Of a DNA stretch of 64,000 nt, positions 1 to 64,000 are shown piece after piece. Each line of letters starts with the position of its first letter. Position 1 is the first letter of the stretch. This stretch comes from Erythrobacter fulvus (GTDB lineage Bacteria; Pseudomonadota; Alphaproteobacteria; Sphingomonadales; Sphingomonadaceae). The DNA lies in contig NZ_JAQQXQ010000002.1 in the NCBI RefSeq assembly GCF_028595285.1, positions 62,001 through 126,000 of the forward strand, read 5' to 3'. The translations under genes and the position numbers were made by a program. The notes under the pieces are model-generated. The model did no database searches. It was not told where the DNA came from and saw only the letters and a list, made by a program, of their open reading frames with translations.

Positions 1-334
1 CCTCAACCCGGTCGGGCTGGCGCTGGCGCTGGAGCGGCGCGCGGCACAACTGGCCCAGATCACCGCCTATCTCGGCCCGCGCGGCGCGTTCGACCGGCTC
101 GACAAGGGCGAACAGGCCCGGCTCGGCATCTTCTTCAAGGAAGCGCGCGACATCCGCCAGCAACTTGACCGCTGGCGCCAGCCCGCCACACGCGGTTCGC
201 GCGAAACGCGGCTTGACCGGCTGATCCCGCGGCTTGCGGAATTGCACCGCACGCTATTGGCCAATAGTCAGGCGGCCGAGCTTTTGCTGGCGCAGGAGCT
301 CGCCGAAATTGCCCGTTTTGCCGCAAAGCGGTAG
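1..334 (+). CDS. C-terminal part of an unidentified, probably all-helical protein
   Basis: An open frame enters from the left edge (codons from base 2) and stops at TAG 332-334, leaving about 110 residues. The visible part is rich in Leu, Ala, Arg, Gln and Glu with heptad-like spacing, so it should be helical, possibly coiled coil. It has no recognisable motif, cysteine or membrane segment. The beginning is outside the window. I do not recognise the family and assign no function. The coding call rests on the uninterrupted frame and a codon use similar to the neighbours. Confidence 0.6.
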   Translation, partial: LNPVGLALALERRAAQLAQITAYLGPRGAFDRLDKGEQARLGIFFKEARDIRQQLDRWRQPATRGSRETRLDRLIPRLAELHRTLLANSQAAELLLAQELAEIARFAAKR

Positions 335-405
335 CAAAACGTGACAAGCCACATTTCGCAACCGCACAAACACCCCTTCCCTCTGTAACATTACGTATCT
401 AAGGA

Positions 406-454
406 ACCCCCAACGGTAATGCCTCATGGGGGGTCGCACCTTTGGGGGAAAGGT
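406..454 (+). promoter_or_regulatory. Leader hairpins in front of the sugar transferase
   Basis: Two inverted repeats lie in the leader. ACCCCC (406-411) can pair with GGGGGT (429-434). ACCTTT (438-443) and AAAGGT (449-454) form a perfect 6-bp stem around a GGGGG loop. The second stem contains the AAGG that would serve as ribosome binding site for the ATG at 459, so folding would limit translation. The structures are seen directly; the regulatory role is inference. Confidence 0.4.
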
Positions 455-458
455 CAGA

Positions 459-1862
459 ATGAATCGCGTTACGCCGAAACTCCCGGGCTCGGTCCGGAAT
501 GAGAATGTCGAGCGTAACCTTGCTCCCTCGCTCGAGCGGCGGAGGCTGCGTGCCTATGCGCTGATGATGCTGGCAGACGGGCTGCTGATCTTTTTCGCTT
601 TCGCTCTGGCCGGGTGGGTGTGGGAAGCAGTCTGGGCACATCCGCGCACGATGCTTGCCGCGAATGCGTTGCTGCCCGTCTATTACACCATCGCGCTGTA
701 TAATGGCTCCTATGGCCTCACAGCCCTATCGGACTGGCTGTTCGCGGTGCGCAAGGCGATGGTCGGGCTGGCGATCTCGGCGGGACTGATCAATCTCATC
801 GCCTTCTACGCGAAGTCCAACGACGATTTCTCGCGCGCGTCGGTCACGCTCGCCCTGCTATTCACGGCGATCTTCGTCATCACCCTGCGCCGCGCGATGG
901 CCCTGCTGATCCGGCGGCGCTGGAAGGGCAGGATTATCAATCGGCTGGTGATCGACGACGGCGGATCGGGCTTTCCCAGCCCCGATGCCGTGGTGATTTC
1001 GGCCGCTGAATACAGGCTCGATCCCGCCAGCCACGATCCCTTCATGCTTGATCGGCTGGGCAAGCTGCTGCGCAACCAAGATCACGTCGTCATCAGCTGC
1101 CCGCGCGAGCGGCGCGAACAATGGGCCTTCCTGCTGAAATCGGCCGGGGTCTATGGCGAGATCGTGAGCGAACCTGCGCAGAGCCTCGGCGCGGTCGGCG
1201 TGCATCACTACGACGCGCTCGACCGAACCACGCTGGTGGTCTCCACCGGCCCGCTCGGCCTGCGTGCGCGGATCACGAAGCGCGCCTTCGATACGCTGGC
1301 GGCGGCGGGCGGACTGCTGGTGCTGTCGCCGATCCTGATTGCGGTGGCCGTGGCGATCAAGCTTGAGGACGGCGGCCCGGTGCTGTTCGTCCAGCGCCGC
1401 CTTGGCCGCGGCAACCAGTTCTTCGATATGTACAAGTTCCGTTCGATGCGGGTCGAGAAGCTCGATCACGACGGAAGCCGCTCGGCCGCGCGCGACGACG
1501 ATCGCATCACCCGCATCGGGGCTTTTATCCGCCGCACCAGCATCGACGAGCTGCCGCAGCTGCTCAATGTGCTGAAGGGTGACATGTCGATCGTCGGCCC
1601 GCGCCCGCACGCACTCGGCAGTCAGGCCAACAACAAGTTCTTCTGGGAAGTCGATCGCAAATACTGGCAGCGCCACAGCCTCAAGCCGGGCCTGACCGGG
1701 CTGGCGCAGGTGCGCGGCCATCGCGGCGCGACCGAGCTGGAGAAGGACCTGACCGACCGGCTCCAGTCCGATCTGGAATATATCGCCGACTGGTCACTGC
1801 TGCGCGATCTGGAAATCGTGCTCAGGACCCTGATGGTGCTCAAGCACGAAAACGCCTACTGA
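459..1862 (+). CDS. Undecaprenyl-phosphate sugar phosphotransferase (bacterial sugar transferase family)
   Basis: Inner-membrane enzyme that transfers a sugar-1-phosphate to undecaprenyl phosphate, the priming step of exopolysaccharide or capsule assembly. The N-terminal third carries several hydrophobic helices, followed by a soluble region. The C-terminal catalytic domain has the family landmarks: KRAFDTLAAAGG, a membrane helix, LFVQRR, YKFRSMR, SIDELPQLLNVLKGDMSIVGPRP and PGLTGLAQVRG. The ATG at 426 is in frame but has no ribosome binding site. ATG 459 has AAAGG at a good distance, so I choose it (467 residues). The gene stands alone; no other polysaccharide genes follow, so any cluster would lie to the left. 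Confidence 0.88.
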   Translation: MNRVTPKLPGSVRNENVERNLAPSLERRRLRAYALMMLADGLLIFFAFALAGWVWEAVWAHPRTMLAANALLPVYYTIALYNGSYGLTALSDWLFAVRKAMVGLAISAGLINLIAFYAKSNDDFSRASVTLALLFTAIFVITLRRAMALLIRRRWKGRIINRLVIDDGGSGFPSPDAVVISAAEYRLDPASHDPFMLDRLGKLLRNQDHVVISCPRERREQWAFLLKSAGVYGEIVSEPAQSLGAVGVHHYDALDRTTLVVSTGPLGLRARITKRAFDTLAAAGGLLVLSPILIAVAVAIKLEDGGPVLFVQRRLGRGNQFFDMYKFRSMRVEKLDHDGSRSAARDDDRITRIGAFIRRTSIDELPQLLNVLKGDMSIVGPRPHALGSQANNKFFWEVDRKYWQRHSLKPGLTGLAQVRGHRGATELEKDLTDRLQSDLEYIADWSLLRDLEIVLRTLMVLKHENAY

Positions 1863-1872
1863 CGCAGCTGCC

Positions 1873-2442
1873 TCAGGGCTTGTCCTTGTCGCGCTGCGGA
1901 ACGGTAAAGGTGCCGGTCACGCGCGCCGGAGCCCCAGCCGCACCGCCCGAGGGGCTGCCGTCAACGCTGGAAATGCCGCTTTCAAGGTCGATCACCAGCC
2001 GTCCGCCATTGAGCGTGTCGCTGCCGCGGCGCAGGCGCACATCGCCAGCCATGGTGATGATCCGGCGGTTGAAATCGTAGATTGCATTGTCGCCGCTGGC
2101 GCGCTCGTCGCCGCGGGTCACCACCACGCCGCCGGTGGCGGTGATGCGCTGTATCTCCAGCCCGTCGCCGTCGGTGTAGTTGACCAGCATGCGGTCCGAA
2201 CGGATGGTGAGATCGGCCTGGGTTACCGTCACCCCGTTACTGAACACCACCCGGTTGGCGCGGTCCTGCAATTCGATCCGGCCTGCCTGGTAATCCACCG
2301 GCGCGCGTGAATCGTGGCTGGCGATGGACTGGGCGCGCAAGGCCATCCCGCCGGCCAGGGCCAGTGTCAGGACGAAACCGCCGGTCGCCCAGCTTGCGGC
2401 GAGGCGGCGGCGCGACGCGCGGGGGGTGGAATGATTCGTCAT
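1873..2442 (-). CDS. lptA: LptA-type periplasmic lipopolysaccharide transport protein
   Basis: Member of the OstA/LptA family, which forms the periplasmic bridge carrying LPS from the LptBFGC complex to LptD. About 189 residues: a signal peptide with a hydrophobic stretch near residues 20-35, then a beta-jellyroll region with repeating short strands typical of OstA_N. Its start overlaps the end of the preceding lptC: either GTG (2445-2443) in a GTGA or ATG (2442-2440) in a TGATG arrangement. Translational coupling to lptC is therefore likely, and lptC plus lptA is itself the context that supports the call. The C-terminus is Pro/Ala/Lys rich. Confidence 0.88.
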   Translation of the reverse strand: MTNHSTPRASRRRLAASWATGGFVLTLALAGGMALRAQSIASHDSRAPVDYQAGRIELQDRANRVVFSNGVTVTQADLTIRSDRMLVNYTDGDGLEIQRITATGGVVVTRGDERASGDNAIYDFNRRIITMAGDVRLRRGSDTLNGGRLVIDLESGISSVDGSPSGGAAGAPARVTGTFTVPQRDKDKP

Positions 2443-3110
2443 CACGGCATCCTCAACTTGCCCGGGATCATGGTCAGCCGCGCATCGCCTTCAAGGGTGA
2501 TGGTGCGCGCGGAAAGATCGGCACGGATCGACCGGGCGGAAAATGTGCCGGCCGGAACTTCGCCCGACACGCCTTCGTCACCGCGCATCAGCCGCGCCTT
2601 GAGATCGACCGAGACCCCTTGCGCAACCATGCTGTAACCGTCGTTCGCGGTCAGCCGCACCGGTCCATCCACCGCCACGGTTTCGGCCTCGATATCATAG
2701 GTTCCGCCTTGCGCACTCAGCCGGGCGGGGCCGTCGGCGAGCACCATCTGCGCGACCAGATCGCGCATCCGCACCAGCCCTTCGATACTCGAACGCTGCA
2801 CCGCTTCGCCCGCCATCAGCGAGAAGGGGCGCCCCTTGTCGTCGCGCCCGCGATACATCGCATTGTCGACCGACAGCCGCTCGTCGATCAGCGCCACCTT
2901 GTTGCGATCGAGCAGAAAGCTGACTTCGCCGCGGGGCGAAAGCGGGGTGATGATCATCAGCGCGGCGACGATCCCGACCAGCATCGGCAAGGCCCGCGCC
3001 AGAAAGCCCACCAGACGATCATGCGAACCACCGGGCGCGGCGAAGTGCTGGCGGCGGCTGCGCAGCATCCGGGCTTCGTTGGTCTCGATCTGGGTGTGAC
3101 TGCTGATCAT
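2442..3110 (-). CDS. lptC: LPS export ABC transporter periplasmic protein LptC
   Basis: LptC anchors to the inner membrane and hands LPS from LptBFG to LptA. The 222-residue protein has one membrane helix at about residues 38-57, then a periplasmic region with the short repeated strands of the LptC/OstA fold (for example LSAQGGTYD and VRLTANDGY). It lies between rnd and lptA on the same strand, 15 bp after rnd and overlapping lptA, which suggests one operon. A second Met at residue 15 is an alternative start. Confidence 0.85.
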   Translation of the reverse strand: MISSHTQIETNEARMLRSRRQHFAAPGGSHDRLVGFLARALPMLVGIVAALMIITPLSPRGEVSFLLDRNKVALIDERLSVDNAMYRGRDDKGRPFSLMAGEAVQRSSIEGLVRMRDLVAQMVLADGPARLSAQGGTYDIEAETVAVDGPVRLTANDGYSMVAQGVSVDLKARLMRGDEGVSGEVPAGTFSARSIRADLSARTITLEGDARLTMIPGKLRMP

Positions 3111-3125
3111 GGCCCGCGCGCAGCC

Positions 3126-3746
3126 TTATGCGTGAGCGAAGATGTCGGCTTCGGGCCACCCGGCAAGATCAAGCAGGGCGCGCGCAGGCAGGAAGTCGAA
3201 GCACGCCTGCGCCAGATGGGTGCGCCCTTCGCGTTCCAGCCGGACAACCAGTTCGTCACGCAGCCGGTGGAGATAGCGCACGTCGCTCGCGGCGTAATCG
3301 CGCTGTGCATCGGACAGCACCGGCCCGCCCCAGTCGCTCGACTGCTGCTGCTTCGACAGGCTTTCTCCGAGCAGTTCCTCGACGAGGTTCTTGAGCCCAT
3401 GACGGTCGGTGTAGGTGCGGGTCAGGCGGCTGGCGATCTTGGTGCAGAATACCGGCGCGGCCATGATGCCGAGATAGTGCTGCAACGCGGCCAGATCGAA
3501 GCGCGCGAAATGATAGAGCTTCACCCGCGACGTATCGGCCAGCACCGCCTTCAGATTGGGCGCGTCATAGCTGCTGCCGGGATTGAAGCGCACCAGATGC
3601 TCGTCACCCGAACCGTCGGACAATTGCACCACGCACAGCCTGTCGCGCGGGGTGATAAGGCCCATGGTCTCGGTATCCACTGCAATCGCCCCCGCGCCGG
3701 CGAGCACGCCTTCGGGCAGGTCTTCTTCGTGAAAATGCACAGCCAT
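3126..3746 (-). CDS. rnd: Ribonuclease D-like 3'-5' exonuclease, short form
   Basis: DEDDy-family 3'-5' exoribonuclease with a role in RNA trimming. Visible catalytic residues: Asp24 and Glu26 in AVDTETMGL, Asp84 in ARFDLAAL, and Tyr151/Asp155 in DYAASDVRYL. At 206 residues it consists of the exonuclease domain only; the HRDC domains of E. coli RNase D are absent, as is usual for the short alphaproteobacterial form. It is the first gene of rnd-lptC-lptA, so RNA processing and LPS export genes probably share a transcript. Confidence 0.88.
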   Translation of the reverse strand: MAVHFHEEDLPEGVLAGAGAIAVDTETMGLITPRDRLCVVQLSDGSGDEHLVRFNPGSSYDAPNLKAVLADTSRVKLYHFARFDLAALQHYLGIMAAPVFCTKIASRLTRTYTDRHGLKNLVEELLGESLSKQQQSSDWGGPVLSDAQRDYAASDVRYLHRLRDELVVRLEREGRTHLAQACFDFLPARALLDLAGWPEADIFAHA

Positions 3747-3816
3747 GGGGCACGCCCTACGCCGATTGGGGAAAGAGGGAAAGGGCTCTGTGGCGCGGAC
3801 TGCGAACCTGGCCTAA

Positions 3817-3880
3817 CCCGTTCGTGTCGAGCGCTGCCGAGACGCCTTTGATCGGGCCCCTCGACTGCGCTCGAGGCGAA
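3817..3880. repeat. REP-like palindromic element upstream of ung
   Basis: This intergenic stretch has a perfect 6-bp inverted repeat, CCTCGA (3859-3864) and TCGAGG (3871-3876), around CTGCGC. It is preceded by a second, imperfect palindromic segment beginning CCCGTTCGTGTCGAGC at 3817. Words of this type (a GTTCGTGTCGAGC arm and a CTCGACTGCGCTCGAG arm) are familiar to me as dispersed palindromes in sphingomonad intergenic regions. Only one copy is visible here, so the repeat status is inferred. It abuts the ung ribosome binding site. Confidence 0.45.
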
Positions 3881-3891
3881 GGGAGTCTGGT

Positions 3892-4575
3892 GTGTCGGAA
3901 AGCATTCCCGAAAGCTGGCGCCCCGCGCTCGAACCAGCACTTGCCACACCCGAGGCGCGGCGGCTGGGCGGCTGGCTGAAGGCTGAGGAGGCCGCGGGCA
4001 AGCAGATCTATCCGCCGCGCGGAACCCGCCTCGCCGCGCTCGCGCTGACTTCGCTGGAGGACGTGCGCTGCGTGATTCTGGGGCAGGATCCCTATCACGG
4101 CCCCGGACAGGCGCACGGGCTGGCGTTTTCGGTGCAGGGCGGGGTGCGCCCGCCGCCCAGCCTCGTGAACATCTACAAGGAGCTGGAAAGCGACCTTGGC
4201 CTGGCGCGCCCGGCAACCGGCGACCTGTCGAAATGGGCGAAGCAAGGCGTGCTGCTGCTCAACAACACGCTCACGGTCGAGGCAGGGCAGGCGGGTAGCC
4301 ATGCGGGCCGGGGCTGGGACGCGATTACCGATGCCGCCGTCGCCGCGGTGGCGGAATGCGACGTGCCGACCGTGTTCATCCTGTGGGGCAGCCATGCGAA
4401 GAAGAAAGCGGGTCGCATCCCCGCACTCGGGCGGAGCGAGGCGCATCTGGTGCTGAGCTCGGCCCACCCCAGCCCGCTATCGGCGCATAACGGCTTTTTC
4501 GGCTCGCGCCCGTTCAGCAAGGCGAACGCCTTTCTCGAAAGCCATGGTCGCGGCGCAATCGACTGGAGTTTGTAA
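3892..4575 (+). CDS. ung: Uracil-DNA glycosylase (family 1)
   Basis: Removes uracil from DNA to start base-excision repair. The 227-residue protein shows the family 1 signature GQDPYHGPGQAHG, with catalytic Asp at residue 66, and the second active-site motif HPSPLSAHNGFFG near the C-terminus. Full length for the family. The start is GTG 3892 with GAAGGGA a few bases upstream. The stop TAA overlaps the ATG of the next gene by one base, so ung and the enoyl-CoA hydratase gene are probably co-translated although functionally unrelated. Confidence 0.95.
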   Translation: MSESIPESWRPALEPALATPEARRLGGWLKAEEAAGKQIYPPRGTRLAALALTSLEDVRCVILGQDPYHGPGQAHGLAFSVQGGVRPPPSLVNIYKELESDLGLARPATGDLSKWAKQGVLLLNNTLTVEAGQAGSHAGRGWDAITDAAVAAVAECDVPTVFILWGSHAKKKAGRIPALGRSEAHLVLSSAHPSPLSAHNGFFGSRPFSKANAFLESHGRGAIDWSL

Positions 4576-5360
4576 TGTCCGATGATGTAGTCCTGCTCGA
4601 GGTGGCCGATGGTATTGCTACCGTCACCCTCAACCGTCCGCAGGCGATGAATGCACTCAACCGCGCGCTGAGGAAGCGGCTTGCCGAAGTGATGCGGGCC
4701 GTCGATGCCGACGAGGCCGTTCGCGCGGTGATCCTGACCGGCGCGGGAGAGCGCGCCTTCACTGCCGGCCTCGACTTGAAGGAACTCGGCAGCGAGGAAG
4801 GCGCGCTGGGCAGCGCCAACGCCACCGATCCGGCGGACAATCCGGTTAAGGCGATCGAGCTGTGCCGCAAGCCGGTGATCGGCGCGATCAACGGTGTCGC
4901 GATCACCGGCGGTTTCGAAGTCGCGCTCGCCTGCGATGTCCTGATCGCCAGCACCAATGCCCGCTTTGCCGATACCCACGCGCGGGTCGGGATCGTGCCG
5001 GGCTGGGGGCTGTCGCAGAAACTCAGCCGCATGATCGGCATTTCCCGCGCCAAGGAACTGGCCTTCACCGGCAACTTCCTCGACGCCGCCACCGCGCACA
5101 GTTGGGGGCTGGTGAACCACGTGGTCGCACCCGACGAAATGCTCCCGCTGGCACGCAGGCTCGCCGCCGACATGGCGGGGATCGATCCCGCCTTTCTGGC
5201 GAACTACAAGCGCCTGATCGACGACGGCTATGCCAAGAGCTTCGGCGAGGGGCTTGCGCTGGAGGCCGAACGATCCAGCGCCGCGAACAGTGCCGTTGCG
5301 CCTGAAGAGGTCGAAGCCCGCCGTGCCGCGGTACAGGAACGCGGGCGGACACAGGGATAA
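4575..5360 (+). CDS. Enoyl-CoA hydratase/isomerase family protein
   Basis: Crotonase-fold protein of 261 residues. The oxyanion-hole and CoA segments are seen (NRPQAMNAL, ITGGFEVALACD), with the first acidic residue Glu115 present. At the position of the second catalytic Glu of classical hydratases (pattern PE-I-x-LG) the sequence reads DTHARVGIVPGWG, with His135 instead. Standard syn-hydration is therefore uncertain, and an isomerase, hydrolase or altered-specificity member is possible. The gene overlaps ung by one base. Cytoplasmic; substrate not predictable from sequence. Confidence 0.8.
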   Translation: MSDDVVLLEVADGIATVTLNRPQAMNALNRALRKRLAEVMRAVDADEAVRAVILTGAGERAFTAGLDLKELGSEEGALGSANATDPADNPVKAIELCRKPVIGAINGVAITGGFEVALACDVLIASTNARFADTHARVGIVPGWGLSQKLSRMIGISRAKELAFTGNFLDAATAHSWGLVNHVVAPDEMLPLARRLAADMAGIDPAFLANYKRLIDDGYAKSFGEGLALEAERSSAANSAVAPEEVEARRAAVQERGRTQG

Positions 5361-5425
5361 CCCAAGGTGGCGCCGCTGGTGCCAAAGGCGTAAACTTGTT
5401 TTGCCCCGCGGCAGAAGGATACGCC

Positions 5426-6172
5426 ATGATTGATATCGAACGCATTTCGCCCAAGGCCCACCGCATGGCCGTCTATGGCGAGATCACGCCCGACGACACG
5501 GCCAAGTTCGTCGCCTTTGCCAAGGCGCAGAACGAAGCGGGCGAAGGCGGCAATATCCTGATCGACATGGTCTCCATGGCCGGCTTTTCATGGGCTGCCG
5601 TGGCCGAGGAACTGGCCCATGTTCCCGCGCTGATGCAGTGGCTCTACCGGCTCGACCGGATCGCGCTGGTCGCGGACGAGGGCTGGATCCGCAGCATGGC
5701 ACGGCTTGAAAGCGCATTGCTGCCCGGGGTGGTCTACGCGGTCTACGACGCCGACGAGGCCGAAGCCGCGCGCGCCTGGGTGCTAGAGGAAAGCAACCGG
5801 CCCCACAGCGGCGCAGTGCAGGCGCGTGACAAAGGCACGGACGTCGTCGTGATCGAGCTGACCGGCCGACTGGATCGCACTGAAGCCGAAAACGGGCTCG
5901 ATCTGGTGCGTGCGCGGCTCGACATGAGCGGCGCGCGCAAACTGATGGTGGTGGTGCGCAAGTGGCACGGCTTCGATCCCGATGCCGCGCTCAGCACCCA
6001 TGTGATGCAGGGCAAGATCGAACTGCTCGCAAGGCTCGATCGCTATGCTCTGGTCGGCGGCCCGGGCTGGCTGCGGCAGATGGCGGACACGTTCGGCCCA
6101 CTGGTCAAACCCGAAGTGCGCAGCTTTGCGGATGGTGAGGACGCCGCCGCGCTGGCGTGGCTGCGGGGCTGA
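5426..6172 (+). CDS. Tandem SpoIIAA-like (STAS/Sec14-type) domain protein
   Basis: The 248-residue protein contains two copies of a SpoIIAA-like domain of about 115 residues each. The halves share a pattern: a beta strand (MAVYGEITPDD, VVIELTGRLDR), a central helix, a buried strand and a Leu/Ala-rich C-terminal helix. Such domains occur in small cytosolic proteins of poorly known role, possibly lipid or partner binding. Start ATG 5426 is preceded by AGAAGGA; the upstream in-frame TTG has no such site. No membrane segment. Function unassigned. Confidence 0.72.
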   Translation: MIDIERISPKAHRMAVYGEITPDDTAKFVAFAKAQNEAGEGGNILIDMVSMAGFSWAAVAEELAHVPALMQWLYRLDRIALVADEGWIRSMARLESALLPGVVYAVYDADEAEAARAWVLEESNRPHSGAVQARDKGTDVVVIELTGRLDRTEAENGLDLVRARLDMSGARKLMVVVRKWHGFDPDAALSTHVMQGKIELLARLDRYALVGGPGWLRQMADTFGPLVKPEVRSFADGEDAAALAWLRG

Positions 6173-6175
6173 TCG

Positions 6176-6634
6176 CTACTGCCGCCGCTCGCGGAAAAAC
6201 CCGCGCAGCAACTCTGCCGCCTCGGCCTCGCCGATGCCGGAATAGACTTCGGGCCGGTGCAGGCATTGCTCCTGCTCGAACACCCGCGCACCGTGCTCCA
6301 CCGCACCGCCCTTGGGGTCGCTGGCAGCGTAATAGAGCCGCGCGATCCGCGCATGGGCAATCGCGCCCGCGCACATGGCGCAGGGCTCCAGCGTCACCCA
6401 CAGCTCGCAATCCGTCAGACGTTCATCGCCCAGCGCCTGCGCCGCGCGGCGAATCGCGAGGATTTCGGCATGGGCGGTGGGATCGTGGTCCGTCCGGGGG
6501 GAATTATGCGCCTCGGCGATCACGCGTCCGTCCTTGACGATCACCGCGCCGATCGGCACTTCGCCAGCGTCAGCCGCCGCCCGCGCGGCCGCGAGCGCGC
6601 GTTGCATCGGCAAGGGAAGCGGCCAGTTGGTCAT
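6176..6634 (-). CDS. tadA: tRNA-specific adenosine deaminase
   Basis: Deaminates the wobble adenosine of tRNA-Arg(ACG) to inosine. The 152-residue protein carries the zinc site of the cytidine/deoxycytidylate deaminase fold: His55-Ala-Glu57 (HAE, with Glu as proton shuttle) and PCAMC with Cys85 and Cys88. Length is normal for TadA. I start at ATG 6634 because the preceding codons are Pro/Ser rich and unlike the family N-terminus. The ribosome binding site there is weak (GGCAGGG directly before ATG), so the start is less certain than the identity. Convergent with the STAS-like gene, 3 bp apart. Confidence 0.92.
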   Translation of the reverse strand: MTNWPLPLPMQRALAAARAAADAGEVPIGAVIVKDGRVIAEAHNSPRTDHDPTAHAEILAIRRAAQALGDERLTDCELWVTLEPCAMCAGAIAHARIARLYYAASDPKGGAVEHGARVFEQEQCLHRPEVYSGIGEAEAAELLRGFFRERRQ

Positions 6635-6751
6635 CCCTGCCGGGCTAGCCGGGGCGAGCGAGGGGCGCAACTTGCTTGACGATTCGGCCTTGCCCCGTTA
6701 TGCGCGCCGCTTTCCCGGACCACATCCGAACTTTACGAGAAGAGACACACC

Positions 6752-7039
6752 ATGTCGCGCATCTGCGAACTGACCGGCAAGGGCCGCCAGGTCGGCCACA
6801 ACGTGAGCCACGCCAACAACAAGACCAAGCGCGTGTTCCTGCCCAACCTGCAGAACGTCACGCTGATGAGCGAGAAGCTCGATCGCAGCTTCAAGTTCCG
6901 CGTGTCGACCCACGGTCTGCGCTCGGTGGAACACAATGGCGGGCTTGACAACTGGCTGCTCAAGACCAGCGACGACAAGCTTTCGGCCAACGCGCTGAAG
7001 GTGAAGCGCGAGCTGATCAAGGCACAGGCCGCCGCCTAA
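6752..7039 (+). CDS. rpmB: 50S ribosomal protein L28
   Basis: Component of the large ribosomal subunit. The 95-residue sequence begins [20 protein letters not shown], the characteristic L28 N-terminus, and continues with [21 protein letters not shown]. Basic and of usual length for alphaproteobacterial L28. A GAGAAGAGA ribosome binding site precedes ATG 6752. It is monocistronic, with an intrinsic terminator beginning 39 bp after the stop. Confidence 0.96.
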
Positions 7040-7075
7040 GCCGCGCCTGTCCCCCGCGGGACGGCAGCGATTCGA

Positions 7076-8113
7076 TCAAGCGTCCGGGTTTCCGGGCGCT
7101 TTTTCGTTTTTTCTCGCCTCGGGTTGCGCAGGCCGCGCGCCCCAGTCGAATCGCACCAGCAGGCTGCGCTGGAAGATCGAGAAATTGTCGTCCGACACCA
7201 GCCACACTGCGCCGCGCGAAGGATCTTCCGCCGCAGGAACAAAGGCGATTCCCTCGAAATTGTCGGCAAACACCCCGCCGCTGAGGCGCTGGATGATTCG
7301 CGCAGGCCAGGGCTCGTCCGTTTTGATCTTGCTCGGATCAGCAATCGCGATGGCCGTGTCGAACCGGGCCGGGATCGCAAATTCGACCCGCCGCAGCAGG
7401 ATCAGCACCCGTCCATCAGGCAATTGCGTCGCATCGACCGGATCATAACCGGGCCATGAGGCGAAACGGAACGCCTCGGGCGTCTGCGCTTCGACCGGAT
7501 CGCCTGCGAACAGCAATCCGCGATGTTCAGCATTGCTGCCGCGCTGCGCGCCTTCGGCCAGCACCAGAAACCGCCCGTCGGCAAGGCGCTCCATGGTCTC
7601 CGGCCCGCTATTGCTGCTCCACCGCGCCATTTCGGGCGGGCGGCGCGAAAGGCGCGAACCATCCGGCCCGAACCGTTCGATCAGATTGAAGTTCTCGAAA
7701 GCGGCCCAGACGGTGCCGCTGGCAGGATCGCGGGTGAGGGCTTCGAGATCGACCAGCTCCTTGCGCGGGGCCATTTCGCGGCCGATGAAGCGGAAGCTGC
7801 CCGGCGCGGCACGGGGCGCACCTCCGTCAAGATCAAGGTCGAGCAGCCAGCCGCGGTCGCTGCCGACAATCAGCCTCTGCCCCTCGCCTTTCACCAGGGC
7901 TGAAAAGCCGCCGAACCAGCCATGCGCCGATGTCAGTTCCCATGCGCCGGTGAGGGTCAGATCACCCGAGACCCCCTCCCGCTCGGCCACCGGCGTGATC
8001 GTCACGACCGCGACATCGCTGCGCAGTCCGGTGCGGGTACGGACAAAGGTGCCGGGGGCCAACCCGGCAACGACAATGACGAAAATCAGCCAGCGAAACG
8101 TCCGCGCGCGCAC
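7076..8113 (-). CDS. Esterase-like activity of phytase (PF13449-type) family protein
   Basis: About 345 residues with an N-terminal hydrophobic signal or anchor (residues ~7-22) and an all-beta, propeller-like body. Features such as DNFEGIAFVP, WLVSDDNFS and AAFENFNLIERF match the exported phytase-like esterase family, whose substrates are mostly unknown. The frame stays open upstream, but the extra codons run through the DUF2093 gene, so I start at GTG 8113; CTG near 8131 is an alternative. It lies immediately downstream of the DUF2093 gene and is convergent with rpmB. Confidence 0.7.
   Translation of the reverse strand: MRARTFRWLIFVIVVAGLAPGTFVRTRTGLRSDVAVVTITPVAEREGVSGDLTLTGAWELTSAHGWFGGFSALVKGEGQRLIVGSDRGWLLDLDLDGGAPRAAPGSFRFIGREMAPRKELVDLEALTRDPASGTVWAAFENFNLIERFGPDGSRLSRRPPEMARWSSNSGPETMERLADGRFLVLAEGAQRGSNAEHRGLLFAGDPVEAQTPEAFRFASWPGYDPVDATQLPDGRVLILLRRVEFAIPARFDTAIAIADPSKIKTDEPWPARIIQRLSGGVFADNFEGIAFVPAAEDPSRGAVWLVSDDNFSIFQRSLLVRFDWGARPAQPEARKNEKAPGNPDA
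7079..7110 (+). terminator. Intrinsic terminator of rpmB
   Basis: AGCGTCCGG (7079-7087) pairs with CCGGGCGCT (7092-7100, one G-U pair) around GTTT, followed by TTTTCGTTTTTT. It overlaps the last codons of the convergent gene on the other strand. Confidence 0.7.
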
Positions 8114-8135
8114 CGGGAACCGCGGGCGCAGTAGG

Positions 8136-8345
8136 TCAGGCGCGGTCGAGGCCGAGCAGGCGGCGTGTCGCGATCTCGCACGAGGCATAGGCCTCCTGCC
8201 GCTCGGCGCTCCAGTAGCGCAGTTCGGCGAGCGCGATCGCCTCACCCGTCACTGCGCACAACACGTGGTTGCCCGGGCGCAGCACGCGGAAGCTCGAAGG
8301 GCCGTAATACAGCTTGGCGGTCTTGTCGGCGGAGGACATCAGCAT
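8136..8345 (-). CDS. DUF2093 family protein
   Basis: A 69-residue protein with the pattern GPSSFRVLRPGNHVLCAVTGEAI and LAELRYWSAERQEAYAS, which I recognise as DUF2093, a small conserved alphaproteobacterial family without known function. It sits between xseA (25 bp upstream) and the phytase-like gene on the same strand, so the three may form one transcript. Either Met1 (8345) or Met3 (8339) could be the start. Single cysteine, no membrane segment. Confidence 0.78.
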   Translation of the reverse strand: MLMSSADKTAKLYYGPSSFRVLRPGNHVLCAVTGEAIALAELRYWSAERQEAYASCEIATRRLLGLDRA

Positions 8346-8369
8346 GGCGAACCCGATAGCACCGTGTCG

Positions 8370-9857
8370 CTAACCGAACAAATCTTCTTGCGTCGGGCCG
8401 GGGCCGGAACGCTTTGGCAGCGGAGCCGGACGGGGTTTGGGGGCGGGAGGCGCGCTGCCTGCGAGCACGGCATCGAGCGTGCCGTCGCGGAATTGCAGCA
8501 CCAGCGCCGCCTCGCCCGCCGCCTCGGCACGCGTGGTCAGCGCCTTGCCCGCTGCATCGCGGATGATGGCATAACCGCGCTCCAGCGGCTTTTCGGGGTG
8601 AAGCTGGCTCATCACCCGCGTCAGCGCGGCGAGCCGGTCGGCCCCTGATTTCAGCGGCCGTTCGACCAGCGCGGGGCCGAGCCGCGCACGCTCCAGCCGC
8701 CGCTGCGCCTCGCCGGCGCTGCGGGTCAGCAGGCTCGGAGAGAGCCGCGCGGCGACTCCGGCGAGCCGCTCGCGTCCCTTGGACGACCTTTCGCCCAGCC
8801 CGCGCCGCAGCCGTTCGGCCAGATCGTCGAGCCGCTGGGCCTGAGGTTGCAACAGGTTTTCCGGCCTGGGGAGCAATCGCGCCCGGCTCTCCAACCGCTC
8901 ACGCCCCAGTTCGACCGGGCGGTACACCGCGCGCCGCTGGCGGGTACCGAGATCGGACAGGGTGAAGGCGAGATCGGCGCGCACCGGCACCGCCATTTCC
9001 GCGGCGGCGGTGGGCGTGGGCGCACGGCGATCAGCGGCGAAATCGGCCAGCGTGGTGTCGGTTTCATGGCCGACGGCGGAGATCACCGGGATCGAGCATT
9101 CGGCGATGGCGCGCACCACCACCTCCTCGTTGAAGCTCCACAGATCCTCAATCGAGCCGCCCCCGCGGGCAACGATCACCACGTCGGGGCGTGGGATCGT
9201 GCCGCCGGGTTCGAGGCCCGAGAATCCCCGCACCGCCGCCGCCACCTGCTCCGCCGCGCCTTGCCCCTGCACCAGCACCGGCCAGACGACGACATGCGAA
9301 GGGAAGCGATCCGCCAGCCGGTGGAGAATATCGCGGATTACTGCGCCGGTGGGCGACGTCACCACACCGATCACCTGCGGCAGAAACGGCAAGCGGCGCT
9401 TGCGGCGCTCGTCGAACAGGCCCTCTGCCGCAAGCCTTGCGCGGGTCTTCTCCAGCAGCGCCAGCAAGGCGCCTTCGCCCGCCAATTCGAGGCTATCGAT
9501 CACGATCTGGTATTTCGAGCGGCCCGGATAGGTCGTCAGCTTGCCGGTGGCGATCACCTCCAGCCCGTCTTCCGCGCGGAAATTGAGGCGGGCGGCATTG
9601 CCCTTCCACATCACCCCGTCGAGCACCGCGCCCTCATCCTTCAGCGCGCAGTAGAAATGGCCCGAGGCCGCCCGCTTCACCCCCGAAAGCTCGCCGCGCA
9701 GGCGGACGTAGCCGAAGCGGTCTTCCACCGTGCGCTTCAGCAGCGCGGAAATCTCGCTGATGGTCAGCGGCTGCGCATTGTCGCCCTGCCGCTCACGCGC
9801 TACCAGCCCGGCATCGTTAAGACCGCTTGGGTCATCACTGGTCGGCGGAGGAGCCAT
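8370..9857 (-). CDS. xseA: Exodeoxyribonuclease VII large subunit
   Basis: Large subunit of the single-strand-specific ExoVII nuclease, which works with XseB. Of 495 residues, the N-terminal OB-fold nucleic-acid-binding region (about 35-130, [20 protein letters not shown]) is followed by the catalytic domain with [15 protein letters not shown], the [17 protein letters not shown] block and [23 protein letters not shown] motifs. A long Arg/Glu/Leu-rich helical region precedes a C-terminal tail. The chosen ATG (9857-9855) shares two bases with the purD ATG on the opposite strand, and AGCAGGA lies at a suitable distance upstream. No xseB is seen in the window. Confidence 0.93.
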
Positions 9858-11136
9858 GAATATCCTGCTTCTGGGTTCGGGAGGCCGCGAACATGCGCTG
9901 GCGTGGAAGCTGGCGCAATCCCCCGCCTGCACCCGGCTTTACGCTGCCCCCGGAAATCCCGGCATCGCCGAGGAAGCCGAGCTGGTGGCGCTCGATGCGA
10001 CCGACCACGGCGCGGTGATCGCCTTTTGTGAGGCGCATGAGATCGGCCTCGTCGTGATCGGGCCGGAAGCGCCGCTGGTGGACGGGCTGTCGGACGCCCT
10101 GCGCGAAGCGGGCGTGCCGGTGTTCGGTCCGTCGCAGGCCGCCGCGCAGCTTGAAGGCTCCAAGGGTTTCACCAAGGACCTCTGCGCCCGCGCGGGCATC
10201 CCGACCGCAGGATACGTGCGCACATCCTCGCTGGAGGAAGCCCGCGCCGCGCTTGCGCGCTTTGCCGCCCCTTACGTGCTCAAGGCCGATGGCCTCGCGG
10301 CAGGCAAGGGCGTGGTGATCGCCGCGACGCTCGAAGAGGCCGAGGCGGCGCTCGCCGACATGTTCGGCGGAGCTTTCGGCGGCGCGGGCGCGCAGGTGGT
10401 GATCGAAGAATTCATGCAAGGCGAGGAAGCCAGCTTCTTCGCGCTGACCGACGGCACCACCATCGTCCCCTTCGGATCGGCACAGGATCACAAGCGCGTC
10501 GGCGACGGCGATGTGGGGCCGAATACCGGCGGGATGGGCGCCTATTCCCCCGCGCCGGTGCTGACGCCGGAATTGCAGGCCCGCGTCATGGCAGAAATCA
10601 TCGAGCCCACGGTGCGGACGATGCGCGAGGATGGGAACCCCTATCAGGGCGTGCTCTTCGCCGGGCTGATGCTGACGGCGGACGGCCCCAAGCTGATCGA
10701 ATACAACGCCCGCTTCGGCGATCCCGAATGCCAAGTGCTGATGATGCGATTGGAGAGCGATCTCGTCACGCTGATGCTGGCCTGCGCCAAGGGCACGCTC
10801 GCGGGTGTCGAAGTCGCCCTTAGCAGCGAGACTGCGCTGACCGTCGTGATGGCCGCCAAGGGCTACCCCGGCACGCCCGAAAAGGGCGGCGCGATTGATC
10901 TGAACGACACCGAGGCGAACAGCGCGAAGATCTTCCACGCGGGCACCGCGCTGAAAGACGGCGCGCTGGTGGCGAACGGCGGGCGGGTGCTCAACGTCAC
11001 CGCGATGGGCCGCAACGTCACCGAAGCACAGCGGATTGCCTACGAGGCGGTCGACAGGATATCCTTCCCCACCGGCTTCTGCCGCCGCGACATCGGCTGG
11101 CGCGAAGTGGCGCGCGAGGCGTCGGAGCGAAATTGA
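9856..11136 (+). CDS. purD: Phosphoribosylamine-glycine ligase
   Basis: Second step of purine synthesis: ATP-dependent ligation of glycine to 5-phosphoribosylamine. The 426-residue protein starts [19 protein letters not shown] and contains the GARS signatures [33 protein letters not shown] (ATP-grasp), [37 protein letters not shown] and [12 protein letters not shown]. Full length. GGAGGAG sits just upstream of ATG 9856. The start codon overlaps the divergent xseA start codon, so each gene's ribosome binding site lies inside the other's coding region. Confidence 0.96.
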
Positions 11137-11180
11137 TCCCGATCAAGGAAAGCGGGGCGGACAGAGAGGATAAGAACAAC

Positions 11181-11564
11181 ATGACCTATCGCCTCACCTT
11201 CGTCGCCCCCTTCGCGCTGCTCGCGCTCGCCGCCTGCCAGACCGCCGGCACCGACAACCCGCCGCCGATGGTGGGCAAGCGCACCGCGCCGTCCGCCGAC
11301 ACACGCGCGCCCGCCTTTGTCGAGGCGGCCTGCGGCGGTTGCCATGCCGTCGAACCGCCGTTCCTCTCGCCCAACCCCGCCTCGCCCAGTTTCGCCGCGA
11401 TCGCCAACCGCAGCGGCCTGTCGGAAAAGTCGCTCGCCGACTGGCTGGCCGAAGCGCACAACTATCCCGAGGATATGGATTTCACGCTCACCCGCGCGCA
11501 GATCGACCAGATCGCGCATTACATGGTGAGCCTGCGCAAGGCCGGATACGTCCCCGACGAGTGA
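11181..11564 (+). CDS. Lipoprotein c-type cytochrome
   Basis: A 127-residue envelope protein. The signal peptide ends in a lipobox (ALAAC, Cys19), so lipidation is predicted. A single haem-binding motif CGGCH (Cys51, Cys54, His55) marks a mono-haem cytochrome c domain; a distal Met could come from PEDMDF. The mature protein is small and should face the periplasm. ATG 11181 follows AGAGAGGA; it starts 44 bp after purD. An electron-transfer role follows from the motif, the partner is unknown. Confidence 0.8.
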   Translation: MTYRLTFVAPFALLALAACQTAGTDNPPPMVGKRTAPSADTRAPAFVEAACGGCHAVEPPFLSPNPASPSFAAIANRSGLSEKSLADWLAEAHNYPEDMDFTLTRAQIDQIAHYMVSLRKAGYVPDE

Positions 11565-11645
11565 CGGATGCCGCAGGTGCTTGCTTAACGCGGTTGCAGA
11601 ACTGTGTTACCTTCCCTTCGGTCGCGTTCGAGAAGGGGGGTCTCG

Positions 11646-12464
11646 ATGCCTTATCGCCATGCACATTACTTCGTTGGCTTTGTTCTATTCGTAATCGTCG
11701 TTGGCTTCTGGGCCAGCTATTTCTCCATCGCCGGAGGGGTGCCGCTTGCATTCCATGTTCATGCGGTGTCATCGATGACGTGGCTTGGCCTGCTTATCGC
11801 ACAGCATGTGGCGATCCATCGCCGCGCCAATGAAATGCACAAGCAAATGGGCTTGGCGAGCTTCGCGCTGTTCCCGTTCCTGATCCTCGGCTTTGTGATG
11901 ATCATCAACGTCACAGCGGAAAGGTTCACGGTGCAGCCGAGCGATTTCGCATTGTATATCGCTCCGGCTTTCGGGGTCGCGATGGCAATTGCGATCGCTG
12001 CCTATCTGACGCTGTTCTATCTGGCGCTCAAGCACCGGAGAAACGTGAAGCTGCACGCAGGGTACATGCTGGCGACGCCGCTGATCCTGTTCGAATCGCC
12101 CTTCGGCCGGTTCATGGACACGCTTTTCCCGGCGTGGAACATCATCGGAAGCGAGGGGCCGCATGCCATCCTCGACGGCATCGTATTGTCTGACGCAATC
12201 GCGATCATCTTTGCCATGACGCTGTATTTCATGAACCGTAAGCATGGCGCACCGTGGCTCATCGCCTCGGCCTTTATGGCGCTGCAAGCGGTGGTGACGT
12301 GGTTTGCGCCGTCGATGCCGCTTTTGAGCAGCGCCTTCGGGGCCTATGCTGCGATCCCGCCGGCGCTAACCATGGCATTAGGAGTCTTCGCCGGCGGGGC
12401 AACTGTCTGGCTCGGGTGGGAGGCCGGAAAGCCGCCGCGCAAACACGTTCCGCAGCCTGCCTGA
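11646..12464 (+). CDS. Multipass membrane protein with conserved-looking histidines
   Basis: A 272-residue protein with about seven hydrophobic segments (near residues 8-27, 35-55, 69-90, 105-130, 140-160, 180-200 and 225-250). Between the second and third segments it reads FHVHAVSSMTWLGLL and later IHRRANEMHKQMG, a His-Trp-His spacing seen in DUF2306-like and haem-associated membrane families. I cannot name the family. Start ATG 11646 has GAGAAGGGGGG upstream. It follows the cytochrome c gene by 81 bp on the same strand. Confidence 0.62.
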   Translation: MPYRHAHYFVGFVLFVIVVGFWASYFSIAGGVPLAFHVHAVSSMTWLGLLIAQHVAIHRRANEMHKQMGLASFALFPFLILGFVMIINVTAERFTVQPSDFALYIAPAFGVAMAIAIAAYLTLFYLALKHRRNVKLHAGYMLATPLILFESPFGRFMDTLFPAWNIIGSEGPHAILDGIVLSDAIAIIFAMTLYFMNRKHGAPWLIASAFMALQAVVTWFAPSMPLLSSAFGAYAAIPPALTMALGVFAGGATVWLGWEAGKPPRKHVPQPA

Positions 12465-12480
12465 GAGGACTGAGAGGACT

Positions 12481-13482
12481 TTAAAGCCGCTCTTCCATCA
12501 GCGCGATCATATCCGCTTCGGGCCGCGGGCCGTAATGCGCGATCACTTCCGACGCGCAGATCGCTCCGCGCTTGAGGCAGCGGGTGAGCGGTTCGCCCTT
12601 GGCATAGCCCGAAAGGAAGCCGGCAGCGAACTGGTCGCCCGCGCCGGTGGTGTCGACCACCTTGACCACCGGGACGGCCGCCACTTCGGCGCGCTCGCCG
12701 TGGGCAATCGCGACCGCGCCTTTTTCGCTGCGGGTGGCGACCAGCACCGGCACCTTGCCCGCGACCGCCGCGAGGCCCGCCTCGAAATCGTCCTCGCCGG
12801 TCAGCGTCGCCAGCTCGCTTTCGTTGACGAACAGGATGTCGATCACGCCATCATCGATCATCGCGCGGAAATCGTCGCCGTGGCGATCGATCACGAAGCT
12901 TTCGGACGCGGTGAAGGCGACCTTGCGTCCGGCCTCGCGTGCGACCTCGATCGCCCGGCGCATTGCGCGGCGGGGCTCTTCGGGATCCCACAGATAGCCT
13001 TCGAGGTAGAGAATCGCGCCGCTGGCGATCAGATCTTCATCGAGCGCGGCGGCGGGCAGGAACTGGCCTGCACCGAGGAAGGTGTTCATCGTCCGCTCGC
13101 CATCGGGCGTCACGAAGATCAGCACGCGGCCGGTCGCCGGCTCGCCTTCGCGTGCAGGAGTATCGAAATCGATGCCGGTGGCACGCATGTCGTGGCGGAA
13201 CACCTTGCCGAGCTGGTCGTCGGCGACCTGGCCGATGAAAGCGCATTGCAGGCCGAGCGTGGCCAGCCCCGCCAACGTGTTTGCCGCCGAACCGCCCGAA
13301 AGCTCGCGCGCCGGGGGCATCGCCTCGTAAAGTTCCTCGGCCCGCGCCTCGTCGATCAGGGTCATGCCGCCGCGATTGAGATCGAGCTCCTCGATCAGCT
13401 CCTCCTCGCAGGAAGCAATCACGTCGACCACGGCATTGCCGATGGCGATCACGTCGTAACGGGGCGGGGTGGTTTCGGGCAC
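12481..13482 (-). CDS. PfkB-family carbohydrate/adenosine kinase
   Basis: Ribokinase-fold kinase of 333 residues. Landmarks: N-terminal AIGNAVVDVIA, the GGSAANTLAGLATLG loop that closes over the sugar, and the C-terminal signature VDTTGAGDQFAAGFLSG with the catalytic Asp in GAGD. Its closest resemblance is to the adenosine-kinase-like PfkB proteins of alphaproteobacteria (AMP from adenosine), but sugar specificity cannot be fixed by eye. Monocistronic and convergent with the membrane protein gene, ending 17 bp away. Confidence 0.82.
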   Translation of the reverse strand: MPETTPPRYDVIAIGNAVVDVIASCEEELIEELDLNRGGMTLIDEARAEELYEAMPPARELSGGSAANTLAGLATLGLQCAFIGQVADDQLGKVFRHDMRATGIDFDTPAREGEPATGRVLIFVTPDGERTMNTFLGAGQFLPAAALDEDLIASGAILYLEGYLWDPEEPRRAMRRAIEVAREAGRKVAFTASESFVIDRHGDDFRAMIDDGVIDILFVNESELATLTGEDDFEAGLAAVAGKVPVLVATRSEKGAVAIAHGERAEVAAVPVVKVVDTTGAGDQFAAGFLSGYAKGEPLTRCLKRGAICASEVIAHYGPRPEADMIALMEERL

Positions 13483-13609
13483 GGGCAGGTTCCTCGGGAA
13501 AAAGTCTGCGCGCCGCCTAGCCGCCTTCTCCGCTCACGCCAAGCATCTGTGTGCGGTGCAGCGCGGCTGCGTTGACTTCGGGCGGGCATCCCCGCATCGA
13601 CCGGAGACC

Positions 13610-14299
13610 ATGACCGCCGTTCCCGCCGCGCTTGCGAAAGCATTCGGCCAGCTTGCCGACCGCGCCGTGCTGCGCGTGATCGCCAAGAGCGTCGGCATCA
13701 CGCTGGCGCTGTTCGGCCTGCTCGGTGCGGGGCTCTATCTTGCGCTCGCCGAACTCGCGGGGCGCGTCGGCGTCCATGCAGGCTGGGCCGGGGTGCTTGC
13801 GGTGCTGCTGGTGCCGGTGGCGATCTGGCTGTTGTTCCGGATTGTGGCGCTCGCGGTGCTGCAATTCTTTGCCGACGAGATCGTGGCGGCGGTCGAAGCG
13901 CGGCACTATCCGGCGCGGGCAGCCGGGGCGCAGACCCTGCCGTTGCGGCGCGAGCTCGGCATCGCGGTCAAGGGGCTGGCACGGGCGCTGGGCTACAACC
14001 TGCTCGCGCTGCCGGTGGCAGGCGTGCTGGCCTTTACCGCAATCGGCCCGGCACTGGTGTTCCTTGCCGTCAACGCCGTGTTGCTGGGCCGCGAGCTGAC
14101 CGAGATGACGTGGCTGCGTCATTGCGGCGGCGATGTTCGGGGCAATCCCGCGCCGCAGCCGGAACGGTTCCTGCTCGGCGCAGCCATTGCCGGGCTGATG
14201 CTGGTGCCGCTCGTCAATCTCGTCGCGCCAGTGCTGGGAGCGGCGGCAGGAACGCATCTGGTGTTGCGGCGGCTGGAGCAGGGAGTGCAAGGGCAATGA
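13610..14299 (+). CDS. EI24/CysZ-like integral membrane protein
   Basis: A 229-residue protein with about four strongly hydrophobic stretches (residues ~25-50, 58-85, 125-155 and 185-210) and conserved-looking ELTEMTWLRHCGGD before the last segments, matching the EI24/CysZ superfamily. Bacterial members include the CysZ sulfate permease, but sphingomonad proteins of this size are mostly uncharacterised and the substrate is unknown. I start at ATG 13610, since upstream residues are not membrane-like and overlap the divergent kinase promoter region. The stop overlaps the next ATG (ATGA). Confidence 0.7.
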   Translation: MTAVPAALAKAFGQLADRAVLRVIAKSVGITLALFGLLGAGLYLALAELAGRVGVHAGWAGVLAVLLVPVAIWLLFRIVALAVLQFFADEIVAAVEARHYPARAAGAQTLPLRRELGIAVKGLARALGYNLLALPVAGVLAFTAIGPALVFLAVNAVLLGRELTEMTWLRHCGGDVRGNPAPQPERFLLGAAIAGLMLVPLVNLVAPVLGAAAGTHLVLRRLEQGVQGQ

Positions 14300-14682
14300 A
14301 GAGAGGCAGCCTTTTCCCCGTTGCGCTGGCGGCTGTGCTGGCGGGATGTGCGGGCGGCGGGGGTAAGCCCGCTCCGGCCTCGGCTCCGTCGCGCACCGGC
14401 GTGGTGCGGGTGCCGCAGGTCATGGCCCCGCAAGGGCTGGAAGGCGTGATCGGGCAGGACGCTGCGACACTTACCCGGCGCTTCGGCGTCCCGCGGCTCG
14501 ACGTGGCAGAAGGCGATGCGCGCAAGCTGCAATTCGGCGGCGCCAGCTGCGTGCTCGACATCTACCTCTATCCGCAGCGTCCCGGCATCCCGCCGGTCGC
14601 CGCGCATGTCGAGGCGCGGCTGCGAAAGGGCGGTGCAGCGGTGGATCGCGGGGCCTGCATCCGCGAGATTGAAAACCGCTAG
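14296..14682 (+). CDS. Small lipoprotein of unknown function
   Basis: A 128-residue protein with signal peptide and lipobox (VLAGC, Cys18), then a Gly/Pro/Ala linker and a compact domain with IGQDAATLTRRFGVPRLDV and SCVLDIYLYP. Two cysteines in the mature part (Cys in ASCVLD and in GACIRE) could form a disulfide. Starts in a 4-bp ATGA overlap with the EI24-like gene, so co-translation is likely. Family not recognised. Confidence 0.68.
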   Translation: MKRGSLFPVALAAVLAGCAGGGGKPAPASAPSRTGVVRVPQVMAPQGLEGVIGQDAATLTRRFGVPRLDVAEGDARKLQFGGASCVLDIYLYPQRPGIPPVAAHVEARLRKGGAAVDRGACIREIENR

Positions 14683-14799
14683 TCGCGGCGATTTCCGCGC
14701 CGCGCGGTCTGGCCACCGCGCTCGAAATCGCTCCGGTAACCCCGTCTTAAGCCTGTTCGTGGCATGAGCGATCCCGAACCTAGGGGATTTGACTGCGCC

Positions 14800-15741
14800 A
14801 TGACCACGCATTTCATCGAGCTCGCCCAGCGCGCCGCCGCAGACGGACAGGTAACCGCCGAGGAGCTACTGGCGCTCCGCCGGCAGGGCTGGGGCGATGG
14901 CATCATCACCCGCGAAGAGGCCGAGGCGCTGTTCGCGCTCAACAACGCGCTGGAGGAACGCAGCCAGGCGTGGGTCGATTTCTTCGTTGAAGCAATCGGC
15001 GAACACGTACTCAACGGCACCCCGCCGCGTCTGCAATGCTCCGATGCCGAAGCCGAATGGCTGATCGCCCAGATCGATCATGACGGCATCGTCGAAAGCA
15101 TGGCCGAGCTGGAATGCATGGTGCGCATCATCGAGCGCGCCGAAAACACCCCCGACCGGCTCAAGAGCTACGTGCTGGCGCAGGTCGAGCGCGAGGTGCT
15201 GAACGGCACCGGCCCGACCCGCTGCGGCGGCGAGCTTTCGGCGACCCACATCAGCGCCGCCGAATGCCGCATTATCCGCCGGGTGATCTTCGCCAGCGGT
15301 GGTCACGGCCCGGCGGCGGTGACCCGCTTCGATGCCGAGATGCTGTTCCGCCTGAAGGACGAGACCCTCGCCGAGGAAAACGCCGCCGAGTGGGACGATC
15401 TGTTCGTCGACGGGGTGGCCAATTACCTCAAGGGCTTCGCGCTGGAAAATGCGCAAGTCAGCCACGAACGCAAGCTGGAGCTGGAAGCCTTCGCTGCCGA
15501 CAACACGCCCAATGTCGCGCGCTTCATGGGCAAGGTCGCGCGCGAGGCACCACAGATCGGCAACCATTTCGGCAAGGTGTTCGGCAAGCGTCAGGGTGCC
15601 CCCGATTACGCCGCACTCGCCGCGAAGGGCGAGGCCGTGACCGATCACGAAAGCGAATGGCTGGAAAAGATGATCGGCGCCGATGGCGAGATCGACGAAC
15701 TGGAAAGCCGTCTGCTCGCGCGGATCGCGGCGGAAGGTTGA
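14800..15741 (+). CDS. Acidic protein with internal helical repeats (TerB/EF-hand-like)
   Basis: A 313-residue, strongly acidic cytosolic protein, unrecognised. It shows at least two internal repeats: a block of the type W-D-x-F-V-(E/D)-x-I/V followed by SxxEAEWL-x-x-x-I-D-x-DG (around AWVDFFVEAIGEHVLNG with AEAEWLIAQIDHDGIVES, and again EWDDLFVDGVANYLKG with ESEWLEKMIGADGEIDE). The DG-containing turns resemble TerB or EF-hand-like acidic loops, so cation binding is conceivable. ATG 14800 follows AGGGGA; ATG 14764 is in frame but has no ribosome binding site. Confidence 0.6.
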   Translation: MTTHFIELAQRAAADGQVTAEELLALRRQGWGDGIITREEAEALFALNNALEERSQAWVDFFVEAIGEHVLNGTPPRLQCSDAEAEWLIAQIDHDGIVESMAELECMVRIIERAENTPDRLKSYVLAQVEREVLNGTGPTRCGGELSATHISAAECRIIRRVIFASGGHGPAAVTRFDAEMLFRLKDETLAEENAAEWDDLFVDGVANYLKGFALENAQVSHERKLELEAFAADNTPNVARFMGKVAREAPQIGNHFGKVFGKRQGAPDYAALAAKGEAVTDHESEWLEKMIGADGEIDELESRLLARIAAEG

Positions 15742-15745
15742 TCGC

Positions 15746-16078
15746 CTAGCTTTCGAAATCGAGCGGGGCGGCGGCACCGCCCTGTTTGGGCAGCGGGCCG
15801 CCTGGCGGAACGGCCGGGACGGGAAGGCCGCTTTCGGGCGGCTTGCGGCGTTTGGTGCGATAAGCCCCGCCCTGCAAACGATCGAGCGCGGCGTTGAAAT
15901 GCACGATTTCGGCCTTGAGCATGATCCGCTCGCTCTGGTCATCGGTCGCGGCGAGCCGCGCTTCGAGCGCCGCAACCTCGCCGGTCAGCCGGTCGACAAT
16001 CGCCTGCAACTCGCGCGCACGCTGGGCCTTGAGTTCCTCGACCCTTTGAAGCGGATTGTTTTCACTGCGCTTTGCCAC
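15746..16078 (-). CDS. Small coiled-coil protein of unknown function
   Basis: A 110-residue protein. Residues ~8-70 form a charged amphipathic helix (ELKAQRARELQAIVDRL, VAALEARLAATDDQ) likely to be a coiled coil; the tail is rich in Pro, Gly and Lys. No known family recognised. The start is GTG 16078, only 6 bases beyond a TATAAC element, so the mRNA may be leaderless. Convergent with the repeat protein gene and directly upstream of the suf operon's last gene, but on a separate promoter. Confidence 0.55.
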   Translation of the reverse strand: MAKRSENNPLQRVEELKAQRARELQAIVDRLTGEVAALEARLAATDDQSERIMLKAEIVHFNAALDRLQGGAYRTKRRKPPESGLPVPAVPPGGPLPKQGGAAAPLDFES

Positions 16079-16081
16079 ATA

Positions 16082-16113
16082 GGTGTTATATCACACCAAC
16101 ACAGCACTGGCGA
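16082..16113 (-). promoter_or_regulatory. Promoter with overlapping palindrome, possibly leaderless
   Basis: On the minus strand TATAAC (16090-16085) makes a good -10 and TCGCCA, 17 bp upstream, a modest -35. The -10 lies in an inverted repeat GGTGT...ACACC (16082-16098), a possible operator. The expected transcription start falls at or next to GTG 16078. Confidence 0.4.
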
Positions 16114-16121
16114 GTCCCGCC

Positions 16122-16487
16122 TCAGACCATGAAGCTCTCGCCGCAGCCGCAGGCGCCCTTGGCGTTGGGGTTTTCGAACACGAAACCGGCGGTGAAATCA
16201 TCCTCGCGCCAGTCCATCACACTGCCGATCAGGTAGAGTACGCTCGCCCCGTCGATATAGAATACCCCGCCGGGGGTGACGATCTTCTCGTCGAACTTGG
16301 CTTCCTCGGTGACGTAATCGACCGAATAGGCGAGGCCCGAACAGCCGCGCCGCGGGGTCGACAGCTTGACGCCGATCGCGTCTTCGGGGGCCTTGCCCAT
16401 CAGTTCGGCAATGCGCGCCTCGGCCGAGGGCGTCAGAGTGACGGCAGCCTTGGGGGCGGGGCGAGAAGTCGTGGTGGTCTCGGTCAT
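16122..16487 (-). CDS. sufA: A-type iron-sulfur carrier protein SufA
   Basis: Scaffold/carrier that accepts [Fe-S] clusters from SufBCD and delivers them to apoproteins. 121 residues, HesB/IscA fold, with the three family cysteines at Cys49 (RRGCSGL), Cys113 and Cys115 (ACGCGES). The N-terminal ~15 residues are Thr/Ala rich. Last gene of the suf operon; its ATG overlaps the TGA of the GNAT gene (ATGA). A second A-type carrier gene lies at 50.5 kb. Confidence 0.92.
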   Translation of the reverse strand: MTETTTTSRPAPKAAVTLTPSAEARIAELMGKAPEDAIGVKLSTPRRGCSGLAYSVDYVTEEAKFDEKIVTPGGVFYIDGASVLYLIGSVMDWREDDFTAGFVFENPNAKGACGCGESFMV

Positions 16488-16981
16488 GTCAGCCTCTTCT
16501 GCCAGAACAGCGCGTGCCCGGTGGCGGGATCGAGCTGGTAATCGCCATAGCCTTCGCGGGCATAAAGATGGCGCGCCGGATTGCCGCTCAGCACCTCCAA
16601 TGTGATCTTGCAGGCCCCGCGCTTCAAGGCCTCGGCCTCGATTGCGGCGAGCAGCGCCTTGCCGATCCCTCCGCCGCGCGCGTCCGGAAGCACCGCGAGA
16701 TCATGGATATTGACGAGCGGCGCGGCGGCGAAGGTCGAATATCCCATGAAGCAGTTGGCAAGGCCGACCGCTTCCCCGTCAAGCCGCGCTATCAAAGAAA
16801 AGGCGTGGGGATTGGCCGCCAGATCGCCCGCCAGCCGCGCCTTCACATTCTCTGCCAGCGGCTCACCCCCACCCATCGGATCGCGGGCATAGGCATCGAG
16901 CAGCGCCACCACATCCGCCCCATCGCGCGGGTCGGTGTAATCGGCGAGACCGATGGTAAGGGCGGGCGCGCTCGAGAGCAT
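16484..16981 (-). CDS. GNAT family N-acetyltransferase
   Basis: A 165-residue acetyltransferase with the acetyl-CoA motif A as VLPDARGGGIGKALLAAIE and a C-terminal KITLEVLSGNPARHLYAREGYGDY typical of the fold. The substrate is unknown. It sits between sufT and sufA; the stop overlaps the sufA start, and the ATG at 16981 lies 5 bp after the sufT stop. An in-frame extension upstream would overlap sufT and is rejected. Its place in the suf operon is fixed by coupling, but nothing in the sequence links it to Fe-S chemistry. Confidence 0.85.
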   Translation of the reverse strand: MLSSAPALTIGLADYTDPRDGADVVALLDAYARDPMGGGEPLAENVKARLAGDLAANPHAFSLIARLDGEAVGLANCFMGYSTFAAAPLVNIHDLAVLPDARGGGIGKALLAAIEAEALKRGACKITLEVLSGNPARHLYAREGYGDYQLDPATGHALFWQKRLT

Positions 16982-16986
16982 GGGCG

Positions 16987-17460
16987 TCAAAGCATCCCCA
17001 GTTCGAGCCGCGCCTCGTCGCTCATCTTGTGCGGGCCCCACGGCGGATCCCACACCAGCACCACTTCAGCGTCGCGGATGCCGGGCACAGAAGTGACGCG
17101 CATTTCGACTTCGCCCGGCATGGTCTCGGCCACCGGACAATGCGGCGTGGTGAGCGTCATGGTGACGGTGGCATCGGCATTGTCGTCCACCTCGACCCCG
17201 TAGATCAGGCCCAGATCATAGATATTGACCGGGATTTCCGGGTCATAGATCTCGCGCAGCGCCTCGATCACCGCTTCCTGCAACGGGCTGCCATCGCCGC
17301 CGACAGCATCGGGAGCGGGCTTGGCGGCAAGAAAGCCGTCGAGATAGTCGCGGGTGCGCGGGGCTTCGATCTCGGCATCGACCGCGTCCTCGACCCGGGC
17401 GCGGGGCGGCTTTGCGGGGGCAGTGTCCGAATGATCGGCAGAGCTGTCCATGGCTCTCAT
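16987..17460 (-). CDS. sufT: SUF system Fe-S assembly protein SufT (MIP18/DUF59 family)
   Basis: Fe-S maturation factor of 157 residues. The N-terminal 50 residues are variable and Ala/Asp rich; the DUF59 domain follows with ALREIYDPEIPVNIYDLGLIY, the TTPHCPV motif whose Cys is typical of the family, and the C-terminal VVLVWDPPWGPHKMSDEAR. It overlaps sufS by 4 bp (ATGA), so it is coupled to the desulfurase gene. Confidence 0.9.
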   Translation of the reverse strand: MRAMDSSADHSDTAPAKPPRARVEDAVDAEIEAPRTRDYLDGFLAAKPAPDAVGGDGSPLQEAVIEALREIYDPEIPVNIYDLGLIYGVEVDDNADATVTMTLTTPHCPVAETMPGEVEMRVTSVPGIRDAEVVLVWDPPWGPHKMSDEARLELGML

Positions 17461-18683
17461 CCTCTTCCAAAAATGCGGCGGGTGCGGGCAATCCCGGCCA
17501 TCAGCGCGTCGATATCGGCTTCGGTCGAATAGATGCCGAAGCTGGCGCGTGCGGTGGCGGGAATGCCGAGATAGTCCATCAGCGGCTGGGCGCAGTGGTG
17601 GCCCGCGCGGATCGCGACATTGCTTTCATCCAGGATCGTGCCGAGATCATGCGGGTGGATGTCGCCCACCGCGAAGCTGACGATCCCGGCGCTGTCGGCA
17701 GGGCCGAACAGGCGCACGTCGTTCATCGCCGCCAGTTCACGGCGCAGGCGGGCGACCAGCGCCTGCTCATGCGCGTGGATGCGATCAAGCCCGATGCCCT
17801 CGACGTAATCGACGGCCGCGGCGAAGGCGATGGCTTCGGTGATTGCAGGTGTCCCTGCTTCGAAACGCTGCGGGGGCGGAGCATAGGTGGTGCGTTCGAA
17901 AGTCACCCGGTCGATCATCGCACCGCCACCCTGATAGGGGGGCATGTCCGCGAGGATCTCCGCCTTCGCCCATAGCGCACCAATACCGGTCGGACCGTAG
18001 AGTTTGTGCGCTGAAAAGACGTAGAAATCGCAATCGAGCGCGGCAACATCGACACCCATGTGCGGCGCGCTCTGGCACCCGTCGAGCAGCAGCTTGGCGC
18101 CGACCTTGTGCGCCATGGCGGCGGCGCGGGGGGCATCGAGCAGCGCGCCGGTGACGTTGGAGACATGGCCGAGCGCAACCAGCTTGTGCCGCTCGGTCAG
18201 CATCGCTTCGGCAGCGCCCAAGTCGATGCAGTGGTCATCGGTCAACGGGCAGACGTCGATCACCGCGCCAACTTCTGCCGCCACCATCTGCCAGGGCACG
18301 ATATTGGAATGGTGCTCGGCCTGAGAGAGCAGGATGCGGTCGCCTGCCTTCAGGTTCGCCCGGCCCCAGGTCTGCGCGACAAGGTTGATTGCCTCGGTCG
18401 CGCCGCGCGTGAAGACCAGCTCGTCCTCGTGCCCGCCGATGAAGCCTGCGACCTTGCGCCGCGCCGCCTCGTAAGCGAGCGTCATCTCGGCTGAACGGGC
18501 ATAGACCCCGCGGTGCACGGTGGCGTAATCCTCGCCCAGCGCGCGGGCCATGGCGTCGATCACGGCGCGCGGCTTCTGCGCGGTGGCAGCCGTATCGAGG
18601 TAATGCCACGGCTGGCCGTCATGGGTGACCATGCCGGGGAAGTCGGCGCGCAAATCACGGTCGAAGGTGGCGGGGGCATTCAC
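17457..18683 (-). CDS. sufS: SufS-type cysteine desulfurase
   Basis: PLP enzyme that mobilises sulfur from cysteine for cluster building. 408 residues, class V aminotransferase fold. Motifs: YLDTAATAQKP near the N-terminus, the PLP lysine in FSAHKLYGPTG, HHSNIVPW, and the persulfide cysteine in IRAGHHCAQPLM. I begin at GTG 18683, which overlaps the sufD stop as GTGA; the longer open frame runs back through sufD and is a shadow. No sufE is visible in the window, so the sulfur acceptor is not known. Confidence 0.94.
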   Translation of the reverse strand: MNAPATFDRDLRADFPGMVTHDGQPWHYLDTAATAQKPRAVIDAMARALGEDYATVHRGVYARSAEMTLAYEAARRKVAGFIGGHEDELVFTRGATEAINLVAQTWGRANLKAGDRILLSQAEHHSNIVPWQMVAAEVGAVIDVCPLTDDHCIDLGAAEAMLTERHKLVALGHVSNVTGALLDAPRAAAMAHKVGAKLLLDGCQSAPHMGVDVAALDCDFYVFSAHKLYGPTGIGALWAKAEILADMPPYQGGGAMIDRVTFERTTYAPPPQRFEAGTPAITEAIAFAAAVDYVEGIGLDRIHAHEQALVARLRRELAAMNDVRLFGPADSAGIVSFAVGDIHPHDLGTILDESNVAIRAGHHCAQPLMDYLGIPATARASFGIYSTEADIDALMAGIARTRRIFGRG

Positions 18684-19435
18684 AGCCTTGCACCCTCCAA
18701 TGCCGCCAGCGCCGCATCGAGCAGCGTTTCGCGCTCCGCGTCGTCCTCCAGCGCAACGAAGGCATCGCCAACAAAGGCCTGCACCAGCAGACGTTGCGCC
18801 GTGGCCGGATCGACCCCGCGCGCCATCATGTAGAAACGCGCGGCTTCGTCGAGTTCGCCCACGGTTGCGCCATGCGCGCACTTCACGTCGTCGGCGAAGA
18901 TTTCGAGCTGCGGAACGGCATTGGCGCTGGCACCCGCTTCGAGCAGCAGGCCTTTGAAATCCTGCGCCGCGTCGGTCTTTTGCGCGTGGCGCGCGACCTT
19001 GATCTCGCCAAGGAAATTGCCGGTGGCGCCCGCCCAATGGACGGCGCGGACGGTCTGGTTGGAGGTCGCCTCGGGCTCGGCATGGACGACCTGAGTCACG
19101 AATTCACGGGTCACGCCCGCTCCGCCAATCGTCACTCCGCCGAATTCGAAATGGGCGCCGCGTGCGAGCCGCACTTCCATCTCGACACGGGTGTAATCCC
19201 CGCCGGCATTGGTGACGAAGAAGGCCGCATTCGCGCCCTCGCCCAATGTCACGCGCAGCCGGTGCAGTTCGGGCGCGTCGGAGCCGACCACCATGCAGCG
19301 CGTCAGGCTTTCGCCCGCAGGCACGGCGATGTCCTGCCACGCATCAAGCGCGTCCGCACCAAGCCGCGCCAGCGCGTCCATATCGGCATAACGCCACGCT
19401 TCGTCGCGGCGGGTAGGGAGAGTGGCTGTGGTCAC
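18680..19435 (-). CDS. sufD: Fe-S cluster assembly protein SufD, short form
   Basis: SufD pairs with SufB in the SufBC2D scaffold and is needed for iron entry. This copy is 251 residues, against about 420 in E. coli, and keeps mainly the C-terminal beta-helix core (SNQTVRAVHWAGATGNFLGEIKVARHAQKTDA, DDVKCAHGATVGELDE). The conserved His in KCAHGATVG is present. Short SufD proteins are usual in sphingomonads. GTG start in a GTGA overlap with sufC; stop overlaps sufS in the same way. Confidence 0.9.
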   Translation of the reverse strand: MTTATLPTRRDEAWRYADMDALARLGADALDAWQDIAVPAGESLTRCMVVGSDAPELHRLRVTLGEGANAAFFVTNAGGDYTRVEMEVRLARGAHFEFGGVTIGGAGVTREFVTQVVHAEPEATSNQTVRAVHWAGATGNFLGEIKVARHAQKTDAAQDFKGLLLEAGASANAVPQLEIFADDVKCAHGATVGELDEAARFYMMARGVDPATAQRLLVQAFVGDAFVALEDDAERETLLDAALAALEGARL

Positions 19436-20175
19436 GCCATCACCGAATCATAGCCTTCGGCCTCAAGCCGCAGCGCGAGTTCCGGCCCGCCGGTCTCGAC
19501 GATCCGGCCACCCGCAAGGATGCTGACCTTGTCGGGCTTCACCACGTCGAGCAGGCGCTGGTAGTGGGTGATCAGCAGCACGCCTTTGTCGGGTGCGCGC
19601 ATGATAGCGTTGATCCCTGCGCCGACGATCCGCAGCGCGTCGATATCGAGCCCGGAATCGGTCTCGTCCAGCACCGCGAAGGCGGGGTCGAGAATGCCCA
19701 TCTGCACCATCTCGGCGCGCTTCTTCTCGCCGCCCGAAAAGCCGACATTGACCTGCCGCTTGAGCATTTCCATGTCCATCTTGAGCAACGCGGCCTTGTC
19801 CTTGGCAAGCTTCAGGAACTCGCCGCCCGACAGCGGCTCTTCCCCGCGCGCCTTGCGCTGGGCGTTCAGTGCCTCGCGCAGGAACTGGACGTTGGAGACG
19901 CCGGGGATTTCGACCGGATACTGGAAACCGAGGAACAGGCCGGCCGCCGCGCGTTCGTGCGGTTCCAGCGCCAGCAGGTCCTGCCCGCGGAACTCCACGT
20001 TGCCGCCAGTCACTTCATAGCCCGGCTTGCCGCCCAGCACGTGGGCGAGCGTCGATTTGCCCGCGCCGTTGGGGCCCATGATCGCGTGAATCTCGCCCGC
20101 AGGGACATGCAGAGTCAGCCCCTTGAGGATCGGCTTGTCGCCGACGCTGGCGTGAAGATCGGTGATGGTGAGCAT
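19432..20175 (-). CDS. sufC: SufC ATPase of the Fe-S assembly scaffold
   Basis: ABC-type ATPase that drives conformational change in SufBCD. 247 residues. Walker A GPNGAGKST, Q-loop in FQYPVEIPG, signature FSGGEKKR, Walker B AVLDETDSGLD and the switch His in LLITHYQR are all intact. No membrane segment, as expected. Its ATG overlaps the stop of the preceding unknown gene (TAATG), and it overlaps sufD by 4 bp. Confidence 0.96.
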   Translation of the reverse strand: MLTITDLHASVGDKPILKGLTLHVPAGEIHAIMGPNGAGKSTLAHVLGGKPGYEVTGGNVEFRGQDLLALEPHERAAAGLFLGFQYPVEIPGVSNVQFLREALNAQRKARGEEPLSGGEFLKLAKDKAALLKMDMEMLKRQVNVGFSGGEKKRAEMVQMGILDPAFAVLDETDSGLDIDALRIVGAGINAIMRAPDKGVLLITHYQRLLDVVKPDKVSILAGGRIVETGGPELALRLEAEGYDSVMA

Positions 20176-20699
20176 TATTGTGCGTCCTTGTCTTTTTGCG
20201 AGGCGGCAGCGGCGGTCGCGTCGGTGCGCGCCTTGACCACGCTTGCGTCGCGCAGTTCGATCACCAGCCCCTTGGGCCGGGTGGCTTCGTAATTGGCGCT
20301 GGCCGCCTCGGCACCCGCCATGCGCTGGCGGAACTGCTTGTCGAGATCCGCGCCACGCGCGATGTGGATGCGGCCGATATTGGTGAAGAGCTGTTCGATC
20401 TCTTCTGCCGTCATGCCGGTTTTCGCCCCTGCCAGAGCAGCGTTGGAATCCGCGACCGCCTTGGCGCGGCGGTCAGCGCAGCGGGGCAGATCGGCGGCGT
20501 GTTGCGCCTCGAAATTGGCTGTGCCGGTGACGTTGCGATTGGTGACCGCGAGACAACGGCGATAATCCTGCACATAGGGCTGGATCAGGCGCGGATATTC
20601 GACCGTCCAGGTCTCCGGATTGTCGTTCTTCACGGCCACCAGCGCTTCACCGACCGATTGCACGGCGAGCAGCGGAAGGAGGAGAGTGGCGAGGGTCAC
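20175..20699 (-). CDS. Exported protein of unknown function inside the suf operon
   Basis: A 174-residue protein beginning with a hydrophobic stretch (ATLLLPLLAVQSVGEA) that looks like a signal peptide or N-terminal anchor, then a hydrophilic region with two cysteines (YRRCLA and LPRCAD) and a charged helical C-terminus. It overlaps the DUF559 gene by 4 bp (GTGA) and sufC by 1 bp, so it must be translated with the suf genes. I know no domain in it. A periplasmic protein would be unexpected in a cytosolic Fe-S pathway. Confidence 0.6.
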   Translation of the reverse strand: MTLATLLLPLLAVQSVGEALVAVKNDNPETWTVEYPRLIQPYVQDYRRCLAVTNRNVTGTANFEAQHAADLPRCADRRAKAVADSNAALAGAKTGMTAEEIEQLFTNIGRIHIARGADLDKQFRQRMAGAEAASANYEATRPKGLVIELRDASVVKARTDATAAAASQKDKDAQ

Positions 20700-21246
20700 G
20701 TCCGGCTCCGGGGCTTGGGGTTGTCGTCGCGATCCTGCCCGCGCGGCTTGGGGCGCGAATAGGTCTGCTTGGGGTTCGCCGCCTTGTGCGCGCGGGCAGC
20801 TTCCTTCCGCTCGGCGATACGTTCGCGCATTGTGATGGTGAGGCGCTTGAGCACTTCGTCCATGTCATTGAGGATATCGGCGGCAGCGATGCGCATCACC
20901 TTAATGCCGACCGCTTCGAGGCTCTTGTCGCGACGCTTGGCGAGGGCATCGTTCTGCCCCTCCTCGTCGATCGCCAGCGCGAGGCCGAGGTTGTGGCAGT
21001 TGAAATCGACAATCGCGCTGCCGACCACGGCAAAGCGCTTGAAGGTGTAGCGGCCCATGTCGGCGGCGGCGAACTTCGCGGCGAGCGCCTTGTGCGCCTC
21101 GGACGAATGGCGCCGCAGCTCGCGCGCCTGTTCGTGCAGCGCATCGAGCCGCTTCTCCGAAATCTCCCACCCGCGGCCCTTCTTCTTGAGCGCGGGGGTT
21201 TCGGCGGTGGCAGCCTCGGGGTTGAGGGCGAGGGTTTTGCGCGTGG

Positions 21247-21250
<4 letters not shown>
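20696..21250 (-). CDS. DUF559 (Vsr/restriction-endonuclease-like) protein inside the suf operon
   Basis: A 184-residue protein. The central region reads [54 protein letters not shown], which matches the DUF559 pattern of a PD-(D/E)xK-type nuclease fold (the usual VDF-C...LAIEVDG core), although IDEEGQN stands where EVDG is typical. The C-terminus is very basic ([16 protein letters not shown]), as for nucleic-acid binding. Starts in an ATGA overlap with sufB, hence co-expressed. Activity and role are unknown. Confidence 0.72.
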
Positions 21251-22724
<1,474 letters not shown>

Positions 22725-22728
<4 letters not shown>

Positions 22729-23159
22729 GCCGGATGTTCCTCGAAAGTGATGGGACGCGGGGCGGGGGCGCGCAACTGGGCGAGGGTGATCCCCGCCAGC
22801 GCGCCGCGCAGCGCGTTGTTGATGATCGGCCAGTGCGGCTTCATGCTGCACCCGGCCTCGAAATCGCACGGGGTGTGATCGACACATGCAGTGAGCGCGA
22901 TCGGCCCTTCGACAGCCTCCACGATATCCGCCACGGTAATCGCCGCCGCCGGGCGCCCAAGCTGCAACCCGCCATGCGCCCCGCGCACCGAACGCAGCAG
23001 GCCTGCGGCAGTCAGCCTTGAAACGAGCTTCTGCACCGTCGGCACCGGAAGGCCGGTCTCGCTCGCCAGTTCGGCCGCGCTCACCCGCCCGTCACCGCAA
23101 TGGGCGGCGGCCTGGCACATGGTGATCACGGCGTAATCGGCGAGGTTGGACAGGCGCAT
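22725..23159 (-). CDS. Rrf2-family Fe-S-sensing regulator of the suf operon
   Basis: A 144-residue winged-helix regulator. The N-terminal [18 protein letters not shown] and [24 protein letters not shown] form the Rrf2 DNA-binding domain. Three cysteines in [14 protein letters not shown] (Cys92, Cys98, Cys104) match the [2Fe-2S] ligands of IscR/SufR-type sensors. As first gene of the operon with a palindrome over its own promoter, it very likely autoregulates suf according to cluster status. Its stop overlaps sufB. Confidence 0.9.
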
Positions 23160-23174
23160 TTGCGAGCGGTTCTC

Positions 23175-23229
23175 AAATCGGACAAAATCGTTCCGATTTC
23201 CAATTACGACCGATCTGCTCGGATTTCAA
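23175..23229 (-). promoter_or_regulatory. suf operon promoter and palindromic operator
   Basis: A perfect inverted repeat AAATCGGA (23175-23182) / TCCGATTT (23192-23199), with 9 bp between, lies 16 bp before the regulator's start codon. Upstream on the minus strand TTGAAA (23229-23224) and TAATTG (23206-23201) are spaced 17 bp and make a plausible promoter, with the start point inside the palindrome. The geometry suits repression by the Rrf2 protein encoded immediately downstream; binding is inferred. Confidence 0.55.
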
Positions 23230-23255
23230 CCGCAAAGGCGCCCGTGTGTAGCCAT

Positions 23256-24119
23256 TCAGCCGATCTGGTCACGTATCGGGCCCGCCGTATCGCCATGGCC
23301 GCTCGGATCGAGCAGGCCGGCAGACAGCGTCTTGGCGCGCAGCTGGGTGGGTGTGCGCCCGGTGTAGCGGCGAATGTCGCGGATCAGGTGCGCCTGATCG
23401 AAGAAGCTCGCAAGCATCCGGTCGCGCAGGGAATCGGGCAGTGTCGGGTTCGCCAGCACCATCGCTGCGCGGATCGCGCGAAAGCGCTTGAGCACCTGCG
23501 CGGGCGGCACCCCGAAATAGCGCCGCGAGAGGCGTTGCAGCTGGCGCGGCGAAAGGTCGACCATGGCGTATAGATCGTCCAGCACCGGATCGAGCCCGCT
23601 GCCGAGCCAGCGCATGATCGCTTCAACCGTGGCGACATGATCGGGCCGCAGATCGAAGCGCGGGGTGGCAAGCATCTCTCCGATCTGGGCGCACAGCGCG
23701 GCTGCCGGAAGCTCTCCCCCAGCGCATTGTGTCGCCGCCGTCTCGAGCGCGGCGCATTGTTCGGGCGAGAAAATCGTCCCGGGCAGCAGCAGCCGGTCAT
23801 GCACCGCGTCCGCTGGCAGGTGGGCGAGCTCCTGCCAGCCGATCTGGGTAAACGAGGCCCCCACCACCATCGCCGGGCCTTCGAGCACGCAGGACGACGC
23901 GCGCAGCTGCGGAGCGTTGATCGCCACGCTGCCCGCCTCAAGTGGCGGGTCGCCGGGCCGGTCGATGACCAGACGGCCGCGGATCATCACGGTCAATTGC
24001 GCGGAATAGGCCGGAAGGACTTCCTCGATCCGGGCCTCGTGCGTTTCGATCACGTAAAATGTGTTGATCCGCCCCGCCAGACCGAGCGGCGGGGGGACGA
24101 GCTCGAGCTTGAATTGCAC
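23256..24119 (-). CDS. AraC-family transcriptional regulator (first of two paralogues)
   Basis: A 287-residue regulator. The N-terminal ~165 residues form a sensor-like domain (beta-rich, GRLVIDRPGDPP); the C-terminal AraC/HTH_18 domain has LSPRQLQRLSRRYFGVPPAQVLKRFRAIRAA and the second helix-turn-helix FFDQAHLIRDIRRYTGRTPTQLR. GTG start 24119. The same layout and the FFDQxHxIRxI motif recur in the gene at 26.1-27.0 kb. It lies downstream of the DUF885 gene on the same strand. Ligand and targets unknown. Confidence 0.85.
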   Translation of the reverse strand: MQFKLELVPPPLGLAGRINTFYVIETHEARIEEVLPAYSAQLTVMIRGRLVIDRPGDPPLEAGSVAINAPQLRASSCVLEGPAMVVGASFTQIGWQELAHLPADAVHDRLLLPGTIFSPEQCAALETAATQCAGGELPAAALCAQIGEMLATPRFDLRPDHVATVEAIMRWLGSGLDPVLDDLYAMVDLSPRQLQRLSRRYFGVPPAQVLKRFRAIRAAMVLANPTLPDSLRDRMLASFFDQAHLIRDIRRYTGRTPTQLRAKTLSAGLLDPSGHGDTAGPIRDQIG

Positions 24120-24166
24120 CTATGCCTTGTCCGCTTGTGCAGCCCCCTTTACCAATAGGCGCGACC

Positions 24167-25987
24167 CTATTGTGCGCGGCGCGACGCGATCCAGTGCGCG
24201 ACATTCTCCTCCATGATCGACAGCGGCACCGGACCGCTTGTCAGGATCGTGTCATGAAATTCCCGGATATCGAATTTTGTTCCCAACTCGGCCTGTGCTT
24301 TTGAACGCAGCTCCATGATCTTGAGCTTGCCGATCATGTAGGCGGTCGCCTGACCCGGATAGACGATGTAGCGTTCAATCGCCTTTTCGATATCGCCCGG
24401 CGGGTTGGGCGTATTTTCGGTCAGCCAGCCGATCGCCTCCTCGCGGCTCCAGCGCTTGTGGTGCAGCCCGGTGTCGACCACCAGCCGCCCGGCGCGCCAC
24501 AGCTCCATTCCGAGCCGTCCGAAATCGGAATAAGGATCGGTGTAGAAGCCCATGTCCTTGCCGAGTTCTTCCGAATAAAGGCCCCAGCCTTCCGAATAGG
24601 CGGTGACCCCGCCGAAACGGCGGAAAGCAGGCAGATCGCCAAGCCCGGTCTGGATCGAGCGTTGCAGGTGATGTCCGGGCAAGCCTTCGTGATAGGCCAG
24701 CGCCTCAAGCTCGTTCTTCGACATGTCGCGCAGGTTGTAGAGATTGACGTAATAGGTGCCGGGGCGCGAACCGTCCGGGGCCGGGCTCTGGTAGAAGGCT
24801 TTGCCGGCGCTCTTTTCGCGGAACGCCTCGACCGGCTTGATCACCAGCGGGTCCTTGGGAAGCGTGGCGAAGAATTCGGGCAGCCTGGCGGTCATCTGCG
24901 CCAGATGCGCTTCGGCATCGGCCAGATAGTCCTCGCGGCTGGTATGGAAGAAGCGCGGATCATCGCGGGTGAAGGCGAAAAATTCCTGCAAGGTGCCGTC
25001 AAACCCGACCTTGGCCATGATCGCGCGCATTTCGCCGTGGATGCGGTCAACTTCGCGCAGGCCGATGGCGTGGATTTCATCGGCGGTGAGACCGGTGGTG
25101 GTGTAGTTCTTCAGCAGCGCGGCGTAATACTTGTCGCCCTCGGCAAAGCGCCACACGCCGTCGTCCGTCGGCGCAATCGCCTGCTGGCGCTGCATCTCGG
25201 CAAGCAGGCGCCCGTAGGCGGGGGCGGCCGATGCCTCCCACGCAGCAACAGCTCCGGCATCCAGCGCAGCTTTTTGCTCCCCGGCGATGTCGAGAGCGGC
25301 GACCTTTTTGGCAAAGTCCTCCAGCACCGCGTTGTTGTTGCCCGCATCGAGCAGATTCTGGATGTCGGAAATGACATAGGCATAGACCCAGCGCGGCGGC
25401 ATCACGCCCTTGTCGGCGCGCTCACGCGATTGTGCGGTGAGCGCGTCGATCAGCGGGCCGAGGCCGGCGATGCGCGCCCTGTATGCCTCGGCATCGGTCA
25501 CGGTCGAAACGCGGTGGATATTGATTAGGAAGGCCGGCAGATCGCTCTGCGCGCCGTTCATCTGGTCGAAGATATAGCCGTAGTCGCGATAGGGCCGCAG
25601 CGATGCGCGGCGCGCGGCCATGGCCTCGAACAGGCGGTACGACAGCGCCTGCTGCGGATCCAGCGAGGCCGGATCGAAGCGCACCCGCATCGTCGCCAGC
25701 GTCGCATCGAGCAGCGCGTCGGCGCGCGCTTCGGCTTCATCGGACGGATCGTTCCACTTGCCGTAATCCGCATCCCGAATGCCGCGATAGGCCTTGGTCT
25801 GGGGCGAAAGCGCGAGAGTCGCCGCTTCATAGGCGGCGAAGAGTTCGTCGATCGACGCCTCGGCCGGCAGATCGGCGATCATCGCCGCAGGGTCGGCAGC
25901 CGCATCCTGCGCGATCAGCGAGGCCGGGAGCGCAAAGGCCAGGGCAAGTGCGGAAACCGGGGCGGCGAGCAGGCGACGAAGCGTCAT
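24167..25987 (-). CDS. Exported DUF885 family putative metallopeptidase
   Basis: A 606-residue protein with a clear signal peptide (LLAAPVSALALAFALPASLIAQDA). The DUF885 body carries the metal-site signature HEGLPGHHLQ (HExxxHH-like arrangement) around residue 440 and the block AYSEGWGLYSEELG downstream, whose Glu residues fit a third zinc ligand. Family members behave as dipeptidases or dipeptidyl carboxypeptidase-like enzymes of the periplasm. ATG 25987 has AAGGA upstream and gives the signal peptide directly. Flanked by two AraC regulators on the same strand. Confidence 0.82.
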   Translation of the reverse strand: MTLRRLLAAPVSALALAFALPASLIAQDAAADPAAMIADLPAEASIDELFAAYEAATLALSPQTKAYRGIRDADYGKWNDPSDEAEARADALLDATLATMRVRFDPASLDPQQALSYRLFEAMAARRASLRPYRDYGYIFDQMNGAQSDLPAFLINIHRVSTVTDAEAYRARIAGLGPLIDALTAQSRERADKGVMPPRWVYAYVISDIQNLLDAGNNNAVLEDFAKKVAALDIAGEQKAALDAGAVAAWEASAAPAYGRLLAEMQRQQAIAPTDDGVWRFAEGDKYYAALLKNYTTTGLTADEIHAIGLREVDRIHGEMRAIMAKVGFDGTLQEFFAFTRDDPRFFHTSREDYLADAEAHLAQMTARLPEFFATLPKDPLVIKPVEAFREKSAGKAFYQSPAPDGSRPGTYYVNLYNLRDMSKNELEALAYHEGLPGHHLQRSIQTGLGDLPAFRRFGGVTAYSEGWGLYSEELGKDMGFYTDPYSDFGRLGMELWRAGRLVVDTGLHHKRWSREEAIGWLTENTPNPPGDIEKAIERYIVYPGQATAYMIGKLKIMELRSKAQAELGTKFDIREFHDTILTSGPVPLSIMEENVAHWIASRRAQ

Positions 25988-26090
25988 GGCAGTTCCTTGA
26001 TTCTGTCTTGTTTGCGACAACCGGGGCGCGATCTAGCCTTGCTCGGGCCAACCTGACAACCGCGCCGCGATGTCCGCGACTGCGGGCCGT

Positions 26091-27017
26091 TCAGGTGTTC
26101 AGTTCGCGCAGGTTCCGCGAACCGATCATTTCGGCAAGATAGGGGTTGGAAGGGTCGGTCAGCCGCGTCGGCGTGCGCCCGACGAAATGCGTGATCTCGC
26201 GGATCATGTGCGGCTGATCGAAAAAGGCTTCGGCCAGTTCGGCCTCGGCCTCGGGCGCAAGGTCAGGCGCGGAAAGCAGCGCGGCGGCCCGCAAGGCGCG
26301 GTATTTGCGCGCCAGCGCGCGCGGCGGCAGACCGAAATAACGCTCCACCAGACGCTGCACCTGCCGCGCGGAATAGCCTGCGGTTCCGGCCAGATCATTG
26401 GTGTCGGGATTGAAGGATGCCGCCAGCCAGCGGCCCACCGCCACCACCAGATCGAGATGGCGCGGATTGATCGGACGCGCATTGCGGCCGATGAAGTCTC
26501 CCACCGCCCGCGCGCAGTCCGGCCCGGTCATCGTGCCGCTGCGATAGGCGTTCAGCAGCGTCATACCGGTCTCCGCAAAGGCATCGCCCAGCACGCTGGC
26601 GGCAGGCAGCAGCCGGTCGCGATGCTCGCCTGCATGCAGACCTGTCAGCGCCGCCCAGCCGAGCGGGGTCAGTGCCGCACCGAAAGCATGAAACGGCCCC
26701 TCGACCACCATCGGCGTGGCCCGGGAGAGCGGGGTCAGCACGCCCACTTCGTGATTGGGATCGCGCCGCCCGTCGGCGAAATGCAACTCGCCCTTGCCGT
26801 GGGGAAACAGGCAGACCTGCCCGATCGCGGCGGGCTGGATATCGCGGATCACCGGCTCGTCGCAGCGGAAATGGTACAGCGTGGTAACCAGCGGCGCGAT
26901 CGCCGCGGGCGGTTCGATATAATCGATGCTGATAAGGCCCGGCGGCGTCAGCGCCGCTTCAGGCGCGACAGGTTCATGTCGTGAGTCGGTTGCAGGCGGG
27001 GGCAGTGTGACGTCCAT
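26091..27017 (-). CDS. AraC-family transcriptional regulator (second paralogue)
   Basis: A 308-residue regulator with an N-terminal sensor domain (DYIEPPAAIAPLVTTLYHFRC, typical of DUF6597-like sensors) and a C-terminal HTH_18 domain (YSARQVQRLVERYFGLPPRALARKYRALRAA and FFDQPHMIREITHFVGRTPTRL). It closely parallels the regulator at 23.3-24.1 kb. ATG 27017 is chosen; an in-frame start 12 bp upstream is possible. A TTGACA promoter lies just upstream, after the terminator of the candidate sRNA, so it has its own transcription unit. Confidence 0.85.
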   Translation of the reverse strand: MDVTLPPPATDSRHEPVAPEAALTPPGLISIDYIEPPAAIAPLVTTLYHFRCDEPVIRDIQPAAIGQVCLFPHGKGELHFADGRRDPNHEVGVLTPLSRATPMVVEGPFHAFGAALTPLGWAALTGLHAGEHRDRLLPAASVLGDAFAETGMTLLNAYRSGTMTGPDCARAVGDFIGRNARPINPRHLDLVVAVGRWLAASFNPDTNDLAGTAGYSARQVQRLVERYFGLPPRALARKYRALRAAALLSAPDLAPEAEAELAEAFFDQPHMIREITHFVGRTPTRLTDPSNPYLAEMIGSRNLRELNT

Positions 27018-27030
27018 ACAAGGCCGCAAC

Positions 27031-27059
27031 GACTACCAAGCCATCTGTTTCCCTGTCAA
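27031..27059 (-). promoter_or_regulatory. Probable promoter of the upstream AraC gene
   Basis: On the minus strand a perfect TTGACA (27059-27054) is followed after 17 bp by GTAGTC (27036-27031), a weak -10, 13 bp before the start codon at 27017. Conserved -35 and correct spacing; the -10 is poor. Confidence 0.4.
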
Positions 27060-27074
27060 AACCGCGCGTGCCCG

Positions 27075-27109
27075 AAAAAAGGGGCGGCGCTCCGCAAGGA
27101 ACACCGCCC
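27075..27109 (-). terminator. Intrinsic terminator not attached to any CDS
   Basis: An 8-bp stem (27102-27109 with 27082-27089) with a 12-nt loop, followed on the minus strand by six T. It lies upstream of the AraC gene, so it must end some other leftward transcript, most simply the candidate sRNA. Confidence 0.6.
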
Positions 27110-27187
27110 ATCTGAGTTGAGGAACTCATTGCATTGCTGCTCCGAGCCCTTCGGGTCGCAGGGCAGCGTATAGCGGGCGAATCGTTC
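27075..27187 (-). ncRNA. Candidate structured small RNA with intrinsic terminator
   Basis: Reading leftward, a TACAAT element (27198-27193) precedes a run of three hairpins with no convincing ORF. H1 is GCTGC...GCAGC (27136-27167) enclosing ACCC-GAA-GGG pairing. H2 is TGAGTT-GAGG-AACTCA (27113-27128). The third is an intrinsic terminator, GGGCGGTG...CGCCGCCC (27109-27082, one G-U pair), followed by six T (27080-27075). A transcript of about 110 nt would end before the promoter of the AraC gene. I could not match it to 6S, SRP or another known RNA. The 5' end is a guess. Confidence 0.35.
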
Positions 27188-27335
27188 CGCCGATTGTATG
27201 CAAGCGACAGGAAACCGCGCCCGATCGGGCATGGCAACGTTAACATCCTGACGGATAGTGCCGAATCGGCCTCCCGATCGACAGAATTTCTTCGACGCTC
27301 GACAGCGGTGGCTGGCTGACATAGGCGCTGTGGCC

Positions 27336-28379
27336 ATGCTGTTCCGCTTGCTGAAACCCGCCCTGTTCGCCCTCGATTCCGAAACCGGCCACCGTCTGGC
27401 TATCCGCGGCCTCAAGGCACTGCCGCTGCGCGGCCCGATGCCTGTTCCGGGCGGGTTGGGGATCACCGTGGCAGGCCTGTCTTTCCCCAATCCCGTCGGC
27501 GTGGCCGCCGGATTCGACAAGGATGCCGAGGTGCCCGACGCGCTGCTCGGCCTCGGCTTCGGCTTCACCGAAGTCGGCTCGATCACGCCTTTGCCACAGG
27601 CAGGCAACCCGCAGCCGCGGCTGTTCCGGCTGGTGGAAGATCAAGCGGTTATCAACCGCATGGGGTTCAACAATGCGGGCGCCGAAGCTGCGCTGGAGCG
27701 CTTGCGGGCGCGGGTCGGACGGCCGGGGATCGTGGGCGTCAATATCGGCGCGAACAAGGATTCTGCCGACCGCATCGCCGACTATGCGGTGATGGCCGCA
27801 AAGATGGCTCCATTTTCGAGCTATCTCTGCGTCAACGTGTCCTCGCCCAACACGCCGGGCCTGCGCGCCTTGCAGGATGAAGCGGCATTGAGCGCGCTGA
27901 TCGATGCCGTGATCGCCGCGCGCGACGAATCCGCGCCCGATTCGCCGCCGCCGGTGTTTCTCAAGGTCGCGCCCGATCTCGAACCGGCCGATATCGACGC
28001 CATCGCCCGCATCGCGCTGGACAAGCGACTCGGCGCGCTGGTGGTTTCCAACACCACGATCTCGCGCCCCGCGCTGCGATCGCACCATGCGGGCGAGACC
28101 GGTGGGCTGTCGGGTGCCCCCCTGCGGGAGCTCGCGCTTGAGCGCCTGCGCGATTTCCGCAAGGCGACCGGCGGTGCGATCCCGCTGGTGGGCGTGGGCG
28201 GCATCGCCACCGCCGAGCATGCGTGGGAGCGCATCCGCGCGGGGGCGAGCCTGGTGCAACTCTATTCGGCGATGGTCTATGAGGGCCCCGGTCTGGGCGC
28301 GCGGATTGTCCGGGGGCTCGACAGGCTGATGCGGCGCGACGGCTTTGCCAGCATTGCCGAAGCGGTCGGAAGCGAATAG
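27336..28379 (+). CDS. pyrD: Dihydroorotate dehydrogenase (quinone), class 2
   Basis: Membrane-associated flavoprotein that oxidises dihydroorotate to orotate with quinone as acceptor in pyrimidine synthesis. 347 residues. The N-terminal helix (LFRLLKPALFALDSETGHRLAI) is the class 2 quinone-tunnel segment. FMN and substrate motifs: GVAAGFDKDAEV, FTEVGSITPLPQAGNPQPRLFRL, NRMGFNNAGA, VNVSSPNTPGLR with the catalytic Ser, and GVGGIATAEHAWERIRAGASLVQLYS. ATG 27336 is chosen; GTG 6 bp upstream is an alternative. Followed by ggt after 11 bp. Confidence 0.95.
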   Translation: MLFRLLKPALFALDSETGHRLAIRGLKALPLRGPMPVPGGLGITVAGLSFPNPVGVAAGFDKDAEVPDALLGLGFGFTEVGSITPLPQAGNPQPRLFRLVEDQAVINRMGFNNAGAEAALERLRARVGRPGIVGVNIGANKDSADRIADYAVMAAKMAPFSSYLCVNVSSPNTPGLRALQDEAALSALIDAVIAARDESAPDSPPPVFLKVAPDLEPADIDAIARIALDKRLGALVVSNTTISRPALRSHHAGETGGLSGAPLRELALERLRDFRKATGGAIPLVGVGGIATAEHAWERIRAGASLVQLYSAMVYEGPGLGARIVRGLDRLMRRDGFASIAEAVGSE

Positions 28380-28390
28380 CACGCATCGCG

Positions 28391-30112
28391 ATGCGTTATC
28401 TTCCTGCTTTCCTCGCTCCGCTGGCGCTGGCCCTTTCGGGTTGCGCCGCCACCCCGCCCCCGGCAGCGGTCGCCGCTCCGGCACCTGCTGCCGCAACCGG
28501 CGCCGTGAGCGCTGCCGATCCCCGCGCGGCAGAGGCGGGCGAGGCGATCCTTGCCGCAGGCGGATCGGCCACCGACGCGGCGATTGCGGTGATGCTGGCG
28601 CTGACCGTGGTGGAACCGCAAAGCTCCGGCATCGGCGGCGGCGGTTTCATGCTGCGTGCGGATGCTGGTAACGGCACGCTGGTCACCATCGACGGGCGCG
28701 AGACCGCTCCGGCCGCTGCCACGCCCAACCGCTTTCTTGGCGCCGACGGCAAGATCCTCCCGCGTGAAACCCGCGTGTTTTCGGGCCTCAGCGTCGGGGT
28801 GCCCGGCAATCTCGCGCTCGCAGCCAAGGCCCATTCGCAATATGGCAAGCTGCCCTGGGCGAAGCTGTTCGAACCCGCCATCGTGCTCGCCCGCGACGGG
28901 TTCGTCATGAACCGGCGGCTGTACGAATCGCTCGCCGGCAACAAGGGTCGCGCCGACCGGACCGATGCGGCACGCGCCATCTATTTCGGTGCCGACGGCG
29001 AACCGCTGCCGGTGGGTTCGACGGTGAAAGTGCCCGCGCTCGCCGCGACCTTCGAAGCGCTCGCAAAGGGCGGGCCGGAAGCATTCTACGGCCCCGAATC
29101 CGCCGCCGCGCTCGCCGCCCATGTTGCGGCCGACACCCCGCAGGACGGCAGGATGACCGCACAGGATATCGCCGCCTATACCGCCAAGGAGCGGCCGCCG
29201 GTGTGCATCCGCTACCGCGTCTATAGGGTGTGCGGCATGGGCCCGCCGTCATCGGGCGGGGTGGCCGTGGCGCAGATGCTCGGCCAGCTCGAAGGTTTCG
29301 ATCTCGCCGCGATGGGCCCGGACAGCCCGACGTTCTGGCACCTGTTCATCGAAAGCCAGCGCCTCGCCTATGCCGACCGCGAGCTTTACGTGGCCGATAG
29401 CGACTTCATCGAAGTGCCGGTCGAAGGGCTGGTGGATGCAGGCTATATGCGCAGCCGCGCGGCGCTGATTTCAGCCGACAGCACGATTGCCAAGGCCGAA
29501 GCCGGCGTGCCGCCCGGTGCGCCGCTTGCCCGCGGCGACGGGCCGGAAGAACCGGAGCACGGCACCACCCATTTCTCGGTCGTGGACGCAGGCGGCAATG
29601 CGGTCAGCTACACCTCCACCATCGAAGGCGCCTTCGGATCGGGGCTGTTCCACCAGGGGTTCTACCTCAATAACGAGCTGACCGATTTCACCCTCACCCC
29701 CGAAGCGGGCGGCAAGCCGGTCGCCAACCGGGTGGAAGGGGGCAAGCGCCCGCGTTCCTCGATGTCGCCCACCATCGTCTATGACGATACCGGCAGGATC
29801 GTGCTGGTGATCGGCGCTGCCGGAGGCCCGACCATCCCGGTCACCGTAACCCGCGCAATCATCGGCGTGCTGGACTTCGGGCTGGGCGCGCAGGACGCAC
29901 TCGCCCTGCCCTTCGCCATGGCTTTCGGAGACACCCTGCTGATCGAGGAAGGCAGCGCACTGGTGGCGATGCAGGATGATCTCGCCGCGCTCGGCCACAA
30001 GGGCTTCCGCATCTCGCCCGCGCCGATCAAGGCCAATGCGCTGGGCCTGCGGGCCGACGGCAGCTGGGAAGTGGCGACCGAACCGCGCTTCGCAGGCGTG
30101 GTTACGCCCTGA
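28391..30112 (+). CDS. ggt: Gamma-glutamyltransferase, lipoprotein type
   Basis: Envelope Ntn-hydrolase that removes the gamma-glutamyl group from glutathione and related peptides. 573 residues. The signal peptide ends in a lipobox (ALSGC), so it is probably lipid anchored. The autoprocessing site is HGTTHFSVVD, where the second Thr would become the N-terminal nucleophile of the small subunit. Also seen: GIGGGGFMLR, RETAP, and the small-subunit residues SSMSPTIVYDDTGR with GAAGGPTIPVTV. Probably co-transcribed with pyrD. Confidence 0.93.
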   Translation: MRYLPAFLAPLALALSGCAATPPPAAVAAPAPAAATGAVSAADPRAAEAGEAILAAGGSATDAAIAVMLALTVVEPQSSGIGGGGFMLRADAGNGTLVTIDGRETAPAAATPNRFLGADGKILPRETRVFSGLSVGVPGNLALAAKAHSQYGKLPWAKLFEPAIVLARDGFVMNRRLYESLAGNKGRADRTDAARAIYFGADGEPLPVGSTVKVPALAATFEALAKGGPEAFYGPESAAALAAHVAADTPQDGRMTAQDIAAYTAKERPPVCIRYRVYRVCGMGPPSSGGVAVAQMLGQLEGFDLAAMGPDSPTFWHLFIESQRLAYADRELYVADSDFIEVPVEGLVDAGYMRSRAALISADSTIAKAEAGVPPGAPLARGDGPEEPEHGTTHFSVVDAGGNAVSYTSTIEGAFGSGLFHQGFYLNNELTDFTLTPEAGGKPVANRVEGGKRPRSSMSPTIVYDDTGRIVLVIGAAGGPTIPVTVTRAIIGVLDFGLGAQDALALPFAMAFGDTLLIEEGSALVAMQDDLAALGHKGFRISPAPIKANALGLRADGSWEVATEPRFAGVVTP

Positions 30113-30238
30113 CACATCCGGCAGGGGCCAGCGCCATGCGGGCGCTTGCCGCTACGGCGTTCAGGTTCTAATCTGGCTGCTTACGGGGCCGATCCAGAGC
30201 CCCGGCAACATGCTCGAAGGGATCAGGAGCCTTTGCCA

Positions 30239-32137
30239 GTGCATTCCCCCACCTTGCCTGCCCAAGAATCGGGAAGGGCCGCCCGCGTCACGATCAACCC
30301 GGCGGATGATCCGCTGCTGCAGGATATCGACGGCGCGCAGAACCTCGTCGAACTGTTTTTGAAGCGCGCCGATGCCAAGGGCGATGCACCTTTTCTCGGC
30401 CACAAGACAGGCGGGCAATGGGTGACGCAGTCGTGGCGCTCGGCGGCGGAGCAGGTGTGCCTGCTCGCAGAGGCGCTGCGGGGCATGGGACTGGAAGATG
30501 GCGACCGCGTCGCTCTGGTCAGCGAAAACCGCCCCGAATGGTGCATCGCCGACCTTGCGATCATGGCGGCGGGCTGCATCACCGTGCCGACCTACACCAC
30601 CAACACCCGCCGCGATCACGCACATATCCTCGACAATTCGGGCGCACGCGCGGTGTTTGTCTCGACCGAGAAGCTGCTGGCCCCCGTGGTCGGCGCGATC
30701 GGGCAGACCGGCATGGTCGAACATGTAATCGGGATCGACAACTTGAAGCGCCAGCAGTCGGGCAGCTTCGAATATCACGACTGGGCCGCGCTGGTGACCG
30801 GCGATGCCGCCGCCGCGCGGGCTGCAGTGGACGAGCGCATTTCCCGTATCGAGCGTTCGGTAACCGCGTGCCTGATCTATACCAGCGGCACTGGCGGCGC
30901 ACCGCGCGGCGTGATGCAGCACCACGGCGCGATCCTGTGCAATGTTGCGGGCGCGGCCGAAGTGTTGATCGAGGATTTCGGCATCCAGGACGAACGCTTC
31001 CTCTCGTTCCTGCCGCTTTCCCACGCCTATGAACACAGCGGCGGGCAATATCTCCCCATCGGGGTCGGCGCGGAGATTTTCTATTCCGAAGGGCTGGAGA
31101 AGCTCGCGAGCAATATCGAGGAAACGCGCCCGACCATCATGGTCGTCGTCCCGCGCCTGTTCGAAGTGCTGCGCACCCGCATTATGAAGCAGGTGGAAAA
31201 GCAGGGCAAAGTCGCCAATTTCATGATGGATAGCGCGCTCAAGATCGCCGAGCATACCAAAGAAGGCAGGAAGCGCCTGCGCGACAGGCCGCTGGACCTG
31301 CTCGTCGAAAAGACCCTGCGCCCCAAGATCCGCGCCAAGTTCGGCGGGCGGATCAAGGCAATGGTGTCGGGCGGCGCGCCGCTCAACCCCGAAGTCGGCA
31401 ATTTCTTCGACGCGATGGGCCTCACGATGCTGCAAGGCTATGGCCAGACCGAGGCCGGGCCGGTGATCAGCTGCAACCGCCCCAAGGTCGGCCTGAAGAT
31501 GGACACCGTCGGCCCGCCGATGCGCGGCGTCGAAGTGAAAATCGCCGAGGACGGCGAAATCCTCGTGCGGGGCGAGCTGGTGATGCACGGCTACTGGCGC
31601 AACGAGGCCGAGACTGCGCGCACGCTGCAGCATGATCCAGCCGATCCGACTGGCGCGCCGTGGCTCCACACCGGCGATATCGGGCACCTTGATCACAAGG
31701 GCCGGATCGTCATCACCGACCGCAAGAAGGACATGATCGTCAACGACAAGGGCGACAACATCGCGCCCCAGAAGGTTGAAGGCATGCTGACGCTCCAGCC
31801 CGAAATCGCGCAGGCGATGGTGAGCGGGGACAAGCGGCCCTATGTCGTGGGCCTGATCGTGCCCGACGCCGAATGGGCATTGGAATGGGCGCGGGCCAAT
31901 GGCGAGAAGTTCGATCTGGCCGCGCTCCAGCAGCTTCCTGCGTTCAAGAACGCGGTGCGCGCGGCGGTCGATCGCACCAATGCCGATCTCTCGGTGATCG
32001 AGAAGGTCCGCCAGTTCGCCTTCGCGGACGAGGCATTCACCATCGAGAACGAGGAAATGACCCCGAGCATGAAGATCCGCCGCCACAAGATCCGCGAGCG
32101 GTATCAGGAGCGCATCGACGGGCTTTATCGCTCGTGA
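30239..32137 (+). CDS. AMP-forming long-chain acyl-CoA synthetase family protein
   Basis: Activates fatty acids to acyl-CoA through an acyl-AMP. 632 residues, ANL superfamily. Phosphate-binding P-loop LIYTSGTGGAPRGVM, FLPLSHAYEHSGG, the adenine motif GYGQTEAGPV, LHTGDIGHLDHKGRIVITDRKKD with the hinge Asp, and the C-terminal lysine region TPSMKIRRHKI. The FAA1-type insertion layout suggests a long-chain substrate. GTG 30239 follows ATCAGGAGCC; upstream in-frame codons look non-coding. Its TGA overlaps the GTG of the cupin gene. Confidence 0.9.
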   Translation: MHSPTLPAQESGRAARVTINPADDPLLQDIDGAQNLVELFLKRADAKGDAPFLGHKTGGQWVTQSWRSAAEQVCLLAEALRGMGLEDGDRVALVSENRPEWCIADLAIMAAGCITVPTYTTNTRRDHAHILDNSGARAVFVSTEKLLAPVVGAIGQTGMVEHVIGIDNLKRQQSGSFEYHDWAALVTGDAAAARAAVDERISRIERSVTACLIYTSGTGGAPRGVMQHHGAILCNVAGAAEVLIEDFGIQDERFLSFLPLSHAYEHSGGQYLPIGVGAEIFYSEGLEKLASNIEETRPTIMVVVPRLFEVLRTRIMKQVEKQGKVANFMMDSALKIAEHTKEGRKRLRDRPLDLLVEKTLRPKIRAKFGGRIKAMVSGGAPLNPEVGNFFDAMGLTMLQGYGQTEAGPVISCNRPKVGLKMDTVGPPMRGVEVKIAEDGEILVRGELVMHGYWRNEAETARTLQHDPADPTGAPWLHTGDIGHLDHKGRIVITDRKKDMIVNDKGDNIAPQKVEGMLTLQPEIAQAMVSGDKRPYVVGLIVPDAEWALEWARANGEKFDLAALQQLPAFKNAVRAAVDRTNADLSVIEKVRQFAFADEAFTIENEEMTPSMKIRRHKIRERYQERIDGLYRS

Positions 32138-32520
32138 AGAAGCTTGCCGTTGCCACCGGCCTCGCAGTCGTCGTTGCGATATTTGCCACCACTGCGGGCC
32201 AATCGCAAAGCGCCGGGCTGCCTGATGCCTTGGCGGCAGGGTGGCAAGGTGAGCCGGTGTGCGAATTGCAGCATCAGGCCGCTACACACCGCGTCCTGCT
32301 GTGTACGTTTCCCCCGGGCGTCGGGCATGAGCGGCACTATCATCCTGCCCATTTCGGTTATGCCCTGAGCGGGGGCACAATGCGGTTGACCAGCGAAGCC
32401 GGCATCCGAGAGGCAGAGGTCGAGGCCGGCTCGAGTTTTTCGAGCACCGGCGTGGACTGGCACGAAGCGGTCAATATAGGCGAAACGACTGTCGCTTATC
32501 TGATGATCGAAGAGCTTTAG
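32134..32520 (+). CDS. Exported cupin-domain protein
   Basis: A 128-residue protein: signal-peptide-like N-terminus (KLAVATGLAVVVAIFATTA), then a single cupin barrel with motif 1 as GHERHYHPAHFGYALSGG (candidate metal ligands His, His, His) and motif 2 ending in DWHEAVNIGET. Starts in GTGA overlap with the acyl-CoA synthetase gene. Its TAG overlaps the TAA of the convergent gene by 3 bases. Probably a periplasmic metal-binding or small-ligand-binding protein; enzyme activity cannot be inferred. Confidence 0.75.
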   Translation: MKKLAVATGLAVVVAIFATTAGQSQSAGLPDALAAGWQGEPVCELQHQAATHRVLLCTFPPGVGHERHYHPAHFGYALSGGTMRLTSEAGIREAEVEAGSSFSSTGVDWHEAVNIGETTVAYLMIEEL

Positions 32521-33029
32521 GCCGCCTCGAAATCGTCGACATATTCGGGGTAGAAGCCCGGTTCGCGCTCCGACCAGCCGGGGGCGGTGGCGGCGGCTTC
32601 GCTCAGGGATTGCAGTAGCATCTTGCGGCGTTCCGGGCGGATCGCCGGCAGCGCGCTGGCGGCGCAAAAGGCGGCCGGAAGGTAGGGCCGCACCTTGGCG
32701 CCCAGCAGGCGTTCGTAGAGGAAGCGGAAGGCGGAAAAGCTCGCCAGCCGTTCCTGCTCCAGATCGAAGGCGGCGATGCGCACCAGCTTGCCGAGGAAGC
32801 GTTCGATCTCGTTCGGGGTGCCCTCCACCGGGATCAGCGCGCGCAGAGCCTTCAGATCCTGATAGGCGACATATTGGCGGCGGATCGCGGTGTTCTCCGC
32901 CTCGCTGCGTCCCCAGCGGCGAAAGGCGTCGGTGCGGGCAAGGCCGATGTCGAGACTGCGCTTGATGTATCGCTGCTCGCACGGGGCAAACCCCGCAAAT
33001 TCGCGCATCTCGGCAATCGGCATCATCAT
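32517..33029 (-). CDS. Conserved hypothetical protein
   Basis: About 170 residues, mostly helical and basic. Visible stretches: FAPCEQRYIKRSLDIGLARTDAFRRWG, YVAYQDLKALRALIPVEG and a C-terminal PGFYPEYVDDFEAA. I do not recognise a domain. Start ATG 33029 is the first of three consecutive ATG codons after GAAGGAG. The end overlaps the stop of the convergent cupin gene. A single-gene transcript is likely, with its own promoter in the 33030-33100 gap. Confidence 0.6.
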   Translation of the reverse strand: MMMPIAEMREFAGFAPCEQRYIKRSLDIGLARTDAFRRWGRSEAENTAIRRQYVAYQDLKALRALIPVEGTPNEIERFLGKLVRIAAFDLEQERLASFSAFRFLYERLLGAKVRPYLPAAFCAASALPAIRPERRKMLLQSLSEAAATAPGWSEREPGFYPEYVDDFEAA

Positions 33030-33100
33030 GGCATGCGTCTCCTTCGGACAAGGAGAACGTCGCACGCCATGGTTAATTTAGGGTTAGGTGAAAAGGGGCT

Positions 33101-33385
33101 TCAGCCAGCGATCACGTCGGCCCAGTCCGGGTGGCGCTGCGCCTGCGCCTTGAAGAAGGGGCACAGCGGCACGATCCGAAAGCCCTTCTCGCGCGCATCG
33201 GCGACCACGCGTTCAGCCAGCATCCGGCCGTAGCCGCGCCCGCGAAACACATCGGGCACGCCGGTGTGATCGACGATTACAAGGGTGTCCGAGGCACGCG
33301 AAAAGGTCAGTTCTGCTATCTCGCTCTCGCCCTCGGGGCGCAGCACATAGCGGCCTTTGCTGCCGGTTTCCTCGAGTTCGATCAT
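33101..33385 (-). CDS. Small GNAT-like N-acetyltransferase (YidJ/PF14542 type)
   Basis: A 94-residue protein with the short-GNAT pattern LVIVDHTGVPDVFRGRGYGRMLAERVVADAREKGFRIVPLCPFFKAQAQRHPDWADVI. It has the acetyl-CoA loop (RGRGYGRML) and the family-typical VPLCPF and RHP-x-(W/Y)-x-D. ATG 33385 gives the usual family length; GTG 33400 is also possible and lies 2 bp after the thiSG stop. Substrate unknown. A much longer open frame on this strand is an out-of-frame shadow of thiSG. Confidence 0.82.
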   Translation of the reverse strand: MIELEETGSKGRYVLRPEGESEIAELTFSRASDTLVIVDHTGVPDVFRGRGYGRMLAERVVADAREKGFRIVPLCPFFKAQAQRHPDWADVIAG

Positions 33386-33402
33386 CGGTGTATCGGCCAC
33401 GG

Positions 33403-34389
33403 TCAGATCAATCCCGCGAGCGGGCTGCTGGGATCGGCATACATCCGCCGCGCCATGCGGCCCGCGAGGTAAGCTTCGCGTCCGGCCTCGACCGCGAGCT
33501 TCATCGCGCGGGCCATGCGGATCGGGTCTTTCGCCTCGGCGATGGCGGTGTTCATCAGGATGCCGTCGCAGCCCAGTTCCATGCCGACCGCGGCATCCGA
33601 CGCCGTGCCCACGCCCGCATCGACCAGCACGGGCACCTTGGCACCCTCCACGATGAGGCGGATCGTCACGCGGTTCTGGATGCCCAGCCCCGAGCCGATC
33701 GGCGCGCCCAGCGGCATGATCGCCACCGCGCCCGCATCTTCCAGCTGCTTCGCCGCGATCGGATCGTCGGCGCAATAGACCATCGGATGAAAGCCCTCCT
33801 TGGCCAGCACCTCGGTCGCGCGGATGGTTTCGACCATGTTGGGATAAAGCGTGCGCGCCTCGCCCAGCACTTCCAGCTTCACGAGATCCCAACCCCCCGC
33901 CTCGCGCGCCAGCCGCAGGGTGCGGATCGCATCCTCGGCGGTGAAGCACCCGGCGGTGTTGGGCAGGTAGGTGATCTTCTTGGGATCGATATAGTCGGTC
34001 AGCATCGGTGCCTTGGGATCGCTGACGTTCACGCGGCGCACCGCGACGGTGACGATCTCCGCACCCGAAGCCTCGACCGCAGCGGCGTTCTGTTCGAAGT
34101 TCTTGTACTTGCCGGTGCCAACGATCAGCCGCGAGGTGAAAGTGCGGCCCGCGACTGTCCACGTGTCCGCCGCCGCGCCCTGATGATCGCCGCCGCCGAC
34201 GAAATGGACGATCTCCAGCTTGTCGCCCTCGGCCAAGGGTGCATCACCCAGCGTCGAGCGCGGAACGATTTCGCCATTGCGCTCCACCGCGACCTTTTCG
34301 GGCACGAGGTCAAGCTCGCGCACGAGATCGGCAATCGTGGCGGCAGTGGTGCGGCGGGGATCGCCGTTGAGAGTGATGCTCTTGGTCAT
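33403..34389 (-). CDS. thiG: ThiS-ThiG fusion: sulfur carrier plus thiazole synthase
   Basis: One 328-residue polypeptide joins the sulfur carrier ThiS (residues 1-67, beta-grasp fold, ending [10 protein letters not shown]) to the thiazole synthase ThiG (from about residue 75, [19 protein letters not shown]). ThiG motifs: the Schiff-base Lys in [35 protein letters not shown] and [20 protein letters not shown]. In separate ThiS the C-terminal Gly-Gly becomes a thiocarboxylate; here Gly66-Gly67 is internal, so cleavage or another mechanism is required. Such fusions are annotated in other alphaproteobacteria. ATG 34389 is chosen. Confidence 0.9.
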
Positions 34390-34450
34390 GGCGCGAGACA
34401 TAGGCGCTCGCCCACAGGGTGCAACCACGAGTTTGAGGGGGAACGCGCGC

Positions 34451-34840
34451 TCAGTGCGCGGCGCGCAGGTTGAGCAAGTGGGCAACCGAGACCAGCCCCA
34501 CACCGACCAGCGTCAGGCTGAATTCGTTCATGCCATGCGGCACCACCAGCGCCAGGGTCATGAAGCCCAGTCCCGCCGCTGCGACACCGAAAGGCACGAC
34601 CCGGCGATGGCGCAGCGCACCCCAGCCGATCGCGATGGCCGCCACCAGCAGCGCCAGCAACAGGCCGACGCGGTGGATATTCTCGTCAAGCAGGAAGTGT
34701 CCGCCCAGCCCCAGCGCCGAAACCACCACCAGCGTGGCAATGCAGTGCAGGGCGCACAGCCCGGCAAGGCCGATCCCGACCTGATCGAGCCGGCGGCGCA
34801 GACTGGGCCGACTCGCGGCAGATGGAAGGATCGTCGACAT
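34451..34840 (-). CDS. MerC-domain membrane protein
   Basis: A 129-residue inner-membrane protein with four hydrophobic segments (residues ~22-42, 48-68, 75-98 and 105-125). The first carries [13 protein letters not shown], the paired-cysteine motif of MerC-family metal transporters. A second pair used by true mercury transporters is not evident. Together with the Zur-like site upstream, a role in zinc rather than mercury handling is plausible. No other mer gene is present. Confidence 0.8.
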
Positions 34841-34860
34841 GCTGTCGCCTCAGATATGTG

Positions 34861-34872
34861 ATGTTGTTACAT
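34861..34872. promoter_or_regulatory. Zur-box-like palindrome upstream of merC
   Basis: ATGTTGTTACAT has ATGT/ACAT arms and matches 10 of 12 positions of the alphaproteobacterial Zur core ATGTTATAACAT as I remember it. It lies 21 bp upstream of the MerC-domain gene and 102 bp from the divergent ctaA gene, in promoter position for the former. Confidence 0.4.
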
Positions 34873-34973
34873 TCTGCAACCCCGAAGCGCCCCGCGATTT
34901 GCGCTTGCCGCACCGGGACTTGCGCCGAACAGTCTTGCGCATCGGCGCGCGCAGGCACAAAGAGCGCGACGCC

Positions 34974-36056
34974 ATGGCCACTTCCGCCTCCGTATCGAAC
35001 CTGTTCGCTGCCGCCCCGCGCGGCAAGGCGCGACCGCTCGCGATTGCCCGCTGGCTCGAGATCGTGGCCGCGATGGTGGTGATGATCGTGGTGGTCGGCG
35101 GCATCACCCGCCTCACTGAAAGCGGGCTATCGATTACCGAATGGAATGTGGTTTCCGGCATCCTTCCACCGCTGTCCGAGGCCGCGTGGCAGGCCGAGTT
35201 TGCCAAGTATCAGGCGACGCCCGAATACCGGCTGGAAGCGGCGCTGACGGGCATGACCCTGTCGGATTTCAAGTTCATCTTCTTCTGGGAATGGGTCCAC
35301 CGGCTGATCGCGCGGGTGATCGGGCTGGTCTACGCCCTGCCGCTGGCCTGGTTCTGGTGGCGCGGCGCAATCCCGCAGGGGTTCAAGGGGCGGTTGCTGG
35401 CGCTACTCGCGCTCGGCGGGCTGCAAGGGCTGTTCGGCTGGCTGATGGTGCAGTCGGGGCTGGTCGGCGACATGACCGATGTGAGCCATTTCCGCCTTTC
35501 GCTCCACCTGCTGACCGCGCTGACGCTGCTTGCCGGTCTGGTATGGACAGCCCGCGACATGCGGTTGGTGGCACGCGAACCGTCGGCACGGCCGGCGCCG
35601 TTGACCGCAGGCAGCGCGCTGGTGGCGGGCGTGCTGTTCGTGCAATTGCTGCTCGGCGCGTGGGTCGCGGGGCTCAATGCCGGCCACGCCGCCTATGACT
35701 GGCCGCTGATGAACGGGCGGCTGGTGCCGGAGATCGACTGGTCGGGCGGGATTGTCTGGACGCTGACGCATGATCCGTTCCTGCTGCAATTCCTCCACCG
35801 CTGGTGGGCGTGGGTCGCGGTCGCAGCGCTCGTCTGGCTGGCGCGGCGGGTGCGCAAGACCGACCGCTTCGCCTCGGTCGCAGTGCACACCGCCTTCGGC
35901 ACGATGGTGCTGCTCGGCATCGCGACCGTCATGAGCGAGGTCTCGCTGTGGATCGCCGCCGCGCACCAGCTGGTTGGCGCGCTGACAGTCGCTGCGACGG
36001 CGTGGGCAATGCACAGCGACGGGCTGGCGCGGCGCGCGGCGAAAGCGGACGGATGA
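34974..36056 (+). CDS. ctaA: Haem A synthase
   Basis: Inner-membrane enzyme that oxidises the C8 methyl of haem O to give haem A for aa3-type oxidases. 360 residues with eight membrane helices. COX15/CtaA motifs: VVGGITRLTESGLSITEWNVVSG, FFWEWVHRLIARVIG (haem-ligand His), FRLSLHLLTAL, LGAWVAGLNAGHAAYDWPLMNG and FLHRWWAW. The 15-20-residue charged N-terminus is cytosolic. ATG 34974 is preferred; the frame is open upstream without hydrophobic content. The stop overlaps cutA. Confidence 0.93.
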   Translation: MATSASVSNLFAAAPRGKARPLAIARWLEIVAAMVVMIVVVGGITRLTESGLSITEWNVVSGILPPLSEAAWQAEFAKYQATPEYRLEAALTGMTLSDFKFIFFWEWVHRLIARVIGLVYALPLAWFWWRGAIPQGFKGRLLALLALGGLQGLFGWLMVQSGLVGDMTDVSHFRLSLHLLTALTLLAGLVWTARDMRLVAREPSARPAPLTAGSALVAGVLFVQLLLGAWVAGLNAGHAAYDWPLMNGRLVPEIDWSGGIVWTLTHDPFLLQFLHRWWAWVAVAALVWLARRVRKTDRFASVAVHTAFGTMVLLGIATVMSEVSLWIAAAHQLVGALTVAATAWAMHSDGLARRAAKADG

Positions 36057-36382
36057 CCGGCGGCGAAGCGGACAGCGCGGCACTGGTGTGGTGCCCCTTT
36101 CCCGATCGTGACATCGCGCGCGCAGTCGCCGGAGAGTTGCTCGGCGAAGGCCTCATCGCCTGCGCCAATATTCTCGGCGACATGGAATCCGTGTTTTTCT
36201 GGGAGGGCGCGCGGAACAGCGAAACCGAAACCGGTGTGCTGTTCAAGACTCGCGCCGCGCTGCTCGATCGCACCATCGCGCGGTTGGGGGAACTTCACCC
36301 CTATGATACACCGGCAATTATCGGATGGCGCTGCGATGCGGGCCATCCATCAACCATCGCATGGCTGATGGCGACGCTTTGA
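36053..36382 (+). CDS. cutA: Divalent-cation tolerance protein CutA
   Basis: Small trimeric cytosolic protein associated with copper tolerance, molecular role unsettled. 109 residues with the family landmarks ELLGEGLIACANILGDMESVFFWEG, TETGVLFKTRAALLDR and HPYDTPAIIGWRC. Full length. Its ATG overlaps the ctaA stop (ATGA). The pairing of a haem-A/copper-oxidase gene with cutA fits a metal theme. Confidence 0.92.
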   Translation: MTGGEADSAALVWCPFPDRDIARAVAGELLGEGLIACANILGDMESVFFWEGARNSETETGVLFKTRAALLDRTIARLGELHPYDTPAIIGWRCDAGHPSTIAWLMATL

Positions 36383-36452
36383 CGGTCCCGCAATACGGGT
36401 GAGGCGGGACAGGCAAGGCGGGCCGCAGGGCCGCATATTGGGGGGAGATTGC

Positions 36453-37187
36453 ATGGTCGGGAGCACCCGCCGGACCCTTTTGGCCGGTCTGATCGGAGCG
36501 GGCTTCGCAAGCGGGTTGATCGCGCGTCCGGCAGCCCTGCTGGCAGCCTTGCCCGCGCTGCGTCTGCCCAAAGGCGCGATGCGGCTCGAGCGCGAACTGG
36601 TGCGCTCGCTTGGCGGCGGGCAGGCAGTGACCGTGCGGCGCAGCTGGGACATCGGCTTCGCACAGCAGGCGCGCGGGATCGTGGTGTCGGGAGCCCAGGT
36701 TGCGGTCGCCGTCGATGCACCGGAGAACCTCGCCGCGCTCGCCCGGATCGAGGAGCAGCGTGACACCGCGGCGATGTTCCCGATCATGCTGTCCGACAGC
36801 GGCCGGATTCTGGCTGGCGGCAAAGGCGAGGCTCCGGCTGACGATCTCGCCGCAGCCATGCGTGCGGCAGAACGCATGATCGCCGCGAGACCCCAGTCCG
36901 AAGCCCGTCGCAACGACATTCGCCGCTATCTTGCCGAACTGCACCGCACCGGTTCGGGCCTGTTCGAAACCCTGCCCGCCGATCTGTTCTATCCTTCCGG
37001 CGAGGCGGTGGAGGAGGTCGAAAGCGTCGCGCTGCCCGATGGCCTCACCGGCGAATTCGCCCTCAGCTGGCGCGCGCGGGCGGTGCCGGATGCAGGCTGG
37101 CTGGCCGAAGGCGAACGCGCGATCACCACGCGCATCGAAGGGCTCGAACGCCGCTCGCAAGAAGTGTGGCGCCTGCGCTCCGCATGA
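36453..37187 (+). CDS. Exported protein of unknown function
   Basis: A 244-residue protein with an N-terminal signal peptide (RRTLLAGLIGAGFASGLIA; the paired Arg resembles but does not complete a Tat motif). The mature part is a mixed alpha/beta region with one acidic segment (AVEEVESVALPDG) and no cysteine. I do not recognise a family. ATG 36453 is used because it starts the signal peptide directly. It is followed by a perfect 9-bp hairpin and the rplM operon. Confidence 0.62.
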   Translation: MVGSTRRTLLAGLIGAGFASGLIARPAALLAALPALRLPKGAMRLERELVRSLGGGQAVTVRRSWDIGFAQQARGIVVSGAQVAVAVDAPENLAALARIEEQRDTAAMFPIMLSDSGRILAGGKGEAPADDLAAAMRAAERMIAARPQSEARRNDIRRYLAELHRTGSGLFETLPADLFYPSGEAVEEVESVALPDGLTGEFALSWRARAVPDAGWLAEGERAITTRIEGLERRSQEVWRLRSA

Positions 37188-37198
37188 ACGCCACAGGC

Positions 37199-37222
37199 CA
37201 TACGGTATTATTTTACCGTATG
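37199..37222. repeat. Perfect inverted repeat between the exported protein gene and rplM
   Basis: CATACGGTA (37199-37207) and TACCGTATG (37214-37222) form a 9-bp perfect stem around TTATTT. No T-run follows, so it is not a standard intrinsic terminator. It lies 19 bp upstream of a TTGACT (37241-37246) that may be the -35 of the ribosomal-protein promoter. It could be an operator or an mRNA 3' end. Confidence 0.5.
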
Positions 37223-37387
37223 CGGAAACGGCGCTTTTGCTTGACTTTCGCGGGGTGAAACGACATTTGCGCGCCCACTTGCCCGTCCGGTCGGCTGATC
37301 GGCAGGCGATTCTCCGGCAGCGGCAGCGTTGCATTCACAACGATGCGGTGGGCCGGACACCCGTTTCGAACCAAGGACACCACAGCC

Positions 37388-37867
37388 ATGAAGGCGCTCA
37401 GCAAGCAGACCCGGTCGATCAAGCCGGCCGAGGTCGAAAAGAAGTGGCACATCATCGATGCCGATGGCCTCGTCGTCGGCCGTCTCGCCGCGATCGTCGC
37501 CAACATCCTGCGCGGCAAGCACAAGCCGAGCTACACCCCGCACGTTGATTGCGGCGATCACGTGATCGTCATCAACGTCGACAAGGTGCAGTTCACCGGC
37601 AAGAAGATGGGCGACAAGGTCTATTACAAGCACACCGGCCACCCCGGCGGCATCAAGGAAACCACCCCGGCGAAGGTGCTGGGCGGCCGTTTCCCCGAGC
37701 GTGTGATGGAAAAGGCCGTTGAACGCATGATTCCGCGCGGCCCCCTCGGCCGTCAGCAGATGAAGGCGCTGCACCTCTATGCCGGCACCGAGCACCCGCA
37801 TGACGGCCAGCAGCCGCAGGTGCTCGACGTCGCTTCCATGAATCGCAAGAACAAGGTCACCGCATAA
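37388..37867 (+). CDS. rplM: 50S ribosomal protein L13
   Basis: Early-assembling large-subunit protein. 159 residues, with [61 protein letters not shown] and [28 protein letters not shown]. Usual length. ATG 37388 is preceded by AAGGACACC. The stop shares a base with the rpsI start (TAATG), the classic rplM-rpsI pair. Confidence 0.97.
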
Positions 37868-38382
37868 TGGCTGACGAAACCACCACCGTGTCCGATCTCG
37901 CCGATCTCAAGGACATCGCCGGCGACGCCCCGCAGGGTGACGCTGCCGAAATCGCCCGCGTTTCCGCGCCGCTGCGCCAGCAGGAGCTGGACAAGCAGGG
38001 CCGCGCCTACGCCACCGGCCGCCGCAAGGACGCCGTTGCCCGCGTATGGGTCAAGCCCGGCACCGGCAAGATCACGATCAATGGTCGCGATCAGGAAACC
38101 TATTTCGCGCGTCCGACCCTGCGTCTGATCATCAACCAGCCGTTCGGCATCACCGATCGTTCGGGCCAGTACGACGTGGTCGCAACTGTGCGCGGCGGCG
38201 GTCTGTCGGGTCAGGCCGGTGCGGTTAAGCACGGCATCGCGCAGGCGCTGACCAAGTACGAGCCCGAGCTGCGCAGCACCGTCAAGGCGGCCGGCTTCCT
38301 CACCCGCGACAGCCGCGTGGTCGAGCGTAAGAAGTACGGCAAGGCCAAGGCCCGCCGCAGCTTCCAGTTCTCGAAGCGCTAA
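37867..38382 (+). CDS. rpsI: 30S ribosomal protein S9
   Basis: Small-subunit protein whose C-terminal tail ([13 protein letters not shown]) reaches the P-site tRNA. 171 residues, about 40 longer than E. coli S9 because of an acidic N-terminal extension ([19 protein letters not shown]). The core starts at [26 protein letters not shown]. Such extensions occur in related alphaproteobacteria. Second gene of rplM-rpsI, followed by a strong terminator. Confidence 0.96.
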
Positions 38383-38407
38383 GACGTTTCGCCACCCAAT
38401 ACATCAA

Positions 38408-38440
38408 GGGCGGCCCCCGGAAGGGAGCCGCCCTTTTTTG
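38408..38440 (+). terminator. Intrinsic terminator of rplM-rpsI
   Basis: GGGCGGC (38408-38414) pairs with GCCGCCC (38427-38433), directly followed by TTTTTT. It lies 26 bp after the rpsI stop. Confidence 0.88.
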
Positions 38441-38463
38441 TTTGTCGGCAGCGCCGGCAATCG

Positions 38464-38661
38464 TCAGCGATTGAGCAGCATCAGCCCCCAGGCAAGACCG
38501 GTGCCCGAAAGGAATACCGGCCAAGACCAGTAGATCTTGGCATCGGCAATCGCGAGCAGCTGAATGGCGAGCGGACCGGCGCTGGTACCCTGCGATCCGA
38601 TCACAATGCCGATCGTCGCCGACAGTATCGCGCCGAGCGTGATTGCCTTCAACAAATCCAT
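38464..38661 (-). CDS. Small two-helix membrane protein
   Basis: A 65-residue protein with two hydrophobic segments: AITLGAILSATIGIVIG (residues ~5-22) and YWSWPVFLSGTGLAWGLML (~45-63). ATG 38661 has GGAGG at a suitable distance. Unknown family. The gene is too short for homology by eye; the call rests on start site, composition and membrane pattern. Confidence 0.5.
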   Translation of the reverse strand: MDLLKAITLGAILSATIGIVIGSQGTSAGPLAIQLLAIADAKIYWSWPVFLSGTGLAWGLMLLNR

Positions 38662-38804
38662 CCTCGTACCTCCGGACCAAGAGAGTGTAGCGAAAAGGGG
38701 TGGCGAAACAGGCAAGGCCGGAACCGCCGTCCTTGCGCCGCAATTCCACCAATAAAGTCTTAAGATCGATATTCTGGAAAAGGTTAAGGCCGGGGCGGGT
38801 AAAG

Positions 38805-39560
38805 TTACGCTGCCACGCCCGCGCCAACCAGTCGCAGCGTGCTTTCGATCACACCGCCCGGCGCGCAGGTGATGGTCCGCCACGATGCCGGCGCGCCGTG
38901 GCGCAGGCGGGTGGACAATGTCCCCGCGCCAATCATCCGCATCGCATGTCCGCCGCGGGATCGCACCTCGTCGAAGGGCACATGGACATGGCCGGAAAGC
39001 ACCGCGTGCGCACCGGCAGCAGCAATCGCTTCAAAGGCTGCGTCCCCGCCGATGGTCGGGTTCTCGCCATCATCGCGGGGCCCCAACAGCGGGTGGTGGG
39101 CAAGCACCACAATCGTCCGCGGATCGCCCTTCAGCGCCTCCAGCCGGGCCAGCGTCTCGGCCAGCGCGGGGGGGCGGATCACGCCGTCTGACCACGGAAT
39201 CCGGCGCTGGATCGGCACCGTGGTGCGCAGGGGCACAAACACCACGTCGGGCGATTCGAAGCCATTGCCCACCGCTGCGCTCAGCCGGTTGTAACGCCGG
39301 AACGGATCGGTGAAGCGTTCCCACGGATTGTAATAGGGCATGTCGTGATTGCCCGGTTCCAGCACCACCGGCACGCCGAGCGAGGCGAACCATTCACGCG
39401 CGCGCGCATATTCGGAATGCTTGGCCCGCTGCGTGAGATCGCCGGTGCAGATCACTGCATCGGGACGCTCTTCGGCCACGGCGCGGGCCACGGCGTCGAG
39501 CGCGGTGCGATCCTCCACACCGAAATGCACGTCGCTGATATGGAACAGACGGGTCGTCAT
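38805..39560 (-). CDS. Calcineurin-like metallophosphoesterase
   Basis: A 251-residue cytosolic phosphoesterase. The dinuclear metal motifs appear in order: ISDVHFG (Asp, His), CTGDLTQ (Asp), EPGNHDMPY (Asn, His, Asp), LAHHPLL (His) and LSGHVHVPF (His, His). The arrangement resembles class III cyclic-nucleotide phosphodiesterases and related enzymes, but the substrate cannot be read from the sequence. It lies 7 bp downstream of a small membrane-protein gene on the same strand, possibly co-transcribed. Confidence 0.87.
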   Translation of the reverse strand: MTTRLFHISDVHFGVEDRTALDAVARAVAEERPDAVICTGDLTQRAKHSEYARAREWFASLGVPVVLEPGNHDMPYYNPWERFTDPFRRYNRLSAAVGNGFESPDVVFVPLRTTVPIQRRIPWSDGVIRPPALAETLARLEALKGDPRTIVVLAHHPLLGPRDDGENPTIGGDAAFEAIAAAGAHAVLSGHVHVPFDEVRSRGGHAMRMIGAGTLSTRLRHGAPASWRTITCAPGGVIESTLRLVGAGVAA

Positions 39561-39567
39561 GGCCGGA

Positions 39568-39894
39568 TCAGATCTTTCCCCCGAGGATGAGCCAAGCCGC
39601 TACCCCGTTGAACAGGCTATAGGCAAGATAGGCCCACACAAACCCCGGCCAGCCGTTGACCGACAGCAGCAGGGCGAAGAACAGCACCGCAAATTCGGTC
39701 ACCAGCGAAGCCCGCTGCCCAAGCTTGCGGCTCGCCCGCGGAAGCCGCGCCAGCAAGGGGTGGCCGCTATCGAACACAGCCCGGTTGAGCGCGAAATTCA
39801 CCACGCCTGCAACAAAGATCACGATTGTCGACCATCCCATTGCCGCCACTATGGCGATGCGCCGGTCGATTGGAAACCGCCATTTGTCGGCCAT
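39568..39894 (-). CDS. Small multipass membrane protein
   Basis: A 108-residue protein with three likely membrane helices: IVAAMGWSTIVIFVAGVVNFAL (~13-35), LVTEFAVLFFALLLSV (~63-78) and FVWAYLAYSLFNGVAAWLIL (~84-104). The loop between the first two is basic. Family not recognised. It lies 7 bp upstream of the metallophosphoesterase gene, suggesting one transcript. Confidence 0.58.
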   Translation of the reverse strand: MADKWRFPIDRRIAIVAAMGWSTIVIFVAGVVNFALNRAVFDSGHPLLARLPRASRKLGQRASLVTEFAVLFFALLLSVNGWPGFVWAYLAYSLFNGVAAWLILGGKI

Positions 39895-40068
39895 TGCGAT
39901 GCATCCGTCCGGATGCTGCCGCGCCGGTCGAGCGGGCAGCAGGGGTTGATCGACATCCGGCTGAAGCCGCTCGCGAATCCCCCTATTCCTTAATTCGGCA
40001 GAACGCCTGGCAACCCCCGGATCGGCACCCCCGCCCGATCACAGGCAGCCTGCCGATGGAGGATGACC

Positions 40069-40377
40069 ATGAAGACTTTTGCAATCGCAGCCGCCGTGCT
40101 CGGCCTGGCCTGCACCACCACCCCCGCCTTTGCCGGCGAGCGCGAGAAGATGTCGCTGGAAGTCGAACTCAGCGACATCAACCTTGGCACCGCATCGGGC
40201 CAGAAGCTGCTCGACCAGCGGATCGAGCGTGCGGTGCGCACCGTTTGCCGCGTGACCGACGTGAAGACCGGCACCCGGATCATAAACAGGGATGCCCGCG
40301 CCTGCCTCGCCAAAGCCCGTGCCGATGCGCGCGAGCAAGTCGCGGCGCTCACCGGAGACAAGCAGCGCGGCGGCTGA
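40069..40377 (+). CDS. UrcA family exported protein
   Basis: A 102-residue protein with signal peptide (AIAAAVLGLACTTTPAFAG) and the short UrcA-type domain: VELSDINLGTASGQKLLDQRIERAVRTVC and ARACLAKARADA. Two cysteines, one after the central helix and one near the end, are typical and may form a disulfide. Function unknown; the family is common in Sphingomonadales and Caulobacter relatives. ATG 40069 has GGAGG six bases upstream; ATG 40063 would be too close to it. A strong terminator follows. Confidence 0.82.
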   Translation: MKTFAIAAAVLGLACTTTPAFAGEREKMSLEVELSDINLGTASGQKLLDQRIERAVRTVCRVTDVKTGTRIINRDARACLAKARADAREQVAALTGDKQRGG

Positions 40378-40422
40378 ACCACGCAGCTTTACCCTGCGCC
40401 CGTCCCCGCGGTGCAGCGGATG

Positions 40423-40465
40423 CGGCCCGAACCCTCTCAGTCCCTTGGGTTCGGGCCGTTTTTTT
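40423..40465 (+). terminator. Intrinsic terminator after the UrcA gene
   Basis: CGGCCCGAACCC (40423-40434) is perfectly complementary to GGGTTCGGGCCG (40447-40458), followed by seven T. A 12-bp stem, the strongest terminator in the window. Confidence 0.92.
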
Positions 40466-40509
40466 GTGTTTGAAGGTACAGGATAAGCGGCGGCGCAAGG
40501 GCCCTCGGA

Positions 40510-41265
40510 TCAGCGTCCGGCCATCGCCTTCACACGGGCGAGATAGGTGCGGCCGATGCGCAGCGCCTCGCCGTTCTGAAGCTCCACCGACCAGACGCCA
40601 AGCCCGTCGTGCCGCAGCCCGCGGATATTGTCGCGCCGCAGAATGGTGGAACGGTGGATGCGGATGAATTCTTCCGGATCAAGCCGCGCCTCAAGCCCTG
40701 CGATGGTCTGCAACAGCAGGTAGGATCGCGCGGCATCCTCGCCGCCGACATGCAGGCGCACGTAATCGCGCTCGGCATCAATCTGGTGCACTTCGCTCAC
40801 CGCGATGCGCAGCAGTTCGGACCGGTGCGGCACCCACAATTCGTCGAGATAGCGGCTCGACGTCTGACGGCGCTGCCCACGGCGTGCCAGCGCGCGTTCG
40901 ATCGCGCGTTCCAGCCGGTCGGCGGCGACGGGCTTGAGGACATAGTCGACCGCCTCGCAATCGAAGGCCTCGACCGCAAAATGATCATGCGCTGTGACGA
41001 AGATCACCACCGGCGCCTGTTCCTGTTCCGCCAGCTTGCGCGCCACGCCCAGCCCGTCGAGCTCGGGCATGGTCATGTCGAGCAACACCAGATCGGGTTC
41101 GAGCTTTTCCGCGAGCCGCAAGGCGGCGGCGCCGTCGCTGGCGGTGCCGACCACCCGAACGCTGGGGATCTCGGCGCAGATCACCTGCACGCGTTCGACC
41201 GCGAGCGGTTCGTCATCGACGATCAGGGTGCGAAGGGCGGTGGATTCGGTCTGGGTCTCAGTCAT
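40510..41265 (-). CDS. LytTR-type response regulator
   Basis: A 251-residue regulator. The receiver domain (residues ~12-125) has acidic pocket VDDEP, phospho-acceptor Asp63 in LLDMTMPELDG and the conserved Lys in DYVLKPV. The C-terminal LytTR DNA-binding domain carries IDAERDYVRLHVGG, FIRIHRSTILRRDNIRGL and VELQNGEALRIGRTYLARV. It overlaps the sensor kinase gene by 8 bp, so the two form a coupled pair. The signal is unknown. Confidence 0.93.
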   Translation of the reverse strand: MTETQTESTALRTLIVDDEPLAVERVQVICAEIPSVRVVGTASDGAAALRLAEKLEPDLVLLDMTMPELDGLGVARKLAEQEQAPVVIFVTAHDHFAVEAFDCEAVDYVLKPVAADRLERAIERALARRGQRRQTSSRYLDELWVPHRSELLRIAVSEVHQIDAERDYVRLHVGGEDAARSYLLLQTIAGLEARLDPEEFIRIHRSTILRRDNIRGLRHDGLGVWSVELQNGEALRIGRTYLARVKAMAGR

Positions 41266-42523
41266 GGCGGGTCGCTGATCGGGTAAGGGGAATGCGGATT
41301 TCGGTGCGGTATCCGCCCGGCACCGGGGCCGAGGTGAAGCCGATATCGGGGCCGAAGCGCGCCTCCAGCCGATCACGCACATTGGCAAGGCCGATGCCGA
41401 AACCATGATGCGCGCCCTGCGGCACCCCGGGGCCATTATCGCTTACGGTGATCACCAGCCGATCGAACTCCTCGCGCGCGGCGAGCGTCACGGTGACCGT
41501 GCGCGCCACCGCAGAGATCGCGTATTTGACCGAATTTTCCACCAGCGGTTGCAGGATCATGCCCGGCACCCGCGCCTCTTCGAGATCGGCGGGTAGATCG
41601 AACACGCAGACCAGCCGCTTGGGAAAGCGCACCGCCTCGATATCGAGATAGAGCTTCTGCAGATCGAACTCGTCCCTCAGCGCGACGTCGGCGGTCGGCT
41701 CGTTGGCGAGGCTGTGGCGATAGAAGCGGCTGATCGTCTGGATCATCCGCTCGGCCCGGTCGGCCTTGCCGGTCATCACCAGCGCGGACAGCGAATTGAG
41801 CGTGTTGAACAGGAAATGCGGGTTCACCTGGTAACGCAAGCTGCGCAGCTCGGCGGCCTTGGCGGCAGAGCGGAACTGCTGTTCGCGCCGTTCCGCCGCA
41901 CGCGCCTGATAGCCTGCCAGCAGCGCGAAATAGGTCGAGGCCCATGCCAGCAGCAGGAAGTACCGCCCGAGCGCCACGTCGAGCAGCTTGCGCCAGAAAT
42001 CGGCATAGGTTTCCGCCGGCGCGATGATCACGCTTTCGGATTCGACCACTTCGTCATCGAGTGTTTCGGTATTCCCGCCCGAGGGGCTGAACCGCCGCAC
42101 GGGGACATCGACCAGAAGATTGCCGGATTCGTCGCGCCGCAGGTTGAGATTATACTTCTCGGCATAGGCCTTTTCCTGCGCCTGCTGGATATCCTCGAAG
42201 GTCCACTGGTTGACCTGCCCGATCGCCAGCGCAACCGGCATGGCAAAGGCGATCGCTGCGGCGATCTTGGTCCAGAGCGGGCGCGAATCGAACAGCCGCA
42301 GCAACAGCCACAGCACCATGGTCAGCCCCACACCGACGGCCGTCACCAGCAGGCGGCGCCAGGCCATTTCGAATTGCAGCCCGAAATCCATCACCAGGCT
42401 GCGCAGGGTCGTGAGCGCGAAATAGGTCGCCCACAGCACCAGCATGGATACCAGCACAGTGCGGAAAGGCACGGTCACACCGGAGCCTTGCGGGGCTGGG
42501 TCGCGGGAAATCATGGTCGCCAT
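41258..42523 (-). CDS. LytS/YehU-type membrane sensor histidine kinase
   Basis: A 421-residue kinase with four membrane helices in the N-terminal half (about 20-40, 55-77, 83-103 and 190-210) and a periplasmic or loop segment with acidic SETLDDEVVESES-like composition between the third and fourth. The His_kinase domain has the phospho-acceptor region YQVNPHFLFNTLNSLSALV, N-box LVENSVKYA and G-box DNGPGVP...GFGIGLANVRDRL. Met4 is an alternative start. Partner of the LytTR regulator downstream. Confidence 0.92.
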   Translation of the reverse strand: MATMISRDPAPQGSGVTVPFRTVLVSMLVLWATYFALTTLRSLVMDFGLQFEMAWRRLLVTAVGVGLTMVLWLLLRLFDSRPLWTKIAAAIAFAMPVALAIGQVNQWTFEDIQQAQEKAYAEKYNLNLRRDESGNLLVDVPVRRFSPSGGNTETLDDEVVESESVIIAPAETYADFWRKLLDVALGRYFLLLAWASTYFALLAGYQARAAERREQQFRSAAKAAELRSLRYQVNPHFLFNTLNSLSALVMTGKADRAERMIQTISRFYRHSLANEPTADVALRDEFDLQKLYLDIEAVRFPKRLVCVFDLPADLEEARVPGMILQPLVENSVKYAISAVARTVTVTLAAREEFDRLVITVSDNGPGVPQGAHHGFGIGLANVRDRLEARFGPDIGFTSAPVPGGYRTEIRIPLTRSATRHD

Positions 42524-42624
42524 TATGGCGGACAGCGATAACGCCCCGGCAGCACGAATGCTACCGGGGCGGGCGCTTGTCGTCGGGCAGGGTCAGGCCT
42601 TGGTCGAAACGCAGAACGATCCGG

Positions 42625-44040
42625 TCATCCCCGCGGCTTGATCATGTCAGCCGGCACCACCCATTGCGCGAACTGTTCTTCGGTCAGCAGGCGCAGCGCC
42701 AGCGCGGCCTCCTTGAGCGTCGTCCCTTCGGCATGGGCCTTCTTGGCGATCTTGGCCGCATTGTCGTAACCGATATGCGGGTTGAGCGCGGTCACCAGCA
42801 TCAGGCTTTCATTCAGCAGCTGTGTGATGCGGGTCTGGTTGGCCTCAATCCCGACCACGCAATTATCGGTGAAGGCGTGGCTGGCATCGCCCAGCAGCTT
42901 CATCGACTGCAAGACGTTGTAGATGATCACCGGCTTGAACACGTTGAGTTCGAGGTGGCCATGCGATCCGGCGACAGTGACGGCCACGTTGTTGCCCATC
43001 ACCTGCGCGCAGACCATCGTCATCGCCTCGCACTGGGTCGGGTTGACCTTGCCCGGCATGATCGAGGAGCCCGGCTCATTGGCGGGGAGCGACAGCTCGC
43101 CGAGGCCGGAGCGCGGACCGGAGCCGAGCAGGCGGATGTCGTTGGCGATCTTCATCAGGCTGACAGCGAGCGTGTTGAGCGCCCCCGATATCTCGACCAT
43201 CGCGTCATGCGCGGCCAGTGCCTCGAACTTGTTGGGCGCGGTGACGAAGGCATGGCCGGTCTCGGCCGCGACCTGGCTCGCGAATTCCTCGGCGAAACCG
43301 ATCTTGGAATTGATGCCCGTGCCAACGGCGGTGCCGCCCTGCGCCAGTTCGAGCACGCGCGGCAGCGCGGCTTCGACGCGGGCGATGCCATATTCGATCT
43401 GCTTGGCGTAGCCGGAGAATTCCTGCCCCAGCGTCATCGGAGTCGCATCCTGCAGGTGGGTGCGGCCGATCTTGACGATTCCGGCAAACTCGGTTGCCTT
43501 GGCGTCGAGCGCACCGTGGAGTTTCTTCAGCGCCGGAACCAGATGCTCGATCGCCTCGCCCGCCGCAGCGATGTGCATCGCGGTGGGGAAGGTGTCGTTC
43601 GACGACTGGCCCATGTTGCAGTGATCATTGGGGTGAACCGGATCCTTGCCGCCCTTCTTGCCGGTCAGGATCTCGTTGGCACGGCTCGCGATCACCTCGT
43701 TGGCGTTCATGTTCGACTGGGTGCCCGATCCGGTCTGCCACACCACCAGCGGGAACTGGTCGGCCAGCGTGCCGTCGATCACTTCGCGCGCGGCCTGCAC
43801 GATCGCCTCGCCCAGCTTGGCATCGAGCACGCCGAGCTTCATGTTGGCCTTGGCCGCCGCCAGCTTCTGGATACCGAGCGCGCGCACCAGCGCAGGCGGC
43901 ATTTTCTCGCCGCCGATCGGGAAATTGACGATGCTGCGCTGCGTCTGCGCGCCCCAGTGCACGTGCGCCGGAACCGCCACTTCGCCCAGCGAATCGGTCT
44001 CGATCCGCACGTCCCCGCCACCAGTCGTCATGTCACTCAT
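42625..44040 (-). CDS. fumC: Class II fumarate hydratase
   Basis: Iron-independent fumarase of the citric-acid cycle, a cytosolic homotetramer. 471 residues. Motifs: [18 protein letters not shown], the B-site [44 protein letters not shown]-type segment (here [11 protein letters not shown]) and the signature [15 protein letters not shown] with catalytic Ser. ATG 44040 has GAAGGTGG upstream; the open frame continues but lacks a ribosome binding site. Divergent from the methyltransferase-like gene, about 206 bp apart. Confidence 0.96.
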
Positions 44041-44246
44041 CGAAGCCACCTTCACGTAAGTCGAATACAATCCCGCTTGATTGCGCGCTCCCCTAAGCAC
44101 CGGCGGGCGGCAAGGTCAAAGCCCGAAATGAACCGGTCGCAACCTCGCGGTCGGCAAGGCGCAAAGACCTTGGAACAAGGCGCGGGCGCGTCTAAGGAAG
44201 AGTTGACCAGCTGTGTTATGTGTCTAATACAGCTTCCGGAGCAAGC

Positions 44247-44858
44247 ATGACCGAACTTACCATGACCCGTGAAACCCAGAATGACACCCGCACCGCACGC
44301 AGGGCAATGATCGACAGCCAGCTGCGCACCAGCGGCGTGAACGAGGAATATGTACTGGCCCGCATGCTGGCCGTCCCGCGCGAGGACTTCCTGCCCGCGG
44401 ACAAGGCGGTGCAGGCCTATATCGACCGTTCGGTTTCGCTCGGGGCAAGCGGGCACCTCGGCTCGCCGCTGTTCTATGGCAAGCTGCTGCTCGAAGCCGC
44501 ACCGATGCCGGAAGACCGGGTGCTGGTGGTGGAAGGTGGCACGGGCTATCTGGCCGAACTTCTGCGCCCGCTGGTGGCCGAACTTGCCACGCTCGACGCT
44601 ACCGATGCCGCAAAAGGCAAGGGCAAGGGCGAATATTCGCTGATCGTGATCGACGGCGCGGTCGAAACCCTGCCCGAAGCGCTCGCCGCGCGGCTGGCCG
44701 AAGGCGGCCGGATCGTTTCCGGGCTGCTGCTGCGGCAGGTCACCCGCCTCGCCTCGGGCCGCAAGGTCGGCGCCAAGGTCGCGCTGACTCCGGTCGAGGA
44801 TCTCGGCATTCCGGTGCTGCACGCCTTCGACGCGCCGAAGGGCTGGACCTTCGCGTGA
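44247..44858 (+). CDS. Degenerate protein-L-isoaspartate methyltransferase-like protein
   Basis: A 203-residue protein. The N-terminal part (ARRAMIDSQLRTSGVNEEYVLARMLAVPREDFLP) and SLGASGHLGSP match the PCMT family. The SAM motif is altered: where active enzymes read (D/E)-I-G-x-G-x-G-Y it reads VVEGGTGY, and the stretch between motif I and the post-I strand is shortened to about 30 residues with a KGKGKGE run. Catalysis is doubtful. It directly precedes tolC with overlapping codons, so a role tied to that operon is possible. ATG 44247 follows CCGGAGCA. Confidence 0.8.
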   Translation: MTELTMTRETQNDTRTARRAMIDSQLRTSGVNEEYVLARMLAVPREDFLPADKAVQAYIDRSVSLGASGHLGSPLFYGKLLLEAAPMPEDRVLVVEGGTGYLAELLRPLVAELATLDATDAAKGKGKGEYSLIVIDGAVETLPEALAARLAEGGRIVSGLLLRQVTRLASGRKVGAKVALTPVEDLGIPVLHAFDAPKGWTFA

Positions 44859-46333
44859 TGCACTCGTCGGCCTCGCTGCGCCGGGTCGCTTCGGCAAGCA
44901 TTCTGGCGCTCGCGCTCGGCGCATCGCCGGCGCTCGCCGACAACCTGCGCGAGGCACTGGCGAGTGCCTACAACACCAATCCCACGCTCGAAGCGGCGCG
45001 TGCCAACCAGCGCGCCACCGATGAAGGCGTGACGATCCAGCGGGCACAAGGCCTGCCTTCGTCCAACATCACCGCCACGCATACCGAATTCATCCGGCAA
45101 TCGGCCAACTCCTTCACCGCGCCCGAACGCAATCTCGGGGTGACGGCGCAGATGCTGGTGCCGGTTTATTCGGGCGGCGCGATCCGCAACGGGGTGCAGG
45201 CGGCCAAGAACCGCGTCGATGCGGGCGCCGCCGATCTGCGCAACACCGAAAGCACCGTGTTCAGCCAAGTCGTCGCCGCCTATATGGACGTGCTGCGGAC
45301 CGAGGCGCTGGCCGCACTGGCGAACAACAATGTCGCAGTGCTGCGCACCAATCTCGAAGCTACCAGCGACCGTTTCCAGATCGGCGATCTGACCATCACC
45401 GACGTTGCCCAGTCGCGCTCGCGCCTCGCGGTGGCGGAGGGCGATCTGCAACAGGCCGAGGCGAACCTGATCGCCGCGCGCGAAGCCTATATCCGCCTCG
45501 TCGGCCGCGCGCCCGGCGAACTTGAGGCGCCGCCGCCGCTGCCCGGCCTGCCCGACACCGTGGGCGAAGCCATCGTCAGCGCGCTGGAGAACAATCCGAA
45601 CCTCGTCGCGGCCAAGGAACGGGCCGAGGCTGCGGGTTATGACACCAAGGTCGCAGGCGCGGGCCGCCTGCCCACCGTGGGGCTGTTCGTCAACGGCCAG
45701 TACAGCGACTTTTTCGGCACGCTCGGCGGGCCGGTCGCAGCGCAATTCGTGCAGCGCGAAACCACTGCCAATGCCGGTGTGCGCGTCACGGTTCCGTTGT
45801 TTCAAGGGGGGCTTCCCGCCGCGCGTCAGCGTCAGGCCGGTGCGCGCGAAAGCGCCGCGCTGGAAGACGTGATCGCCGCCGAACGCAGCGTCATCGCCGA
45901 AACCCGTTCGACCTGGTCCAACTGGCAGGCGGCCAATGCCGTGATCAAAAGCTCGCAGGCCGCCGTGGAAGCGGCAGAGCTCAGCCTCGAAGGGGTACGG
46001 GCCGAAAACTCGATCGGCAACCGCACCATCCTCGACGTGCTCAATGCCGAACAGGAACTGGTCAATGCCCGCGCCCAGCTGGTGACCGCACGGCGCAATG
46101 CCTATGTTGCCGGGTTCAACCTGCTGGCGCTGATGGGCCGCGCCGAAGCGCGCGATCTCAACCTTGATGACGGCGTGGTGATCTACGATCCCGCAGTCAA
46201 TTACGAGCGTGTCCACGACAAGATCTGGGACTGGGACCGCGATCCCGGGCCGCAGGCGAAATCGACCAGCACCGTTGACATTCCCGCCCCCGACGCAACA
46301 ATCGGCCCGCAATTGCTGCCCGGCGAGAAGTGA
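44855..46333 (+). CDS. tolC: TolC-family outer-membrane channel protein
   Basis: Outer-membrane exit duct for type I secretion and drug efflux. 492 residues: signal peptide (RRVASASILALALGASPALAD), then two OEP repeats, each with long periplasmic helices and two beta-strands. Repeat 1 includes NLREALASAYNTNPTLEAARA and FQIGDLTITDVAQSRSRL; repeat 2 has TVGEAIVSALENNPNLVAAKE and SIGNRTILDVLNAEQELVNARAQL. The start may be GTG 44855 (GTGA with the preceding stop) or ATG 44858. No adaptor or ABC partner is encoded here. Confidence 0.93.
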   Translation: MMHSSASLRRVASASILALALGASPALADNLREALASAYNTNPTLEAARANQRATDEGVTIQRAQGLPSSNITATHTEFIRQSANSFTAPERNLGVTAQMLVPVYSGGAIRNGVQAAKNRVDAGAADLRNTESTVFSQVVAAYMDVLRTEALAALANNNVAVLRTNLEATSDRFQIGDLTITDVAQSRSRLAVAEGDLQQAEANLIAAREAYIRLVGRAPGELEAPPPLPGLPDTVGEAIVSALENNPNLVAAKERAEAAGYDTKVAGAGRLPTVGLFVNGQYSDFFGTLGGPVAAQFVQRETTANAGVRVTVPLFQGGLPAARQRQAGARESAALEDVIAAERSVIAETRSTWSNWQAANAVIKSSQAAVEAAELSLEGVRAENSIGNRTILDVLNAEQELVNARAQLVTARRNAYVAGFNLLALMGRAEARDLNLDDGVVIYDPAVNYERVHDKIWDWDRDPGPQAKSTSTVDIPAPDATIGPQLLPGEK

Positions 46334-46375
46334 GTCCCGATTCGGGACAGCGTCCGGCACGTTCAGGGGTTTGAA

Positions 46376-46879
46376 ATGGGGCACGAAGGCGAAGCTTCGG
46401 TCGAGGAAATTCTCGAATCGATCAAGAAAGTGATCGCGCGCGACAATCGCGCCGTTGCGCTTGAAGCGCGCCGCCGGCGCGAAGTGGCCGCCGATGAAGC
46501 CGATGTTCCGGCCCCGGCGCAGCACAAGGTCCGCGACGAGGACGAAGTGCTCGATCTGGCCGACATGGAATGTCCGCCCGAAACCGAAAGTGAAGCTGCA
46601 GCGCTGCCGCTGAACAATGTGCAGGGGATGGCGGATGAAACCCCGCTGATCGCCGACACGGTGCGCAATGCGATGCAGGAAAATCTCGCCGCCCTGGCGA
46701 TGCTGGCCGAACCGGGCGCCAAGCCGCAGATCGTGCGTTCGGGCGAAACCTCGCTTGAGGGGCTGACCCGCGAATTGCTGCGCCCGATGCTGGCACAATG
46801 GCTCGAAGCCAACCTGCCGGGCATGGTCGAAAAGCTGGTGCAGGCCGAAATCGCGCGGATCGTCGGCAAGAAGTCCTGA
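46376..46879 (+). CDS. PopZ/DUF2497 family protein
   Basis: A 167-residue protein with the two ends typical of DUF2497/PopZ: an N-terminal amphipathic helix (SVEEILESIKKVIARDN) and a C-terminal oligomerisation region (LEGLTRELLRPMLAQWLEANLPGMVEKLVQAEIARI). The middle is acidic and probably disordered. In Caulobacter PopZ forms the polar microdomain that tethers the ParB-parS origin region. The length is close to that of PopZ. Its position after tolC is familiar in alphaproteobacteria. A polar-organiser role here is inferred from the family. Confidence 0.83.
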   Translation: MGHEGEASVEEILESIKKVIARDNRAVALEARRRREVAADEADVPAPAQHKVRDEDEVLDLADMECPPETESEAAALPLNNVQGMADETPLIADTVRNAMQENLAALAMLAEPGAKPQIVRSGETSLEGLTRELLRPMLAQWLEANLPGMVEKLVQAEIARIVGKKS

Positions 46880-46931
46880 GCCGCGCGTCTCGCCACTGGC
46901 GCAGCGCCTTCCGGCAGGCTAATCCTGCCGC

Positions 46932-49118
46932 ATGCGTTATCCGACTGCTTCCGGCGCCCTGATCGCCGCCGCCCTGATCGCCGCCCTGATCGCCGCTCCG
47001 CTCGCCGCCCAGGACGCGGCCGGAACGACTTCTTCCGCAACCACGGCAATCCCCGGTCTCGCCGCCCCGCCGATGAGCGCGCGCGATCTGGTCACCATGC
47101 CGCGGCTTGGTGCACCCACAATCAATGCGGCAGGCACGCTGGCGGTCTATGGCGTCACCACCACCGATGCCGCGACCCTGACCCGCAGCACAGCCTTTTA
47201 CCTGCTCGATCTGACGCAGCCGGGTGCGACGCCGGTGAAGCTAGAACTCGGGTTGAAAGCCTCGGCACCCGCCTTCGGACCCGACGGCGCGCTCTATTTC
47301 CTCAGCAGCGAACACCCTGACGACGGCGCCGAAGCACGCAGCCGTGTGTGGCGCGTCACCCTCGGCAAGGATGGTCGCAGCAGTGCGCCGCAGGCGGTGG
47401 CGGACATTGCCGGCACCGACATTGCCGGGTTCAAGCTCGCACCCACGGGCAGGGCGATCGCGCTCTGGGCTGCGATACCGCGCGATTGCCCGCGCTTCGG
47501 CTGCCCGGACACCACGCCCAAGCATTTGCCGGGGCCGGGTAACGGCCGGCTGTATGACGGCGCCGACGGATTTTACCGCCACTGGGACCGCTGGGCGACA
47601 CCCGGCATCCCCAACCGCGTGTTCGTGTTCGGGATGGAAAACGGCGAGGCGGTCGGTGACGGCGTGCCGGTTGACGGGACCGACCCCGAAACCGGCCTGA
47701 TCGGCGACACCCCCACCATGCCCTTCGGCGGGGGCGAGGATATCGCCTGGTCCGCCGATGGAGAGCAGGTCTATTTCGTAGCGCGCAAAGCCGACGGGAC
47801 CGAGCCGACCTCGACCAATCTCGATATCTACGTGTCCGATCTTTCGGGTGCGGCACCGATCCTTGTCACCGCCGGCAACGCCGCCACCGATACCGCCCCC
47901 ACGCCTTCGCCCGACGGGCGCTATCTCGCGTGGTTGGCGATGGAGCGGCCGACTTACGAGGCCGACCGGCTATCGGTCCGCCTGCTCGATCTCGCCACGG
48001 GCAAGGTCCGCAACCTGACGAAGGACACCGATCTCAGCTTCGGCAGCCTGACTTGGGAAGCCAACGGCAAGAGCCTGATCGCCACCGCGCAGGAAGTGCT
48101 CGATACCCCGGCTTTCCGGATCGATCCGGTGAGCGGCAAGGTCACCCGGCTGGATCTGATGGCGGGGAACGAGGCGCATATCGGCAATCTCGCCGCCCTG
48201 CCCGGCGGGCGGCTGCTGTTCACGCGGGATTCGGTCGGCGCGCCGTCCGAGCTCTACCTGTCGGACAACATGCGGCAGGCCCGCCCGCTTACCGATGTCG
48301 CCACCACCCGCATGGGCGGACTGGCGAACATCGTCACCCGCCGTTTCAGCTTTGCCGGCGCCAATGGCGACACCGTGTGGGGCCAGATTACCCGGCTGGC
48401 CGACCAGACCGGGCCGATCCCTGCGATCCTTTATATCCACGGCGGGCCGCAAGGGAGCTTCAACGACAGCTGGTCAAGCCGCTGGAACCCGCGCGTCGTC
48501 GCCAGTCAGGGCTATGCGGTGATCTCGGTCGATTTCCACGGCAGCACCGGATACGGACAGGCCTTCACCGACGCGATCAACCGCGACTGGGGCGGTAAAC
48601 CGCTGGAAGACCTGCAGAAAGGCCTTGCCGCCGCGCTTGCGCTCGACAGCCAGATCGACGGCGAGCGCGCCTGCGCCATGGGTGCGAGTTATGGCGGCTA
48701 CATGGTCAACTGGATCGCCGGACAATGGCCGGAGCGGTTCGATTGCATCGTGCAGCACGACGGCATTTTCGACATGCGCAGCATGTATTATTCGACCGAG
48801 GAATTGTGGTTCCCGCGCTGGGATTTCGGCGGCTCCTACAGCGAGGCGCGCGAGACTTACGAAAAATGGAACCCGGCGAACCACGTCGACAAGTGGCAGA
48901 CGCCGATGCTGGTGGTGACGGGCGAGCTCGATTTCCGCGTGCCCTACACGCAGGGCCTGCAAAGCTTCACCGCGCTGCAGGAACGGGGCATCCCGTCGCA
49001 ATTGCTGGTGTTTCCGGATGAAAACCACTGGGTGCTGGGCGCGAAGAACTCGCTGCAATGGCATAATACCGTGTTCGCGTGGCTCGATCGCTGGCTGAAG
49101 GCCGAGCAGCCGGAATGA
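46932..49118 (+). CDS. S9 family (prolyl-oligopeptidase-type) exported peptidase
   Basis: A 728-residue serine peptidase with signal peptide (ALIAAALIAALIAAPLAAQ). Residues ~50-460 form a WD-like beta-propeller (WSADGEQVYFVARK, PSPDGRYLAWLAMERP). The C-terminal alpha/beta-hydrolase has the nucleophile Ser in GASYGGYM, the Asp in TGELDFRVPY and His in FPDENHWVLG. Best match is the acylaminoacyl-peptidase/dipeptidyl-peptidase branch. Likely periplasmic. Stop overlaps the 2Fe-2S gene (ATGA). Confidence 0.92.
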   Translation: MRYPTASGALIAAALIAALIAAPLAAQDAAGTTSSATTAIPGLAAPPMSARDLVTMPRLGAPTINAAGTLAVYGVTTTDAATLTRSTAFYLLDLTQPGATPVKLELGLKASAPAFGPDGALYFLSSEHPDDGAEARSRVWRVTLGKDGRSSAPQAVADIAGTDIAGFKLAPTGRAIALWAAIPRDCPRFGCPDTTPKHLPGPGNGRLYDGADGFYRHWDRWATPGIPNRVFVFGMENGEAVGDGVPVDGTDPETGLIGDTPTMPFGGGEDIAWSADGEQVYFVARKADGTEPTSTNLDIYVSDLSGAAPILVTAGNAATDTAPTPSPDGRYLAWLAMERPTYEADRLSVRLLDLATGKVRNLTKDTDLSFGSLTWEANGKSLIATAQEVLDTPAFRIDPVSGKVTRLDLMAGNEAHIGNLAALPGGRLLFTRDSVGAPSELYLSDNMRQARPLTDVATTRMGGLANIVTRRFSFAGANGDTVWGQITRLADQTGPIPAILYIHGGPQGSFNDSWSSRWNPRVVASQGYAVISVDFHGSTGYGQAFTDAINRDWGGKPLEDLQKGLAAALALDSQIDGERACAMGASYGGYMVNWIAGQWPERFDCIVQHDGIFDMRSMYYSTEELWFPRWDFGGSYSEARETYEKWNPANHVDKWQTPMLVVTGELDFRVPYTQGLQSFTALQERGIPSQLLVFPDENHWVLGAKNSLQWHNTVFAWLDRWLKAEQPE

Positions 49119-49528
49119 GCCGGCAGGAGCTTCTGTCCGCGCAAACCTCGCTCGCCAAGCATTACGGCGATCCGGCGAAGGGCACCGCGATCGCGCGGCA
49201 CATCATGCTGTGCGCGGTTTCGGACAAGCAGAAATGCTGTTCGCGCGAGGCGGGGGAGGAAAGCTGGGCCTTCCTCAAATCGCGGCTGAAGGAACTAGGG
49301 CTGGTCGGCCCGCGACGCGGCGAGGACAGCAAGCGCGGGCCGGGTGGCGGCGTGCAACGCAGCAAGGCCGATTGCCTGCAGATCTGCGCGGCAGGGCCCG
49401 TCGCGGTCGTGTGGCCGGACGGGGTCTGGTATCATTCGTGCTCGCCCAAGGTGCTTGAGCGGATCATTCAGGAACATCTGGTGGGCGGCGTACCGGTCAC
49501 AGATTACCGACTCACGCCTCCGGCCTAA
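49115..49528 (+). CDS. Thioredoxin-like (2Fe-2S) ferredoxin family protein
   Basis: A 137-residue cytosolic protein. Candidate cluster ligands are Cys33, Cys41 or Cys42, Cys87 and Cys91, with the spacing C-x7/8-C ... C-x3-C and surrounding HIMLCAVSDKQKCC and ADCLQICAAGPVAVVWPDGVWY that define thioredoxin-like 2Fe-2S ferredoxins. Electron-transfer partner unknown. Starts in ATGA overlap with the S9 peptidase gene; stop overlaps that of the convergent membrane-protein gene. Confidence 0.86.
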   Translation: MSRQELLSAQTSLAKHYGDPAKGTAIARHIMLCAVSDKQKCCSREAGEESWAFLKSRLKELGLVGPRRGEDSKRGPGGGVQRSKADCLQICAAGPVAVVWPDGVWYHSCSPKVLERIIQEHLVGGVPVTDYRLTPPA

Positions 49529-49836
49529 TCCTCGGGCGGGCTCCACAGCTCGTCGCGGCCGGGCATGCGATTATCGACCGATTCGTCGTGCCCCGTCCCG
49601 TTGGACAGAAAAGCCAGCCCCATTAACCCGCCGCCGAGCAGCATGGTGAGGCTGATGCCCAGTGCCACAGCGATGTAGAAATGCACCGAAATCATACCGT
49701 TGGAGGCAAACAGCAGCCCCATGGCCAGCGCCACCACCAACGCGGTGACCGCCAGCAGTAATTTCATGATCCGGCGATAACGCGCCCAGGCGTGGGCGGC
49801 ATTCACAGGATCGTCGAGCGGGGATTTGCGAGCCAT
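49525..49836 (-). CDS. Small two-helix membrane protein
   Basis: A 103-residue protein with two membrane helices (about 25-47, LLLAVTALVVALAMGLLFA, and 52-80, YIAVALGISLTMLLGGGLMGLAFL) joined by a short loop, and a polar C-terminus with DESVDNRMPGRDELW. ATG 49836 is preferred over an in-frame start 72 bp upstream whose codons are strongly basic. No family recognised, though the layout is common in sphingomonads. Confidence 0.62.
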   Translation of the reverse strand: MARKSPLDDPVNAAHAWARYRRIMKLLLAVTALVVALAMGLLFASNGMISVHFYIAVALGISLTMLLGGGLMGLAFLSNGTGHDESVDNRMPGRDELWSPPED

Positions 49837-49985
49837 TGGCGCGACATGGCCCCCGCGCGGGCGCTTTGCAACGCGCAAAGCACGCAACCTTTGGTTCGCG
49901 CCATGCATAGATCGCTACGAGCGGATTCGCTTTTTCACCGCAGGCATGGCATTTTCCTTCCCTGACGAGAGAGAGGAAGACGGCC

Positions 49986-50417
49986 ATGAACATTGCCAGC
50001 ATCATCGCCAAGCGCGATCCGTCCGACATCATCGGCTGCGACGTGACGACTCCGGTGGCCGAGGCAGTGCAGATCCTCGCCGGAAAGCGTATCGGCGCCC
50101 TGCCGGTGCTGCGCGACGGGCGGGTGGTCGGCATCGTTTCGGAACGCGACATCGTCTACCGGCTGGCCGATCGCGGCGGGGCCTGCCTCGACTTGCCGGT
50201 CGAACAGATCATGACGTCGCCCGCCGTCACGGTAGAACCTTCCACCACCGTCGACGAGGCGCTGGCCATGATGACCCGCCGCCGCTTCCGCCACTTCCCG
50301 GTGGTCGCGGACGGCACGCTGGTGGCCTTCATCTCGATCGGCGATCTGGTGAAGCACAAAATCGACGAGGTCGAGCACGAGGCCGAGGCGCTGCGCAACT
50401 ATATTCAGGCGGTCTGA
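49986..50417 (+). CDS. CBS-pair domain protein
   Basis: A 143-residue protein made of two CBS motifs: residues ~15-70 (TTPVAEAVQILAGKRIGALPVLRDGRVVGIVSERDIV) and ~80-135 (SPAVTVEPSTTVDEALAMMTRRRFRHFPVVADGTLVAFISIGDLVK). Such free-standing pairs bind adenine nucleotides and act as energy sensors for partner proteins. The partner cannot be named. GAGAGGAAG precedes ATG 49986; monocistronic. Confidence 0.9.
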   Translation: MNIASIIAKRDPSDIIGCDVTTPVAEAVQILAGKRIGALPVLRDGRVVGIVSERDIVYRLADRGGACLDLPVEQIMTSPAVTVEPSTTVDEALAMMTRRRFRHFPVVADGTLVAFISIGDLVKHKIDEVEHEAEALRNYIQAV

Positions 50418-50456
50418 CCGCTTGAGGAACGCGGCCGCGCGCACTAGATTACACCC

Positions 50457-50789
50457 ATGAGCCCCGAACCCCTGACTCTCACCCCCGCCGCCGCCCGGCG
50501 GATCGCGCTAATCGCCGAAAAGCAGGCGCGCGCGCCCATTCTCCGCCTTGCGGTCGAAGGGGGCGGGTGTTCGGGTTTCCAGTACAAGTTCGACCTCGCC
50601 GATGCGCCCGAGGGCGACGACATGGTGAGTGAAACCGACGGTGTGCGGCTGGTGGTCGATCCGGTGAGCCTTGATCTGATCGCGGGCAGCACGGTCGATT
50701 TCGTCGAATCCCTCGGCGGCGCGGCCTTCAAGGTCGAAAACCCGCAAGCCGCCGCCGGTTGCGGTTGCGGGGCCAGTTTCGGGATTTGA
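50457..50789 (+). CDS. erpA: A-type iron-sulfur carrier, ErpA-like
   Basis: A 110-residue HesB/IscA-fold protein with the three ligand cysteines in GGGCSGFQYKF and GCGCGASFGI. It delivers Fe-S clusters to targets. It differs from the operon-encoded SufA at 16.1 kb by a shorter N-terminus and the FQY after the first cysteine, as in ErpA. It stands alone, 39 bp upstream of xthA on the same strand, so the two may be co-transcribed. Confidence 0.88.
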   Translation: MSPEPLTLTPAAARRIALIAEKQARAPILRLAVEGGGCSGFQYKFDLADAPEGDDMVSETDGVRLVVDPVSLDLIAGSTVDFVESLGGAAFKVENPQAAAGCGCGASFGI

Positions 50790-50827
50790 ATTAGACCCGG
50801 GCTGCGCTTTGAGGCATCAGGGCGCGC

Positions 50828-51619
50828 ATGAAAATCGCCACCTTCAACATCAACGGCATCAAGGCGCGCCTGCCGCGGCTGATCGAATGGCTCGAGGAAA
50901 CGCGCCCCGCGGTCGCGTGTCTGCAGGAAATCAAATCGCAGGACGACGGCTTCCCCGTCGCCGATTTCGAAGCAATCGGCTATACCGCGATCTGGCATGG
51001 GCAGAAGGCCTTCAACGGCGTCGCAATCCTCGCCGACAAACGCGCAGGGTATGAAATCGCCGAGGTGCGGCGCGGGTTGGGGATCGACGGGCTGAAGGAT
51101 GGCGAGGGCGAACAGGCACGCTATCTCGAAGCCGATGTGAACGGCGTGCGCATCGCCTGTCTCTACCTGCCCAACGGCAATCCGCATCCCGGGCCGAAGT
51201 TCGATTACAAGCTGGCATGGATGGAACGCCTGCGCGAACGCATGGCGGAAATCTGGGCCGAGGAAGTGCCCGCGGTGGTGCTGGGCGATTTCAACGTCAT
51301 TCCCGAAGATGACGACGTCTGGTCGGTCAAGGCGATGGCCGACGACGCGCTGATGCAGCCCGAATCCCGCGCCGCTTATGCGCGGTTCCTCAATGACGGG
51401 TGGACCGACGCGCTGCGCACCCACAATCCGCGCGGCGGGGTGTGGACGTACTGGGATTACCAGGCCGGCGCGTGGCAGCGCGACCACGGCTTCCGCATCG
51501 ATCACATCCTGCTGTCGCCCGAATGCGCCGACCGGCTGGAAAGCGCGGGCGTCGACAAGGCGCATCGCGGGCGCGAAAAGGCCAGCGACCACGCGCCTGT
51601 CTGGGTCAGGTTGCGCTAG
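50828..51619 (+). CDS. xthA: Exodeoxyribonuclease III
   Basis: AP endonuclease and 3'-5' exonuclease of base-excision repair. 263 residues, EEP fold. Motifs: ATFNINGIKARL, CLQEIKSQDDGFP (metal Glu), the YLPNGNPHPGPKFDYKL block, VVLGDFNVIPEDDDVW (Asp, Asn), FRIDHILLSPE and SDHAPVWVRL with the catalytic His. Full length. An inverted repeat follows immediately after the stop. Confidence 0.95.
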   Translation: MKIATFNINGIKARLPRLIEWLEETRPAVACLQEIKSQDDGFPVADFEAIGYTAIWHGQKAFNGVAILADKRAGYEIAEVRRGLGIDGLKDGEGEQARYLEADVNGVRIACLYLPNGNPHPGPKFDYKLAWMERLRERMAEIWAEEVPAVVLGDFNVIPEDDDVWSVKAMADDALMQPESRAAYARFLNDGWTDALRTHNPRGGVWTYWDYQAGAWQRDHGFRIDHILLSPECADRLESAGVDKAHRGREKASDHAPVWVRLR

Positions 51620-51621
51620 AC

Positions 51622-51712
51622 CGTCACCCCTGCGCAGGCAGGGGCCTATCCGGCCTCTGCTGTCCAAGCTGCAACCCGTGATTGATCCCTGCCTGCGCGG
51701 GGATGACGGATG
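51622..51712. repeat. Long imperfect inverted repeat between xthA and sleB
   Basis: The left arm beginning CCGTCACCCCTGCGCAGGCA (51622-51648) and the right arm ending CTGCGCGGGGATGACGG (51685-51712) are near-perfect reverse complements over about 25 bp. Arms of this type (GTCATCCCCGCGCAGGCGGGG) are, to my knowledge, dispersed intergenic repeats in sphingomonads. It separates convergent genes and could also act as a bidirectional mRNA end. Confidence 0.6.
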
Positions 51713-51715
51713 ACT

Positions 51716-52393
51716 TCAGCGATAAAAAATATGCGTGTCGATTTGCGCCAGACGCGTCTTGCGCAGGCTCCAGCCGGGGCGGACATATTTGGCGTGGAAG
51801 AACACTGCCTCGCCCGCTTCGGATTCCCACAGGCCCTGATGCGCGATTTCGGCGATCGCCACCGCGCGCGACCATGCGGGCGTGCCGGTGCGGATATTCG
51901 GCATGCGGGTGCCGCGCATGAAGGAGAACTGGCCCTTCTGGCGCACAACGCCGCAATAGCTGCCGGGGAAGCGCGTGTCTTCGCTGCGGTTGATGATCAC
52001 CTGCGCCACGGCAAGCTGCCCGGCGAGCGGTTCGCCGCGCGCTTCGAAATAGACCGCGCCGGCAAGGCAGCGCATTTCTTCGCTCAGCGGCGTGTCGGTA
52101 TCGACCATGCCGACCAGTTCGCGCAGTGATCCGGCTTCGGTCAGCACGGTGGCGTCGGGCGCTTCAGGCGCCTCGGGAAGCGGCTGCACCACTTCGGCGG
52201 AAATGAAGATGGGGGTTTCGGGAACCAGCTCCGCCACCGGGGCCGCATCGGCCTCACCGGACAGGGTAAGCTGGTCATTGGCCTGCGCATCCGCGCTTTG
52301 GGCCAGAACCGCGGCGCCATCGACGCCGGGCAGGGTAATGGTTGCGATCGCCGCAGCGGCGAGGGCAAGCATCGAGACGGTCTTGCGACTCAT
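51716..52393 (-). CDS. SleB-type cell-wall hydrolase
   Basis: A 225-residue exported protein. The N-terminal signal peptide (SMLALAAAAIATITLPG) is followed by a low-complexity Pro/Glu/Ala region and the C-terminal Hydrolase_2 domain: CLAGAVYFEARGEPLAGQLAVAQVIINR (catalytic Glu in FEARGE), YCGVVRQKGQFSFM and FFHAKYVRPGW. Cleaves the glycan backbone of peptidoglycan as a lytic transglycosylase-like enzyme. ATG 52393 is chosen; the longer frame adds a basic, non-signal stretch. Confidence 0.88.
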   Translation of the reverse strand: MSRKTVSMLALAAAAIATITLPGVDGAAVLAQSADAQANDQLTLSGEADAAPVAELVPETPIFISAEVVQPLPEAPEAPDATVLTEAGSLRELVGMVDTDTPLSEEMRCLAGAVYFEARGEPLAGQLAVAQVIINRSEDTRFPGSYCGVVRQKGQFSFMRGTRMPNIRTGTPAWSRAVAIAEIAHQGLWESEAGEAVFFHAKYVRPGWSLRKTRLAQIDTHIFYR

Positions 52394-52584
52394 GTACTCT
52401 ACTATTCGGGCGGTGAGCGCGCTCCGACGCAGGCGGAAACCCGTTGCGATTGTGTTCGCGAAGAGAGGGGGGTTCAAAAAGCCTACCGGCGGCTCCCCGT
52501 CTGCGTGCTGCTCGAACGGCCGGATTGCCGCCCGTCAGCCTGCGCCAGGAAGTGCGCGGGCCCATAACCAAACGGGCTGGCAGG

Positions 52585-52926
52585 TCAAGTTAACGCGTCG
52601 ATTTGCGCGACGAAGCGTTCCGGATCGTCGATATCCACCTCGATCAGCCAGATATCCGGGTCCTGACGCCGCCGCCGCGCCAGATATTCGGAAAATTCCT
52701 GTTTATTTTCAGGGTTTTCTTCTTTGGATGAAACAAAGCTGCGTGATCCGTCGAGCTGGGGCATCCTTTCGTAAAGTCTTGCCGCTTCACCACGACACGT
52801 GGTTACCAGCAGGATCGTCCCGGCGTCGCGTTCGCCCTTGGCCAGCACGGTGCCAAAGCCGCCCTGCGATTCGGCAAGGCGCAGAATCGCCCCGACTTCG
52901 AGATGCGCGGGAAGCCGCGTGCTCAC
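52585..52926 (-). CDS. DUF1491 family protein
   Basis: A 113-residue protein matching DUF1491: RLPAHLEVGAILRLAESQGGFGTVLAKGERDAGTILLV, LYERMPQLDGSR and EYLARRRRQDPDIWLIEVDIDDPERF. The family is confined to alphaproteobacteria and is uncharacterised. It overlaps the thioesterase gene upstream (ATGA type) on the same strand. Soluble, no cysteine pair beyond a single Cys. Confidence 0.85.
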   Translation of the reverse strand: MSTRLPAHLEVGAILRLAESQGGFGTVLAKGERDAGTILLVTTCRGEAARLYERMPQLDGSRSFVSSKEENPENKQEFSEYLARRRRQDPDIWLIEVDIDDPERFVAQIDALT

Positions 52927-53399
52927 GCGCCGGCCGTGTAGCCCGGCAGGCTGGAAAGCGGGATGCGCGAGCGCATGAAGGTGCCCGTGCCGCGCCCGAT
53001 TTCCTCGCCTTCCTCATCGACCAGCCGCGCCTCGGCCACGAACACCCGGCGCTTGCCCGATACCCAGCGGCCCTCTGCGACGACAGTTCCGCTGCGCACC
53101 GGTTTGGTGAAGTGGAGGTTGAAGCTGGTGGTCAGCAGGAAACGATCGGTCGCCAGCGTATTGGCCGCATAGAAGGCCGCATCGTCGAGCATCTTGAAAT
53201 AGATCGTCCCGTGGGCCGCGCCGGCGGCGTGGTAATCCTCGGGCGTGACAGTGAAGATCAGCCGCGACAGACCCTCGCCCGGGATGTGCAGCTGCGATGC
53301 AAACTTGGCGTTGACCGGCGCAGAGGCATAGAGCCGCTCCAACGCGCGGTAATGGCCTTCGGCCCCGATGGCGGGGTTTGCGTGTTCCTCTCCGGTCAT
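52923..53399 (-). CDS. PaaI-like hotdog-fold thioesterase
   Basis: A 158-residue protein with the hotdog signature GAAHGTIYFKMLDDAAFYAANTL (catalytic acidic residue in the long helix) and TSFNLHFTKPVRSGTVVAEGRWVSGKRRVFVAEARLVDEEGEEIGRGTG. Hydrolyses acyl-CoA or a related thioester; the substrate is unknown. Its stop overlaps the DUF1491 start, so the two are probably co-translated. Confidence 0.82.
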   Translation of the reverse strand: MTGEEHANPAIGAEGHYRALERLYASAPVNAKFASQLHIPGEGLSRLIFTVTPEDYHAAGAAHGTIYFKMLDDAAFYAANTLATDRFLLTTSFNLHFTKPVRSGTVVAEGRWVSGKRRVFVAEARLVDEEGEEIGRGTGTFMRSRIPLSSLPGYTAGA

Positions 53400-53420
53400 T
53401 GTCTTTTTGCAGGCCGCGCG

Positions 53421-53882
53421 TCAGGCGGCATCCCGTTCGAACTGTCGGGTAAGCAGTGCATAGGCCGCTTCGGCGTTCGGGGCATCGGCAAGCATCTGCA
53501 ACTTCGCCTCGTCACGGGTCAGGCGCGATATCGCAGCCAGCGCGTGCAGGTGCGTCGCGCCGGCATTCTCGGGCGAGACCAGCGCGCAAACCAGCGTCAC
53601 GGGGCGCGAATCCGCGGCGGCGAAATCGATCGGCTGCTCCAGCCGGATCAGCGCCAGCGACGGACGCCGCACATCCTTGCTGCGGCAATGCGGGATCGCG
53701 ACCCCGCGGCCGAACCCGGTGCTGCCGAGCGCCTCGCGCGCTTCCAGATTCTCCAGCACCTCGTGCCGGTCGAGCCCGTAGGCATCGGCGAGCAATTGCG
53801 CCGCTGCGACCAGCACCCCGGACTTGCTGTCGATCTTGTCGAACAGAATCGCCTGCGGAGAGAGTGCGAGGTTTACGTCCAT
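53421..53882 (-). CDS. ptsN: PTS nitrogen-regulatory protein EIIA(Ntr)
   Basis: Phospho-acceptor protein of the PTS-Ntr regulatory chain. 153 residues, PTS EIIA type-2 fold, with active-site His65 in GRGVAIPHCRS. Also FDKIDSKSGVLVAAAQLLADAYGL at the N-terminus and the C-terminal LHALAAISRLTRDEAKLQML. No transporter is encoded nearby, consistent with a regulatory role. It lies 172 bp downstream of hpf in the same direction, as in many proteobacteria where the two are neighbours. Confidence 0.92.
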   Translation of the reverse strand: MDVNLALSPQAILFDKIDSKSGVLVAAAQLLADAYGLDRHEVLENLEAREALGSTGFGRGVAIPHCRSKDVRRPSLALIRLEQPIDFAAADSRPVTLVCALVSPENAGATHLHALAAISRLTRDEAKLQMLADAPNAEAAYALLTRQFERDAA

Positions 53883-53934
53883 TTTTCTGCGAGTCCCGAT
53901 TGAAAAACCAGCGAACAGAGCAAATCCCGTCCGG

Positions 53935-53974
53935 CAGGGTTTCGATCAAACCCTGTGGCGGGGGCTATGGCCCC
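53935..53974. repeat. Two adjacent hairpins between hpf and ptsN
   Basis: CAGGGTTT (53935-53942) and AAACCCTG (53948-53955) form a perfect 8-bp stem with a 5-nt loop. GGGGC (53961-53965) and GCCCC (53970-53974) form a second. No T-run follows on either strand. On the leftward transcript they lie in the ptsN leader and could be processing or attenuation structures. Confidence 0.4.
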
Positions 53975-54054
53975 TCCTGCTGTTGCCGTGTGAATCCGTT
54001 GCCAGTGACAACCGCCATTGGGGCGGGCCTCCCGTCACACTTCAGGCGCGGATC

Positions 54055-54621
54055 CTATCGCGGTTCGACCCATCCGATCGAACCATCGGCGCGCCGATAA
54101 ACCATATTATGCCGTCCGGTGCCAGCATTTTTGAAGAACAGCGCGGTCGTGTGGCGCAGGTCCATCAGCATCACCGCGTCGGCGACGCTGGCCGTGGGGA
54201 TATCGACGCGGGTTTCGGCGATCACCAGCGGGGCATCGGCGGTGACTTCCTGTTCCTCGTCCTCCTCGATAGCGAAGATGGTATAGGCGGCCTCTTCCTC
54301 GCCGCGGGCATGATCGGCCTGTTCGTGACGGTCGTTCAGGCGGCGCTTGTAGCGGCGCAACTGCTTGTCGATCTTGGCTGCCGCATCGTCGAGCGCGATG
54401 TGCGCATCCTGCGCGGAACCCTGCGCCTTGAGGATCAGGCCCTGCATCACATGGGTAACAATGTCGCAGGTAAAGGCCCCGGCGGGCGCCTTGCCGAAGG
54501 TCACATGACTGGACAGCGCATTGTCGAAATATTTCTCGACCACCGCGCCCAAACGGTCGGCGGCGTGTTCCTGCAGAGCCGCCCCGGTATCAACCTGATG
54601 GCCCGAAATCCGAATATCCAT
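54055..54621 (-). CDS. hpf: Ribosome hibernation promoting factor, long form
   Basis: Binds the 30S decoding region in stationary phase and promotes 100S dimers. 188 residues with an N-terminal RaiA domain (MDIRISGHQVDTGAALQEHAADRLG...IALDDAAAKIDKQLRRYKRRL), an acidic linker (IEEDEEQEV) and the C-terminal dimerisation domain of long HPF (VIAETRVDIPTASVADAVMLMDLRHTTALFFKNAGTGRHNMVYRRADGSIGWVEP). Next to ptsN, the usual arrangement. Confidence 0.94.
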   Translation of the reverse strand: MDIRISGHQVDTGAALQEHAADRLGAVVEKYFDNALSSHVTFGKAPAGAFTCDIVTHVMQGLILKAQGSAQDAHIALDDAAAKIDKQLRRYKRRLNDRHEQADHARGEEEAAYTIFAIEEDEEQEVTADAPLVIAETRVDIPTASVADAVMLMDLRHTTALFFKNAGTGRHNMVYRRADGSIGWVEPR

Positions 54622-54677
54622 GTCATTGCCCTCCGTCCAAGATGAGGATCCCGTTATGCGTGCGGCGCGCCGACCCC

Positions 54678-55370
54678 TCAGCGCGCCCAGATGGCGTTTT
54701 CGATCCCCGCGACAAATTCGCGGTGACGTTCCAGTTCCTCGGGCGAGGCGGCGTGCGGTCGCGGCGGGCGCGCCACCCGGCCCGCAGCCGGTGCGGCGGC
54801 GATTGTCGCGGTTTCGACCACCGTGAGGCTTTCCGCCTCGGCCAGACCAAGCCCGATCTGCCGCCCGCCGGTAAGTTCGACATAGACCTGCGCCAGCAGT
54901 TCGGCATCAAGCAGCGCGCCGTGCTTCACACGGTGGCTGCGATCGATCCCGTATCGCGTGCACAGCGCATCGAGCGAGTTCTTCGCGCCCGGATGCTTCT
55001 TGCGGGCAAGGGCGACGGTATCGACCATCCGCTCCATATCGATCGCTGCCCGGCCGATCCGTTCAAGCTCGTTATTCAGGAAGCCGAAGTCGAACCCGGC
55101 ATTATGCGCCACCAGCGGTGCATCGCCCAGAAATTCGAGCAATTCGTCCGCCACCTCAGCAAAGCGCGGCTTGGTGGCAAGGAATGCGGCGCTGAGGCCG
55201 TGCACCCGCTCGGCCTCTACCGGCATATCGCGTTCGGGATTGAAATAGGCGTGGAAGGTGCGGCCTGTCTCGACCCGGCCGATCATTTCGACACAGCCGA
55301 TTTCCACCATGCGATCCCCGGTCTTGGGGTCGAGCCCGGTGGTTTCGGTGTCGAAGATCACTTCCCGCAT
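54678..55370 (-). CDS. dnaQ: DNA polymerase III epsilon subunit
   Basis: Proofreading 3'-5' exonuclease of the replicative polymerase. 230 residues. DEDDh motifs: FDTETTGLDP (Exo I), LVAHNAGFDFGFLNNEL (Exo II) and HGALLDAELLAQVYVELTGG (Exo III, catalytic His and Asp). The C-terminal Pro/Glu-rich tail is the likely alpha-binding segment. ATG 55370 is chosen; the open frame upstream runs into the coaE gap and is not conserved-looking. Part of the leftward gene set next to oriC. Confidence 0.94.
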   Translation of the reverse strand: MREVIFDTETTGLDPKTGDRMVEIGCVEMIGRVETGRTFHAYFNPERDMPVEAERVHGLSAAFLATKPRFAEVADELLEFLGDAPLVAHNAGFDFGFLNNELERIGRAAIDMERMVDTVALARKKHPGAKNSLDALCTRYGIDRSHRVKHGALLDAELLAQVYVELTGGRQIGLGLAEAESLTVVETATIAAAPAAGRVARPPRPHAASPEELERHREFVAGIENAIWAR

Positions 55371-55419
55371 TTGCCGCACTATCCTCCCGGAATGGCCCGC
55401 TGGCAAGAGGCCCCGGCCA

Positions 55420-56004
55420 TCAAAGTGACGCGACCAGCGCCAGCACTTCGCGGCGGGTTTCCTCCAGCGAGGTGCCGGTGTCGATAACATGATCGGCGCG
55501 TTCGCGTTTTTCCGAATCGTGCAGTTGCAGGCCGTAGATGTGCTCGAACTTCTGCTCCGTCATGCCGGGCCGGGCGAGCACGCGGGCGCGCTGTACATCT
55601 TCGGGCGCGGAGACGACCACGATGGTGTCCACCGCCTCGTGCCCGCCGCGTTCGAACAGCAGCGGAATGTCGAACACCACCGCGCGTTTATCGGCGTGTT
55701 CTTTGAGGAAAGCGGCGCGTTTCGCGGCGACGGCGGGGTGGACGATCGCCTCGAGTCGCGCCAGCGCCGCCTTGTCGGCAAACACCTGATGGCCGAGCCG
55801 GTCGCGGTCGACACCCTCGGGCCCGGTCGATCCGGGGAAGGCAGCTTCGATTGCGGGGACAAGCTCGCCGCCCGGCCCCTGCATGCGGCGCACTTCGGCA
55901 TCGGCGTCGAACACGGGGATACCGGCTTCGGCAAACATCGCTGCGACGGTCGATTTGCCCATGCCGATGGAGCCGGTGAGGCCGATGATTTTCGGCTTGC
56001 TCAT
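55420..56004 (-). CDS. coaE: Dephospho-CoA kinase
   Basis: Last step of coenzyme A synthesis. 194 residues with the P-loop GLTGSIGMGKSTVA at the N-terminus, DADAEVRRM (catalytic Asp), the VVFDIPLLFERG segment and the CoA-domain VVSAPEDVQRARVLARPGMT. Full length. Overlaps aroE by 4 bp; the order dnaQ-coaE-aroE-maf matches the origin region of Caulobacter. Confidence 0.94.
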   Translation of the reverse strand: MSKPKIIGLTGSIGMGKSTVAAMFAEAGIPVFDADAEVRRMQGPGGELVPAIEAAFPGSTGPEGVDRDRLGHQVFADKAALARLEAIVHPAVAAKRAAFLKEHADKRAVVFDIPLLFERGGHEAVDTIVVVSAPEDVQRARVLARPGMTEQKFEHIYGLQLHDSEKRERADHVIDTGTSLEETRREVLALVASL

Positions 56005-56858
56005 CGCGTCAGGATCTCCCTGAGTTCGGCATCATGTTCGCGCGGCGGAGGTGCGTCGAAGAATTTCTCGAAAGCGACCGCCGCCTGCCCGATCAGCATC
56101 GAAAGCCCGTCGATGGTGCGGTGGCCTTTGGCGCGAGCGTCCTTAAGGAACGCGGTGTCGAGCGGGGCGGTGACGATGTCATAGGCGATGGAGCCCGGGG
56201 GTGCATGGCTCCAGTCGAAGGGCAGCGGGGGTTGGCCTTGCATGCCGAGGCTGGAGGCGTTGATGACGAGATCACAGCACCCTTCGCGGTCGTCGAAGGC
56301 AAAATCGGTCGGGTCGGCGAAATGGGCGATATCGATCGCGTGGTGCTCGCCCCTGGGTGCCAATTCATCGAGCAGCGCGCGCGCCTTGGCCGGATCGCGT
56401 CCGGCAACCACCAGCGTGAAGTTGTGCGAGGCGAGCGCCGCGATGATCGCCCGCGCCGCGCCACCGGTGCCGATGATGCGTGCCATGCGGAAGTAGTGGG
56501 TCTGCGCCAGCTCTGCCGCGAGCGGTTCGAGGAAACCTGCCGCATCGGTGTTGGTGCCGGCGAACACGGAATCTCCCGACGGGATGATCGTGTTGACCGC
56601 CCCGATCGCGTCGCCAGGTGGATCGATCCGGTCGATCAGCGCCATCACCGCCTGCTTGTGCGGCATGGTGACATTGCACCCACGCCACAGCGGGTCTGCA
56701 CGGCGGGCGGCAAGGTAATCCGCCAGTTCCGCAGGCCGCACGTGGCAGGCGCGATATTCGGCTGCGATTCCCAGCTTTTTCAGCCAGAAATTATGGATCG
56801 CCGGAGACTTCGACTGCGCGATGGGATCACCGATCACCTCGGCATAGGGGCGCGTCAT
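56001..56858 (-). CDS. aroE: Shikimate dehydrogenase
   Basis: NADPH-dependent reduction of 3-dehydroshikimate in aromatic amino-acid synthesis. 285 residues. N-terminal EVIGDPIAQSKSPAIHNFWL with the substrate Ser-x-Ser, GCNVTMPHKQAVMALIDRID (catalytic Lys), NTDAAGF (Asn, Asp) and the NADP loop GTGGAARAIIAAL. C-terminal DGLSMLIGQAAVAFEKF with the substrate Gln. Overlaps coaE and maf by 4 bp each. Confidence 0.95.
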   Translation of the reverse strand: MTRPYAEVIGDPIAQSKSPAIHNFWLKKLGIAAEYRACHVRPAELADYLAARRADPLWRGCNVTMPHKQAVMALIDRIDPPGDAIGAVNTIIPSGDSVFAGTNTDAAGFLEPLAAELAQTHYFRMARIIGTGGAARAIIAALASHNFTLVVAGRDPAKARALLDELAPRGEHHAIDIAHFADPTDFAFDDREGCCDLVINASSLGMQGQPPLPFDWSHAPPGSIAYDIVTAPLDTAFLKDARAKGHRTIDGLSMLIGQAAVAFEKFFDAPPPREHDAELREILTR

Positions 56859-57442
56859 GCCAGCAGCACCCCTTCCTCGCGCAGTGCGCCGAGCAGGGGG
56901 AGCAGCGGCATGCCGAGCACGGTGAACTGGTCGCCCTCGATCGCCTCGAATAGCTGCACCCCCAGCCCCTCAATCCGGAAAGCACCGACGGCGTGGCCGA
57001 TCTCGGGCCATTCGAGGTCGAGATAATGGGCGATGAAATCCTCCGACAGATCGCGCACATGCAGCCGGGCGATGCTGGCATGGCTCCATTGGCAGCCGCC
57101 GTCTTTGACCAGCGCCGCGGCGGAGTGCAATTCCATCACCTGGCCGGAGAAGAACCGCAGGTGCTCCCCCGCCTCATCGCGGCTGCGGGGCTTGTCGAAC
57201 CGCCGCCCGCCCGCGACCACCAGCGAATCCGAACCCAGCACCAGCGCGCCCGGATGCGCCGCTGCCACTGCTGCCGCCTTCGCCACCGCCAGCGCCTCTG
57301 CCACCTCAGCAGGGGCAGCACCGGCCAACCCCGCCTCGACCGCGCGTTCATCGATATCGGCGGGAATGCTCCGGTAAGCCACACCCGCAGCATCGAGCAT
57401 TGCCCGGCGCGAGGCGGACTTGCTGGCAAGGATCAGAGTCAT
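56855..57442 (-). CDS. maf: Maf-family nucleoside triphosphate pyrophosphatase
   Basis: House-cleaning pyrophosphatase that hydrolyses non-canonical or excess nucleoside triphosphates. 195 residues with the Maf start LILASKSASRRAMLDAAGV, the acidic pair DIDERAVE, LVLGSDSLVVAGGRRFDKPRSRDEA (catalytic Asp) and C-terminal PLLPLLGALREEGVL. Subfamily (dTTP/UTP or YceF type) is not certain. Overlaps ppsR and aroE. Confidence 0.93.
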   Translation of the reverse strand: MTLILASKSASRRAMLDAAGVAYRSIPADIDERAVEAGLAGAAPAEVAEALAVAKAAAVAAAHPGALVLGSDSLVVAGGRRFDKPRSRDEAGEHLRFFSGQVMELHSAAALVKDGGCQWSHASIARLHVRDLSEDFIAHYLDLEWPEIGHAVGAFRIEGLGVQLFEAIEGDQFTVLGMPLLPLLGALREEGVLLA

Positions 57443-58284
57443 ATCGGCTTTCCCGTCCCGCCCTCGCTCGCGGGCTTGCGGTCGCGTTCCTGCGCCAGCC
57501 GGATGATCGCCGCCGCGGTCTCCTCGATCGATCGGCGGGTGACGTCGATCACCGGCCAGCCATTATCGGCATACATCCGCCGTGCGAATTGCAGCTCGGC
57601 CTTCACCCGGTCGCTATCGACATAGGCAGTCTCGGTCGCCTCGTTCAGCGACAGCAAGCGGTTGCGGCGGATCTGCACCAACCGTTCGGGCGAGGTGGTA
57701 AGGCCCACCACCAGTGGATGGCGCAGGCCGAACAGCGCGGGCGGCGGGGGGCTTTCCACCACCAGCGGGATGTTGGCGGTCTTGTAGCCGCGATTGGCGA
57801 GGTAGATCGACGTCGGCGTCTTGGACGATCGCGACACGCCGACCAGCACGATATCGGCCTGCTCCCATTCCTCGTAACCGATGCCGTCGTCATGGGCGAT
57901 GGTGTACTGGATCGCATCGACGCGGCGGAAATAGTCCGCGTCCATCATGTGCTGGCGGCCCGGACGCCCGTGCGCTTCCTGCCCAAGCTGGGCTTCGAGC
58001 GCGGCGGTCACCTGATCGAGCACCGGCACGGCGGGCAGGCCGAGATGGCGGCAATGTTCCTCCAGCCGCTTGCGGGTTTCAGGATTGACGAGGGTGTAGA
58101 GCACCAGCCCGGGATGCGCGGCAAGATCGGGGACGATCCGGTCAAGGTGCTGGAGCGAGCGGACCATCGGCCAGAAATGGCGGCTGACATCGGGATCGTC
58201 GAACTGCGCGAGCGCCGCCTTGGCGATCATTTCCAGCGTTTCGCCGGTCGAATCCGATACCAGGTGCAGGTTGAGTCGGTTCAT
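57439..58284 (-). CDS. ppsR: PEP synthase regulatory protein, bifunctional kinase/pyrophosphorylase (DUF299)
   Basis: ADP-dependent kinase/phosphorylase of the PSRP family, which toggles PEP synthase or pyruvate phosphate dikinase. 281 residues. LHLVSDSTGETLEMIAKAAL at the N-terminus, the P-loop-like VGVSRSSKTPTSIYLANRGYKTANIPLV, and a C-terminal GWPVIDVTRRSIEETAAAII with the conserved Ser. The target enzyme gene is not in the window. First gene to the left of the proposed origin, as is its orthologue in Caulobacter. ATG 58284. Confidence 0.94.
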   Translation of the reverse strand: MNRLNLHLVSDSTGETLEMIAKAALAQFDDPDVSRHFWPMVRSLQHLDRIVPDLAAHPGLVLYTLVNPETRKRLEEHCRHLGLPAVPVLDQVTAALEAQLGQEAHGRPGRQHMMDADYFRRVDAIQYTIAHDDGIGYEEWEQADIVLVGVSRSSKTPTSIYLANRGYKTANIPLVVESPPPPALFGLRHPLVVGLTTSPERLVQIRRNRLLSLNEATETAYVDSDRVKAELQFARRMYADNGWPVIDVTRRSIEETAAAIIRLAQERDRKPASEGGTGKPI

Positions 58285-58610
58285 GCGGGCGCGGCTCGGG
58301 TTCGGGCTGTGGACAGATGGGGGCATAAACCACGGGAGCAATTGCCGGACAAGCTGCGGAGCAATTTTCCTACCCGCTACCGGCCTTTTCACCGGGGTAT
58401 TTGTCGACACGGGACAGGATTTGTCGACAGGCTGTGAAGACTGAGGATAAAGCCTGCTTGACGTCCAGTCCGTGCGGATTCGGTGGGGGGTCAATAGGAC
58501 TGGCGCGGCTGGGGGTAATCGGGCAGGAACCGGTAATTCCCGCTTTCCACAGGGCCAACAGACTCCATCAATCCTTTTATAATTTGTTTTGATTTGTTTT
58601 AAGGAACGCC
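58285..58610. other. Proposed chromosomal replication origin (oriC)
   Basis: This 326-bp gap separates leftward ppsR from rightward hemE, the location of the Caulobacter origin. It holds two copies of TTGTCGACA (58401-58409 and 58421-58429) exactly 20 bp apart. DnaA-box-like words are TGTGGACAG (58308-58316), TGAGGATAA (58442-58450, one mismatch to TGTGGATAA) and TTTCCACAG (58544-58552). There are two GANTC sites (58477 and 58561) and an AT-rich segment (58570-58603) with a tandem 10-mer (A/G)ATTTGTTTT, suited to unwinding. The hemE promoter must also lie here. DnaA boxes are degenerate, so the assignment rests on context plus composition. Confidence 0.75.
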
Positions 58611-59627
58611 ATGCCCGGTCCGCTTCTCGATACGCTCAAAGGTGTCCGTCAGGACGTCGCCCCCGTCTGGCTCATGCGTCAGGCGGGCCGTTATCTCCCT
58701 GAATACAGGGCGCTTCGTGCAGAAAAAGGCGGGTTTCTCGAACTCGTTTACGACAGCGAAGCCGCGGCCGAAATCACCGTGCAGCCGATCCGGCGCTTCG
58801 GGTTTGACGGGGCAATCCTGTTTTCCGACATCCTGATCGTGCCGCATGCCATGGGACAGGGGCTGGCCTTCATGGCGGGCGAGGGGCCCAAGCTGTCGCC
58901 GACGCTGCTTGAGGTCGGGCTCGATTCCTTCACCCCGGCTTTCGAACGGTTCGAACCGGTCTATGAAACCGTACGGCTCACCCGCCAGCAGATCGGGCCG
59001 CAGGTCACGATGCTCGGCTTTGCGGGCAGCCCGTGGACGGTCGCGACCTACATGATCGCGGGCGAGGGATCGAAGGACCAGGGCGCGGCGCGGTTGCTGG
59101 CCTATCGCGATCCGGCGCATATGCAGGCGATCGTGGATGCGATCATTGATGTCTCGGTCACCTATCTGCGCGGCCAGATCGATGCAGGCGCGGAAGCGGT
59201 GCAGCTGTTCGACAGCTGGGCCGGCAGTCTGGCGCCCGACCAATTCGAAAAGTGGGTCGTCGCACCGAACGCCGCAATCACCGCGAAGCTCAAGGAATCG
59301 CACCCTGAAGCGCCCGTGATCGGCTTTCCCAAGGGAGCAGGTGCGAAGCTGCCTGCCTATGCCCGCGAAACGGGTGTGGATGCGGTTGGTCTCGACGAAA
59401 CGCTTGATCCGGTCTGGGCGCATGAAAGCCTGCCCGAAGGCATGCCGGTGCAGGGCAATTTCGATCCGCTGCTGCTCGAAGCGGGCGGGCCGGCGCTGGC
59501 CGCACGGGTGAAGACGATAATCGACGCCTTCGGGGATCGTCCCCATGTCTTCAATCTCGGCCACGGGATCGGCCAGCACACGCCGATCGCCCATGTCGAG
59601 GAACTGCTCGCGGCGCTGAGGGGCTAA
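58611..59627 (+). CDS. hemE: Uroporphyrinogen decarboxylase
   Basis: Decarboxylates uroporphyrinogen III to coproporphyrinogen III in haem and chlorophyll synthesis. 338 residues. N-terminal VWLMRQAGRYLPEYR carries the conserved Arg residues; ILFSDILIVPHAMG holds the active-site Asp; FAGSPWTVATYMIAGEGSKD and FNLGHGIGQHTPIAHVEEL follow. Full length. AAGGAACGCC precedes ATG 58611. It borders the proposed origin, and hemJ follows 5 bp after it. Confidence 0.96.
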   Translation: MPGPLLDTLKGVRQDVAPVWLMRQAGRYLPEYRALRAEKGGFLELVYDSEAAAEITVQPIRRFGFDGAILFSDILIVPHAMGQGLAFMAGEGPKLSPTLLEVGLDSFTPAFERFEPVYETVRLTRQQIGPQVTMLGFAGSPWTVATYMIAGEGSKDQGAARLLAYRDPAHMQAIVDAIIDVSVTYLRGQIDAGAEAVQLFDSWAGSLAPDQFEKWVVAPNAAITAKLKESHPEAPVIGFPKGAGAKLPAYARETGVDAVGLDETLDPVWAHESLPEGMPVQGNFDPLLLEAGGPALAARVKTIIDAFGDRPHVFNLGHGIGQHTPIAHVEELLAALRG

Positions 59628-59631
59628 GGCA

Positions 59632-60075
59632 ATGCAGGAACTGCTCTCGTCGATCTATCTGTTCCTCAAGTCGGGACATGTGATTTTCATGGTGTTCTGG
59701 CTGGCAGGGCTGTTCATGCTGCCGCGCCAGTGCATCTACATGCTCGATCATGCGTCGGGATCGGAAGGTGAGGCGAAGTGGGCGACGCGCATGGGCAAGC
59801 TGCGCAAGATCATCCTGACGCCCTCGCTGGTCATCGTCTGGGTGCTGGGGCTGGCGATGGCCTTCACCATGGGTTTTTTCTCCGACGGCTGGTTCCACGC
59901 CAAGCTGACGCTGGTGCTGGCGATGACGGGTTTTCACGGCTGGCTGGTCGCCCAGACGAAGAAAATGGCCCGCGGCGAGCGCCCCTTGACCGAGGGGCAG
60001 CTGCGCATGATCGGCGAGGTGCCGGGCCTGATGCTGATCGTGATCGTGGTGCTGGTTTATCTGAAGCCGTTCTGA
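59632..60075 (+). CDS. hemJ: HemJ-type protoporphyrinogen IX oxidase
   Basis: Membrane enzyme that oxidises protoporphyrinogen IX to protoporphyrin IX, the HemG/HemY replacement used by most alphaproteobacteria. 147 residues with four helices (SGHVIFMVFWLAGLFML, LTPSLVIVWVLGLAMAF, WFHAKLTLVLAMTGFHGWL, GLMLIVIVVLVYL). The conserved His16 (KSGHVIF) and the Lys in HAKLTLV are present. Follows hemE directly, so two haem steps share a transcript. Confidence 0.92.
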   Translation: MQELLSSIYLFLKSGHVIFMVFWLAGLFMLPRQCIYMLDHASGSEGEAKWATRMGKLRKIILTPSLVIVWVLGLAMAFTMGFFSDGWFHAKLTLVLAMTGFHGWLVAQTKKMARGERPLTEGQLRMIGEVPGLMLIVIVVLVYLKPF

Positions 60076-60185
60076 CCCGCGATTTTACGCGATTGACCGC
60101 GCCGCGCAGGGCATCTATTTCGCGTCTCACCTAATCCGGTGACCGGGGCCATTCCCGCCCCGTCAGGTCTGCTTTCTCCAAGCCC

Positions 60186-60225
60186 GGCCCCTTGTCCAAC
60201 AGGGGCGCCTCTGTTTCCCAGAGGT
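60186..60225 (+). promoter_or_regulatory. Stem-loops in the rho leader
   Basis: GCCCCTTGT with ACAGGGGC (about 60186-60207, one bulge) and CCTCTG with CAGAGG (about 60208-60224) form two consecutive hairpins in the 194-bp leader upstream of rho. No T-run follows. Rho genes are often autoregulated in their leader, so these may belong to such control, but the sequence alone does not show it. Confidence 0.35.
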
Positions 60226-60269
60226 ACTGACCATCCGGCCACTCCTGCTCTTTTTCGGAAATACACGAC

Positions 60270-61535
60270 ATGCATCTGAAGGACCTCAAGCGAAAGACCC
60301 CGGCCGAACTGGTCGCGATGGCGGAAGAACTGGGCGTCGAAGGCGCATCGACCATGCGCCGTCAGGATCTGCTGTTCAGCATCCTGCGCGAACTCGCCGA
60401 GGACGAGGAATACGAAGAAAAGATCATGGGCATCGGCACCATCGAGGTGCTGCAGGACGGTTTCGGCTTCCTGCGCTCGCCCGAGGCGAACTACCTGGCC
60501 GGGCCGGATGACATCTACGTTTCGCCTAACCAAGTCCGCCGCTGGGGCCTGCGCACCGGCGACACCGTCGAAGGCGAAATCCGTGCGCCCCGTGACGGCG
60601 AGCGCTATTTCGCGCTGACCAGCCTTGCCAAGGTCAATTTCGACGATCCCGAAGCGGTGCGTCTGCGCACCAATTTCGACAACCTCACCCCGCTCTATCC
60701 CGATTCCAAGCTGCGGCTCGATAGCCTCGATCCGACGATCAAGGACAAGAGCGCGAGGGTGATCGATATCATCGCCCCGCAGGGCAAAGGCCAGCGCGCG
60801 CTGATCGTCGCGCCGCCGCGCACCGGTAAAACCGTGCTGCTGCAGAACATCGCCAAGGCGATCACCGACAACCACCCTGAGGTGTTCCTGATCGTCCTTC
60901 TGGTCGACGAACGTCCCGAGGAAGTCACCGACATGCAGCGCAGCGTGAAGGGCGAGGTTGTCTCCTCGACCTTCGACGAACCCGCACAGCGCCACGTGCA
61001 GGTCGCCGAAATGGTGATCGAAAAGGCCAAGCGCCTGGTCGAGCACAAGCATGACGTGGTAATCCTGCTCGATTCCATCACGCGTCTGGGCCGCGCTTAC
61101 AACACCGTGGTGCCGTCTTCCGGCAAGGTGCTGACCGGCGGTGTGGACGCCAACGCGCTGCAGCGGCCCAAGCGCTTCTTCGGCGCGGCGCGCAACATCG
61201 AGGAAGGCGGTTCGCTCTCGATCATCGCCACCGCGCTGATCGACACCGGCAGCCGCATGGACGAAGTGATCTTCGAAGAGTTCAAGGGCACGGGTAACAG
61301 CGAAATCGTGCTCGATCGTAAGGTTGCCGACAAGCGCATCTTCCCCGCATTGGATGTCGGCAAGTCCGGCACCCGCAAGGAAGAACTGCTGGTCGAGAAG
61401 GATCGCCTGTCGAAGATGTGGGTGCTGCGCCGCATCCTGATGCAGATGGGCACCGTAGATGCGATGGAGTTCCTGCTGGACAAGATGAAGGATTCGAAGA
61501 CCAACGACGATTTCTTCGATACGATGAACCAGTAA
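60270..61535 (+). CDS. rho: Transcription termination factor Rho
   Basis: Hexameric RNA-dependent ATPase that ends transcription. 421 residues. The N-terminal Rho_N helical segment ([22 protein letters not shown]) precedes the OB-fold RNA site with [23 protein letters not shown]. The ATPase core has Walker [13 protein letters not shown], the ERPEEVTDM segment, Walker [17 protein letters not shown] and the R-loop region [27 protein letters not shown]. Usual length. Leader of 194 bp after hemJ. Confidence 0.97.
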
Positions 61536-61593
61536 GCAACGCCGCGCCGGGGGGCGCGTGCGGCAAGGATAACGAACGGACGGGTCGGAAAAA

Positions 61594-61986
61594 GTGCTTA
61601 GCCAGTATCTCTATATCAGCACCGCGCCGACCCTGCCGCGCGAGGAAGTGGACGCTATCCTCGCCGCCAGTGCGCGCAACAATCCGGCACGCGGCATCAC
61701 CGGCCTGCTGCTGTTCAACGGCCGCAATTTCCTCCAGCTGCTCGAGGGCGAGGAGGGCGAGGTCAATGCGCTGATGGAAACGATCTTCGCCGATCCGCGC
61801 CACAGCGGCGTGTCGGTGCTTGACCGCCGCGGCATCCACCAGCGCACTTGTCCCGACTGGGCGATGAAGCGGGTGATGATCGCCGAAAGTATCGAGAGCC
61901 GGCGCGAAATGCTCGAACGGGATCTGCCGGACGGGCTCGATCCCGAAGTGCGCAAGATGATCGTCAATTTCGCGGTGCTGAATTAA
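61594..61986 (+). CDS. BLUF-domain blue-light sensor protein
   Basis: A 130-residue protein consisting of one BLUF domain plus a short C-terminal helix. The flavin-switch residues are all present: Tyr7 (YLYIS), Asn30 (RNNPARGITG), Gln48 (NFLQLLEG), with Trp89 and Met91 in PDWAMK. Blue light would shift FAD hydrogen bonding and change partner binding. No output domain is fused, so it acts through an unknown partner. GTG start 61594 after GGAAAAA. Its stop overlaps the convergent gene. Confidence 0.9.
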   Translation: MLSQYLYISTAPTLPREEVDAILAASARNNPARGITGLLLFNGRNFLQLLEGEEGEVNALMETIFADPRHSGVSVLDRRGIHQRTCPDWAMKRVMIAESIESRREMLERDLPDGLDPEVRKMIVNFAVLN

Positions 61987-62378
61987 GCCTTCGCTTTTTC
62001 CAGCTGCGCGGCCATCATTTCCCAGACCTTGTTGATCGCCTTGAGTGGTCGCACCATCACTTTGAAATCGCTGATCTTTCCGTCTTCATTGAAGCGGATG
62101 ATATCGACCCCGTTGACGGTGATTCCGTCCATCTCGGTGACGAATTCGAGCATCATCTCCTCCCCGTCCACCAGCTCGCGGACATAGTGGAAGCTCTCAT
62201 TCCCCAGCGTGTGGCTGGCGGCGACCAGATAGGCCATGACGATCGCCTTGCCGACCTGCGGCGTGTGGACCACCGGCGAATGAAACACGGCGTCGTCGGC
62301 AAGCAATTCCGACAGGACAGCGGGATTGCTCCCGCTCTCCATATAGGCGTGCCAGCGCGCGAGATTGGTGGCGCTCAT
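61983..62378 (-). CDS. Nuclear-transport-factor-2-like (SnoaL-type) protein
   Basis: A 131-residue protein of the NTF2/SnoaL fold: N-terminal helix LARWHAYMESGSNPAVLSELLADDAVFHSPVV, then beta-rich HYVRELVDGEEMMLEFVTEMDGITVNGVDIIRFNEDGKISDFKVMVRPL. Members are enzymes or ligand-binding proteins with an open pocket, so function is not predictable. ATGA overlap with the dienelactone hydrolase gene; convergent with the BLUF gene, stops overlapping by 3 bases. Confidence 0.8.
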   Translation of the reverse strand: MSATNLARWHAYMESGSNPAVLSELLADDAVFHSPVVHTPQVGKAIVMAYLVAASHTLGNESFHYVRELVDGEEMMLEFVTEMDGITVNGVDIIRFNEDGKISDFKVMVRPLKAINKVWEMMAAQLEKAKA

Positions 62379-63073
62379 GCCAGATGCTCGGCGAAGAAGG
62401 CGGCGGTGCGGCTGTCGGCGAGGTTGGCGGTGTCTTCCACCCGGCGCTTGCCGTGTTCGGTGGCGAAGCCATGGTCGAGCCCGTCGTAATCATGCAGCGT
62501 CACGCGCGGATGATCGTCCAGCCCTGCGTGCATCGCTTCCTGTGTTTCACGTGGAACAAAGCCGTCAGCGGTGGGAATGTGCAGCATCAGCGGATTGGCG
62601 ATCGCGTGCTTCTCGCCCAGCAACCCGTCGATGCCGACCCCGTAATAACCGACGCTCGCATCGATATCGGTGCGCGCCGCCGTCATATAGGCGAGCCGTC
62701 CGCCGAGGCAGTAACCGACGCATCCGACCTTCGCGACGCCTAGGGTGCGCCGGATGTGGTGAATGGTCGCTTCGATATCGCGGATGCCCTGATCCTGATT
62801 GAACTTGCCCATCAGATCGAGCGCAGTCTGGAATTCGCTCTCCACATCGGGATCAAGCGAAACTTCGGGCTGAAGCCGCCAGAACAGATCCGGCGCGACG
62901 GCGAGATAGCCTTCGGCTGCCAGCTTGTCGCATTTCTGGCGGATGCCCGGGTTCACCCCGAAGATTTCCTGGATGACGATGATCGCGCCCTTGGGCGCGC
63001 CTTCGGGCTTGGCGACATAGGCCCCGAAGCTGGCGTCGCCTTCGAGGGTGGGGATGGTTTCGTTGAGGCTCAT
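62375..63073 (-). CDS. Dienelactone hydrolase family protein
   Basis: A 232-residue alpha/beta-hydrolase. The nucleophile is Cys in GYCLGGR (DLH type), with Asp in DGFVPRETQ-like segment and His in YDGLDHGFATEHGK. The start QEIFGVNPGIRQKCDKLAAEGYLAVAPDLFWRLQP matches the family. Substrate unknown; dienelactone itself is only one possibility. ATG 63073 chosen over the longer frame. Confidence 0.87.
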   Translation of the reverse strand: MSLNETIPTLEGDASFGAYVAKPEGAPKGAIIVIQEIFGVNPGIRQKCDKLAAEGYLAVAPDLFWRLQPEVSLDPDVESEFQTALDLMGKFNQDQGIRDIEATIHHIRRTLGVAKVGCVGYCLGGRLAYMTAARTDIDASVGYYGVGIDGLLGEKHAIANPLMLHIPTADGFVPRETQEAMHAGLDDHPRVTLHDYDGLDHGFATEHGKRRVEDTANLADSRTAAFFAEHLA

Positions 63074-63176
63074 GGCGTGTCTCTCTCTCGCTTGCCGGGA
63101 AGGGTGTGTCAGCGTCCTATCTCTTGCCTTGCTCGGCTGCCAAGCCCAAATGGAAGACACGCAGGAGGACGCGCCC

Positions 63177-63440
63177 ATGAAGATCACTATCGAAGTCGAT
63201 TGCACCCCCGAAGAGGCTCGCAGCTTCCTTGGCCTTCCGGATGTGAGTGCGGCCAACAATATCTATGTCGAGAACATCGCCAAGGCGATGAAGGGTGTTT
63301 CGAACCCTGCGCAGATGGCTGAATATGCTCAGGCGCTGGCGCCGATGGGGCAGGTGGGCCTCAAGCTGTTCCAGAGCTTTGTTGAAGGCGGGATGAAGGC
63401 CGCGCAGCGCGGCGCTGACGGGCCGAAATCCTCCGACTGA
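63177..63440 (+). CDS. DUF6489 family protein
   Basis: An 87-residue cytosolic protein starting MKITIEVDCTPEEARSFLGLPDVSAAN, which I recognise as DUF6489, followed by an amphipathic helix (MAEYAQALAPMGQVGLKLFQSFVEGG). Function unknown. GCAGGAGG precedes ATG 63177; the open frame upstream overlaps the dienelactone hydrolase promoter and is not used. Just upstream of mnmE. Confidence 0.78.
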   Translation: MKITIEVDCTPEEARSFLGLPDVSAANNIYVENIAKAMKGVSNPAQMAEYAQALAPMGQVGLKLFQSFVEGGMKAAQRGADGPKSSD

Positions 63441-63444
63441 TCCC

Positions 63445-64000
63445 GTGAGCCAGACGCCGACCATCTTCGCGCTGTCGAGCGGCGCGCCGCCCGCGGGCGT
63501 GGGCGTGATCCGCGTGTCCGGGCCGCGGGCGGGGGAGGCTCTGTCGGCGCTTGCCGGACGTATGCCCGCGCCGCGCCGTGCTTCGCTGGCAAAGCTGCGG
63601 GACGGGACGGGTGCGTTGCTCGACGAGGCGCTGGTGCTGTGGTTCCCCGGGCCGAACACCGCCACGGGCGAAGATTTGGCCGAGTTCCACTGCCACGGGG
63701 GCCGTGCGGTGATTGCGGCGGTGGAGGCAGCCTTGGCCGCGCTACCGGGTCTGCGCCGCGCCGAACCGGGCGAGTTCACCCGCCGGGCCTTTGCGAATGG
63801 CCGCATCGATCTGGCCGAGGCCGAAGGGCTGGGCGACCTGCTTTCTGCCGAGACTGAGCTACAACGCGCGGCCGCGCTTGCCAACGCCGGCGGCGCGCTG
63901 TCGCGGCAGGTGGAGACATGGCGCGACAAGGTGCTCGGCCTGTCCGCTGAAGTCGAAGGCGTGCTCGATTTCTCGGACGAGGAGGATTCGGCCGATCTCC
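63445..64000 (+). CDS. mnmE: tRNA modification GTPase MnmE (5' part)
   Basis: The gene begins at GTG 63445 and runs off the right edge, giving about 185 residues of the N-terminal tetrahydrofolate-binding and helical domains. Motifs: TIFALSSGAPPAGVGVIRVSGP, the FCHGG-type FHCHGGRAVIAAV and EPGEFTRRAFANGRIDLAEAEGL. With MnmG it makes 5-carboxymethylaminomethyluridine at the tRNA wobble position. The GTPase domain lies outside the window. Position near oriC is usual in alphaproteobacteria. Confidence 0.94.
   Translation, partial: MSQTPTIFALSSGAPPAGVGVIRVSGPRAGEALSALAGRMPAPRRASLAKLRDGTGALLDEALVLWFPGPNTATGEDLAEFHCHGGRAVIAAVEAALAALPGLRRAEPGEFTRRAFANGRIDLAEAEGLGDLLSAETELQRAAALANAGGALSRQVETWRDKVLGLSAEVEGVLDFSDEEDSADL

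Follow-up and report, generated by a model that had tools for sequence, protein, structure and literature searches.

The window analysed here, a 64,000-nt stretch of an Erythrobacter fulvus contig, contains an intergenic gap of 326 bp from which ppsR and hemE diverge (Table 1). Beyond ppsR on the minus strand lie maf, aroE, coaE and a gene for a dnaQ-type exonuclease, the full order falling inside the window, and hemE is followed by a hemJ-type gene (UPF0093) and then by rho. The original prediction, which placed the chromosomal replication origin in this gap partly on the strength of a gene order shared with Caulobacter crescentus, had also described most of its contents, and these were recovered: a word, TTGTCGACA, duplicated at an exact spacing of 20 bp start to start and lying within an 11-mer repeat, ATTTGTCGACA; three DnaA-box-like words; two GANTC sites; and an AT-rich tract before hemE with a tandem 10-mer, (A/G)ATTTGTTTT, at 58581-58600.

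Table 1. Features of the ppsR/hemE region (window coordinates; conservation refers to the 16 close Erythrobacter-type gaps)
Feature	Position	Strand	Remarks
ppsR (PF03618)	57439-58284	-	family match
Candidate oriC, ppsR (DUF299)/hemE intergenic gap	58285-58610	.	synteny, box and GANTC enrichment, relatives' skew
DnaA-box-like box 1, CTGTCCACAG (word CTGTCCACA at 58308-58316)	58307-58316	-	TGTGGA core identical in at least 15/16
Conserved GCATAAACCACGGGA and ACAAG blocks	58323-58353	-	each identical in at least 15/16
TTGTCGACA copy A, read as degenerate DnaA-box position	58401-58409	+	exact in 3/16; terminal ACA 16/16
TTGTCGACA copy B, read as degenerate DnaA-box position	58421-58429	+	exact in 6/16; aligns with TTATCCACA in L033
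DnaA-box-like box C, TTATCCTCA	58442-58450	-	21 bp after copy B; TATCC core 14/16, read off alignment
CTTGAC plus GATTCG (GANTC/GAKTCG), candidate CcrM/GcrA-type element; GANTC at 58477-58481	58457-58482	+	CTTGAC at least 15/16; GAKTCG 16/16
Block GGTAATTCCC..TTTCCACAGGGCCAACAGACTCC with box D, CTTTCCACA (58543-58551, plus), and second GANTC (58561-58565)	58532-58566	+	runs identical in at least 15/16
AT-rich tract, presumed duplex-unwinding element	58567-58606	+	20% GC, the lowest-GC 40-bp window
hemE (PF01208)	58611-59627	+	family match
First parS-type site of the origin-proximal cluster, TGTTTCACGTGGAACA	62543-62558	.	one mismatch; five more at C12:126006-129280, just past the window

Anatomy and conservation of the ppsR/hemE gap

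Comparison of at least 80 relatives with the own locus (81 hemE loci examined) revealed that, among the matches listed, a divergent ppsR match stands beside hemE in 57 of 81. The arrangement holds for 36/36 of the listed loci classed as Sphingomonadales-type by HemE identity of at least 63% (L001, L003-L034, L044, L045 and L055), some of which carry vague titles (e.g., L025 and L026) and one of which, L034, is titled Bacillus, a name that its sequence does not fit. The other 24 of the 81 listed loci, in which no ppsR match was found, all belong to more distant relatives outside this set.

The 36 gaps together contain 78 words that differ from TTWTCCACA at no more than one position, where 50 dinucleotide shuffles gave a mean of 4.3 and a maximum of 10, and GANTC occurs 163 times against a shuffled mean of 47.9 and a maximum of 63. 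Because these gaps come from related loci, neither total represents independent counts. The own gap contains two such box words (shuffled mean 0.08) and none identical to TTATCCACA; the gap of L022 is the sole one of the 36 without any word within one mismatch. The two GANTC sites of the own gap, taken alone, are not above chance (shuffled mean 1.18). GANTC is depleted along 340 kb of the own contig, with 467 found where 1154 would be expected from base composition or 1465 from dinucleotides.

Several runs are identical in at least 15 of the 16 close gaps, namely TGTGGA (box 1), GCATAAACCACGGGA, ACAAG, CTTGAC, GGTAATTCCC, TCCACAGGGCCAACA and ACTCC, and in some Sphingomonas gaps the position of box 1 is occupied by a TTATCCACA-type word. 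Alignment to L012, L015 and L016 covers 293-310 of the 326 bases of the gap. In the one gap used as a control, between hemJ and rho, 154-184 of 194 bases were covered in the six nearest species and 30, 22 and 97 in L012, L015 and L016, respectively. The lowest-GC 40-bp window begins 42-80 nt before hemE in all 36 gaps, with a GC content of 17-40%; this AT-richness is conserved in relatives and the tandem 10-mer itself is not. No structured RNA was found by Rfam search (E up to 1) in 57400-60300, and a consensus scan of 58200-58700 yielded neither sigma-70 promoters nor terminators. The GCATAAACCACGGGA/ACAAG region might possibly serve as the ppsR promoter, if TTGTCC and TTTATG, separated by 17 bp on the minus strand, are read as its elements.

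GAKTCG is present in 16/16 close gaps, as either GATTCG or GAGTCG; the methylation motif thus persists even though the base at its centre differs between gaps. The second GANTC is retained in 14/16, as read off the alignment. A GcrA-family gene scored above the family cut-off on contig C18, as did one archaeal control. CtrA recognizes the motif TTAA-N7-TTAA. The full site was present in 0/36 Sphingomonadales-type gaps and in 2/21 other alphaproteobacterial gaps, and CtrA control of the gap was rejected on the former count.

Placement of the probable origin and its proposed initiator boxes

The GC-skew turn that the original prediction looked for at the gap proved weak on the own contig; two relatives, NAP1 and G260, do show one at or close to the corresponding gap. 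On the own contig, skew over 100 kb is 0.0037 to the left and 0.0089 to the right, and over 20 kb -0.0061 and +0.0279, with no clear turn beyond 20-50 kb. NAP1 was sampled in 40 stretches (600 kb) of a 3,265,065-bp contig, on which hemE (2.676 Mb) and dnaA (2.295 Mb) lie 380 kb apart. The best contrast falls at 2.68-2.74 Mb, with a broad shoulder of high contrast to 3.06 Mb; between dnaA and hemE every one of the 10 samples is negative, while 9 of 13 to the right of hemE are positive and 4 negative, and the contrast is 0.021 at hemE versus 0.001 at dnaA. An origin at dnaA was rejected on these data. The congener G260 was sampled in 40 stretches (795 kb) of a single 3,618,402-bp contig with its ppsR/hemE gap at ~585.5-585.9 kb. 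Its skew is negative before the gap, about zero at 585-640 kb and mostly positive beyond, apart from three negative samples in the positive arc and one positive sample in the negative arc; the eight best origins all fall at 0.56-0.70 Mb, led by 640 kb (0.0257) and 580 kb (0.0243), and the opposite turn lies at 2.44-2.50 Mb.

Six parS-type sites occupy C12:124543-129280, at a distance of 4-9 kb on the right-hand side of the gap; they fall within or close to mnmE, mnmG and rsmG and beside parAB (mnmE, parA and parB were checked by family, the others assigned by reading). All parts of a chromosomal parABS system are thereby present: parS near oriC, parA, and a protein of the ParB/RepB/Spo0J family. 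A search for a Noc paralogue, in which ParB alone was scored, found none over the cut-off, with the chromosomal ParB at 201 bits against 315. Three other ParB_N matches appeared, by reading, to be two methylase fusions and one plasmid-type protein.

Together, synteny, the enrichment of DnaA boxes and GANTC in relatives, the AT-rich flank, the nearby parS sites and parAB, and the skew of two relatives make the assignment of an origin to this gap well supported. It is very probable that the gap is the chromosomal oriC of an Erythrobacter of the former Porphyrobacter type, at which DnaA, GcrA and ParB would act in the manner proposed below. That the gap might be a divergent promoter region only, with the origin elsewhere, e.g., at dnaA, accords with the weak skew of the own contig and with a box-like array behind dnaA; it is nevertheless highly improbable, given that skew turns near the gap in G260 and in NAP1, in the latter not at dnaA, and that the gap has parS sites and parAB in its vicinity. 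The original prediction had itself named a skew minimum or a dnaA- or parABS-linked origin elsewhere, together with a lack of conservation of the repeated words, as the finding that would speak against it; the parS cluster adjoins the gap, and NAP1 has no skew turn at dnaA.

The gene for DnaA, which lies away from the ppsR/hemE gap, was found in 19 of 20 genomes searched, G304 being the exception. The array at its 3' side consists of words such as CTTTCGACAG, TGATCCACAG, CTGTCGACAG, CAGTGCACAG and CTGTAAACAG, spaced 12, 12, 11 and 11 bp apart. A run of four or five words phased at 11-12 bp was present in 8 of the 11 Erythrobacteraceae arrays measured; the array is partial or absent in L125, L126 and L132, and by reading no such run occurs in L130 and L131. 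Arrays of this kind lie at L002:2549-2604 and in L121-L124 and L127-L129, with words of the TCGACAG, TCCACAG, TGCACAG and TAAACAG types. In these arrays words with TCGACAG alternate with TCCACAG-type words, and the array is possibly a site of DnaA titration or autoregulation.

The positions of copies A and B recur at 20-bp spacing in 16/16 close gaps, including those in which the exact word is replaced (Table 1). In close relatives, box position 6 varies (G, C, A or T) while ACA is constant, and an alignment of 24 gaps matched copy B to the classical box TTATCCACA of Stakelama (L033). The TTGTCGACA words can be read as degenerate DnaA boxes, presumably of low affinity, that occupy old box positions. 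The proposal of the original prediction that they may form a lineage-specific initiator or regulator site is borne out in part: the exact word and its exact duplication are special, and the positions are shared. The exact 20-bp doublet occurs once in the own genome and in 1 of 298 family genomes, the own included. With the retention of either exact copy in so few close gaps, its rarity makes it quite likely, compatibly with an oriC here, that the duplication reflects chance convergence of two degenerate boxes with no role as a doublet, although the 20-bp spacing itself is kept throughout.

Binding of TTGTCGACA by a protein other than DnaA, for instance a regulator particular to this lineage that acts within an oriC on ppsR/hemE or on initiation, is the less probable reading and is regarded as unlikely. 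It would account for TGTCGACA being a perfect 8-bp palindrome, which is unusual for a DnaA box, for the deviation of G at position 6 from the DnaA-box consensus, and for the over-representation of the word in the own genome (35 matches versus 14 for the reversed-pattern control). It fits less well with the variability of position 6 beside a constant ACA, the alignment of copy B with a classical box, and the presence behind dnaA of a phased array in which TCGACAG and TCCACAG-type words alternate. TTGTCGACA also occurs within a 10-bp palindrome, TTGTCGACAA, at five other places in the own genome (G000 C1:172884, C7:29826, C14:61678, C17:83333 and C18:42619).

The reading of TTGTCGACA as a DnaA box, extended to the dnaA arrays, suggests that Erythrobacter initiator boxes have drifted to the TCGACAG type, in which case tools that rely on the consensus box may undercount them. 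Altered DnaA specificity was considered as a cause and rejected: the helix GGRDHSTVIHAV is identical in 13 Erythrobacteraceae copies (the Sphingomonadaceae copies L133-L137 lay outside the comparison), and thus nothing there explains the drift.

For a DnaA-driven oriC in the gap, protein binding, melting, methylation and regulation can be envisaged as follows. DnaA would bind box 1, box C and the two TTGTCGACA copies; copy A, copy B and box C, with starts 20 and 21 bp apart, would lie on the same face of the helix. DnaA would then extend to box D and melt the AT-rich tract before hemE, allowing helicase loading, and replication would proceed bidirectionally from the gap. CcrM would methylate the two GANTC sites, one of which lies within the CTTGAC..GAKTCG element, and GcrA would read them, so that either origin firing or hemE transcription would be coupled to replication. 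ParB would load at the parS cluster to the right of the gap and segregate the new origins.

Dispersed parS-type palindromes

The own genome contains 28 parS-type sites, distributed over 12 of its 20 contigs; 15 are exact and 13 have one mismatch. The reversed-pattern control gave none, and 22 of the 28 lie outside the origin cluster. With the cluster included, 12-69 sites were counted in each of the 7/7 genomes tested from the own clade (L003, 20; L004, 15; L006, 12; L007, 69; L009, 35; L019, 16) and 0-3 in 8/8 related genomes (2-3 in L011, L012 and L014-L018, and 0 in L020); four Sphingomonadaceae and Mesorhizobium had 0-2. Exact sites in 298 family genomes number 15 (own), 30 and 16 in three members of the own genus and at most 4 in the other 295, of which 172 have none; four further members of the genus have 0-2. 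In a HemE plus PpsR tree, which also held L005, L008, L010, L013, L022 and L055 without a parS count, the parS-rich genomes group together with a split support of 0.993.

The sites are spread far from the origin. In G260 the origin cluster of six lies at 0.576-0.580 Mb, and the dispersed sites, in a partial list drawn from extended-pattern matches and sampled stretches, lie at 0.258, 0.446, 0.542, 0.701, 1.109, 1.811, 2.199, 2.271, 2.623, 2.998 and 3.266 Mb. The gap of E. oryzae is ~334 kb and 431 kb from the ends of its 765,630-bp contig, and the seven sites located on other contigs are hence separated from it by more than 300 kb. The open-access literature yielded no description of a comparable dispersal for this bacterial group.

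Conservation was followed in 56 sites, comprising 20 of the 22 own dispersed sites and 36 from four other genomes (13/14 and 7/7 dispersed sites of two genomes, and 8 from each of the two genomes that have 35 and 69). The flanks of 13/20 own sites match those of a foreign site (blastn E up to 1e-10); at several shared places the palindrome is kept while adjoining bases are unaligned, and weaker pairs include L159/L152 (77 bp) and L174/L140 (sites ~100 bp apart). A simple codon model places 14/20 own sites in intergenic positions and 9/20 between convergent genes; among 1500 random places on C12 the corresponding numbers are 235 and 23, the convergent background being somewhat too low because one or both neighbours were uncalled in 93 of these places. 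Of all 56 sites, 40 are intergenic and 21 convergent. From these patterns, the dispersed sites look to be under selection.

A longer form of the site was recognized in 24/56, in which GAACA follows the palindrome at a distance of exactly 6 bp, with adjoining TTT in 21; in the opposite reading it is TGTTC-N3-AAAT-GTTYCACGTGAAACA. It occurs in 7/20 own sites, 10/13 of donghaensis, 6/7 of oryzae, 1/8 of HGW-7 and 0/8 of WG, many of these being orthologous and not independent. The extended sites include L164, L165, L166, L168 and L172 and 19 further loci. When searched with up to two mismatches in the 298 genomes, the extended pattern matched 9 times, at 8 sites, in the own genome, 6 times each in G223 and G260, and once each in four others. 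The extension contains GTTC-N7-GTTY, so that the composite overlaps a motif like the alphaproteobacterial LexA box. Of the own extended sites, one lies at the start of an ada-type gene, which scored 340.7 bits and narrowly missed its cut-off of 345, and another at the start of a PA0069 radical-SAM gene. A purely SOS (LexA) function was rejected, in that these two starts fit it but other sites lie between convergent genes.

In strain WG, several sites have 70-98 bp in common, the palindrome among them, and two HGW-7 sites have 113 bp in common; such segments may record how the copies multiplied. Near the WG (L007) loci L141, L143, L147, L151 and L155 are GGGTCT/AGACCC words; the HGW-7 pair is L140 and L148. 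An insertion element carrying parS was rejected as the source, as no two own sites matched each other at E 1e-10 despite the sharing in WG and HGW-7. On balance, and judging from sequence features, it is modestly favored that the dispersed sites are bound by ParB and form a chromosome-wide network for ParB/SMC loading or nucleoid organization.

Comparison with known systems

The origin, oriC, lies near hemE for most Sphingomonadaceae in DoriC, with boxes and an unwinding element (PMC4741004), and a hemE-side oriC has been predicted in Novosphingobium PP1Y (PMC4059872). The Erythrobacter gap resembles the origins of Sphingopyxis and other Sphingomonadaceae in its hemE side, conserved gene order, several DnaA boxes and AT-rich element, and differs in that its box words, of the TCGACAG type, are more degenerate (PMC4741004). 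A hemE-side origin in sphingomonads was thus already known, and it is well supported that the Erythrobacter gap adds another case; no description of an Erythrobacter oriC was found in the open-access literature. The likely replication start of a lineage of aerobic phototrophs is hereby fixed from sequence.

The hemE-side location is shared with Cori of Caulobacter crescentus, whose hemE neighbourhood was reportedly described by Brassinga in 2001. Reduced-affinity DnaA boxes are a second likeness, as Cori uses weak G- and W-boxes; it has five high-affinity CtrA sites, which are absent from most other origins (PMC4468827), whereas the Sphingomonadales-type gaps lack the full CtrA site and the close gaps conserve GAKTCG. 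The base preceding GANTC is G or A here, in contrast to the Y of the Caulobacter motif YGAKTCK (PMC7987155).

The six sites beside parAB agree in placement with published origin-proximal parS clusters, which are mostly confined to the origin domain (PMC7333895, PMC7022226, PMC5815017), whereas the own clade also has chromosome-wide parS-type copies. Partial precedents exist: a few origin-distal sites reportedly occur in B. subtilis (a 2007 paper cited in PMC7333895), P. aeruginosa has ten parS, four of them near oriC (PMC4368675), and its ParB binds hundreds of half-parS (PMC7022226). A second parS cluster in Caulobacter is described as tolerated mainly within ~500 kb of the native one and in a small zone within ~100 kb of the terminus, and as disfavoured at mid-arm (PMC5815017). 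The dispersed parS-type sites are a naturally occurring departure from the clustering of parS near the origin, and why it clusters and what limits ectopic SMC loading become testable in ordinary marine or freshwater bacteria: the chromosome-wide distribution that the parS-type sites of this Erythrobacter clade have is strongly disfavoured in Caulobacter (PMC5815017).
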